Assembly: GCA_018900835.1 (NCBI GenBank) | Contig: JAHIFQ010000007.1 | Location: 1-40,890 of the forward strand | Origin: Patescibacteria group bacterium | GTDB lineage: Bacteria; Patescibacteriota; Minisyncoccia; Minisyncoccales; PEYH01 | Direction of reading: 5' to 3' | DNA: 40,890 bases | In this document: piece after piece, positions 1 through 40,890 of the stretch | How the letters are laid out: each line of letters opens with the position of its first letter | Numbering within the stretch: the first letter of the stretch is position 1 | Notes under the pieces: generated by a model | What the model saw: the letters and a program-made list of their open reading frames with translations, nothing else | What the model was told of the DNA's origin: nothing | Database searches by the model: none | Program-made: the position numbers and the translations under genes

Positions 1-1
1 A

Positions 2-2767
2 ACTTTTGCGACTTCAAGCGATACGAATATAGGAATAACCATTACTTCATCGGGCAATGTCCATACTTTTACCTCTAACTGGATAGGAACTCTTGCCGAT
101 GGCAGGATTGCTTCGGCAGCAACTTGGAATGCCAAACAAGACGCTTTGTCTTTTCCTCTTGCTTATGCATCAACCACACACACAACAGCCACAACACCAC
201 TCTCTATTTCCAGTGGAGTTCTTTCTATGCCAACTTCTACGACTGCGGTTAGTGGTTATCTTTCGGCAACAGACTGGACTACTTTTAATAATAAAGTCAG
301 TATGGTTTATCCTGGGGCAGGAATTGCTTTAAGCACTGGTTCTGCTTGGGATACTTCTATTACTAATAATTCAGCTAATTGGAATACCGCTTACACTGAC
401 CGACTTAAATGGGATGGCGGTTCTGCGGGATTGGTAGCGGCAACAGGCAGGACTTCTTTGGAACTTGGTTCTATGTCTTTATTGGCTAATACTGGCTCAA
501 CGACAATTACTACTCTTGGAACCATAGGAACTGGTATTTGGAATGGCACACCTGTTGGCACTCAATGGGGAGGGACTGGACAAAATTGGTTAGCAGTGGC
601 AACGGGTTCAATCGCTTACTTTTCTGATACGGGTGTGATGAATACTTTAGCAAAAGGAAGCGATACTCAAGTTCTTACTTTGGCAAGCGGGATTCCTTCT
701 TGGGCAGCGGCCGCAGGAGGAGGCGAGTGGACTGATTCTGGAACCGTTCTTTATCCAAATGAGATAGGATTAGATAATGTTAGTATAGGAACAACTACAG
801 AACACGCAAAACTTACGGTTCAATCAACATCAACTACCGACATCCTGAACCTCTTTGAAACAGGGGGGACGGAAGTGTTTACTGTTTTGGAGAGTGGCAA
901 CGTCGGCATCGGGACGACGAGTCCAGAAGGATTACTACAAGTTGTTCGCCCAGAAGCTGGAGTTGGAACTATTACTGTAACAGCGTCAGGTACTTCCACA
1001 ATAGGCACAGGAACTCAATTTACTACTGATTTTAATTTGGGTGATAATATCAATGCCAATGCTGAATCACATGTAATTACTGCTATAGCATCTGATACGG
1101 CAATGACAACCACTGCGTGGACTGGTGCTGCTACTGATGTTGCATATACAGTAAACAAATTCAAAAGATTAACAATTGATTCGTTTGGTAACGTTGGTTT
1201 GGGCAAACTTCCCCATAGTCAAGCAAAATTACAAGTAGATGGAAATATCGTAATGGGACATGCTGATGAAGGTGTTGGAATAAGTGGTTATTTAGGATCA
1301 AGCAATGATTGGTATGCTCTAAACCCAAATACTTATGTTATCCCAAATGTAGGGTGGAGGTATCTTGACGATGGATATGGAGGAATATTCGGTTTTATAG
1401 ACGGCGGTTGGCACTTTTTTACCTTGCCATTAAACGCTTCTGGGACTGATGCCGTTGCTTCTGGAATTAGCGAAAAGTTCACAATACTAAATGGCGGCAA
1501 CGTCGGCATCGGGGTAACAGACCCAGACGAGAAATTAGAAGTCAATGGACGAATAAAAATGACTACTTGGACAGCAGACGGAGACACAGCGGCATACAGA
1601 GATACTGCCACCAACGCTATTGCCCTTGTGACATCGGATATAAGGTTGAAAAAAGACATAGAGCCGTTGGCTGGAGCGCTGGATATCATATCTCAATTGA
1701 ACGCATACAAATATCACGACCTTGATGACGCCAATGAGGACAAAAAACGCTTGGGCATAATGGCGCAGGAAGTTCTGCCGGTTATACCGGAATTAACATT
1801 TGCCTTTACAAGAGAGGGAACGGAAGAAAAGTATTACGGCGTTCATTACGATAAGCTCGGCGCGCTTTTGCTTGGGGGCATCAAAGAACAACAATTACAA
1901 ATAGAGGAATTAAAAATATTATTAAATGCGACTAGTACAGATTTGACTGTTGAGGAAAATCAAATGACAGGGCAGATTGTTCAACTGGATGTCAATGAAT
2001 TGAAAACAGGACTTGCGTCACTCGGCTTGGTCATAGATGAAAATGGAGCTTTGGTGATAGACAGTTTGAAAGCCGGAAAATTGGAAGTCGGCACTCAAGC
2101 CAAGCCAACCGGCATTACCTTATATGATGAAGCAACTGGTCAGCCCTATTGTTTGAAGATAAAGAACGGGCAGACCATAACAGAGGCAGGAGAGTGCGTT
2201 GTAGGGGCAGATAGCGTTGTTTCGACAACTCCGGCAAGCAACACAGGCAGTGCGACTACTATTATTTACTATTACGACAATGATGGAGACGGATATGGGG
2301 TATCAAATAATTTTCATGAGGGAAGCCAGATAGAAGGGTATGTGCCGAATAGTGATGACTGTGATGATTGGAGTTCCGCAATCAATCCAAGCGCAGAAGA
2401 GGTTTGCGATGACGGGATAGATAATAATTGTGACGGTCAGATTGATGAAAATTGTGAACAGCCAGAGCCAGTTTGTGAGCCATTAGAAGAGATTTGTGAT
2501 GGATTAGACAACAACTGCGATGGTCAGATTGATGAAAATTGTGATTGCGGGATAACCTCTTGCGACAGCTCCCTAAACTTGGCCGGAGAATGTCAGAATT
2601 CCTGTTTAGGAACAGAAGGGTGCGGAACTTGTGTTGCTTCCTGCGTCTGCGCAGAAGGATTTAACAACTGCGACAACGATTTAACTAATGGTTGTGAAAC
2701 CCAAGGGGAGTGTGTGGTAGAGGAATCGGAGCCAGAGCCAGCTCCCGAACCCGAGATAATTGATTAG
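2..2767 (+). CDS. Phage tail-fibre-like surface protein with S74 chaperone domain and MopE-type repeats (5' partial)
   Basis: The reading frame is open from base 2, so the gene starts before the window. The N-terminal part is Thr/Ser/Gly-rich with fibre-like strands. Three GNVGIG-type repeats follow (near 896, 1190 and 1497), as in trimeric tail-fibre and collar proteins. A Peptidase_S74 intramolecular chaperone domain follows at about 1631-1920: TSDIRLKKDIE at 1631-1663 supplies the Ser (1634) and the Lys five residues later that form the self-cleavage dyad in this family, then IMAQEV and a coiled helix. After it come a Ser/Thr linker and two MopE-like metal-binding motifs (DNDGDGYG near 2278; two CDG-x-DNNCDGQIDENC units near 2404 and 2500), and a Cys-rich, acidic tail. 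This suggests an exported, trimerising adhesin whose C-terminal chaperone would be cleaved off. The cleavage and metal binding are inferred from the families. Confidence 0.85.
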   Translation, partial: TFATSSDTNIGITITSSGNVHTFTSNWIGTLADGRIASAATWNAKQDALSFPLAYASTTHTTATTPLSISSGVLSMPTSTTAVSGYLSATDWTTFNNKVSMVYPGAGIALSTGSAWDTSITNNSANWNTAYTDRLKWDGGSAGLVAATGRTSLELGSMSLLANTGSTTITTLGTIGTGIWNGTPVGTQWGGTGQNWLAVATGSIAYFSDTGVMNTLAKGSDTQVLTLASGIPSWAAAAGGGEWTDSGTVLYPNEIGLDNVSIGTTTEHAKLTVQSTSTTDILNLFETGGTEVFTVLESGNVGIGTTSPEGLLQVVRPEAGVGTITVTASGTSTIGTGTQFTTDFNLGDNINANAESHVITAIASDTAMTTTAWTGAATDVAYTVNKFKRLTIDSFGNVGLGKLPHSQAKLQVDGNIVMGHADEGVGISGYLGSSNDWYALNPNTYVIPNVGWRYLDDGYGGIFGFIDGGWHFFTLPLNASGTDAVASGISEKFTILNGGNVGIGVTDPDEKLEVNGRIKMTTWTADGDTAAYRDTATNAIALVTSDIRLKKDIEPLAGALDIISQLNAYKYHDLDDANEDKKRLGIMAQEVLPVIPELTFAFTREGTEEKYYGVHYDKLGALLLGGIKEQQLQIEELKILLNATSTDLTVEENQMTGQIVQLDVNELKTGLASLGLVIDENGALVIDSLKAGKLEVGTQAKPTGITLYDEATGQPYCLKIKNGQTITEAGECVVGADSVVSTTPASNTGSATTIIYYYDNDGDGYGVSNNFHEGSQIEGYVPNSDDCDDWSSAINPSAEEVCDDGIDNNCDGQIDENCEQPEPVCEPLEEICDGLDNNCDGQIDENCDCGITSCDSSLNLAGECQNSCLGTEGCGTCVASCVCAEGFNNCDNDLTNGCETQGECVVEESEPEPAPEPEIID

Positions 2768-2915
2768 CGTCAATTATTATTGATTATTAATAACTGATCA
2801 TTAAGAAAAAAAGAAAAAAAAGAAAAAGAAAGATAAAGAGAGCGTATTGAAGTCTGATTCCGACCGACAGAATAAAGAACAAAAAAGAAAAAATAATTGA
2901 TAATTCAGGAAAAAA

Positions 2916-3494
2916 ATGGCTGAAATTGAGATAAAAATAAATAAATTATTAGAAAACCTTAAAAATAAGAAAGTTGGGGTGTTTTGTGATGATTCTAATC
3001 TTTATCACTCCTATATTAAATATCGCTGGAGAATTGATATTAAAAGATTTAGAGAATTTTTAGAAGCTCACTGCGATTTACAATTTATCAATTATTATAT
3101 CGCGGTGCCTGACAAAAGCGATGCTGTTTATTTTGGAACACAAAAATTTTTGAAGAATATAAAACCCTATGTAACAGTTAAAGAAAAGAGATTAAAATAT
3201 ACTCCTATGGCTGGTAAGTTTATGAAAAAAGGAGATGTTGATGTAGAAATTGTTTTAGGTGTTGTAAGGGAGATTGACGATTTGGACATAGTTATAATAG
3301 TTAGCGGTGATAGTGATTTTTATGAGTTGAAGAATTATATAGTAAAAGACAAAGGGAAGAATATTATTTTTTGGGCTTTTGAGAAAAATATGGCATGGGA
3401 GTTAAAATATTGCTGGCATTTATATTTAGATGATTATAAGAAGGAAATAGAGCTGAATTTAGAAAGAAAACCCCCGGGTTTTACCCCAGGGTAG
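2916..3494 (+). CDS. NYN-domain (LabA/DUF88, PIN-like) putative ribonuclease 1
   Basis: 192 residues. The NYN fold motifs are in order: FCDDSNLY (residues 23-30) with the first acidic pair and Asn, GDVDVEI (106-112) with the central Asp, and VSGDSDF (129-135) with the last Asp pair. These acidic residues would bind a divalent metal for RNA cleavage, as in PIN-like nucleases; no substrate can be read from sequence. The start ATG has a weak AGGA site about 7 bases upstream. The 148 bases before it are A-rich and low in complexity. The last codons (PPGFTPG) are encoded by a GC-rich hairpin that serves as a terminator on the opposite strand, so the gene end overlaps a predicted convergent short RNA. 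It is one of three NYN genes in the window that share this downstream arrangement. Confidence 0.8.
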   Translation: MAEIEIKINKLLENLKNKKVGVFCDDSNLYHSYIKYRWRIDIKRFREFLEAHCDLQFINYYIAVPDKSDAVYFGTQKFLKNIKPYVTVKEKRLKYTPMAGKFMKKGDVDVEIVLGVVREIDDLDIVIIVSGDSDFYELKNYIVKDKGKNIIFWAFEKNMAWELKYCWHLYLDDYKKEIELNLERKPPGFTPG

Positions 3495-3501
3495 CGTTGC
3501 T
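3464..3501 (-). ncRNA. Putative short convergent RNA at the end of NYN gene 1
   Basis: A consensus minus-strand promoter (3508-3535) would start an RNA near 3501. A hairpin at 3471-3491 (arms CCCTGGGG and CCCGGGGG, one mismatch, loop TAAAA) followed by TTTTCTTTC on the minus strand would end it near 3464. A small TAGC-AAC-GCTA hairpin precedes the terminator. The RNA would be only about 40 nt, and its 3' half is antisense to the last codons of the NYN gene. Transcription is inferred only. Confidence 0.35.
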
Positions 3502-3507
3502 ATCTTG

Positions 3508-3535
3508 AGTATAGCAAATCCAAAAAGCTTGTCAA
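3508..3535 (-). promoter_or_regulatory. Convergent sigma70-type promoter P1
   Basis: Read on the minus strand: TTGACA (3535-3530), a 16-bp spacer, TATACT (3513-3508). The bases before the -10 box are ATTTGC, shared with the three other copies in the window. It points into the 3' end of the NYN gene rather than toward any annotated minus-strand gene. Confidence 0.6.
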
Positions 3536-3560
3536 GTGGATAGCGGTTAAAGCTGTGTAG

Positions 3561-6500
3561 ATGTCAAACATCTATGCCAAGAGAGCAACAAACCCCACGA
3601 GGCCCGGCCTCGTTGATGAGGCCGGGCCTCAAAGACAAAAAAGAAAAAACAAAAAATTAAAACCAATGATCACTGATTATTTATCAATAATCAATAAGAA
3701 GTGGAAAAAACTCCCAAAGAAGAAAAAAATCCAATATATCACTGGAGCGGTTTTGGTTTTGGCAGTGGTTTTAGGGCTTTCTTTTTATTTTTTTCAAGGC
3801 AGATCAGCAGAAGCTGATTGGTTTGACGATGGATGGCACTACAGACGAAAGCTTACTTTTAATAACGCCAGCTCCACAGAAAATCTGGCGAATTTTCCGG
3901 TTTTGGTGAGTTTAAACTCGTCACGGATTGATTACGCAAACACACAGAACAGCGGACAAGATATCCGTTTCACCGACCCAAATGGAGTGATTTTAAAATA
4001 TGAAATAGAAAAGTGGGACGAAGCAGCTACCTCTACTGTCTGGGTAAAAATTCCCCAAATAGATGCTCAGTCCACAATTGACTACATATATATGTATTAT
4101 GGAAACCCTGATGCTTCTGATGCGCAGGATGCGGAAAATGTCTGGGATTCAAATTTCAAAATAGTCCAGCATTTACAAGAATCATCAACATCATCCAGCG
4201 CTTACATAGATTCTACTTCCAATAATTATGACGGAACCGCCACTTCCAGTTTTGCTTCAGAAAATTTAGATGCTGTTGGAAAAATTGACGGCGCAAATGA
4301 TTTTGACGGCACAGATGATTGGATAGATATCGGCGCCTCATACAATGGCGTAAAAACAGTAGAGCTTTGGATAAAGGCGGATAACACAACTAAGGATATT
4401 ATTGACTTAAACGGCAGCGCTTATGTTAGTGTCAGTAGCGGTAATGCCACTACTACTGGTTTTACCAGTCCCACAATCTATGTAAACGGAATAGCCACCA
4501 CTACAATAGACACGAATTGGCGATATGTGGTTGTGACTACTGATACCGGCTTAAACGCTAGTGATTTGGATATCGGGAGAAGAGAGGGAGCCACTTATTT
4601 TGACGGCATTATGGACGAAGTCCGCATTTCAAGCTCTGCCCGCTCTGCGGAATGGATTGAGGCGCAGTATTTGAGTATGACAGATACATATATTACTTAT
4701 GGCGCAGAAGAAAATCAGGAGGGCGCGATAGTTGTTTGGCATTTTAACGAGGGCTCGGGCTCTACTGCTTATGATGGCTCAAATTATGACAATGACCTTA
4801 CAATCTCCGGCGCCAGCTGGATTACTGGAAAATTCGGCAACGGCTTGAGTTTTGACGGCACAGATGATGTTGCCACTACTTCCGACTCTTCCACATTAAG
4901 CCCGACCAGTTCATTTTCCATCACTGCCTGGATTAAAAGGGACGCTTCTTCAAATATAGATATTATTGCCAACAAATGGAATAATTCTTCAGCCAGTTAT
5001 AGATTTTTGATTGACTCTTCCGACCAATTGGCTTTGGCCTTGGAAAACTCCGCTGCTGGCTCTACTTCCACCAGCGCCACTACAATCACTGACACTGATT
5101 GGCACCATGTGGTGGCTGTTTATAATTCTGTAACTCCTTCAGTTTCCTTTTATATTGACGGGCAGGCGGAATCCTCTGTAACAACCACTGGCTGGGAAGT
5201 AGGGAATACGGCTAATCTACTAGTGCAACTTCGAGGAGCAAGCGCAGTTTTTAAAGATGCTGATGAAGCGTATATTTTTGGTGGTTATAATAATAGCGAT
5301 TCCCAATTCAATACTAATATCTATAAATTTGACCCATCTTCGCCTACAACTAATTCCACTGACACGGGCCATGATTTGCCTCAAGGATTGGAATATGCCC
5401 CTGCTGTTTATTATTCCTCAACCAACAAGGCATATATTTTTGGCGGTTATTGGTTATCAGGGACTGATGCGACATATACTGATGAAATTGTTGAATATAG
5501 TATAGCTAGTGGAGTTGCCACATCCACTTCCATTGGCGATTTGCCGGTTCAGTTAGCCGGGGCTAGCGCAGCCCTGAATACCACCAACAATCTTATATAC
5601 ATTTTTGGCGGTTGGGATAATACTAATTCCCAATTTAATACTAATATTTATACTTTTGACCCTGCTTCGCCTTCAAGCAATGCTGTTGACACTACGCACG
5701 ACTTGCCTTCCGGGAGAGAAGACGCGCCGGCTGTTTATGATTCTGCTGGAGCAAAGTTTTATATCTTTGGCGGTTATCAAGGAACAACAACGCCCACTTA
5801 TTTAACAGAGGTTGTCCAGTATAATTATTCCAGTGGGGTAGCCACCACTACAAGTATAGGCGCGCTTCCAAAACAATTAAGAGGAACATCAGCAACTTAT
5901 AAAGATTCCAACGAGATATACATATTTGGAGGGTGGAATAATACCGACGAAATATACAATACCAATATTTATAAATTTGACCCTTCTTCTCCGTCCACGG
6001 CTGTTTCTGACACTGGTTATGATTTGCCGACCGGGCTTAAAGACGCGCCAGCAATTCATGACACGAGCGGAGGGAAGAATTTTATCTTCGGCGGATTTTA
6101 CGGCACCACCACGCCTGTTTATTTAACCAATATCGCCAAATTTAATCCCAGTTTATCAACGCCTGTTTCTTCAATAACTGACGGGTCGCAAAGTTTTGTT
6201 GTGGGCGCTGGCGAAGCAGCAGCTGATTCTTATAATAATTTTTTTGGAGGCGACATTGATGAACTTTATTTCTATAATTTCACCCTAACATCAGCGCAGG
6301 TTTTAAGGAATTATAACGCCGAATTAGCCGCCGCCCTGCCCATTCAATTCGGTTCAGGCACTGTAGGGACAACTACTGCGCCAATTGCTTATTTTAGGTT
6401 TGATACCGGCGCCGGGACAACCGGTTATGACGACACCACGAATAATAATGATTTGGCGATTTCGGGGGCGACATGGACAAGTTCCGGGAAATTCGGAAAT

Positions 6501-7709
6501 GCTTTGTCTTTTGACGGCACGAATGATGTGGCAACCAGTTCTAATTCAGCGAGTACAAACATACAAGGAAACTTATCAATTTCTGCTTGGGTGAAGGCGA
6601 CCAATTTTGCCACAACCACGCAACAATGGCTCGTCCACAAGGATTCGGGCACTGCGGGATACGCTTTTGGATTCGGCACAAGCGCTAATACGATGGTCCT
6701 TAAAATTGACGGAACCAATTATGAGTCAGACGCAACATTTTCGCTGACTAACAGCACTTGGCATCATTTTGGAGCAACGCTTTCCGGCACTTCAACTACT
6801 TTTTATCTTGACGGCAAGGCATTGGGGGGAGTGGTTAACGGCGCTAACGCGCCTCCGGCAGATGCGTCAAGCACAATGGTAAGAATCGGTTCTGACGGGA
6901 CAAATTATTTCTCCGGTATTTTGGACGAAGTCCGGATTTACAACTACGCCCGCACTGCTCTTGAAATGAGAGTGGATTATAATCAAGGAATGGCAGTTGT
7001 TTTGGGAGGAGGGACAACAGCTGGGACAAGCAGTGTGGCTTATTGGAGATTTGACGAAAATCAAGGAGGAACTGTTTATGATGATTCAGCGAATAACAAT
7101 AACGGAACAGTGTCCGCAAGTAGTACTATGGGGAATTGGACAACTGGCAAATACGGCAATGCGATTGATTTTGACGGCACGAATGATTATATTCAGGTCT
7201 CGGATTCAACTTCAACCAGCATTACAGGCGATTTAACAATTTCTGCATGGATTAGGCCGGATGTAGTTTCAAAAGAACAGACGATTTTGGGAAAATGGGA
7301 TGAAACAACAGCAAATAATGATAGGAGTTATCGGTTGTGGCTTGATTCGTCAAACAAATTGAACTTGTCAGTTTCTACTGACGGGTCTGCTGTGGTTACC
7401 CATACAGGAGATACAGCATTATCAGCCAGCACTTGGTATCATGTTGAAGCAACTTATGATACTAGCACGAGTATGGATGTGTATCTTAATGGTAAATTAG
7501 ATGCTGCACAGAAAACAGCAAGCGTGCCGGCTTCAATAGATGATAATGTTTCAAATCTATATATGGGAGCTAAAGAAAACACTTCAGGCAATATTGATAC
7601 AAAGTTTGATGGAGCCATAGATGATGTCCGGCTGTATAACTATGCAAGGTCGGCAAGCCAAGTTTTAATTGACTATAATGGTGGGTTTGCGGTGCGATTG
7701 GGACAGTGA
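3561..7709 (+). CDS. Large surface protein: DUF2341, four LamG/concanavalin-like domains, inserted six-repeat Kelch region
   Basis: 1382 residues. A Lys-rich cytoplasmic N-terminus is followed by one membrane segment at about residues 59-79, then a DUF2341-like domain (from WFDDGWHYRRKL). Four LamG/concanavalin-like glucanase-fold domains follow, each with the pattern WHFNEG/FGNGLSFDGTDD...WHHV...IDEVRIYNYAR. Inside the second LamG domain, between its DG strand and the closing GGDIDELYFYN strand, lie six Kelch motifs (IFGGY/IFGGW) in three tandem pairs (about residues 554-870). The product is probably anchored in the membrane by the N-terminal helix and binds sugars or proteins outside the cell. 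The annotated ATG is kept, but a 13-bp palindrome (3599-3630) lies inside its first codons. ATG 3666 (MITDYLS) is an alternative start that would exclude the palindrome. The gene ends against convergent promoter P2. Confidence 0.85.
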   Translation: MSNIYAKRATNPTRPGLVDEAGPQRQKRKNKKLKPMITDYLSIINKKWKKLPKKKKIQYITGAVLVLAVVLGLSFYFFQGRSAEADWFDDGWHYRRKLTFNNASSTENLANFPVLVSLNSSRIDYANTQNSGQDIRFTDPNGVILKYEIEKWDEAATSTVWVKIPQIDAQSTIDYIYMYYGNPDASDAQDAENVWDSNFKIVQHLQESSTSSSAYIDSTSNNYDGTATSSFASENLDAVGKIDGANDFDGTDDWIDIGASYNGVKTVELWIKADNTTKDIIDLNGSAYVSVSSGNATTTGFTSPTIYVNGIATTTIDTNWRYVVVTTDTGLNASDLDIGRREGATYFDGIMDEVRISSSARSAEWIEAQYLSMTDTYITYGAEENQEGAIVVWHFNEGSGSTAYDGSNYDNDLTISGASWITGKFGNGLSFDGTDDVATTSDSSTLSPTSSFSITAWIKRDASSNIDIIANKWNNSSASYRFLIDSSDQLALALENSAAGSTSTSATTITDTDWHHVVAVYNSVTPSVSFYIDGQAESSVTTTGWEVGNTANLLVQLRGASAVFKDADEAYIFGGYNNSDSQFNTNIYKFDPSSPTTNSTDTGHDLPQGLEYAPAVYYSSTNKAYIFGGYWLSGTDATYTDEIVEYSIASGVATSTSIGDLPVQLAGASAALNTTNNLIYIFGGWDNTNSQFNTNIYTFDPASPSSNAVDTTHDLPSGREDAPAVYDSAGAKFYIFGGYQGTTTPTYLTEVVQYNYSSGVATTTSIGALPKQLRGTSATYKDSNEIYIFGGWNNTDEIYNTNIYKFDPSSPSTAVSDTGYDLPTGLKDAPAIHDTSGGKNFIFGGFYGTTTPVYLTNIAKFNPSLSTPVSSITDGSQSFVVGAGEAAADSYNNFFGGDIDELYFYNFTLTSAQVLRNYNAELAAALPIQFGSGTVGTTTAPIAYFRFDTGAGTTGYDDTTNNNDLAISGATWTSSGKFGNALSFDGTNDVATSSNSASTNIQGNLSISAWVKATNFATTTQQWLVHKDSGTAGYAFGFGTSANTMVLKIDGTNYESDATFSLTNSTWHHFGATLSGTSTTFYLDGKALGGVVNGANAPPADASSTMVRIGSDGTNYFSGILDEVRIYNYARTALEMRVDYNQGMAVVLGGGTTAGTSSVAYWRFDENQGGTVYDDSANNNNGTVSASSTMGNWTTGKYGNAIDFDGTNDYIQVSDSTSTSITGDLTISAWIRPDVVSKEQTILGKWDETTANNDRSYRLWLDSSNKLNLSVSTDGSAVVTHTGDTALSASTWYHVEATYDTSTSMDVYLNGKLDAAQKTASVPASIDDNVSNLYMGAKENTSGNIDTKFDGAIDDVRLYNYARSASQVLIDYNGGFAVRLGQ
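3599..3630. repeat. GC-rich palindrome in the LamG gene start
   Basis: Perfect 13-bp arms, GAGGCCCGGCCTC and GAGGCCGGGCCTC, with a 6-base loop. The element is far richer in GC than its surroundings. It is related in pattern to the terminator hairpin at 25195-25231 (GAGACCCGTCCTC). Confidence 0.85.
5221..6170 (+). repeat. Three tandem Kelch-pair units within the LamG gene
   Basis: Three units of about 320-330 bp, each coding for two Kelch motifs, repeat with the phrases QLRGASA, IFGG, TNIYKFDPSSP, GYDLP and APA. Six IFGG motifs in total would fit a six-bladed propeller. Confidence 0.75.
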
Positions 7710-7727
7710 TTATGAATGGGATAGAAA

Positions 7728-7806
7728 GCAAAAGAAGCCACCTTGTAAGGCGACTTCCTCTGTGACACACAGGGTAGAACCCATAGTGTGGATCCTCCTG
7801 TCTTCT
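7728..7806 (-). ncRNA. Putative short convergent RNA at the end of the LamG gene
   Basis: The predicted start is near 7806, about 7 bases from TATACT of promoter P2. The end is a strong hairpin at 7734-7757 with an 11-bp stem (two G-T pairs), loop ACA and a following TTTTGC on the minus strand. Between them the RNA can form an ACAC...GTGT stem around GGGTTCTACCC. Length would be about 79 nt. No expression evidence is available. Confidence 0.4.
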
Positions 7807-7812
7807 AATAGT

Positions 7813-7840
7813 AGTATAGCAAATCAAAAGGGGTTGTCAA
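7813..7840 (-). promoter_or_regulatory. Convergent sigma70-type promoter P2
   Basis: Minus strand TTGACA (7840-7835), 16-bp spacer, TATACT (7818-7813). It is the edge of the 127-bp direct repeat that recurs at 8523. Confidence 0.6.
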
Positions 7841-7939
7841 TAGGGAGGAATAATAAATTTTTAATTTCTAATTTTGAATTTTGAATCAATTTTGAATGAA
7901 TCAATTTTGAAAGGAAAAAAGGAGAGAGAATTTTGAAAC
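7813..7939. repeat. Direct repeat DR1 upstream of NYN gene 2
   Basis: 127 bp, nearly identical to 8523-8642 apart from a 7-base indel and one substitution. It contains the outward minus-strand promoter, a run of TTTTGAAT-type tandem words and an AGGAGAGAG purine stretch just before the next gene. The two copies bracket NYN gene 2 exactly. Confidence 0.9.
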
Positions 7940-7940
7940 A

Positions 7941-8462
7941 ATGAATATGATTTCCAAATATCTTAAAGGAGGAGTTTTAGTGATAATTGACGCTGCCAAT
8001 CTCGAAAGTTCAGTTAAAGATTTAGGTTGGTGGATTGACTATATCAAATTGCGCGATTTATTTGATGAAGGCAATTTGGTTGAAATTAGAAATTACTGTG
8101 TTCATCACGGTACTGATAATCAAAACAAGTTTTTTACTTTTTTAAAAAATAATGGGTTTTCCCTGATAACTAAACCCTTGAAAGTTATCCGACAGACAGA
8201 TATTGAAAAAGGAGATTTGAGAAAAGCCAATTTTGATGTTGAGATCGCCATTGACGCCATAGAAATGGCAGATAGATACGATACTATAGTTTTATTTTCG
8301 GGTGATAGTGATTTCAATTATTTGCTTAGGATTTTGCAGAGAAAAAACAAAAGAACGATTGTTATCTCCACAAAATATCATATAGCAAAAGAATTGATAG
8401 CCAGCAGCGATAAATATATAGAACTTGAGAAATTAAAGCCATTTATTGCTCGTGAAAAATAA
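7941..8462 (+). CDS. NYN-domain (LabA/DUF88, PIN-like) putative ribonuclease 2
   Basis: 173 residues, a full NYN domain. IIDAAN (15-20) holds the first Asp and the Asn, GWWIDYIKL (29-37) is the typical second strand/helix, ITKPLKVI (76-83) precedes the variable loop, NFDVEIAIDA (97-106) holds the central Asp residues, and FSGDSDF (119-125) the last pair. A metal-dependent RNA nuclease role is inferred from the family. ATG 7941 is chosen; MISKYL at 7947 is equally possible. The purine-rich end of repeat DR1 supplies a distant ribosome-binding region. The gene lies between direct repeats DR1 and DR2, so gene plus one repeat looks like a duplicated or movable unit. A hairpin starting six bases after the stop terminates a predicted convergent RNA. 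Confidence 0.85.
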   Translation: MNMISKYLKGGVLVIIDAANLESSVKDLGWWIDYIKLRDLFDEGNLVEIRNYCVHHGTDNQNKFFTFLKNNGFSLITKPLKVIRQTDIEKGDLRKANFDVEIAIDAIEMADRYDTIVLFSGDSDFNYLLRILQRKNKRTIVISTKYHIAKELIASSDKYIELEKLKPFIAREK

Positions 8463-8516
8463 CGAAAGCCCGTCTTTTGCAACGGGCAGTTGATGACGGA
8501 TGGTGTTCCCACCCGC
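8456..8516 (-). ncRNA. Putative short convergent RNA at the end of NYN gene 2
   Basis: The predicted start is near 8516 from promoter P3. A first stem-loop is possible over 8492-8522 (GATGA...CGG with CCGTCATC). The terminator-like hairpin is 8468-8487 (GCCCGTT/GACGGGC, loop GCAAAA), followed on the minus strand by TTTCGTTATTTTTC. Length would be about 60 nt. Confidence 0.4.
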
Positions 8517-8522
8517 ATCATC

Positions 8523-8550
8523 AGTATAGCAAATCAAAAGGGGTTGTCAA
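8523..8550 (-). promoter_or_regulatory. Convergent sigma70-type promoter P3
   Basis: Minus strand TTGACA (8550-8545), 16-bp spacer, TATACT (8528-8523). The spacer is identical to that of P2. Confidence 0.6.
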
Positions 8551-8642
8551 GAGGGAGGAATAATAAATTTCTAATTTTGAATTTTGAATCAATTTTGAAT
8601 GAATCAATTTTGAAAGGAAAAAAGGAGAGAGAATTTTGAAAC
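8523..8642. repeat. Direct repeat DR2 downstream of NYN gene 2
   Basis: 120-bp second copy of DR1. Here the repeat leads into the four-helix-bundle gene instead of an NYN gene, with 27 extra bases before the ATG. Confidence 0.9.
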
Positions 8643-8669
8643 TTGAATTAATTTAATTTTGAAGCTAAC

Positions 8670-9023
8670 ATGGAAAACAATAATTACAATTTAGAAGAGA
8701 GAACCGCTAAGTTTGGAGAACATATTATTGCATTTTGTAGAAGTATAAGAGAAGATACTATTACAAGACCAATCATTAACCAACTGGTTCGTTCGGGGAC
8801 AAGTATTGGAGCCAATTACATGGAGGCAAATGCTGCGAGTTCTAAGAAGGATTTCAAAAACAAAATTTATATTTCCAAAAAAGAAGTTCAGGAAACTAAA
8901 CACTGGTTAAGGATGATTGCTGTTGCTGTTCCTATCGCTAAAGAAAGGTCGAGGGAGTTATGGAAAGAAGCGCAGGAATTGACTCTGATATTCGGCAAAA
9001 TTATTTCTTCTTTGAAAAAGTAA
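8670..9023 (+). CDS. Four-helix-bundle protein (23S rRNA intervening-sequence protein family)
   Basis: 117 residues, all helical, matching the S23/IVP family: the pattern RTAKFGEHIIAF...LVRSGTSIGANYMEA...DFKNKIYISKKEVQETKHWLRMI is characteristic. Members of this family occur in intervening sequences of 23S rRNA genes and very often as stand-alone genes in CPR bacteria; their biochemical role is not settled. No rRNA is nearby, so this is a stand-alone copy. It follows the second copy of the 120-bp direct repeat and may belong to the same mobile or duplicated region as the NYN genes. No clear Shine-Dalgarno site lies next to the ATG. Confidence 0.88.
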   Translation: MENNNYNLEERTAKFGEHIIAFCRSIREDTITRPIINQLVRSGTSIGANYMEANAASSKKDFKNKIYISKKEVQETKHWLRMIAVAVPIAKERSRELWKEAQELTLIFGKIISSLKK

Positions 9024-9113
9024 TTATTTAAAAATTCAAAATTAAAATTTCAATCAAAATTCAAAATTAAAAATTAATAATTAAAAGTCAATAATTAATC
9101 AGTAAATAAAAAA

Positions 9114-11573
9114 ATGTTAAATAAGATTCTAAAAGTTCTAATATATCTCACAGTGTTCTTGATGCCAGTGTTCTTTTTGCCTTTCTCGTTTGAGGTTTTG
9201 GAGTTTAATAAACTCTATATGTTTTTCTTTCTGGCGTGGCTCTCTGTACTTCTATGGTTTTTAAAGATGATAATTCAAGACAAGGAAATAAGGATAAGGT
9301 TTTGCTTGGTTGATTATATTGTTTTAGCTTTTGTAGGAGTAGGAATCATTTCTTCCATATTCTCGGTTGATAAGCTATCAAGCATTTTTGGTTATTACGG
9401 CAGATTTAGCACAGGGCTTGTAAGTATGCTTTCTTTTGCTGTGTTCTATTTTTTGGTAGCGAACAACATAGGAAAGGAAAAATTAAAAACGAAAAATGAA
9501 AAATCACAAATAAAAATTAAAAAAGAAGAGACAGGAGACGGAATAATAACAATAAGCGGGGTTATTAAAACATTGATTTATTCAGCAACAGTCGTTATTG
9601 TCTTTGCTTATTTTAGTTTACTTGGAATCTGGGCGAAGATAGCGCAAATAAGTAGCGGAACAGCTTCTATTGTAAGTAGAATAGCTTTGCGAGTGAGCCC
9701 TGCAGGACTAACAGCTCAATCAATGGCAATGTTTTTAGCAATTATACTTATATTGGCAGTATTCGTTATTCTCGGCGGACAAAAATGGTCAGGATTTTCT
9801 TCAAACCTATTGATTGGAGACAAAAAGAAAGATAGACGAAGCAGGACATTTAAGATTTTCTGCGGAGTTGTGGTCTTTTTAGGATTTATCCTCCTCATTA
9901 TAACCGACTTTACTCCTGCTTGGATTATCCTTGCCATTGGTTTGATTGTCTTGACAGCAATTATACTTAAAAGAAGAATTTTTAAGAATGAAGTCCATAG
10001 ATTGATTTTGCCTATAGCTATAATAATCGTATCTGCCCTGTTTGTGATTTTGAATTTCAGGGCTCTGGCGGGCGGACTTGTAACGAATAATGAGAATATT
10101 TATTACAACTTTATGCCCGAGAGAAATCTCACGCAGGGGGAGTCGTGGCAGACAGCGCTAAATACCACAATCGGGGGCTTCAAAAACGCATTAATCGGAA
10201 GTGGTCCAGGAACCTTTTATTATGATTTTTCAAAATACAGACCAGTGAGCATGAATGAAGGAAATCTCTGGGCAATAAGATTTGACCGTTCTGGAAATGT
10301 ATTTTCAGAGATTTTAGCAACAATGGGTATTTTAGGGTTTTTGAGTTTTATTGCATTGGCAATTGCTATATTCTTAGTGCCTGTTGGTGTCTTGGCTAGA
10401 AAGTTCACAAAAACAGGGATAAAGCCGGGCAGAATTAAGTTAGACCACGGGACCGCATTTTTGATGGTTATTTTTGCAGCCATTATTCTGGTTCAATTCA
10501 GTTATTATCAGACCCTGACTCTCGGATTCCTATTTTGGCTCTTTGCCGGTTTAGTGGTTGGATGGAGAGCAGAACAGTTAGTAAGCGAAGAAAGGACTTT
10601 TGTCAAAGAAATCAGATTTCGGCTAAAGGACTTTATGGAGATGGCTCTTGTGGTAGAGACATTTCTAATAGTATTTGCCATTGCTTTTATCGTAGTTGGC
10701 TTTTTCGGAATGAAATTCTATTTAGCAGACACCCAATATGTCAAAGCATTGAATGCTCCGGAGCTTGATAGCAAAGTAAGCGCGTTGCAAAAAGCAATCA
10801 GATTGAATCCTGGGCAGGCAAGATATCAGATAGTATTATCAAAGGTATTTTTGGCGAAAGTACAGGAAGGATTGGCAGTGGGCAATCCGAATGAGCAGCA
10901 GCAGGAAATAATTGATAACATTAGATTGGCTCAAGCATTTGCCATGAATGCTACGCAGGTTACTCCGCAACAAATGTCTGCATGGCAGAGCTTGGCTGAT
11001 TTATACCGAAGAACTATGGAGATAGCGCAAGATAGCAAGCAGTTTGCCAATTTAACTATTGACACTCTGAAAAAAGCATCAGAATTAGACCCGAGAAATC
11101 CTGATATTTACACTCAAATAGGCAATATGTATTTGCTTTTGGAGCAGAGAGAGGAAGCGATGGAAGCGTTTAAGCAAGCGATTCAACAGAAGGTTGATTA
11201 TATTCCAGCGAATATCAGCATTGCCCTTCTTTTAGAAGGAGATAAGAAAATAGATGAGGCAGTAGCCAAGCTTGAATGGTTGGCCTTACGGTATCCTTCC
11301 AACGCAGATGTTCTCTTTCAGTTAGGCAGGATGTATTATAATCAGAATGAAACAGAAAAAGCGGTTAATCAGTTCTTGTTTGCGCTCACAGCGAATCCGA
11401 ATCATTCCAATTCTTTATATTCTTTAGGAGTCGCATACGAGAAGCAGGGGAGAATCAAAGATGCTATATCAGCGTTTGAGGCGGTGTTGGTTCTTAATCC
11501 GGATGTTCAAGAGATAAAAGATAGGATTGCCAAGTTAAAGCAGCCAAGCGTAGTAGTAGAAGAAGAAGAGTAA
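9114..11573 (+). CDS. Membrane O-antigen ligase-like protein with C-terminal TPR repeats
   Basis: 819 residues. The first ~545 residues hold many hydrophobic helices, with a long extracytoplasmic loop containing NLTQGESWQTAL and the IGSGPGTFYYDFSKYRP stretch typical of the Wzy_C/O-antigen ligase loop. The C-terminal third is made of tetratricopeptide repeats (for example DPRNPDIYTQIGNMYLLLEQ and NPNHSNSLYSLGVAYEKQGR). The protein presumably links or polymerises surface glycans or glycoproteins at the cell envelope; the acceptor is unknown. A lysine-rich cytoplasmic loop near residues 122-137 (KEKLKTKNEKSQIKIKK) is low in complexity. The ~90 bases upstream are repeated AAAATTCAAAATTAA words with no Shine-Dalgarno site. 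It stands alone between the accessory region and rpoBC. Confidence 0.85.
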   Translation: MLNKILKVLIYLTVFLMPVFFLPFSFEVLEFNKLYMFFFLAWLSVLLWFLKMIIQDKEIRIRFCLVDYIVLAFVGVGIISSIFSVDKLSSIFGYYGRFSTGLVSMLSFAVFYFLVANNIGKEKLKTKNEKSQIKIKKEETGDGIITISGVIKTLIYSATVVIVFAYFSLLGIWAKIAQISSGTASIVSRIALRVSPAGLTAQSMAMFLAIILILAVFVILGGQKWSGFSSNLLIGDKKKDRRSRTFKIFCGVVVFLGFILLIITDFTPAWIILAIGLIVLTAIILKRRIFKNEVHRLILPIAIIIVSALFVILNFRALAGGLVTNNENIYYNFMPERNLTQGESWQTALNTTIGGFKNALIGSGPGTFYYDFSKYRPVSMNEGNLWAIRFDRSGNVFSEILATMGILGFLSFIALAIAIFLVPVGVLARKFTKTGIKPGRIKLDHGTAFLMVIFAAIILVQFSYYQTLTLGFLFWLFAGLVVGWRAEQLVSEERTFVKEIRFRLKDFMEMALVVETFLIVFAIAFIVVGFFGMKFYLADTQYVKALNAPELDSKVSALQKAIRLNPGQARYQIVLSKVFLAKVQEGLAVGNPNEQQQEIIDNIRLAQAFAMNATQVTPQQMSAWQSLADLYRRTMEIAQDSKQFANLTIDTLKKASELDPRNPDIYTQIGNMYLLLEQREEAMEAFKQAIQQKVDYIPANISIALLLEGDKKIDEAVAKLEWLALRYPSNADVLFQLGRMYYNQNETEKAVNQFLFALTANPNHSNSLYSLGVAYEKQGRIKDAISAFEAVLVLNPDVQEIKDRIAKLKQPSVVVEEEE

Positions 11574-11614
11574 TTTTCAATTTTCAATTCCCAATTTGAA
11601 AATTTTTAAAAAGC

Positions 11615-11642
11615 TTGACTTTTTTGAGGGAGCATGTACAAT
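11615..11642 (+). promoter_or_regulatory. Promoter of rpoBC
   Basis: TTGACT (11615-11620), a 16-bp spacer and TACAAT (11637-11642). The predicted start near 11649 gives a leader of about 137 nt before rpoB. It is the only good promoter match in the 212-bp gap. Confidence 0.6.
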
Positions 11643-11683
11643 AGAATTCACACTTATTTTGTGACTTTGGATATTTATTTTTT

Positions 11684-11773
11684 ATGAAGAACAAACCGAT
11701 AAGTTCTCCCTTTTTAGTTATAGGGAGAGGGTTTTTGTCGTTAGGCGTTGAATATTTTAATCCAATATTTTAA
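11684..11773 (+). other. Candidate 29-codon leader ORF in the rpoB leader
   Basis: ATG 11684 to TAA 11773 (begins MKNKPISSPF). The ORF runs through the terminator-like hairpin at 11704-11736 and stops 12 bases before the rpoB start. Translation coupled to hairpin formation would be an attenuation mechanism. There is no Shine-Dalgarno site, so it may be chance. Confidence 0.25.
11704..11736 (+). terminator. Attenuator-like hairpin in the rpoB leader
   Basis: Arms TCTCCCT (11705-11711) and AGGGAGA (11722-11728), a 10-base loop, then GGG and five T residues. It lies between the promoter and the rpoB start, so it would terminate part of the transcripts before the gene. Just after it, the word AATATTTTAATCC repeats in tandem up to the start codon. 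Confidence 0.5.
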
Positions 11774-11785
11774 TCCAATATTTTT

Positions 11786-14700
11786 ATGCAGATTAAAGAT
11801 TTTTCAAAATCAAAAATTCGACTGCCTCTACCTTATCTATTAGAAGTTGAAAAAGCGAGTTGGGAAGAATTCTGGCAAAGGGACTTGAAAGAGCTTTTTG
11901 AAGAGGTCTCTCCGATGAGGGATTATACTGGAAAATGGTTAGAGCTTTGGCTTGAGGGTTATAACTTGGGGGAACCCCACTATGCCAATGAATTTGAAGC
12001 AAAAAAGCAAGAGGATTCTTATTCTGCCCCGTTTAAAATTTTAGTAAAATTAGTTGACCTCAAGACCAAACAAGAGACAACTCAAGAGGTCTTTTTTGGC
12101 GATTTCCCTTTAATGACAGATAGAGGGACTTTTGTTATAAATGGAGTTGAAAGAGTTGTCATTTCTCAACTGCTGCGTTCACCCGGAGCATTTTTCACAT
12201 TAAGGCGACTCAAGGGCGTAAAATATTTTGGAGCAAGAATTATTCCGAACAGAGGAAGTTGGTTGGAATTTGAAACAGACCCATCTGGGTTTATTGGCGT
12301 TAAAATTGATAGAAAAAGAAGGGTGCCGGCAACCACTTTATTAAGGGCGTTCGGCATAGACAGCGATGATAAGATTAAGAGTCAATTTTCGGATATTGAT
12401 AAAGGAGAAATCAGTTATATTTCTGAAACTTTAAAAAGAGATATCGCTGATAATCAAGCAGACGCATTGGTTGAAATATATAAACGATTAAGGCCAGGGG
12501 ATTTAGCTTCTCCAGACACCGCCAAAGAGTTGATTGAAAATATGTTTTTTAATTTTGAAAGATATGACCTTTCAAAAGTTGGCAGATGGAAGACAATGGA
12601 ACGACTTCCAGAGTTAAAAGCCAAAAGCCAAAAGCCAAAAGCCAAAACTCAAAACCAAAAAATAGGGACAGGTCAAGAGATTACAGTAGAGGATAGAGTT
12701 TTGAGAGTGGAGGATATTGTCGCAGTAATGAGAGAAATAATTCGGCTTAACAATACTCCTGGGAGCGAAGCGGATGAAATAGACCATTTAGGCAACAGGA
12801 GAGTTAGGACGATTTCCGAACTCCTGAAAGACCGATTGAGAGTCGGGTTTGCAAGAGTAGAACGGATTAGCAAAGACAGAATGACTACTTTAGATGTGAG
12901 CGACCTTGCCCCAAATAAAGTTATCAATCCAAGGCCTTTTATGGCAGTGCTTAAACAATTTTTTTCATCAAGCCAATTATCTCAATTTATGGATAATGAA
13001 AACATTTTAGCAGAGCTTGAACACAAAAGAAGGTTGACTGCAGGGGGACCTGGTGGCTTAACCCGCAAAAGAGCTGGACTTCAAGTGAGAGATGTTCAAC
13101 CATCTCACTATGGCAGGATTTGTCCTATCCAGACACCAGAAGGACCTAATGTCGGGCTGGTTGGACATTTATCAATTTATAGCAGGATTAATCCATATGG
13201 ATTCATAGAGACCCCCTATTTTAAGGTTGAAAAAGGCATAGTAACTAACAAGGTTCATTATATGAATGCTTTTCAAGAGGAGAAATATATAATCGGTGAT
13301 GCTGGTATTAATATTGATAACAAAGGAAATATTCTTTCTGTAAAAATAGATGCGAGAGATAAAGGCAAACCAAGAATAGTTGATAAAAGTAAATTGGATT
13401 TTGTTGATGTTGCTCCAGAGCAATTTATTTCCACTGCAACTGCTCTTATTCCATTTTTGCAAAATGATGATGCTAATCGCGCTTTGATGGGGTCAAATAT
13501 GCAAAGGCAATCAGTCCCTTTGATTAGGGCTACCAAACCATTGGTTGGTACTGGTATTGAGGAGAGGGTTGTTAGGGACTCGGGCAAGGCAGTCGTGGCG
13601 ACAGAAGATGGCATAGTTGAAGAAGTTGATGCACAGCATGTTATTATAAAAAGCCAAAATCCAAAAGCCAAAATCCAAAACTATCAATTAAGGAATTTTG
13701 ACCCTACTAATCAATTCACTTATTTCCACCATAAGCCAATAGTTAGAAAAGGGCAAAAAGTTAAGGCAGGCGATGTTTTGGCTGACCCGACTGGCTCTGA
13801 TGGCGGTTGTCTCGGTTTAGGACAAAACCTTTTGGTGGCGTTCTTATCATGGAGAGGGCACAATTACGAAGATGCTATTATTCTTTCAAGCCGGGTCTTG
13901 GAAGAAGAATTACTTTCCAGTATTCATATTGAGATACTTGCTTGTGATGTGCGCGAAACAAAATTGGGTCCAGAAATGACTACTTCAGATATACCGAATG
14001 TTTCAGAGGATAAATTAAAGGATTTAGACGCAGAGGGGGTTATAAGAGTGGGAGCGGAAATCGGGCCAAATGATATTTTAGTTGGAAAAATTTCTCCTAA
14101 AGGAGAAACAGACCTTACTGCAGAAGAAAGATTATTATGGGCTATTTTTGGAGAAAAGGCGAAAAATGTCAAAGACACCTCGCTTCTAATGGACCATGGG
14201 AAAAGGGGCAGAGTGGTAAGGGTTAAGGAGTTTTCAAGGGATTTAGGCCATAAACTTAGACCAGGAGTTATTAAAAGAATTCAAGTTGAGATTGCCCAAT
14301 TGAGAAAGATTACTGTAGGCGATAAATTGGCTGGAAGGCATGGCAACAAGGGCATCGTTGCAAAGGTTTTGCCAAAAGAGGAAATGCCATTTATGGAAGA
14401 TGGGACACCGGTAGATATTGTTTTAAACCCATTGGGCGTTGTTTCAAGAATGAATATAGGACAGATATTAGAGACCCATCTTGGTTGGGCTGCTCATGAA
14501 TTAGGATACAGGGCTATATCTCCGTCATTATCCGGGGCTAATGAAAAAGATATTAAAGAAGAGTTGAAAAAAGCAGGATTACCAGAAGATGGCAAGGTGA
14601 TTCTTTATGACGGAAGGACGGGCCTGCCGTTTGAACAGAGCATAACAGTGGGATACATATATATGATGAGATTGATTCATATGGTTGAAGACAAGATTCA

Positions 14701-14998
14701 TATGCGCTCCATTGGTCCATATTCCTTAATAACACAGCAACCGCTTGGAGGCAGGGCGCAATTTGGAGGACAAAGATTCGGCGAAATGGAGGTTTGGGCA
14801 TTACAAGGATATGGCGCAGCATATGCGCTGCAGGAGATGCTCACCATAAAATCAGATGATATGACTGGCAGGGCAGCTGCTTATCAAGCGATATTAAAAG
14901 GCAGGAAAATTGAGAGTCCGCATATACCAGCTTCATTTTCTTTATTGGTCAATGAGCTGAAAGCGTTAGGCTTGAATGTGGAACTTAAGGAGAAATAG
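11786..14998 (+). CDS. rpoB: RNA polymerase subunit beta
   Basis: 1070 residues, complete, compact compared with the usual 1150-1350. It carries the expected order: N-terminal protrusion, FVINGVERVVISQLLRSPGAFF, the fork/rifampicin region (FFSSSQLSQFMDNENILAELEHKRRL, then GLTRKRAGLQVRDVQPSHYGRICPIQTPEGPNVGLV), the active-site face (GQNLLVAFLSWRGHNYEDAI; KITVGDKLAGRHGNKGIV) and the C-terminal clamp (GGRAQFGGQRFGEMEVWALQGYGAAYALQEML). It forms the catalytic core with RpoC. Two insertions of a Lys/Gln-rich repeat (residues about 276-294 and 621-632) are encoded by a short DNA repeat. There is no ribosome-binding site; the start follows an AT-rich tandem repeat. rpoC follows after 36 bases. Ribosomal-stalk genes rplJ/rplL are absent upstream. 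Confidence 0.97.
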   Translation: MQIKDFSKSKIRLPLPYLLEVEKASWEEFWQRDLKELFEEVSPMRDYTGKWLELWLEGYNLGEPHYANEFEAKKQEDSYSAPFKILVKLVDLKTKQETTQEVFFGDFPLMTDRGTFVINGVERVVISQLLRSPGAFFTLRRLKGVKYFGARIIPNRGSWLEFETDPSGFIGVKIDRKRRVPATTLLRAFGIDSDDKIKSQFSDIDKGEISYISETLKRDIADNQADALVEIYKRLRPGDLASPDTAKELIENMFFNFERYDLSKVGRWKTMERLPELKAKSQKPKAKTQNQKIGTGQEITVEDRVLRVEDIVAVMREIIRLNNTPGSEADEIDHLGNRRVRTISELLKDRLRVGFARVERISKDRMTTLDVSDLAPNKVINPRPFMAVLKQFFSSSQLSQFMDNENILAELEHKRRLTAGGPGGLTRKRAGLQVRDVQPSHYGRICPIQTPEGPNVGLVGHLSIYSRINPYGFIETPYFKVEKGIVTNKVHYMNAFQEEKYIIGDAGINIDNKGNILSVKIDARDKGKPRIVDKSKLDFVDVAPEQFISTATALIPFLQNDDANRALMGSNMQRQSVPLIRATKPLVGTGIEERVVRDSGKAVVATEDGIVEEVDAQHVIIKSQNPKAKIQNYQLRNFDPTNQFTYFHHKPIVRKGQKVKAGDVLADPTGSDGGCLGLGQNLLVAFLSWRGHNYEDAIILSSRVLEEELLSSIHIEILACDVRETKLGPEMTTSDIPNVSEDKLKDLDAEGVIRVGAEIGPNDILVGKISPKGETDLTAEERLLWAIFGEKAKNVKDTSLLMDHGKRGRVVRVKEFSRDLGHKLRPGVIKRIQVEIAQLRKITVGDKLAGRHGNKGIVAKVLPKEEMPFMEDGTPVDIVLNPLGVVSRMNIGQILETHLGWAAHELGYRAISPSLSGANEKDIKEELKKAGLPEDGKVILYDGRTGLPFEQSITVGYIYMMRLIHMVEDKIHMRSIGPYSLITQQPLGGRAQFGGQRFGEMEVWALQGYGAAYALQEMLTIKSDDMTGRAAAYQAILKGRKIESPHIPASFSLLVNELKALGLNVELKEK
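12615..12661 (+). repeat. CCAAAAG heptamer array inside rpoB (site 1)
   Basis: About six copies of the 7-base word CCAAAAG or close variants, read in frame as KSQKPKAKTQNQK. The insert lies between WKTMERLPEL and VLRVEDIVAVM, a loop where bacterial RpoB usually has no such sequence. Confidence 0.8.
13647..13682 (+). repeat. CCAAAAG/TCCAAAA heptamer array inside rpoB (site 2)
   Basis: Four alternating AAGCCAAAATCCAA-type words give KSQNPKAKIQN in frame, between the strand VDAQHVII and the strand YQLRNF. Confidence 0.75.
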
Positions 14999-15034
14999 TT
15001 TTGAATTCTGAATTTAAAATCTTAACATAACATT

Positions 15035-18000
15035 ATGAAGGTAGAAGATATTAAGTCAATAAGAATTAAGTTGGCTTCTCCGGAGGAGATTTTAGGATGG
15101 AGCAAGGGAGAGGTTACGAAACCCGAGACAATCAATTATCGCACTCAACGGCCGGAAAAAGATGGTTTGTTTTGCGAAAAGATTTTTGGACCAGAAAAGG
15201 ACTACCAGTGTTATTGTGGAAAATACAGAGGAATTCGCTATAAAGGAATGACTTGTGATAGGTGCGGAGTGGAGATTACAAAAGCATCTGTAAGAAGAGA
15301 GAGAATGGGGCATATACAGTTGGCTTGTCCGGTTTCTCATATTTGGTTTTTAAGGGGCGTGCCATCAGTAATGGGAACGATTTTAGATTTATCCTCGCAG
15401 CAATTAGAAAAAATTGCCTACTTTGCCTCATATATTGTTGTGAGGGTTGATGAAAAAGCAAAAGAAATGGTTCTGGCAGAGATTGAGAGAGAATACAAAG
15501 AGAAATGTAAACCGCACCTGCCCGTATCGCTACGCGAGCAAGCTCGCTTGCGAAGCGTTGCAGGCGGGAATCCAAAAGTCAAAATCAAAAGCACAAAGAA
15601 AGAAGAGAAAGAGCAAGAGTTGATGCTGAAGAGATTAAAAGAAGCAAGAGAAGAGGCAAAAAAAGAGTTGAGCGCTATAAAACCATTAGCTGTTCTTTCT
15701 GAAATTGAATTTTTGGAGTTATCTTCAAGATATGGCGAGATATTTGAAGCAGGAACAGGAGCAGAGGCGCTCAAAGAGATTTTTTCCAATATAGATTCAA
15801 AAAAGCTCATAAATGAGTTAGAAAATAAGAAAAAAAGCGCTATTGGAACAGAGAGAAAAAAGCTTTTAAGAAGGACAACCCTGCTTAAAGATATGCTTGA
15901 AAATATTATTGAACCAGAATGGATGTTTTTGACAGTTTTGCCTGTTTTGCCTCCAGCCCTGCGTCCGATGGTTCAATTAGATGGAGGTAGATATGCGTCT
16001 TCAGATTTAAATGACCTTTACAGAAGAGTTATTAACCGCAATAACCGTCTCAAGTATTTGTTGGAAATTAATGCTCCAGAAGTGATATTACGAAATGAAA
16101 AAAGGATGCTGCAAGAAGCTGTTGATGCGTTGATTGATAATGGTATGAGAAGCGGACACACAACGATTGCTTCTACTGGTCAAGCCCGTTTACTGAAATC
16201 ATTGGCAGATATGTTGAAAGGAAAACAAGGAAGATTCCGTCAGAATCTTTTGGGAAAAAGAGTTGATTATTCAGGTAGGTCTGTAATTGTCGGAGACCCA
16301 GAGTTGGCGTTTAGTGAATGCGGGTTGCCCAAGAAAATGGCCCTTGAACTATTCAAGCCGTTCGTGAGCGCAAAACTTCTGGAAAAAGAAGTTGCTTATA
16401 ATGTTCGTCAAGCATCTGTTTTAATAGAAAGAGGGACAGAAGAAGTGTGGGAAGCATTGGAAACAGTTATTGAGAATAGATTAGTTTTGCTCAACAGAGC
16501 TCCGACACTACACCGTCTTGGGGTTCAAGCATTTAGGCCAAAATTAGTTGAGGGAGAAGCAATCAGAATTCATCCATTGGTTTGCGAGGCGTTTAATGCG
16601 GATTTTGACGGCGACCAAATGGCTGTCTATTTACCTTTGTCAGAAGAAGCGCAAACAGAAGCGAAAGAAAGAATGCTTTCTGGGTCTAATCTTTTAAAGC
16701 CAGCAACAGGGCTTCCTGTTGTGAGCCCAAGGCAAGATATGATTTTAGGATGCTATTGGTTGACCAAGATAAAAGAAGGAGCAAAGGGAGCTGGAAAATA
16801 CTTTTCTTCTGCAGACGAGACCATGTTGGCTTATGAGGCAGGGGTAATTGATTTAAGAGCTCAAATAAAGGCATTAATTGATAATCAATTAATAGAAACC
16901 AGCTTGGGCAGGATAATTTTTAATAAGGCATTGCCAGAAGGATTTCCTTTTCAAAATGATTTGATGAATTCAAAGAAAATAAAGGAGTTTGCGCGGCAGA
17001 TAATAGAAAAATATGATAACGCAATAGCCACTCGGACGCTGGATGCCATTAAGAAGATAGGATTTGAATACGCCACTATCTCTGGATTGAGTTGGGGTAT
17101 GGATGATTTGGTAGTTCCGCCGGAAAAACCAAAATTATTAGAGAAAGCAGAGGGGGAAGTCAGAAAAATAGAGTCATATTTTAAGAAAGGGCTTTTGACT
17201 GAAGAAGAGAGAAAGAGCCAAGTGATAGAAATTTGGCAGAAAACAAAAGCAGAAATTCAATATTTGATACCCAATACTCTTCCTCCAGACGGCATTGTTT
17301 TTACAGCTATAGACGCAGGCGCAAGAGGCAGTTGGTCGCAGCCAGTTCAAATGGCGGGAATGAAGGGCCTGGTCATTAATCCCTCTGGTCAGATTATGGA
17401 ATTCCCTGCAAAAAGTTCCTTTAAAGAAGGATTTGGAATTTTGGAATATTTTATTTCCACCCATGGCGCCAGGAAAGGCACGGCAGATACTGCTTTAAGA
17501 ACCTCTACCGCAGGATATTTAACAAGACGATTGATTGATGTTGCTCACGATGTTTTTATAAATGAAAACGATTGCAAGGACGAAGAAGGAGTCGTGGCAT
17601 CAAGAGCTGACAGTGATGAAGTGGGGCAGGATTTCATTTTTAAGATTGTCGGCAGAGCCCCGATTGAGGACATAAAAATAAATGGCAAAATAATAATAAA
17701 GAAAGGAGAATTCATTAATTGGGAAGAGGCAAGAGAAATAGTTAATAGTGATATTAGCGCCTTGCAAGTAAGGTCTCCATTAACCTGTAAATCCGCTAAA
17801 GGAGTCTGCCAGAAATGTTATGGTTGGGATTTGGGACACAATAAGCCAGTTAAATTAGGCGAGGCAGTCGGCATTGTCGCTGCGCAAGCTATTGGCGAGC
17901 CAGGAACACAGCTTACTCTAAGAACCTTCCACACGGGCGGGGTTGCGTCTGGCGGAGACATCACTCACGGATTGCCGAGAGTAGAAGAGGTTTTTGAAAG

Positions 18001-18736
18001 AAGGCTTCCTAAGGGTGAGGCGATTATTGCTCTTTACGACGGAAAGATAATAAAAATCGATAAGGACACGATAAAAATTAAAAGCGTAAAACAAAAAACA
18101 AAAAACAAAAAAGAAAAGGAGGCAAAAATTAAAGAAAGCGATACAGAGAAGAATAAAAAAATGGAGGTGGTGGAGTATAAGATTCCAGTAGGGAGGACGA
18201 TATTGGTTAAAGAAGGAGATGATGTTGAGGTGGGGCATCAGTTATGCGAAGGAAGCATTGATTTAAAGAAATTATTTAAATTTGGCGGAAAATCAAAAAC
18301 AGCCATATATATTGTAAAGGAGATTCAGAGGATATATGCTTCTCAAGGCGTTGCGATTCACGACAAACATATTGAGACCATTGTGAGGCAAATGTTCTCA
18401 AGGGTAAGAATAAAGAAACAAGGAGATAGCCATTGTTCAGAGGGAGAGATGTTTGAGTTGAGAGTTGTTATGGAGCAGAATGAAAAACTCAAACAAGCAG
18501 GTAAGGAATTAGCAACCTTTCAAAATATGATTCTCGGCATTTCTAAAGTTGCGCTTACTACTGAAAGCTTCTTATCATCTGCTTCTTTTGAAGAGACATC
18601 TCGTATTTTAATAAAGGCAGCGATTTCTGGACAAGAGGATAAGCTCCGTGGGTTGAAGGAAAATGTAATTATTGGAAAAATTATTCCTGTCGGTAGTGGG
18701 TACAAGGAAGCGCAAAGCGAAAAGCGAAAAGCGTAA
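15035..18736 (+). CDS. rpoC: RNA polymerase subunit beta'
   Basis: 1233 residues, complete. The N-terminal zinc site is [20 protein letters not shown]. The clamp and lid precede [18 protein letters not shown], the catalytic loop NADFDGDQM lies near residues 521-529 (three Asp chelating Mg2+), and the bridge helix/trigger loop region follows ([18 protein letters not shown]). The second zinc site includes [13 protein letters not shown]. The C-terminal part is typical. An in-frame palindromic element (15517-15568) sits in the clamp region near residues 162-178 and is followed by a [12 protein letters not shown] charged stretch. A second lysine-rich insert lies near 18085-18165. The last codons and the stop lie in the first unit of a 36-bp tandem repeat. 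It is probably co-transcribed with rpoB. Confidence 0.97.
   Translation: [1233 protein letters not shown]
15517..15568. repeat. Palindromic element inserted in frame in rpoC
   Basis: GC-rich in an AT-rich gene. The imperfect arms CGCTACGCGAGC (15528-15539) and GCTCGCTTGCGAAGCG (15542-15557) can form a stem with a 4-base bulge. The flanks CTGCCCG and CAGGCGGG resemble the CCCGCC/GGCGGG palindromes seen at 27031, 27335 and 38406. It encodes about [17 protein letters not shown]. Confidence 0.75.
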
Positions 18737-18784
18737 AACAAGGAAGCGCAAAGCGAAAAGCGAAAAGCGTAAAACAAGGAAGCG
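18702..18784 (+). repeat. 36-bp tandem repeat at the rpoC stop
   Basis: About 2.3 copies with period exactly 36 bases, starting ACAAGGAAGCGCAAAGCG. Because 36 is 12 codons, every unit would end in the same in-frame TAA; the first one is the rpoC stop. A related AAGCG-rich word follows the RNase J stop at 25233-25262 on the other strand. Confidence 0.9.
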
Positions 18785-18836
18785 AGATAGGGAGAAAAAT
18801 CGAGGAAAGACTGACGCCATGTAGAGACAGAATAAG

Positions 18837-18847
18837 TGTGATATAAT
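18837..18847 (+). promoter_or_regulatory. Extended -10 promoter for ftsK
   Basis: TG-A-TATAAT (TG at 18839-18840, TATAAT at 18842-18847), an extended -10 element. A weak -35 (TGTAGA) lies 16 bp upstream. It would give a ~100-base leader before ATG 18953. The 216-bp gap otherwise holds only the tandem repeat and purine-rich sequence. Confidence 0.45.
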
Positions 18848-18952
18848 AGAGAGCGTAAAGAGTAAAATATAAAGAGCAAAGCAGGAAAGGAAAATGCAGA
18901 ATTTGGGGATTTGTTATTTTTAGTTTTTCGTTTTGAATTTTACACTTTTAAG

Positions 18953-21328
18953 ATGGCTAAAAAAAGGAAAAAAAGAAAAATAGCCAAAAGAGCGCCTCAA
19001 AAATCTTCTTTTTTCTCAATGTTATCCAGACGAAAAAGAGAGAAGAAGGCAATCTTGCCTGACGAGATAAGGCCATGGGTTTTCGGCATTTTTTTGATTG
19101 TGACAGCTGTTTTTACTATTCTTTCATTTTTTGATTTAACAGCTCTCGCTGGTAAATGGTTTTTAAAAATTTTTGGCTTCTTTATGGGAGAAGCAATATT
19201 TATAGTACCACTTGTATTAGCGTTAGGAGGTCTTTCTTGTTTTTTCTCAAAAGACAGGCGAAAATGGTCTATATTTATAGCAGTGATGCTTCTAACTATT
19301 GGGACAGCAGGGGTTTTGGGGTTGTTTGATTTATCTCATAATCAAGATATAGGATTTGATTTTCTTTATTCGGGCCGAGGTGGTTGGTTGGGAAACATTT
19401 CTGCTTGGCCATTGATGAAGGTTTTCGGTTTTTTGCTCACATTGATAATATTATTGTCGCTGGTGATAATCGCTGGATTGATATTCTGGTTTTTTATTTA
19501 TTCTTCGCATAAAAAAGAGAAACCATTAGCAGATGAAGAAGAGGAAGAATTTATACCCAGAGAAATTAAAGAACTGCGCAAGCCATTTATCCGCAAAGTT
19601 TTTGCTCCCAAATTTCAAGTGAGCAAAGTTGAAGACGAAAAAGAAGCTAAAAAGAACATAGAGAAAGAAGCAGAAGAAGAATCAAAAGAACCGGGATTGA
19701 TGCCTGTCATTGACTCGACAATTCATCCAGCAATGAGCGAAGGGAATTTGATAACAGATTGGAAGCTTCCTTCTTTTGACTTGCTCGCTCAAGACAAGGG
19801 CACGCCTCAAGCAGGAGACATTAAGACGAATTCAGAAGTTATAGAAAAGACATTTGAACACTTTGGCATTTCTGTGAAAATGTCTGATATCAATATTGGC
19901 CCAACAGTGACTCAATATACATTAAAGCCAGCCGAAGGCGTTAAGCTTTCAAAAATAACCACTTTGAATAATAATTTGGCATTAGCATTAGCAGCTCATC
20001 CTTTGAGAATGGAGGCGCCGATTCCAGGGAAATCCCTTGTTGGCATAGAAGTGCCAAATAAAAGCAGAACGCTTGTTCGCTTGAGGAATCTCATTGATAA
20101 TCCCGTTTTTCAGAGCGACCCCTCAACTTTGCTATTCGCGATAGGTAGGGATGTTGTTGGAGAATCATTTTATGCTAATTTAAGCAAGATGCCTCATCTT
20201 TTAGTTGCTGGCTCCACAGGTAGCGGAAAAACAATTTGTTTGAGCAGTATAATTCTAAGTTTGCTCTACAAGAATTCGCCAGACCAATTGCGTTTTATCC
20301 TGATTGACCCGAAAAGGGTAGAGTTTTCAAATTACAACGGGATTCCTCATCTATTGGGCCCTGTTATATATGATGTCCAAAAAACTTTGAGTATTTTGAA
20401 ATGGTTGATTGACGAGATGGAGAGAAGATTTGAAATTTTGTCTAATTCTGGAAGCAGGAATATTGATGAATATAATAGAAAAATAAAAGGCAATGGCAAG
20501 AAACAGGAAGAAAAGAAAATAATGCCATACATAATCCTCGTTATTGATGAATTAGCAGACCTTATGGCAGCAAAAGGACGGGAAATTGAAGCGGGAATAG
20601 TGAGGTTGGCTCAAAAATCAAGAGCTGTCGGAATTCATTTGATTTTAGCTACCCAAAGGCCATCAGTAGAGGTTATCACAGGACTAATTAAGGCGAATAT
20701 CATTGCCAGAATTGCTTTTCAGGTTGCTTCGCAAATTGATTCAAGGACAATATTGGATACATCTGGTGCTGAAAAATTGCTCGGATTGGGTGATTTATTA
20801 TTTATTTCAGCCGAGCTTTCTAAACCAAAAAGAATACAGGGCGCTTATGTTTCCAGTAAAGAGGTGGAACAGGTGGTTGATTTTATCACGAAACAGAATC
20901 ATAAAGAAAATAGAGAGGATGAATTAGCAGACAGCATAAACAGCGAGTTGAAGAGGTTGGAGAATTTTGGAACTATTGGAAGCAGAGGAGGAGATGCGGA
21001 ATTTGACCCTGTTTATTTAGAAGCAAAGCAATTGGTTCTTGAAACCAAAAAGGCGTCAGCGTCATTTTTGCAGAGGAAATTGAGAATTGGTTATGCCCGC
21101 GCTGCCCGGCTCTTGGATATGCTTGAAGAAAGTGGAGTTGTGGGACCAGCTGATGGAGCAAAGCCAAGAGAAGTATTTATTGATGAAGAGGCGATTCTTA
21201 AGCAACACCAAAGTCAGGTGCTTGAAGGAATAAGCGAGGACGATGCTGTGGGTAAAGAAGATGAATATTCGCCAAGCGAAGAATACGAAGATTTTAATGC
21301 TTCAGAAGGAGAAGAAGAGACAGAATAA
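18953..21328 (+). CDS. ftsK: DNA translocase FtsK/SpoIIIE
   Basis: 791 residues from ATG 18953; the frame is open further upstream but the MAKKRKKRK start fits a cytoplasmic basic N-terminus. About four transmembrane helices (residues ~40-185) are followed by a charged linker. The motor comes next: Walker A AGSTGSGKT at about 419-427, Walker B VIDELADL near 528-535, and the RLAQKSRAVGIHLILATQRP motif. A C-terminal winged-helix gamma domain (FLQRKLRIGYARAARLLDMLEESGVVG) would read polarity sequences on DNA, and an acidic tail ends the protein. It pumps chromosome ends through the septum at division. It lies between rpoC and recA. Confidence 0.95.
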   Translation: MAKKRKKRKIAKRAPQKSSFFSMLSRRKREKKAILPDEIRPWVFGIFLIVTAVFTILSFFDLTALAGKWFLKIFGFFMGEAIFIVPLVLALGGLSCFFSKDRRKWSIFIAVMLLTIGTAGVLGLFDLSHNQDIGFDFLYSGRGGWLGNISAWPLMKVFGFLLTLIILLSLVIIAGLIFWFFIYSSHKKEKPLADEEEEEFIPREIKELRKPFIRKVFAPKFQVSKVEDEKEAKKNIEKEAEEESKEPGLMPVIDSTIHPAMSEGNLITDWKLPSFDLLAQDKGTPQAGDIKTNSEVIEKTFEHFGISVKMSDINIGPTVTQYTLKPAEGVKLSKITTLNNNLALALAAHPLRMEAPIPGKSLVGIEVPNKSRTLVRLRNLIDNPVFQSDPSTLLFAIGRDVVGESFYANLSKMPHLLVAGSTGSGKTICLSSIILSLLYKNSPDQLRFILIDPKRVEFSNYNGIPHLLGPVIYDVQKTLSILKWLIDEMERRFEILSNSGSRNIDEYNRKIKGNGKKQEEKKIMPYIILVIDELADLMAAKGREIEAGIVRLAQKSRAVGIHLILATQRPSVEVITGLIKANIIARIAFQVASQIDSRTILDTSGAEKLLGLGDLLFISAELSKPKRIQGAYVSSKEVEQVVDFITKQNHKENREDELADSINSELKRLENFGTIGSRGGDAEFDPVYLEAKQLVLETKKASASFLQRKLRIGYARAARLLDMLEESGVVGPADGAKPREVFIDEEAILKQHQSQVLEGISEDDAVGKEDEYSPSEEYEDFNASEGEEETE

Positions 21329-21383
21329 TCATTAATTAATAATCAATAATCAGTAATCAATAATCAATTATTAATCCAAAATT

Positions 21384-22406
21384 ATGGTGAAAGAAACAAA
21401 AAAGCCAGTTGAAAGCAAGTTTGAGCATGCTGATTTGAAAGAGACAATTGAAGAAATAAAAAAGGAGTTCGGCGAGGGCGCGATTATGCGTCTACAGGAA
21501 ATTCAGGCAGTTGATGTTGATTCAATTTCAACCGGTTCAATATTTTTAGATTCTGCTTTGGGAACCGGGGGCCTGCCAAGAGGAAGAGTAATTGAAATTT
21601 ACGGGCCTGAAAGTTCGGGCAAGAGCACATTGGCCCTGCATTGCGCCGCAGAAGCCCAGAAAAAAGGAGGGGTGGCTGCTTTTATTGATGCTGAACATGC
21701 ATTAGACCCGGAATATGGCAAAAAGATTGGAGTTAAGGTGGAAGAATTATTAATTTCTCAACCAGATTCCGGAGAGCAAGGCCTGCAAATCGTTGAGAGT
21801 TTAGTGAGGTCAAACCAAGTAGATATGATAATCATTGATTCAGTGGCAGCCCTTACTCCGAGGAGAGAAATTGCTGGAGATATAGGAGACCAACATATCG
21901 GGCTTCAGGCGCGGTTGATGAGTCAAGGTTTAAGAAAGCTATCCAGTATTGCTTCAAAATCAAAAACCATTATTATCTTTTTGAATCAAACAAGAATGAA
22001 AATCGGAATTCCGTTCGGCAATCCTGAAACTACTCCGGGCGGATTGGCTTTAAAATTTTATGCGTCAATAAGAATTCGTTTGCAAAGATGCGCGCAAATA
22101 AAGCAGGGAGAAGATATAGTCGGCTCTCGCATCAAAGCAAAAATCGTTAAAAATAAAGTGGCTGCTCCGTTTAAAATAGCAGAATTTGATATATATTATA
22201 ATGAAGGGATTTCCAATACAGCTGATATTATTAATGCAGGGCTAAAATACGAAGTGATTAAAAAGAGCGGGAGTTGGTTTACTTATGGTGAGGAGAAATT
22301 GGGGCAGGGCATGCCAGGGGCGAAACAAGCGATAAAGGATAATAAAGAGCTTATGAAAAAGCTTAAAAAAGATGTTATGGATAAAATGAAGGAGGAGAAA
22401 TTATAA
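21384..22406 (+). CDS. recA: Recombinase RecA
   Basis: 340 residues, usual length. Walker [10 protein letters not shown] is at residues 74-82, Walker B at [12 protein letters not shown], and the DNA-binding L2 region and signature [14 protein letters not shown] are present. RecA polymerises on single-stranded DNA for strand exchange and SOS signalling. The 55-base gap after ftsK is low-complexity (AATAATCAATAATC words) with no Shine-Dalgarno site or promoter, so recA may be expressed with ftsK. A strong intrinsic terminator follows 65 bases after the stop. No LexA-type operator is visible. Confidence 0.97.
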
Positions 22407-22470
22407 TTTTCAATTTACAAAATCCAATTTTCAATTAAATTCCAATTTACAATTCAGAGAAATAAAACAA

Positions 22471-22506
22471 AAAACTGCCCTGAGTTTATCGAAGGGCAGT
22501 TTTTTG
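22471..22506 (+). terminator. Terminator after recA
   Basis: Arms AAAACTGCCCT and AGGGCAGTTTT (11 bp), 11-base loop, followed by a T tract. Confidence 0.85.
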
Positions 22507-22516
22507 TTTTGAGTTG

Positions 22517-22575
22517 TGTTGGGGGCGGCCCCCAACTTCGTTGTCATAACGCCATTGTTAGGGCCGCCCCCAACA
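22517..22575. repeat. GC-rich inverted repeat between recA and rpsR
   Basis: Perfect 15-bp arms TGTTGGGGGCGGCCC (22517-22531) and GGGCCGCCCCCAACA (22561-22575). The left arm is itself part of a smaller GTTGGGGG-cgg-CCCCCAAC hairpin. The same word family occurs at 33543-33563. Confidence 0.85.
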
Positions 22576-22584
22576 AATGCGAGT

Positions 22585-22782
22585 TTATTTCTTTGTGGCG
22601 GACAAAAGCCCCAAATGTCTGGACTGCTTCACTGCTTTAGCCATCTTTCTTTGATGATAACTGCAAAGACCAGTCCTTTCCTTAGACCTTATTTTTCCCA
22701 ATCCAGTAAGAAATTTCTTTAGCTGGTCGGTCTTCTTGATATCAATTTCCTTGATGTTTTGTTTACAGAAAAAACAATTCAT
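22585..22782 (-). CDS. rpsR: 30S ribosomal protein bS18
   Basis: 65 residues from ATG 22782. The frame is open upstream to a TTG at 22797, but MNCFFCKQ is the natural start and keeps the N-terminal CxxC pair. The core KFLTGLGKIRSKERTGLCSYHQRKMAKAVKQSRHLGLL is the bS18 signature; bS18 binds bS6 on the 30S platform. It is third in rpsF-ssb-rpsR, 34 bases after ssb. A small GCCC-TGTT-GGGC hairpin lies just before the start. Confidence 0.95.
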   Translation of the reverse strand: MNCFFCKQNIKEIDIKKTDQLKKFLTGLGKIRSKERTGLCSYHQRKMAKAVKQSRHLGLLSATKK

Positions 22783-22816
22783 GCCAATTTTGCCCAACAG
22801 GGCGAATTACTTATCT

Positions 22817-23729
<913 letters not shown>

Positions 23730-23735
23730 AGCACT

Positions 23736-23764
23736 ACTTTAACAAGAAATGTCTTATAGGTCAA
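23736..23764 (-). promoter_or_regulatory. Promoter of rpsF-ssb-rpsR, leaderless
   Basis: Minus strand TTGACC (23764-23759), a 17-bp spacer and TAAAGT (23741-23736). Only six bases separate the -10 box from ATG 23729, so the transcript would start at or within a base of the start codon. Confidence 0.55.
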
Positions 23765-23819
23765 GATTTTTTATAAATAGTATCGCATTTTTCATTATTT
23801 TGAGTTAGAATAAAAATAT

Positions 23820-25184
23820 ATGAATACATCTATCTTTAAGGCATACGATATTCGCGGATTATGGCCTGACCAAATAAATAAGTCGGATGTTCTTAAAATT
23901 AGTAAAGCATTTGCTATTTTTGTTAAGGACTTTTACTCTATTGAGTCCCCAAGCATTATAGTTGGTTATGATATTAGAAAATCATCAGAAGAAATTTTTG
24001 ATGCTGTGGTTAACGGATTAAATAGCGAAAATTGCAAAGTGATTAGTATTGGTTGTTGCTCCACGCCATTAAATTATTTTGCTAATTGGAAAAGAGAGGC
24101 AGACGGTTCAGTAATGATTACTGCCTCTCATAATCCGAAAGAATATAATGGGCTTAAATTTTCTTTAAGACAAGTTGTGGCTTTGGCTGAAGAAAATGGG
24201 GTGGAAAAAATTAAAAAAATAGCATTAGGAATGCCTGAAAATGATTATGTTTTTGAGGGCAAGGTCAAGAAACAAGAAGAGGAGACAATGATAGATGAAT
24301 ATTTGGATTTTTTGGTCAAAGAAGCGGAAGGAATAGATATACAGCAGTTCAAAATCGCTGTGGATTGTTCAAATGGCATGGTTGGTCCTGAATTTAAGAG
24401 ATTGGCAGGAAAATTAGGCATAAGATATCAGGGCATATTTATGGAGCCAGACGGCGATTTTCCTAACCATGAGCCGAATCCATTAAATGAAAAGGCGATT
24501 GCATCGCTTCAGGAATTGATGCTCGGAGATAGGTTTGATTTTGGGATAATTTTTGATGGAGATGGAGACAGGTTTATGGTTCTCACAGAAAAAGGAGAGA
24601 TGATAAGGAGCGATTTTTTGGCTGGTGTTTTAGCCAAATTTTTTATTTCTAAAATAAATAATAAAAAAATTGTTTGCGACGCCAGATTCGGTCGGGGGAT
24701 GAGGGAATATTTAGAACATTCTGGGATAGATATTATAAAATCAAAAGTAGGATATTCTAATATTAAAAAGAATATGAGAGAAGCAAGCGCATTTTTCGGC
24801 GCAGAGCTATCTGCTCATTTTTTCTGGAAGGATTTTTGTTATGCAGAGAGTCCTCTCTTAACGCTGATTCGGTTAATGAAGATTTTGTCTGTTGAAAATA
24901 AAAAAATCAATGACATGATTAAGCCGATGCAAAATTATTTTAGTTCTGGGGAATTAAATTTTGAAGTTCTTGATAAAGAGGGAAAACTAAAAAAGATTAA
25001 ACAGGTGTATATTGGAGAGAATCAATCCCATTTAGATGGGCTTACTGTGGAGTGCGCGGATTGGTGGTTTAACGCCCGTTTGTCCAATACAGAATCATTG
25101 CTCCGGCTTATTGTGGAGGCAAAATCGCAAAAGCTATTGGACGAGAAAGTAAGCGAATTAGAAAAAATAATTAAAGAGAAATAA
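23820..25184 (+). CDS. Phosphomannomutase/phosphoglucomutase
   Basis: 454 residues, alpha-D-phosphohexomutase superfamily. TASHNPKEYNG carries the phosphoserine of the catalytic cycle, DGDGDR the Mg2+ site, GELSAHFFWKDF the sugar-binding loop, and the C-terminal part (CADWWFNARLSNTESLLRLIVEA) the phosphate-binding loop. It interconverts hexose 1- and 6-phosphates of mannose and/or glucose, feeding surface polysaccharide precursors. The order matches the ManB/AlgC bifunctional subfamily; manB is a plausible name but specificity is not proved. A TAGAAT -10-like box (23806-23811) lies eight bases before the ATG without a clear -35, so a leaderless or near-leaderless mRNA is possible. It is divergent from rpsF. 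Confidence 0.9.
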   Translation: MNTSIFKAYDIRGLWPDQINKSDVLKISKAFAIFVKDFYSIESPSIIVGYDIRKSSEEIFDAVVNGLNSENCKVISIGCCSTPLNYFANWKREADGSVMITASHNPKEYNGLKFSLRQVVALAEENGVEKIKKIALGMPENDYVFEGKVKKQEEETMIDEYLDFLVKEAEGIDIQQFKIAVDCSNGMVGPEFKRLAGKLGIRYQGIFMEPDGDFPNHEPNPLNEKAIASLQELMLGDRFDFGIIFDGDGDRFMVLTEKGEMIRSDFLAGVLAKFFISKINNKKIVCDARFGRGMREYLEHSGIDIIKSKVGYSNIKKNMREASAFFGAELSAHFFWKDFCYAESPLLTLIRLMKILSVENKKINDMIKPMQNYFSSGELNFEVLDKEGKLKKIKQVYIGENQSHLDGLTVECADWWFNARLSNTESLLRLIVEAKSQKLLDEKVSELEKIIKEK

Positions 25185-25194
25185 TTTTTGAGAT

Positions 25195-25231
25195 AAAGAG
25201 ACCCGTCCTCATTACGAGGACGGGTCTCTTT
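25195..25231. terminator. Terminator between convergent phosphohexomutase and RNase J genes
   Basis: Perfect 16-bp stem (AAAGAGACCCGTCCTC with its complement) and a 5-base loop ATTAC. T residues follow on the plus strand and a shorter T run on the minus strand, so it may serve both genes. An AAGCG-type repeat word fills the rest of the gap to 25262. Confidence 0.85.
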
Positions 25232-25260
25232 TACGTTTTTCGCTTTGCGCTTTACGCTTT

Positions 25261-26973
25261 TTAGACCTCTATAACCACGGGCAAAATCATTGGCCGTTTT
25301 TTTGTTTTTTGATACAGAAAGTCGCCGATTTTTTCCCGTAGATTATTCTTAGCGAAAGACCAGTTGACTGATTGTCCTAAACCAGTGCTTGCCTCGATAA
25401 TAGTGACTGCTTTTTTACGGCTTTGGTAGAGTAGGTTTTTAGAGGTATCAAGATGGACAAAGCCCCTTGAAATAATATCGGGAGAACCAACTACTTTGCC
25501 GGTCTGGCTATCAACAACAGCAATAATCACAAAGATTCCATCATTTGAAAGAGCTCGGCGGTCACGAAGAACCACGGCCTCAAGGTCATTAGACCCAAGC
25601 CCGTCTATAAACACATAGCCAGTGTCTGCTTTTTTCTTTTCAATAACCGGAGTTTTTTGTTTATTAAACTTTATAATATGCCCATTATCTAATATAAGGA
25701 TATTTTTTTCCGGGAAATTAGTTTCTTTTATAACCTTTTCCGCTTCTTTTAGGAGATAGTGATTTGCGTAAACAGGCAGGACAAAAGTGGGCCTTATCTG
25801 TTTCACGACCTCTTGTATCGCCTCAACATTATTATGCCCGCTCACATGGATATTCATTATCTCGTTATGGATTACATTGTCGCACTGGCGGTACATATTG
25901 TCTTTGAGTCGTTGGATGGTCCTTTCGTTGCCAGGGATAATAGAGGACGAGAATATTACAGTATCGTTCTTGTGCAGTTTTACATATTTGTGATTCCCAG
26001 TCACAATTCTTGAAAGCACTGCCCTGGCTTCTCCTTGGGCGCCTGTCCCGAGAATAATGACTTTATTATCTGGATATTCGTCTATTTTTTTAATATCTAT
26101 TAATGCATTGTTCGCGTCCTTGATGTATCCCAATTGCTGGGCTACTTTTATATTCGTTTTCATGCTGTATCCGTCAATTGCCACTTTTTTGCCAAGTTTT
26201 TGAGCAAAGGAAATAATATCTCTTGCTCTTTTGACTTGGGTTGCAAAGGTAGCAACAATGATTCTTCCCGGCGCTTGAGTGATAATTTTTCTCAAGTTTT
26301 CCCACATATCTTCTTCAGTAGAGAGCGCGCCTCTGTTTGTCGCGCCCAAGCTTTCAATCATTAAAATCGTTGGCTTGGCAATTTGGGAGAGATTATTGTA
26401 AGAGATTGTTTTTTTGCTTGACAACTCTGTTCCAAGCGTCCAGTCACCCATATGGATAACGGTTGCGACAGGAGTGGAAAGTACTATTCCCATAGAATCC
26501 ATAATAGAGTGTTCAACCTCAAAGAATCCCAATTTAAAATTATTAAGATTTATTTTCTCGTTAACATTTTTGATTTGAATAGTTTTTAATTTCTTAGAAG
26601 AACCTTTTATATGGTCTTCCATTCTGTGTTTAATAAGGGCAATTGTGAGCGGTAGCCCAATGACCAAAGGAAATCCGAGCTTCTCTAATAACAGGGGAGC
26701 AGCGCCGATGTGGTCCAAGTGGCCATGAGTAAAAACAACAGCTCTGATATCTTTTTCTTTTCCCTTGAGATAGCTAATGTTCGGGATAATATAATCAATT
26801 CCAGGCATATCTTCTTCTGGGAACTGGATTCCCATATCAACGATGACGATATCTCTATCATATTCAAAAACAGCCATATTTCTGCCAACTTCCTCCTGCC
26901 CGCCAAGAGGAATGATGCGCAGGTCAATGTCTTTTTTATATTCTTTATGTGGTTGTGTTTTTTGTGTTTGCAT
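25261..26973 (-). CDS. rnj: Ribonuclease J
   Basis: 570 residues. It has a metallo-beta-lactamase fold with HGHLDH at residues 83-88 (two-metal site), HSIMDSMGIV and MGDWTLG, the beta-CASP inserts (IVATFATQVKRARDII) and the C-terminal histidine motif VSGHNN. It acts as a 5'-3' exonuclease and endonuclease in mRNA decay and rRNA maturation, taking the place of RNase E in this lineage. The leader on the minus strand contains a GGTCGC-GAT-GCGACC hairpin (26995-27009) and one copy of the tRNA-derived repeat. It follows the GIY-YIG gene in the same direction and may be read through from tRNA-Leu. The ATG is preceded by ACACAAA repeats, not a Shine-Dalgarno site. Confidence 0.95.
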   Translation of the reverse strand: MQTQKTQPHKEYKKDIDLRIIPLGGQEEVGRNMAVFEYDRDIVIVDMGIQFPEEDMPGIDYIIPNISYLKGKEKDIRAVVFTHGHLDHIGAAPLLLEKLGFPLVIGLPLTIALIKHRMEDHIKGSSKKLKTIQIKNVNEKINLNNFKLGFFEVEHSIMDSMGIVLSTPVATVIHMGDWTLGTELSSKKTISYNNLSQIAKPTILMIESLGATNRGALSTEEDMWENLRKIITQAPGRIIVATFATQVKRARDIISFAQKLGKKVAIDGYSMKTNIKVAQQLGYIKDANNALIDIKKIDEYPDNKVIILGTGAQGEARAVLSRIVTGNHKYVKLHKNDTVIFSSSIIPGNERTIQRLKDNMYRQCDNVIHNEIMNIHVSGHNNVEAIQEVVKQIRPTFVLPVYANHYLLKEAEKVIKETNFPEKNILILDNGHIIKFNKQKTPVIEKKKADTGYVFIDGLGSNDLEAVVLRDRRALSNDGIFVIIAVVDSQTGKVVGSPDIISRGFVHLDTSKNLLYQSRKKAVTIIEASTGLGQSVNWSFAKNNLREKIGDFLYQKTKKRPMILPVVIEV

Positions 26974-27011
26974 AAATTTTTGTGTTTGTGTTTAGGTCGC
27001 GATGCGACCGC

Positions 27012-27068
27012 TTGTGCCGAGGGAGGGAGTTGCCCGCCCTAGGCGGGTCCGCCTTGGGCGGAAACCCT
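27012..27068. repeat. tRNA-Leu-derived 57-bp repeat, copy A
   Basis: Identical to 27316-27372 except for one base. On the minus strand it reads as a GCCGCCC-type palindrome followed by CAACTCCCTCCCTCGGCACAA. The latter copies the T-arm/acceptor 3' end of the neighbouring tRNA-Leu with one change. The GIY-YIG stop codon lies inside it. Confidence 0.9.
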
Positions 27069-27311
27069 CGAATAAATTATATTTTTATTTACAAATTCTC
27101 TCCCCTTACCACTTTTTAGAAATTTTTCCCTGGCCCGGGCATCTTTATCTGATTTATATCCTTCATAATAAATAAGCGCTAAGGGTCTTCTATTTTTTGT
27201 CGTTTTAACATCTCCTTTCCTGTGTTCCAAAATTCTATTTTTTAGATTAGCCGAATAGCCAATATATAATTTATAATCTTTCAAACTTTGTAGAATGTAA
27301 ATGTAAAACAT
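27039..27311 (-). CDS. GIY-YIG nuclease-family protein 1
   Basis: 90 residues from ATG 27311. The GIY-YIG domain is complete: YIY (3-5) and YIG (16-18) strands, the catalytic Arg26 in ANLKNRILEH, and Glu62 in AREKFLKSG. It belongs to the small single-domain UPF0213/YhbQ-like group that cuts DNA in better-known relatives; its own target is unknown. The frame is open through the tRNA gene to 27476, but that part is tRNA, so the MFYIYIL start is chosen. The last ~12 residues (SRVSAQGGPA) come from repeat copy A. It is co-directional with tRNA-Leu upstream and RNase J downstream, and bracketed by tRNA-end repeats. Confidence 0.85.
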   Translation of the reverse strand: MFYIYILQSLKDYKLYIGYSANLKNRILEHRKGDVKTTKNRRPLALIYYEGYKSDKDARAREKFLKSGKGREFVNKNIIYSRVSAQGGPA

Positions 27312-27315
27312 ATTT

Positions 27316-27372
27316 TTGTGCCGAGGGAGGGAGTTGCCCGCCCAAGGCGGGTCCGCCTTGGGCGGAAACCCT
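27316..27372. repeat. tRNA-Leu-derived 57-bp repeat, copy B
   Basis: Second copy, lying between the tRNA-Leu 3' end and the GIY-YIG start. Its tRNA-like end falls five bases upstream of the GIY-YIG ATG. Confidence 0.9.
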
Positions 27373-27374
27373 TG

Positions 27375-27458
27375 TGCCGAGGAAGGGAGTTGAACCCTTA
27401 AGCCCTTGCGAGCACTGACTCCTGAAGCCAGCGTGTTTGCCAATTTCACCACCTCGGC
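27375..27458 (-). tRNA. tRNA-Leu (anticodon CAG)
   Basis: 84 bases. Acceptor GCCGAGG/CCTCGGC, D-arm GTG...CAC with TTGGC, anticodon stem CTGGC/GTCAG with loop TTCAGGA (anticodon CAG), a long type II variable arm, T-arm AAGGG-TTCAACT-CCCTT, and discriminator A. CCA is not encoded. Its 3' end is repeated twice downstream in the flanking 57-bp repeats. Confidence 0.95.
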
Positions 27459-27461
27459 AGG

Positions 27462-27489
27462 TTGACAATTTTTCAAAAAAAGGTAATGT
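27462..27489 (+). promoter_or_regulatory. Promoter for the small membrane protein gene
   Basis: TTGACA (27462-27467), a 16-bp spacer, TAATGT (27484-27489). It starts four bases from the tRNA-Leu 5' end and reads away from it, toward the gene at 27537. Confidence 0.55.
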
Positions 27490-27536
27490 CGGAGATATCG
27501 GGCGATTGATTGAGAAAAAGGGAGAAGGAGGTTGTT

Positions 27537-27965
27537 ATGAAGTTAATTGGGTATTTGCTGTTTGTTGTAGGTATCCTTGGTGCAATAATTGTTCCCGCTC
27601 TGATAGACCAGGTGGAAATGGGGTTGTTGGATATCACTGGCGCTTTTCGTTTGTCCGCGTTATTTTTCTTTATACTATTGGTGTCCATCGGGTGGTATAT
27701 CTTGTTCACACGGAAATTGCGAACCAGCGATTTAACCGAAGGCAAGACATATCTTGTTGTTCAATCAGGCCCAACAGGTGGCGATACTCGTTTTCTTTAT
27801 CTTGCTCCTGTGGATATTGGGGCAGGGAAAGCAGTTCGTCAAACATTCAAAACTGAGAACATTTCTGCTGGGATTGAATATAACAACATAGTGCGAGCGA
27901 AAGGTCGCGGATTGGTCTTAGTTGCTAAGGTGAGCTTTATCCCTGAACTTGACAAGGTCAAATGA
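27537..27965 (+). CDS. Small membrane protein of unknown function
   Basis: 142 residues from ATG 27537, chosen because AAGGAGG (27525-27531) lies five bases upstream, a perfect Shine-Dalgarno site that is rare in this window. Two transmembrane helices (about residues 3-23 and 38-58) are followed by a soluble domain of ~80 residues rich in beta strand (TYLVVQSGPTGGDTRFLYLAP...GLVLVAKVSFIPEL). I do not recognise the family. It has its own promoter and a strong terminator, so it is a single-gene unit between two minus-strand blocks. The strong ribosome-binding site and somewhat higher GC hint at an origin different from its neighbours. Confidence 0.75.
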   Translation: MKLIGYLLFVVGILGAIIVPALIDQVEMGLLDITGAFRLSALFFFILLVSIGWYILFTRKLRTSDLTEGKTYLVVQSGPTGGDTRFLYLAPVDIGAGKAVRQTFKTENISAGIEYNNIVRAKGRGLVLVAKVSFIPELDKVK

Positions 27966-28024
27966 CCCCAAAAGTCCGTGACATCTGCTCATTCACAATA
28001 AGCTATGCGCCATCAGGCGCGCCG

Positions 28025-28064
28025 CCTGCCCAGGAGCTTTAATCCTGCGGCAGGTTTTTTCTTT
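28025..28064 (+). terminator. Terminator after the small membrane protein gene
   Basis: Stem CCTGCC...AGGA paired with TCCT...GGCAGG (one small internal loop), loop GCTTTAA, then TTTTTTCTTTT. It ends at the stop of the convergent cupin gene. Confidence 0.8.
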
Positions 28065-28648
28065 TATAAACAGGAAAGTTCTTCTGGAAGAGATGCTTGG
28101 GCATTCTCAAACCTCAAAGCAGGAACATTTTTATAATCTTCATTTTTAATCCAACCTTGAGTAGTGTAGAAATAGCAAGCGCCATTTCTTTGCTGGATTT
28201 CTTCATAACTGTTTTCCATCTCTTTGTCAACCCAATTTGCCATTTTTAAGGTTTTATCTGTTGGATTAATTGTGATGTGGCTATATAGGAGAGGAACAAT
28301 ACAAACCTCTCCTTTTTTCGCCTTAACAGCATAAACATCCTCTATTGTGTCGTTATTTTCTTTTTGCAATAAAAATATTGCCTCTCCTTCTAAAATAATA
28401 TATGTTTCCCCGCACTCGTTAGTATGAGTATGCCCCTTAGTTTTATTAAATTCATTTCCAAGCATTATAGGCAATATCACTGTGATGTCATATCTTAAAT
28501 TGTTTTTTTCTTTCAGTCCTCTATACATATAATACAATTCCGTATCTATATCGGCTGTTTTTTGCCATTCTTTGTCATATAAAACAGAACCCATATCTTT
28601 TATGGTACGAATATCCGGCTTCAAATTTTCAAGATTAAAATCCTCCAT
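28064..28648 (-). CDS. Glucose-6-phosphate isomerase, cupin type
   Basis: 194 residues. The cupin core has the metal ligands His73, His75 (GHTHT), Glu81 (ECGETYIILEGEA) and His124 (PLLYSHITINP). This fits the metal-dependent archaeal-type PGI family (PF06560), unrelated in fold to ordinary PGI. It interconverts glucose 6-phosphate and fructose 6-phosphate and is a common glycolytic substitute in CPR genomes. It complements the phosphohexomutase at 23820. It follows the substrate-binding-protein gene by 33 bases on the same strand and is probably co-transcribed with it. Confidence 0.85.
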   Translation of the reverse strand: MEDFNLENLKPDIRTIKDMGSVLYDKEWQKTADIDTELYYMYRGLKEKNNLRYDITVILPIMLGNEFNKTKGHTHTNECGETYIILEGEAIFLLQKENNDTIEDVYAVKAKKGEVCIVPLLYSHITINPTDKTLKMANWVDKEMENSYEEIQQRNGACYFYTTQGWIKNEDYKNVPALRFENAQASLPEELSCL

Positions 28649-28681
28649 AATATCTAAGATTAAAAATTAAAAAATAGGGAC

Positions 28682-30694
28682 TTATCGTTGCACTCGTTTT
28701 GTTTTAATATACCAATCGGCAATTCCTGCGAATCTTTGAGAAGGGTCAGAAATTGTATGGGCATTAATTCCTTTAATCCCGCTTGAAGCAAGATATATAA
28801 GGTCAGGATTAAACAGGAAAATGGCTGGCGCATCTGCTTTCAAAAGATTTTCCGCTTCCTCCATTTTTTCAATAAGAATATTTTTATCAGAGCTTGTCCT
28901 AATTTGTTCCAGTAATTTATCAACTTTCGTATTTTTATAATCCGCAAGATTCAGGCCTGGATAAATCCTTTGACCAGAATGCCAGAATGGGTAAGGGTCA
29001 GGGATAATGCCGAGCACTTGTCCGAATAACAGGGCATCATATTCCCGTTCTTTTATCACGGTTTGTTTAATTTCAGTGATTGGGAGAGCGTTTATTTCTG
29101 TTTCTATTCCAATTTTTGCCCATTGTTCCTTTAAAAGCTCGGCTGTTTCTTGGAGCATTGGGTCAATTGGCGTGGTAATTGTTATTTTAAATTGAATATT
29201 TTCAGCTTGATTAATAACACATATCTGGTTCAGTTTTTTTCTAGTGCTTGGACCCACAACTCCGTTGCCAGAAGAAAGTCCAGATGGTTTCAGTATTTCA
29301 TCAGCGTATTTTTCTTGTAATTTTATTACTGCTTCTTTGGTCTTATCGCCGAAAAAACCAGAGATTTCTCCGTCAGGATAAATGTCGCTGAACATAGCAA
29401 GGCATTGCTGGAGATATTCCACTGTCTTGCCTTTTGAGCCAGATGATAATGTGCTCACAAAATTCATTGTTTCCGCGCTTTTGATTTTCACCAACCTTCC
29501 ATCTTGCTCAACAAACCCGGCCTTAGTTAACAACTCCCTTGCTTCATCAAGGTTGAATCCATTCGGAGAAGAAGTGCTTTCAGGGTTGTATATATTTAAT
29601 AGAAAAGGGGATTCTGCGACAGCGCCTTTATTAGATAATATTTTTTCTTTAATTTCCTGCTTATTCGTGGCGAGATTGAGCGCGCGCCTAATTGTGTCTT
29701 GCGCCAAAAATTCGCTTTTAGTTGGATTAAAGAAAAGGGCAAAATATCGAGGCATAACAAAAGAGTATTCGTTGAGATTGTAAACTGATTCATAGTCGCC
29801 TGAAGGCAGAGAAAAAGCATCAATAATGTTGTTTTCCGCTGCCCGCAGAAGTTCTTTTTTGTCTTCAAAAAATAGGAAATTAATTTGGTTAATATATGGC
29901 GATTGTCCGTAATAATCAGAAAAATCAGTTAAGTTGATTGAAGTAATCCTTCCTGTCTTATTCTGGGTTATATTTTCTAACTGGAACGGGCCTGAACCGA
30001 TTGGTTTGAAGTTATACGAAGAAAGAGGAAAATTTTCCGCTGAAATTTCTGACCAAATATGATTGGGCATTATTTTTAGGCAGAGTGTTTCCAAAAACGC
30101 AGGATAAGCGTTTTTAAGAGTGATGGCTATTTGGTATTGAGAGACCTTTTCCGCTTTTACATCAAGCCATTTCGCTTGGATTGGACTCTTAAAATCAGGG
30201 CTTTGGATTGTTTTTATAGTAAAAATTACATCATCAGCAGTTAATGGTTTTCCATCATGGAACACAGCGTTTTCTTTCAGAGTAAGATTATAAAGCTTGC
30301 CGTCATTTTCAATAGAGTATTCTGCTACAAGGTCTGGGATGATTTCTCCCGAATTATCATATCTAAAAAGTCCAGAATAAATTAAATTTACAAGGTCCCT
30401 GTCAACATCGTTTGAGGCAGCGTAAATCGGATTTATAAATCTTGGTTGACCCAAAATTCCTTCCCGAAAAATACCTCCGTTGGCAGGCGCGAGAATCGTG
30501 CTACCCAAATAAGAAGAGATAATAAGATAAATGCCAGAGACGAGGAAGGCGACAAAAAATACAAGCAAAGATATTTTTTCTTTTTTATTAAGTACTCTTG
30601 GTAGAACTCTAATAATATTAAAAACCCGAGAGAAACCTGGTTTCAATTTATCTTTGATTGGCTGGATATTCAGCTTAGGTTTGATAGCAATCAA
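28682..30694 (-). CDS. Oligopeptide ABC-type substrate-binding protein with inserted peptidoglycan-binding domain
   Basis: 670 residues. One transmembrane anchor at about residues 42-64 (LLVFFVAFLVSGIYLI) follows a basic start; no lipobox Cys is seen. The rest is an SBP_bac_5 (OppA/DppA) fold: PRFINPIYAASNDVDRDLVNLIYSGLF, then GKPLTADDVIFTIKTI, and the C-terminal lobe AELLKEQWAKIGIETEI. Between the two lobes, at about residues 411-493, lies a PG_binding_1 domain (LSSGSKGKTVEYLQQCL...FFGDKTKEAVIKLQEKYA...GNGVVGPSTRKKLNQIC). The protein would capture peptides outside the membrane while touching the cell wall. No permease or ATPase gene is adjacent. Confidence 0.88.
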   Translation of the reverse strand: MIAIKPKLNIQPIKDKLKPGFSRVFNIIRVLPRVLNKKEKISLLVFFVAFLVSGIYLIISSYLGSTILAPANGGIFREGILGQPRFINPIYAASNDVDRDLVNLIYSGLFRYDNSGEIIPDLVAEYSIENDGKLYNLTLKENAVFHDGKPLTADDVIFTIKTIQSPDFKSPIQAKWLDVKAEKVSQYQIAITLKNAYPAFLETLCLKIMPNHIWSEISAENFPLSSYNFKPIGSGPFQLENITQNKTGRITSINLTDFSDYYGQSPYINQINFLFFEDKKELLRAAENNIIDAFSLPSGDYESVYNLNEYSFVMPRYFALFFNPTKSEFLAQDTIRRALNLATNKQEIKEKILSNKGAVAESPFLLNIYNPESTSSPNGFNLDEARELLTKAGFVEQDGRLVKIKSAETMNFVSTLSSGSKGKTVEYLQQCLAMFSDIYPDGEISGFFGDKTKEAVIKLQEKYADEILKPSGLSSGNGVVGPSTRKKLNQICVINQAENIQFKITITTPIDPMLQETAELLKEQWAKIGIETEINALPITEIKQTVIKEREYDALLFGQVLGIIPDPYPFWHSGQRIYPGLNLADYKNTKVDKLLEQIRTSSDKNILIEKMEEAENLLKADAPAIFLFNPDLIYLASSGIKGINAHTISDPSQRFAGIADWYIKTKRVQR

Positions 30695-30734
30695 TCCCTT
30701 TTTAATTTTAGGGCTTATATGAATTGTTTTAAAA

Positions 30735-30956
30735 CTAAAAAATTAGATTTAGAATAGCCAAGATTATAAATAGTGCGCCCAACGAGACTGTTGCCCAAAA
30801 TATTTTTTTCTCCATTCCTCTTCTGGAGCCATAGAATGCGCCACCTTCTTGTCCAAAAGCAGACCCGATTGCCGAGCCCCTTTGCTGGAGCAGGATTCCA
30901 GCTACCAAGAGGACTGAAACAACAATTTGAAGAATAGCGAGTATATTAATCGTCAT
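30735..30956 (-). CDS. secG: Preprotein translocase subunit SecG
   Basis: 73 residues from ATG 30956; the frame is open to 30986 but MTINILAILQIVVSVLL is the natural SecG start. There are two transmembrane helices around the GSAIGSAFGQEGGAFYGSRRGMEKKIFWAT loop, the family signature. It assists SecYE in protein export. The start overlaps the end of the upstream membrane gene by 11 bases, implying translational coupling. Confidence 0.92.
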   Translation of the reverse strand: MTINILAILQIVVSVLLVAGILLQQRGSAIGSAFGQEGGAFYGSRRGMEKKIFWATVSLGALFIILAILNLIF

Positions 30957-31323
30957 ATCTTTGTTTTTTCCAGCTGCGCTTTGCAAGCAGATAAAAGAAA
31001 AAGCTTGAAGCCCAGATGATTAATGTGGTTATTGCTAACGGGACTGTACCTGATATTTGGAAATTGTTCGGAAATAAAACATACGAAACAAACCAGACAA
31101 TTGCAATATTTATTACTAACCCAATCAGGCCAAAAGTCAATAGCCGGACAGGGAAGAGCAGGAAATTCAGAATCGGTTTGATAAAATAGTTGATTATGCC
31201 GAATATTAGACCGATTAAAAGAAAAATCTTGCGGGTACCGACAAATTGGACTCCTGCAATAAATTCGGATGTCAGATAAACGCCGAGCATTCCGGCTATG
31301 GCTTGGAACAAAAAACCATTCAT
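30946..31323 (-). CDS. Phage holin family 4 (YvlD-like) membrane protein
   Basis: 125 residues with four transmembrane helices. The pattern IINYFIKPILNFLLFPVRLLTFGLIGLVINIAIVWFVSYV matches PF04020. These proteins are widespread in bacteria outside phages; their function is not established, and no phage genes lie nearby. It heads a minus-strand run with secG, the substrate-binding protein and the cupin isomerase. Confidence 0.85.
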   Translation of the reverse strand: MNGFLFQAIAGMLGVYLTSEFIAGVQFVGTRKIFLLIGLIFGIINYFIKPILNFLLFPVRLLTFGLIGLVINIAIVWFVSYVLFPNNFQISGTVPLAITTLIIWASSFFFYLLAKRSWKKQRYDD

Positions 31324-31365
31324 TGATACATTATATCATTTTTAAATTGTAAAACAATAAAAATC

Positions 31366-31394
31366 TTGACAAAATTGCGGGTTTAGTTTAAGGT
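31366..31394 (+). promoter_or_regulatory. Promoter of groES-groEL
   Basis: TTGACA (31366-31371), a 17-bp spacer and TAAGGT (31389-31394). The resulting leader is about 95 bases. Confidence 0.5.
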
Positions 31395-31402
31395 ATAAAC
31401 TA
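31384..31402. promoter_or_regulatory. Operator-like inverted repeat over the groES promoter
   Basis: TAGTTTA (31384-31390) and TAAACTA (31396-31402) with a 5-base spacer overlap the -10 box. This is not the CIRCE/HrcA operator. A heat-shock repressor site is possible but unproved. Confidence 0.4.
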
Positions 31403-31403
31403 T

Positions 31404-31429
31404 AAAAAGCCAAAAGCCAAAATCCAAAG
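31404..31429 (+). repeat. CCAAAAG heptamer array in the groES leader
   Basis: Three to four copies of the AAGCCAAAA/ATCCAAAG word, the same repeat that is inserted twice in rpoB. Confidence 0.7.
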
Positions 31430-31494
31430 TAAAGAATGGGAAATGGAAAACACATAAAAAGGTCGCTTTATGCTAATCAAGCAAAAAAAGAAAA

Positions 31495-31785
31495 ATGAAT
31501 ATCAAACCATTATCTGACTATATTTTAATTGAACCAGTTACTGCTGAAGAAAAAACAAAAAGCGGTATATTTTTGCCAGAAACAGCGGAGAAAGAGAGGC
31601 CAGAACAAGGGACTGTTGTGGCAGTTGGCGCAGGGAAGAAAACATCTTCTGGAAAAATTCTTTCTATGGATGTAAAAATCGGAGATAGGGTCTTGTTTAC
31701 TAAATATGGCCCAAATGAGATTGAAATAGACGGAAAAGAATATTTAATCGCTAGAGAAGATGATATACTCGCAATTTTAGAATAA
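31495..31785 (+). CDS. groES: Co-chaperonin GroES
   Basis: 96 residues, normal length. It starts MNIKPLSDYILIEPV, with the mobile loop EEKTKSGIFLPETAEKERPEQGTVVAVG and the C-terminal GKEYLIAREDDILAILE. The heptameric ring caps GroEL. There is no Shine-Dalgarno site, only an A-rich stretch. It is followed by groEL after 47 bases of ATTAAT-type spacer. Confidence 0.97.
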   Translation: MNIKPLSDYILIEPVTAEEKTKSGIFLPETAEKERPEQGTVVAVGAGKKTSSGKILSMDVKIGDRVLFTKYGPNEIEIDGKEYLIAREDDILAILE

Positions 31786-31808
31786 TTCCAAAATCATTAG
31801 ATAAATAA

Positions 31809-33476
<1,668 letters not shown>

Positions 33477-33499
33477 AATAAAGAAATAAAGACAAAGAT

Positions 33500-33538
33500 A
33501 AATCCAAAACCCTGCCTTAGTGGCAGGGTTTTGGATTT
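33500..33538 (+). terminator. Terminator after groEL
   Basis: Perfect 17-bp stem (AAATCCAAAACCCTGCC with its complement), 5-base loop TTAGT. T residues follow within the stem end. Confidence 0.85.
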
Positions 33539-33542
33539 AATG

Positions 33543-33563
33543 TGTTGGGGCCAGACCCCAACA
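33543..33563. repeat. TGTTGGGG palindrome after the groEL terminator
   Basis: Arms TGTTGGGG and CCCCAACA, loop CCAGA. It is the same word family as 22517-22575, which likewise follows a terminator directly. Confidence 0.75.
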
Positions 33564-33573
33564 TTATGTGGGC

Positions 33574-33602
33574 TTGTTTTTTGCGTAGAATCGGGTTATG
33601 AT
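33574..33602 (+). promoter_or_regulatory. Promoter of lemA
   Basis: TTGTTT (33574-33579), a 17-bp spacer and TATGAT (33597-33602), leaving a leader of about 25 bases before ATG 33633. Confidence 0.45.
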
Positions 33603-33632
33603 ATCATTGAATCATTAAAATTAACCAATAAT

Positions 33633-34190
33633 ATGAGTACATTGCTAATCGTTATTATAGCGGTTTTGGCTCTGTCATTTTTAGGCATAGCAGGGTTGTT
33701 CAATCGTTTTGTTGTGCTTCGCAACAGAACAAAAGAGGCATGGGCAGATATTGATGTCCAATTGAAAAGGAGATACAACCTGATTCCCAATTTAGTCAAT
33801 ACTGTAAAAGGATATGCCCAGCATGAGAGAGAGCTTTTTGAAAAAGTAACGCAGGCAAGAGCGCAGGCAATGGGCGCGCAAGGAGCAGGAGACAAAGCGA
33901 AAGCGGAAAATATGTTGTCAAGCACATTAAAGTCCCTTTTTGCTGTTGTAGAGAATTATCCTGACTTGAAAGCGTCAGACAATTTTAAGCATCTTCAAGA
34001 GGAATTAACTGACACCGAAGACAAGGTTCAGGCAGCCAGAAGATTCTATAATGGAAATGTCAAAGAGCTTAATATCAAAGTTGAAAGTTTTCCTTCAAAT
34101 ATAATCGCGAGAATGTTCAACTTCAACAAAATGGACCTTTTTGAACTTACAGTTCCAGAAGAGAGAGAAGCACCGAAAGTAGCGTTCTAA
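33633..34190 (+). CDS. lemA: LemA family protein
   Basis: 185 residues from ATG 33633; the frame is open back to 33531, but that part covers the palindrome and promoter. An N-terminal transmembrane helix (residues 3-23) is followed by the LemA helical domain: FNRFVVLRNRTKEAWADIDVQLKRRYNLIPNLVNTVKGYAQHE, then LTDTEDKVQAARRFYNGNVKELN. The role is unknown; LemA often neighbours the protease HtpX, as here, and both are likely involved in membrane quality control. Confidence 0.92.
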   Translation: MSTLLIVIIAVLALSFLGIAGLFNRFVVLRNRTKEAWADIDVQLKRRYNLIPNLVNTVKGYAQHERELFEKVTQARAQAMGAQGAGDKAKAENMLSSTLKSLFAVVENYPDLKASDNFKHLQEELTDTEDKVQAARRFYNGNVKELNIKVESFPSNIIARMFNFNKMDLFELTVPEEREAPKVAF

Positions 34191-34204
34191 AAATATTTAT
34201 TTCC

Positions 34205-34255
34205 TACTGGGATACAATTCATAGGACACTGCTCGCTATAAATTATATCCCAGTA
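34205..34255. promoter_or_regulatory. Inverted repeat in the lemA-htpX gap
   Basis: TACTGGGATA (34205-34214) and TATCCCAGTA (34246-34255) form perfect 10-bp arms. They extend by AATT on each side of a single mismatch, with a 21-base centre. This could be a two-site operator or an RNA hairpin just before the htpX start. Confidence 0.5.
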
Positions 34256-34268
34256 TTTGTTAAAGAAA

Positions 34269-35165
34269 ATGACTTCCTACAATGTCGCTGAATCCAATGT
34301 CCGCAAGACATGGCTTTTACTAACCGTGTTTTTAATTTTGGTCATAGGAGTGGGATGGATTTTTAGTTATGTTATGGAAAGTCCGGGAATCTTGTATTTT
34401 GCTGTTGGCTTTAGTATTTTTATGAGCTTCAGCAGTTATTGGTATTCTGATAAAATTGTGTTATCGTTGGCAGGGGCAAAATTGATTGAGAAATCAGATA
34501 ATCCTACCTTATATAGAATAGTTGAAAATCTCTGCATCACTGCCGGCCTTCCTTTTCCGAAAGTTTATATTATAAACGAAAGCCAGCCAAATGCTTTTGC
34601 CACAGGCAGAAACAAGAAACACGCAGTAGTGGCAGTGACGCAAGGGCTTTTGGAGAAATTGGAAAAATCAGAACTTGAGGGAGTGATTGCTCATGAGCTT
34701 TCTCACATAAAGAATAAGGATATGCTTTTACAGACAATGGTGGTGGTGCTTGTTGGTATCATTGCCTTGGTTTCAAATATGTTTTTAAGAATGGGATTTT
34801 TAGGTAGGGGGCGAAGGGATTCGCGTGGAGGGGTTGGCGCGATTTTAGCAATTTTGGGAATTGTTTCAGCGATTTTAGCGCCCATAGCAGCCAACTTAAT
34901 AAAACTTGCGATTTCAAGAAAGCGGGAATTTTTAGCAGACGCAAACGGAGCTTTAATAACTCGCTATCCTGAGGGCTTGGCAAAAGCGCTTGAAAAGATT
35001 GCCCAAGACCCGAGTCCATTGAGAAAAGCCAATAGCGCCACAGCGCATTTATATATTTCCAATCCTTTCCGCGGGGAGAAATCGCAGGGCTGGTTTACAA
35101 GATTATTTATGACCCACCCGCCAACAGAGGAACGCATCAAAGCATTAATGGGTCTAAAGATTTAA
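34269..35165 (+). CDS. htpX: Membrane zinc protease HtpX (M48)
   Basis: 298 residues from ATG 34269; a TTG four codons upstream (34257) is also in frame. Two N-terminal transmembrane helices are followed by NESQPNAFATGRNKKHAVVAVTQGLL and the zinc site HELSH at residues 142-146. Then come two further hydrophobic helices, the EFLADANGA third-ligand Glu, and the C-terminal FMTHPPTEERIKAL. It degrades damaged membrane proteins. It follows lemA; an inverted repeat fills the gap. Confidence 0.95.
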   Translation: MTSYNVAESNVRKTWLLLTVFLILVIGVGWIFSYVMESPGILYFAVGFSIFMSFSSYWYSDKIVLSLAGAKLIEKSDNPTLYRIVENLCITAGLPFPKVYIINESQPNAFATGRNKKHAVVAVTQGLLEKLEKSELEGVIAHELSHIKNKDMLLQTMVVVLVGIIALVSNMFLRMGFLGRGRRDSRGGVGAILAILGIVSAILAPIAANLIKLAISRKREFLADANGALITRYPEGLAKALEKIAQDPSPLRKANSATAHLYISNPFRGEKSQGWFTRLFMTHPPTEERIKALMGLKI

Positions 35166-35181
35166 TTGTTTTTGATTTTGA

Positions 35182-35266
35182 GGTGGGGTTCGAGAGTGGC
35201 TTAATCGAGCAGCTTGGAAAGCTGTGACCCTAACGGGTCCCGTGGGTTCGAATCCCACCCCCACCG
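35182..35266 (+). tRNA. tRNA-Ser (anticodon GGA)
   Basis: 85 bases. Acceptor GGTGGGG/CCCCACC, anticodon stem GCAGC/GCTGT with loop TTGGAAA (anticodon GGA), a long variable arm with stem GACCC/GGGTC, T-arm GTGGG-TTCGAAT-CCCAC, discriminator G. CCA is not encoded. An NYN-gene remnant starts right at its 3' end. Confidence 0.95.
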
Positions 35267-35310
35267 CTCTTATCCTTAACTACAAATTACTCACACAAAA
35301 TACAAAAGAT

Positions 35311-35832
35311 TTGTTTTTGCTCCAGCAAAAATTTATAGATGATGTCAGGAAAAGAAATTATGATGTTCATACCAAGCCAGTCAAGATAATGAAATTATCA
35401 ATAGATGTTTCTAGTATACCGATAAATTCACCGGCATTACTCGAGAACTTCATAAGAAAACCATTATTGAAAGAATTTAATCTTGAGACAATAGAAATAT
35501 TGAATAAAAAATTGAAAGAGTTAAACAATGGGGGTATTAGATTTATCCAGGACAAGAAATGCAATTTTGATGTTGAGATAGGCAGAGATATGTTGATTGA
35601 TTATGACAAAAACGGTATAGAAAATTTCATCTTATGGAGCGGAGATAGTGATTTTTCTGACCCGATTGATCAATTATTAAAAGATGGGAAGAAGGTTGTG
35701 GTTTTTTCGACGGCCAGAAGGGTTTCAATAGAAATATCTGATACCGGAGTAAGGATATTTGAAATTAAAAAAATTAGAGATTTTATTTGTTGGCCAAAGG
35801 AAAGCCAAAAGGACCCCTTTCAGGGCCCTTAA
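35311..35832 (+). CDS. NYN-domain gene 3, 5'-truncated at tRNA-Ser
   Basis: The frame is open from within the tRNA, so the true 5' end is uncertain: TTG 35311 or ATG 35389 are the possible starts after the tRNA. Compared with NYN gene 2, the sequence begins at the equivalent of QNKFFTFLKNNGF (here QQKFIDDVRKRNY). It continues with HTKPVKIM, carries a ~50-residue insertion, and retains NFDVEI and WSGDSDF. The first half of the domain, including the first catalytic Asp and the Asn, is missing. The remaining gene is therefore probably inactive as a nuclease, or a pseudogene. Its last codons (QGP-stop) are encoded by a terminator hairpin of a convergent RNA, the same arrangement as NYN gene 1. 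Confidence 0.6.
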   Translation: MFLLQQKFIDDVRKRNYDVHTKPVKIMKLSIDVSSIPINSPALLENFIRKPLLKEFNLETIEILNKKLKELNNGGIRFIQDKKCNFDVEIGRDMLIDYDKNGIENFILWSGDSDFSDPIDQLLKDGKKVVVFSTARRVSIEISDTGVRIFEIKKIRDFICWPKESQKDPFQGP

Positions 35833-35863
35833 GCTTTAAATTTTTGATTAATTTTCATTAATC
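35803..35863 (-). ncRNA. Putative short convergent RNA at the end of NYN gene 3
   Basis: Predicted from promoter P4 to a hairpin at 35809-35830 (9-bp stem, GAAA loop) followed by TTTTGG on the minus strand. An upstream perfect 9-bp hairpin with another GAAA loop lies at 35844-35865 (TTGATTAAT/ATTAATCAA). Length would be about 60 nt. Confidence 0.4.
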
Positions 35864-35869
35864 AATTAT

Positions 35870-35897
35870 AGTGTAGCAAATACAAATTGGATGTCAA
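35870..35897 (-). promoter_or_regulatory. Convergent sigma70-type promoter P4
   Basis: Minus strand TTGACA (35897-35892), a 16-bp spacer and TACACT (35875-35870), with the same ATTTGC before the -10 box as P1-P3. Confidence 0.55.
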
Positions 35898-35943
35898 TAG
35901 TCAAGGGCGAAAATTAAAAATTTATAGATAAAATTCATATTTT

Positions 35944-36624
35944 ATGAAAACTGCAGCGATTATACCGGCATATAATGAAGAAATGGGATTAGGAGATGTT
36001 TTAGATGTGGTTGTCAATCACCCCTTAATAGGCGAGGTTATTGTGGTGGATGATGGCTCTACTGATTCCACGCCAATAATAGCCAAAGAGCATAATGCTT
36101 CGCGGATTATTATCCTTAATGAGAATATCGGAAAAGGCAAGGCGTTGGATATTGGAGTCAAGAACACAGAGGCAGAAGTTATTCTTTTCCTTGATGCTGA
36201 TTTAATAGGATTTAAGCAGATACATATAACCAATCTAATTAAGCCGGTTATTGACGGAGAGTGTGAAATGACTGTTGGAGCGATTGACAGGTCAAAATTG
36301 AGTCCTGCTCTTAATAGGAAATTAAGCAGGATAGAATCGCCGTTCTCTGGGATGAGAGCCATCAAGAGAAGCGTCTGGGATATAGTGCCTGATGAGTATA
36401 AAAATAAATTCTATATTGAAACTGCGATTACTTATCTTGCTAAGAAAAAAAGGATTAAAGTAAAGCCATTAGTTTTAGCTGGCGTGACACATATTACAAA
36501 AGAAAAGAAAATGGGTTTTTGGAAAGGGCATTTAGCAAGATGGAAAATGCATTGGAATATTGTTCAGGCAAGCGTATTATTAAGGATAAAAAGGGCAAAG
36601 AAATATGGATTCAGTAATCAATGA
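35944..36624 (+). CDS. Glycosyltransferase family 2
   Basis: 226 residues. The GT-A fold starts IIPAYNEEMGLGDVL. VVDDGSTDST binds the nucleotide, NIGKGKALDIG follows, and LDADL (84-86 DAD) holds the metal-binding motif. The C-terminal part is basic (KMGFWKGHLARWKMHW). The closest pattern is the dolichyl-phosphate-mannose-synthase-like group; donor and acceptor are unknown. It overlaps dnaG by 20 bases, so the two genes are translationally coupled. Confidence 0.88.
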   Translation: MKTAAIIPAYNEEMGLGDVLDVVVNHPLIGEVIVVDDGSTDSTPIIAKEHNASRIIILNENIGKGKALDIGVKNTEAEVILFLDADLIGFKQIHITNLIKPVIDGECEMTVGAIDRSKLSPALNRKLSRIESPFSGMRAIKRSVWDIVPDEYKNKFYIETAITYLAKKKRIKVKPLVLAGVTHITKEKKMGFWKGHLARWKMHWNIVQASVLLRIKRAKKYGFSNQ

Positions 36625-38398
36625 AATCAAAGAAAAGCTTGATATTGTTGATGTAATTTCAAGTTATATAAAACTTGAAAAAACAGGGGCTAATCATAGA
36701 GCCCTTTGTCCTTTTCATTCAGAAAAAAAGCCGTCTTTTTTTGTAAGCCCTACTCGCCAAATATGGTCCTGCTTTGGATGTGGAGCCAAAGGTGACGTCT
36801 TTGCTTTTGTAAAAGAAATTGAGGGCGTTGAGTTCGGGGATGCCTTGCGTATCCTTGCTAAAAGAGCGGGAGTGGAATTAAAAAGGCAGGACCCTCAAAT
36901 TCAGACAGCGAGAAAAAGGATTTACGATATTTGCGAAATAGCAACTAAATTTTTTGAGAAACAACTCCATTCAAGTTCAACAGGGAAGGAAGCAAAAGAG
37001 TATCTTTTAAAGAGAGGGTTGAACGAGGAGTCAATAACAAAATGGCGGGTTGGGTTTGCCCCTGATTCTTGGGATAGCTTAATGAAATTTTTACAACAAA
37101 ATGGCTATTCAGTAGGAGAGATAAAAAGAGCGGGATTAATTTTGGAAAGCGAAAAGGGAAAGGTTTATGACCGATTCCGTTCACGGATAATTTTTCCGAT
37201 TTTTGATTTGAATTCCCAGACAGTGGGTTTTGGGGGTAGGGCTTTCGGCAAAGACGATGCGCAAGAAACAGCCAAGTATCTGAATATTCCCAATACTGTT
37301 CTTTACAACAAAAGTCAGGTACTCTATGGTCTGAATCAGGCAAAAATTCCAATCAGAAAAAATGAAGGATGTATTTTAGTTGAGGGCTATACTGATGTGA
37401 TAATGTCTCATCAAGCAGGGGTTCAAAATGTAGTAGCCACTTCCGGCACAGCATTAACGCCTTTCCAGCTTGCGATTTTGAAAAGATATTCCAACAACTT
37501 GATTACTGCTTTTGATATGGATATTGCCGGAGATTCAGCTACAAAAAGAGGAATTGATTTGGCGCAGGCGCAGGGATTTAATATAAAGGTGGCTGTCTTG
37601 CCGGATACGAAAGACCCTGCAGATATGGCGACAGAAGACCCAGAGGCGTGGAAAAAGTTTATCAATGAAGCTCGCTCAATAGTTGAATTCTATTTTGACA
37701 GCGCGTTTTCTAGATTTGATGTTAAAAATCATGATGAGAAAAGGAAAATTTCTGAAATACTTATTCCTATATTAAAAAAGATTCAGAATAAAATTGAACA
37801 ATCGTCTTGGGTTAAGGAATTGGCTAATCGCTTGATGGTAAGCGAAGCAAGCGTTGAAGAAGAGCTGAATAAATATGTTCCAGGTCAAGTGATTGCGGAA
37901 ACCACGCAAAAAACTTGCAATAGAGAGAGCAAGAAATCAAGGAGAGATATTATTCAAGAAAGAGCCCTGTCGTTATTATTGAATTATCCTGCGGGATTTG
38001 CGTTGATACAAGACCAGCTTCTTGATTGCTTGTCTCCCGAAATCAAAGAAATTATTATTAAAATTAAGGAAACTAAATCAAAAGATTTTAAACAAGCCGA
38101 TTTTTCAGAACAAGATAAAGATTTTTTGGATTTTCTATCACTCAAAGGGGAGGTGGCAGTAGAGGCAGAAGACAAGGAAGTGGATGTGGCAGACGAAATA
38201 ATGGTTTGCCTAAAAGAGATAGAATGTCTTACAATTAAAGAGCGACTTGAAGAATTGTCCAATAAAATTAGGATTGCGGAACAAGAGAATAAGAAAGACG
38301 AAGCAGAGGAGTTATGTAAAAAATTCCATCAACTTACCGAGAGTTTATCTAAAAATCATAGCGAAAAATATAATCCAATACAAGAAATTGATGATTAG
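36605..38398 (+). CDS. dnaG: DNA primase
   Basis: 597 residues. The CHC2 zinc finger has C35, H38, C56 and C59 (CPFHSEKKPSFF; CFGCGAKGD). The primase core follows (VGFAPDSWDSL; DRFRSRIIFPIFD; VGFGGRA). The Toprim domain is EGYTDVIMSHQAG near residue 260 and FDMDIAGDSATKRG near 302. A C-terminal helicase-binding domain ends the protein. It makes RNA primers for replication. It overlaps the glycosyltransferase upstream and is followed after 44 bases by rpoD, the conserved dnaG-rpoD pair. Confidence 0.96.
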   Translation: MDSVINEIKEKLDIVDVISSYIKLEKTGANHRALCPFHSEKKPSFFVSPTRQIWSCFGCGAKGDVFAFVKEIEGVEFGDALRILAKRAGVELKRQDPQIQTARKRIYDICEIATKFFEKQLHSSSTGKEAKEYLLKRGLNEESITKWRVGFAPDSWDSLMKFLQQNGYSVGEIKRAGLILESEKGKVYDRFRSRIIFPIFDLNSQTVGFGGRAFGKDDAQETAKYLNIPNTVLYNKSQVLYGLNQAKIPIRKNEGCILVEGYTDVIMSHQAGVQNVVATSGTALTPFQLAILKRYSNNLITAFDMDIAGDSATKRGIDLAQAQGFNIKVAVLPDTKDPADMATEDPEAWKKFINEARSIVEFYFDSAFSRFDVKNHDEKRKISEILIPILKKIQNKIEQSSWVKELANRLMVSEASVEEELNKYVPGQVIAETTQKTCNRESKKSRRDIIQERALSLLLNYPAGFALIQDQLLDCLSPEIKEIIIKIKETKSKDFKQADFSEQDKDFLDFLSLKGEVAVEAEDKEVDVADEIMVCLKEIECLTIKERLEELSNKIRIAEQENKKDEAEELCKKFHQLTESLSKNHSEKYNPIQEIDD

Positions 38399-38431
38399 TA
38401 ATTAACCCGCCCGAGGCGGGCAAGTAATTAA
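38397..38431. repeat. CCCGCC palindrome with 9-bp flanking direct repeats
   Basis: CCCGCCCGAGGCGGGCA (38406-38422) is bounded by identical AGTAATTAA on both sides (38397-38405, 38423-38431). The left copy overlaps the dnaG stop. The palindrome core matches the arms in the 27012 and 27316 repeats. Confidence 0.8.
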
Positions 38432-38442
38432 TAATTAAACCT

Positions 38443-39822
38443 ATGCCCAAAAAGAAAAAATTGATTAAGAAAAAGAAAGTTGCGAAAAAGAAGGTTGTGA
38501 AAAAAAAGAAAATTTCCCGCAAGAAAGAACTTGCGAAAAAGATTGTTAAGAAAAAAAGCGTAAAAGACAAAAATAAAGACAAGAAAGCCAAGAAAATTGT
38601 TAAAAAGAAGGTCATTAAGAAGAAGTCCCCTAAACCAAGCGTAAAAAAGAAAAAAACGCTTAAAAATGCAATTGGCAAAACAGCCAATAGGACATTTAGA
38701 AATAAGCCGGTTGAGGGGGTAAAGACCAGTAAACTTAGAGAAGAGATTTTTCCTCTTGCCAAAATAGAGGAATTGATTAGACGGGGGAGAACGCGTGGTT
38801 TTGTGACCCACAGCGAGGTTATTTATTTTTTCCCTTATCCGGAGAAGGATTTAGATGGGTTGGAAGCGCTTCTTTATCGCTTAGAAGAAGAGGGGATTGA
38901 GTTGAAAAGAAGCCAGGGATTTTTGCGTGTTGAGGGAGATGAGCATAGTCAGATTAAATCCAAGTCCAAAAACAAACCCATTGTGAGCCGACGCCCTGAT
39001 TCTATACAAATGTATCTAAAAGAGATAAGCAAGGTCGCATTTTTAACCGCCAAGGAAGAGAAGGATTTGGCAAAAAGAATAGAAAGGGGCGATATTGCGT
39101 CAAAGCAAAAACTTATTAGAGCCAATTTACGGTTGGTGGTTTCAATTGCTAAAAAGTATGTAGGCAGAACCCCAAACCTCACGATGCTTGATTTAATTCA
39201 GGAAGGAAATTTAGGACTTTTTAGGGCAGCTGAAAAATTTGATTGGAGAAGGGGATATAAGTTTTCAACTTATGCTACTTGGTGGATAAGACAGGCAATC
39301 ACTCGTGCATTAGCTGACCAGGCAAGAACTATTAGGATTCCTGTGCATATGATAGAAACTATTTCAAAATATACAAAAGTTAGAAGGGAGTTATTAAGAG
39401 AGCTGGGCAGGGAGCCATCAGTGGAAGAAATTAGTAGAGAGATGGGGGTGAGCGGAGACAAGGTGAGGCATATTAAAAAAATTGCCCAAAAGACAATTTC
39501 TTTGGAAACGCCGATAGGCGATAAAGACGACGAAGACAGCGTTTTAGCCGAGTTTATAAAAGACGAAGAAATGCCCTCTCCTTCAAAGCGGGCAGCCCGG
39601 GCATTGCTTAAAGAGCGGCTGGATGAGATTTTGGCTGATTTGACTGATAGAGAGCAGAAAATTTTGGCAATGAGATTTGGTTTGACCGACGGAGTGACTC
39701 ATACATTGCAGGAAGTAGGGGAAGTGTTTGCCGTCACCAGAGAGAGAATCCGTCAGATAGAAGCAAAGGCACTGGAGAAGATACGCAAACACGACAACCT
39801 CAAAAAACTGGAAGGATACTAA
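38443..39822 (+). CDS. rpoD: Primary sigma factor (sigma-70, RpoD)
   Basis: 459 residues. The first ~85 residues are a low-complexity Lys-rich tail ([10 protein letters not shown] and similar) in place of a usual acidic region 1.1, followed by a small winged domain ([28 protein letters not shown]). Region 1.2 is [21 protein letters not shown]. Region 2 ([15 protein letters not shown]...[27 protein letters not shown]) melts -10 DNA. Region 3 follows, and region 4 is [14 protein letters not shown]...[17 protein letters not shown], which binds -35. Together with RpoBC it would use the TTGACA/TATAAT promoters described here. Confidence 0.96.
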
Positions 39823-39869
39823 TTCCTTGAAAAAAAAGATAAAATGACATAAGCTTTAGATAGTAAAAT

Positions 39870-39887
39870 TTAATATTCCGCGGTAGC
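39870..39887 (+). repeat. Copy of the tRNA-Asn 5' end, left
   Basis: TTAATATTCCGCGGTAGC, identical to 40203-40220. The last 11 bases are the first bases of the mature tRNA-Asn; the first seven are its leader. A TAAAAT -10-like box (39864-39869) abuts this copy. Confidence 0.9.
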
Positions 39888-39930
39888 CCCGACGCAGGGT
39901 CGGGGCCCCGACTATAAAATACGTCGGGGC
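39886..39930. repeat. Double GCCCCGAC/GTCGGGGC palindrome
   Basis: Two hairpins share a junction: GCCCCGAC-5-GTCGGGGC (39886-39906) and GCCCCGAC-10-GTCGGGGC (39905-39930). The second loop contains TATAAAATAC, a possible -10 box for the following GIY-YIG gene. Confidence 0.85.
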
Positions 39931-39949
39931 TCAAAAACAGAATATAGTT

Positions 39950-40219
39950 ATGGCTTATGTATATATATTAAAAAGTACAAGAGACGGACGATATTATATT
40001 GGGAGCACCATAGATGTAAATCGAAGATTAAGACATCATCAAGGGGGTTATACTTATTCAACCAGGCGTTTTGGTAAATTAGAATTAGTATTTAAGCAAG
40101 AATATAAATCGTTAAAAGATGCGCGCTATATAGAAAGAAAATTGAAAAAACTTAAAAGGAAAGATTATATTGACAAAATAATCAAAGACGAATATATAAA
40201 AGTTAATATTCCGCGGTAG
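39950..40219 (+). CDS. GIY-YIG nuclease-family protein 2
   Basis: 89 residues. The GIY-YIG domain is complete: YVY (3-5), YIG (16-18), the catalytic Arg26 in DVNRRLRHH, and Glu62 in ARYIERKLKK. It is the same single-domain group as protein 1 but clearly diverged from it. The stop codon TAG is bases 8-10 of the tRNA-Asn gene, so the CDS and the tRNA overlap by ten bases; the last residues (VNIPR) are encoded by the tRNA-end repeat. Any transcript of this gene would run into tRNA-Asn and would need RNase P to release the tRNA. DNA cleavage is a family inference. Confidence 0.87.
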   Translation: MAYVYILKSTRDGRYYIGSTIDVNRRLRHHQGGYTYSTRRFGKLELVFKQEYKSLKDARYIERKLKKLKRKDYIDKIIKDEYIKVNIPR

Positions 40220-40220
40220 C
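40203..40220 (+). repeat. Copy of the tRNA-Asn 5' end, right
   Basis: The right-hand copy of the 18-bp repeat, continuous with the intact tRNA-Asn. Confidence 0.9.
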
Positions 40221-40281
40221 TCAATGGTAGAGCCATCGGCTGTTAACCGAGAGGTTGTAGGTTCGAGTCCTACCCGCGGAG
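40210..40281 (+). tRNA. tRNA-Asn (anticodon GTT)
   Basis: 72 bases. Acceptor TCCGCGG/CCGCGGA, D-arm GCTC...GAGC, anticodon arm ATCGG-CTGTTAA-CCGAG (anticodon GTT, one A-G mismatch at the top pair), T-arm GTAGG-TTCGAGT-CCTAC, discriminator G. CCA is not encoded. Confidence 0.96.
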
Positions 40282-40287
40282 CCGTAT

Positions 40288-40315
40288 TTGACAGAAAATA
40301 TTGTTGATATATAAT
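40288..40315 (+). promoter_or_regulatory. Promoter of the small coiled-coil gene, leaderless
   Basis: TTGACA (40288-40293), a 16-bp spacer and TATAAT (40310-40315), a full consensus. Six bases lie between the -10 box and ATG 40322, so the transcript probably starts at the start codon. Confidence 0.75.
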
Positions 40316-40321
40316 GGAAAT

Positions 40322-40618
40322 ATGAATAAAGATTATAGCGAATTGATTCAACATTTAGATAGAAAATTCTCGAATATTGACGGAGAGTTTTCAATAGTTA
40401 AAGAATCTTTAATGAATCTGAGAGAGAGATTAGTCAATTTGGAAGAAAATAAAGCAGATAAGTCTGATATTAATGATTTAATGACAGCGATAGATTCCTA
40501 TGCGAAAAGGGCAGATACTTATTTTCAAGAAATGGTTATGTTGAGTCATAAGGTTGACAGACACGAGAAATGGTTTCAGTTAATTGCTAAAAAATTAGAT
40601 TTGAAATTAGAATATTGA
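40322..40618 (+). CDS. Small coiled-coil protein of unknown function
   Basis: 98 residues from ATG 40322; the frame also has an in-frame TTG at 40301, but this lies inside the promoter, which settles the start. The sequence is almost entirely heptad-patterned helix (DRKFSNIDGEFSIVKESLMNLRERLVNLEENKADKSDINDLMTAI). No enzymatic motif or membrane helix is seen. Such short coiled-coil genes are common in CPR genomes; the function is unknown. Confidence 0.75.
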   Translation: MNKDYSELIQHLDRKFSNIDGEFSIVKESLMNLRERLVNLEENKADKSDINDLMTAIDSYAKRADTYFQEMVMLSHKVDRHEKWFQLIAKKLDLKLEY

Positions 40619-40758
40619 GGATATCAAATTAATTAGTTATAAATAGCATTATGTTTAATGCTTTTTATTTTAATAAATGTGTAAAATAAGTCTGAAAATC
40701 GTCCCATCTGCGGAGATATATAGTGAGTGGCGGGGTGGGGTAGATTAGCGAGTCGTTC

Positions 40759-40787
40759 CAAAAACCCTCTATTTGTGAGGGTTTTTG
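40759..40787. terminator. Symmetric terminator hairpin
   Basis: Perfect 11-bp stem CAAAAACCCTC/GAGGGTTTTTG, 7-base loop, with T runs in the arms on both strands. Confidence 0.7.
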
Positions 40788-40850
40788 AATCATTTGGCGT
40801 AGGATGTTAGAACTTTTTTATGTTGCAAAGCTATTGAATTATTACGGGCG

Positions 40851-40880
40851 TTGACGCCCCGGCTTATTTAAGGGTAAAAT
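40851..40880 (+). promoter_or_regulatory. Possible promoter at the right edge
   Basis: TTGACG (40851-40856), an 18-bp spacer and TAAAAT (40875-40880), reading out of the window. Confidence 0.35.
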
Positions 40881-40890
40881 GTAGTACTGG

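Follow-up and report, generated by a model that had tools for sequence, protein, structure and literature searches.

The question raised by this locus is how a small gene encoding a GIY-YIG protein came to lie between two copies of the 5' end of a tRNA-Asn gene, and whether it arrived there as a mobile element. The locus is found near the end of the window, by which is meant the entire 40,890-nucleotide stretch of DNA from a Patescibacteria group bacterium that was analyzed. The cassette is probably a minimal mobile element comprising one single-domain GIY-YIG gene and its cognate palindromes, which inserted into the 5' part of the tRNA-Asn gene, had its target restored from the duplicated end, and belongs to a large family in the Patescibacteria. 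Both the movement and the family-wide anatomy are well supported. Together with like inserts at dozens of tRNA and structural RNA genes in these bacteria (the CPR), the 333-base insert points to a very small and largely undescribed class of mobile DNA.

Organization of the cassette at the tRNA-Asn gene

The components of the locus, in order along the window, are the following.

39827..39855, plus strand: TTGAAA-17 nt-TAAGCT, probably the promoter that first served tRNA-Asn, at present 5' of the cassette; a purely comparative assignment (G007 and G009 share its -35/-10 spacing at their empty sites), missed by the consensus scan
39864..39887, plus strand: outer (original) copy, 13 nt of leader and tRNA-Asn nt 1-11; 24-nt direct repeat (23/24), leader matching that of the empty-site relatives
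39887..39905, no strand: palindrome 1, CCCCGAC-GCAGG-GTCGGGG; motif at four places in the genome, CCGA arm typical of the nuclease clade
39906..39929, no strand: palindrome 2, CCCCGAC-TATAAAATAC-GTCGGGG; counterpart at tRNA-Phe in L020
39930..39934, plus strand: outer tRNA copy resumed, CTCAA (tRNA nt 11-15); sequence and family-wide collinearity test
39950..40219, plus strand: GIY-YIG nuclease gene, 89 aa, single domain; Pfam, alignment, AlphaFold2, Foldseek
40197..40220, plus strand: second (inner) copy of the leader and of the 5' end of the tRNA, restoring tRNA-Asn; 24-nt direct repeat
40210..40283, plus strand: intact tRNA-Asn(GTT); ARAGORN, with Rfam in agreement (68 bits)

The initial annotation had described an 18-bp perfect direct repeat, made up of the tRNA-Asn leader and the first 11 tRNA bases, with a spacing of 333. 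This repeat, TTAATATTCCGCGGTAGC, is indeed present at positions 39870-39887 and 40203-40220, and it extends to 24 nt with 23 of the 24 positions identical (39864-39887 and 40197-40220). A perfect repeat of 18 bp within 1.3 kb cannot be attributed to chance. The inner and outer leaders agree at 11 of 12 positions, and the outer one, AAATTTAATATTCC, resembles the leader of the relatives (CAATTTAATATTCC in G008, a genome of the same genus); thus the duplicated stretch in the window is most simply regarded as local target sequence.

The double palindrome and the lone GIY-YIG open reading frame with its stop codon inside the tRNA, both likewise noted from the letters alone, are also as described. 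The palindromes directly follow the outer repeat copy, and because the tRNA sequence picks up again beyond them, they split a partial tRNA copy instead of simply trailing it. The pattern CCCGAY..RTCGGG, for which 0.03 occurrences are expected per window, is observed just four times in the 654-kb genome, the window cassette accounting for two. The tRNA-Phe counterpart of palindrome 2 in L020 reads CCCGACT-CTGAAAG-ACGTCGGG. A function as a transcription terminator was considered and rejected, given that there is no T-tract behind the palindrome and that a terminator scan finds none; one similar hairpin elsewhere does look terminator-like.

Removal of one repeat period had been noted to join a TAAAAT box to the tRNA. 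On the basis of the empty sites in the relatives, the conserved promoter is better placed at TTGAAA-17-TAAGCT, positions 39827-39855, than at that box. The consensus scan revealed a weak promoter-like match (10/12) within the end of the GIY-YIG reading frame. Right behind the tRNA-Asn gene, at 40288-40315, there is a perfect sigma-70 consensus promoter (TTGACA-16-TATAAT, 12/12), downstream of which lies a 105-aa reading frame with no Pfam match.

The sole reading frame between the repeat copies, 39950-40219, encodes a GIY-YIG protein (PF01541, E 4e-14), and its TAG stop codon is situated at 40217-40219, within the tRNA. The active site is conserved, with Tyr 5, Tyr 16, Arg 26, His 30, and Glu 62 invariant in an alignment of 18 relatives, as befits a member of the GIY-YIG superfamily. 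An AlphaFold2 model of the 89-residue protein displays a lone GIY-YIG domain (pLDDT 84.6), and Foldseek matches its fold to UPF0213, SLX1, UvrC, and I-TevI domains, the closest solved structure being UPF0213 BH0048. Close pairs of nuclease genes, for which dN is 0.12-0.24 and dS is large or saturated, differ mainly at third codon positions, and thus the nuclease gene is under purifying selection. Frameshifted copies, pseudogenes, and stacked remnants occur as well, a pattern resembling that of selfish elements. Other enzymes of mobility were looked for within the cassette. The Pfam matches of its protein are limited to GIY-YIG and T5orf172, with no Y1 HUH transposase and no DDE transposase among them; inverted repeats are a feature of sister clades only. 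With the GIY-YIG gene as the only reading frame between the repeats, there is no tyrosine or serine integrase. Nor is the insert a group I or group II intron, inasmuch as Rfam detects only tRNAs in the window and the tRNA-Asn gene is intact.

Homologous sites in relatives and further cassettes in the genome

The sigma-factor gene located 5' of the cassette is syntenic in relatives, which allowed the comparison of loci that the initial annotation had suggested. In G007 and G009, of the same genus, and in G005 and G006, of the same family, all separate species, the sigma gene is followed by a short promoter region and a single intact tRNA-Asn gene, with neither repeat nor cassette. In G008 the cassette is likewise absent, and the tRNA-Asn gene is split by a group I intron in its anticodon region (L012, 2990-3264; Rfam, 58 bits). 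The same tRNA gene has been struck by two unrelated kinds of element within one genus.

The source genome contains four GIY-YIG genes. One of these is part of a cassette that adjoins the 3' end of a tRNA-Leu gene within the window (27012-27458), the components of which are given here.

27374..27458, minus strand: tRNA-Leu(CAG), the target of this second cassette; ARAGORN, Rfam
27316..27372, minus strand: 57-nt unit, first copy, a double palindrome filling the T-loop together with the tRNA-Leu 3' end; sequence
27039..27311, minus strand: second GIY-YIG gene, 37% identical, 3'-type cassette; sequence
27012..27068, minus strand: 57-nt unit, second copy, 98% identical, with the outer tRNA-Leu 3' end; sequence, cassette absent in five relatives

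As can be seen, the gene lies 3' of the tRNA and between two palindrome-bearing copies of its 3' end. A third cassette is positioned 3' of a tRNA-Gln gene (L004; G000 contig 15, about 121.8 kb), where it terminates in 14 bp copied from the 3' end of that tRNA, the T-arm of this outer copy being replaced by a hairpin. These two cassettes demonstrate that the family uses both ends of tRNA genes. Neither is present in relatives, five of which were compared at the syntenic locus in each case (tRNA-Leu/RNase J and dnaX/tRNA-Gln). All three cassettes are thus present or absent at homologous sites in the manner of homing endonuclease genes. Such genes insert without flanking target duplication, whereas here the target end is duplicated. 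Behind a tRNA-Gln gene in another genome (L184, G001) a tRNA-like remnant stands alone, lacking a reading frame but including sequence that resembles a hairpin (GGCGGGCGGGGAGCGG...CCCTGGCCCCGCAGC); it is perhaps the scar of a lost cassette.

The family across the Patescibacteria

A search of the genome collection with the window protein yielded 22 loci. A tRNA gene begins just past the reading frame in 12 of these, and 11 of the 12 carry a 10-26 bp copy of the 5' end of the same tRNA upstream; they belong to many CPR lineages and one Omnitrophota metagenome-assembled genome (MAG). The initial annotation had recommended such a search of CPR genomes. Relatives adjacent to a tRNA gene located upstream were found in one Bacteroidetes MAG and one Kiritimatiellales MAG. 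No carriage by phages was detected, with zero matches among 50,697 phage records and none in IMG/VR by pattern.

A profile of the nuclease matches 261 of 380 Patescibacteria genomes, with up to 13 matches per genome, and the 129 best-scoring loci in the 380 genomes, chosen by protein score alone, were taken as the family set. A tRNA gene lies at most 150 nt from the nuclease gene in 84 of the 129 loci, and at 150-300 nt in nine more; because the profile was built mostly from tRNA-linked members and the loci are its top-scoring matches, this linkage of 65-78% may overstate the family-wide rate. The density of tRNA genes amounts to 2.56 per kb near the nuclease gene versus 0.125 per kb at 300-850 nt, and the near pairs are strictly co-oriented (99 on the same strand, none on opposite strands). 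The same arrangement is met with in many lineages, at genes of about 19 tRNA isotypes. This recurrence, along with the empty sites, supports the earlier suggestion of a minimal, nuclease-only mobile element that restores its tRNA gene. The specificity for 5' ends that was part of the same suggestion has to be abandoned in view of the two 3' cassettes in the source genome and of the other targets. Four loci of the set are at tmRNA genes, three are at RNase P RNA genes, 14 form a group with inverted repeats and protein genes, and 15 of the 129 have no assigned target. The targets of the family are accordingly structured RNA genes, mostly tRNAs at either end, and those of a sister clade are the start codons of protein genes.

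The anatomy of the window cassette is that of the family. A stretch of 10 nt or more copied from the adjoining tRNA precedes the reading frame in 72% of the 5'-type pairs; the figure falls to 8.8% when other tRNAs are drawn at random, and to 18.9% with tRNAs of the same isotype taken from other loci. Breaks in the copy occur at the D-loop, where the anticodon arm begins, or at the T-arm. In 67% of cases, versus 0.6% of control positions, the break marks the beginning of a GC-rich stem measuring 7 bp or more, and the tRNA sequence is collinear beyond the palindrome in 71% versus 13% under the null. In several loci one tRNA arm has been swapped exactly, as in GGTAGAGCG[TCCCGATGGCCATCGGGA]AGGT, which replaces the anticodon arm. 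The nuclease had been envisioned as opening the tRNA at its 5' end; the palindrome positions indicate instead the hairpin arms (D, anticodon, and T). A simple duplication by staggered cuts that includes the leader was examined as a general rule and set aside. At least three leader bases are shared in just 9 of 37 loci, and most 5'-type copies start exactly at tRNA nt 1, such that this rule fits the window locus and not the family as a whole.

Inverted repeats of at least 12 bp surround the reading frame in about 20 of the 129 loci versus 0.1% of controls. Those of L140, at a tRNA-Ala gene, are 20 bp in length and come right after tRNA nt 1-11. In the RNase P RNA genes of L078, L113, and L114, the GIY-YIG reading frame is contained within one hairpin, between palindromic arms; judged by its position, this hairpin is apparently P3. 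The same arms occur again in L113, with no reading frame, in a second RNase P RNA hairpin that is taken as P12. The tmRNA-linked genes (L094, L106, L109, and L167) lie just 3' of the tmRNA, with large hairpins in between, and no outer copy was found downstream of them in the three loci examined (L094, L106, and L109). The sister clade (L111, L125, L129, L148, L159, L164, and others) consists of units of about 290 bp in which the inverted repeats CCCGTTAGAG..CTCTAACGGG enclose the GIY-YIG reading frame. The stop codon of this frame and the ATG of the protein gene that follows overlap, and ATGA(A) also precedes the left repeat in L111, L148, and L159.

In the protein tree, which has few columns and many unresolved forks, the window falls in a clade of 25 rows (SH-aLRT 97) that covers at least 13 isotypes. 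Palindromes with CCGA/TCGG arms are present in 23 of 24 loci of this clade versus 11 of 119 elsewhere (p 3e-17), and other nuclease clades have other palindrome arms. The palindrome is therefore passed on together with the nuclease, and it is the tRNA that varies. Isotype tracks the protein phylogeny in part (68 changes versus 80.6 for shuffled labels, minimum 75), as does the 5' or 3' side (14 changes versus 26). Strictly tRNA-specific clades were considered and are not seen, given this incomplete clustering and the spread of isotypes within the window's clade. Partial clustering of isotype and side is what one would predict for elements that usually return to the same target and now and then change it.

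Proposed movement of the element and its relation to known systems

A route by which such an element might move can be proposed. The nuclease, whose predicted fold is nearest to those of UPF0213 and the structure-specific SLX1, would nick or cut hairpins, namely its own palindrome and/or the arms of the target that fold into hairpins when the DNA is single-stranded or extruded. Repair of the break would then use the element locus as template, in a homing-like copying. Since the element is flanked by target-derived sequence, such copying would bring the gene along in a fixed orientation and leave a working target gene, the outer copy retaining the original promoter and bearing the palindromes and the inner copy completing the tRNA. 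Cleavage of hairpins and repair from the element locus would explain the co-orientation, the conservation of target type, and the copies that start at tRNA nt 1. The sequence shared by tRNAs in their D- and T-arms would permit occasional switching from one tRNA to another, and the duplicated leader in the window would mark a fresh jump onto a new target. Transfer between cells may contribute to the spread. Note that some points count against this model. The starts at nt 1 without leader homology in most 5'-type copies are not predicted by simple staggered-cut duplication of the target, and an enzyme that cuts native tRNA genes should also cut the restored inner tRNA.

Several known systems share features with the cassettes. 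The Seg proteins of phage T4 are encoded by free-standing GIY-YIG homing endonuclease genes, and, like these, the cassettes have a GIY-YIG gene adjoining the target and a patchy occurrence at homologous sites. They differ in their single domain with no separate DNA-binding part, their cognate palindromes, and their duplicated target ends. A precedent for restoring a displaced gene end is the mitochondrial atp6 element of Allomyces, described by Paquin et al. in 1994, in which an endonuclease reading frame and a replacement gene end reportedly restore the target and displace the old end. Its logic is that of the 3'-type cassettes, although it belongs to a eukaryotic organelle and to one protein gene, whereas the cassettes are bacterial, occupy RNA genes, and have palindromes in tRNA arms. 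The Neisseria nuclease Ssn is reported to act on single strands in a site-specific manner, with target sites repeated across the genome, and it is to the Ssn/UPF0213 group (COG2827) that BH0048, the closest solved structure, leads. The sequence and the modeled fold of the cassette protein are compatible with such a nuclease, for which the palindrome would be a candidate cleavage site. Ssn/UPF0213 nucleases are not known to be mobile elements or to be linked with tRNA duplication. In REP/RAYT and IS200/IS605 systems, transposition is hairpin-dependent and a palindrome is tied to an adjacent small nuclease gene; the cassettes have the same pairing but no Y1 tyrosine transposase, their enzyme being of an unrelated family. 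Rickettsia palindromic elements insert palindromes into RNA genes and extend hairpins there with no associated nuclease gene. The cassettes resemble them in the RNA-gene palindromes and differ in having the nuclease gene.

This last resemblance suggests an alternative, in which the palindromes are themselves the mobile units, spread into the hairpin loops of RNA genes by another enzyme, and the GIY-YIG gene merely travels along or settled at these spots afterwards. Palindromes without a reading frame do exist in the same RNA, both in the second RNase P RNA hairpin of L113 and as the extra 57-nt unit at tRNA-Leu, and the motif scan of the source genome shows a similar solitary hairpin behind a cold-shock gene. 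This explanation is nonetheless unlikely, because the palindrome sequence tracks the nuclease clade, both the sister clade and the RNase P RNA genes have the arms on either side of the reading frame itself, and the source genome has the motif almost nowhere but in the cassette. Somewhat less probable again is a nuclease gene beneficial to the host through regulation, DNA uptake, or defense, its position next to a tRNA selected for, as an example, strong co-transcription. The strict co-orientation and the purifying selection would be in keeping with it, and small GIY-YIG (Ssn) proteins of Neisseria reportedly modulate DNA uptake. Such a benefit accords poorly with the absence of the cassettes from all relatives examined at all three sites, with target switching across about 19 isotypes, and with the stacked remnants and pseudogenes, and it leaves the tRNA copies and palindromes unexplained.

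Direct repeats of a tRNA end also look like att sites, and the cassette might on that account be taken for what is left, at one edge, of a larger tRNA element that carried an integrase. That is highly improbable in light of the lack of an integrase, the many independent copies with the same content of ~300 bp, the repeats at 5' as well as 3' ends, and the palindromes at the arms. Just as little weight is given to ordinary tandem duplication of a tRNA, a common event, with a common small gene adjoining by chance; the 20-fold excess in density, the 99:0 strand bias, the clade-specific palindromes, and the empty sites all speak against it. A mobile GIY-YIG element with cognate palindromes thus remains the preferred reading. 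A broader proposal is advanced more tentatively. These may constitute a class of autonomous mobile elements of ~300 bp, possibly the smallest known, in which one GIY-YIG domain and its cognate hairpin suffice to recognize the DNA hairpins of structured RNA genes, insert, rebuild the essential RNA gene by end duplication, and spread through most Patescibacteria without killing the host.

GIY-YIG reading frames have been described in CPR rRNA genes, within inserts that do not correspond to group I or group II introns, that are mostly located at the top or base of stem-loops, and whose GIY-YIG genes were judged to be outside a homing context (Tsurumaki et al. 2024, PMC11270868). Compared by description, those inserts and the tRNA cassettes share the same bacteria and GIY-YIG genes; PMC11270868 makes no mention of tRNA, and its passages on the rRNA inserts describe neither cognate palindromes nor target duplication. 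GIY-YIG genes are also among the predicted transfers from Patescibacteria into other bacteria (PMC12455944). A partial search of the literature yielded no description of tRNA elements of this kind, which, the search being partial, is weak evidence of novelty.

If the preferred reading is right, most Patescibacteria harbor a very small mobile element, among the smallest autonomous ones known, that colonizes essential RNA genes and repairs them en route. The puzzling non-intron GIY-YIG inserts of CPR rRNA genes would have a plausible explanation, and a source would be at hand for tRNA-like pseudogenes and mis-annotated tRNA-derived peptides in CPR genomes. It would also raise the testable question of whether a single GIY-YIG domain of ~90 residues, reading DNA hairpins, is the whole mobility enzyme.

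Small GIY-YIG genes with no tRNA nearby were encountered in Syntrophomonadaceae, Bacteroidetes, and Treponema (L036-L039). Repeated palindromes such as GGCTCCGCTCAGGGAACGC border three of these (L037-L039), which perhaps represent the same pairing of nuclease and palindrome outside the CPR.
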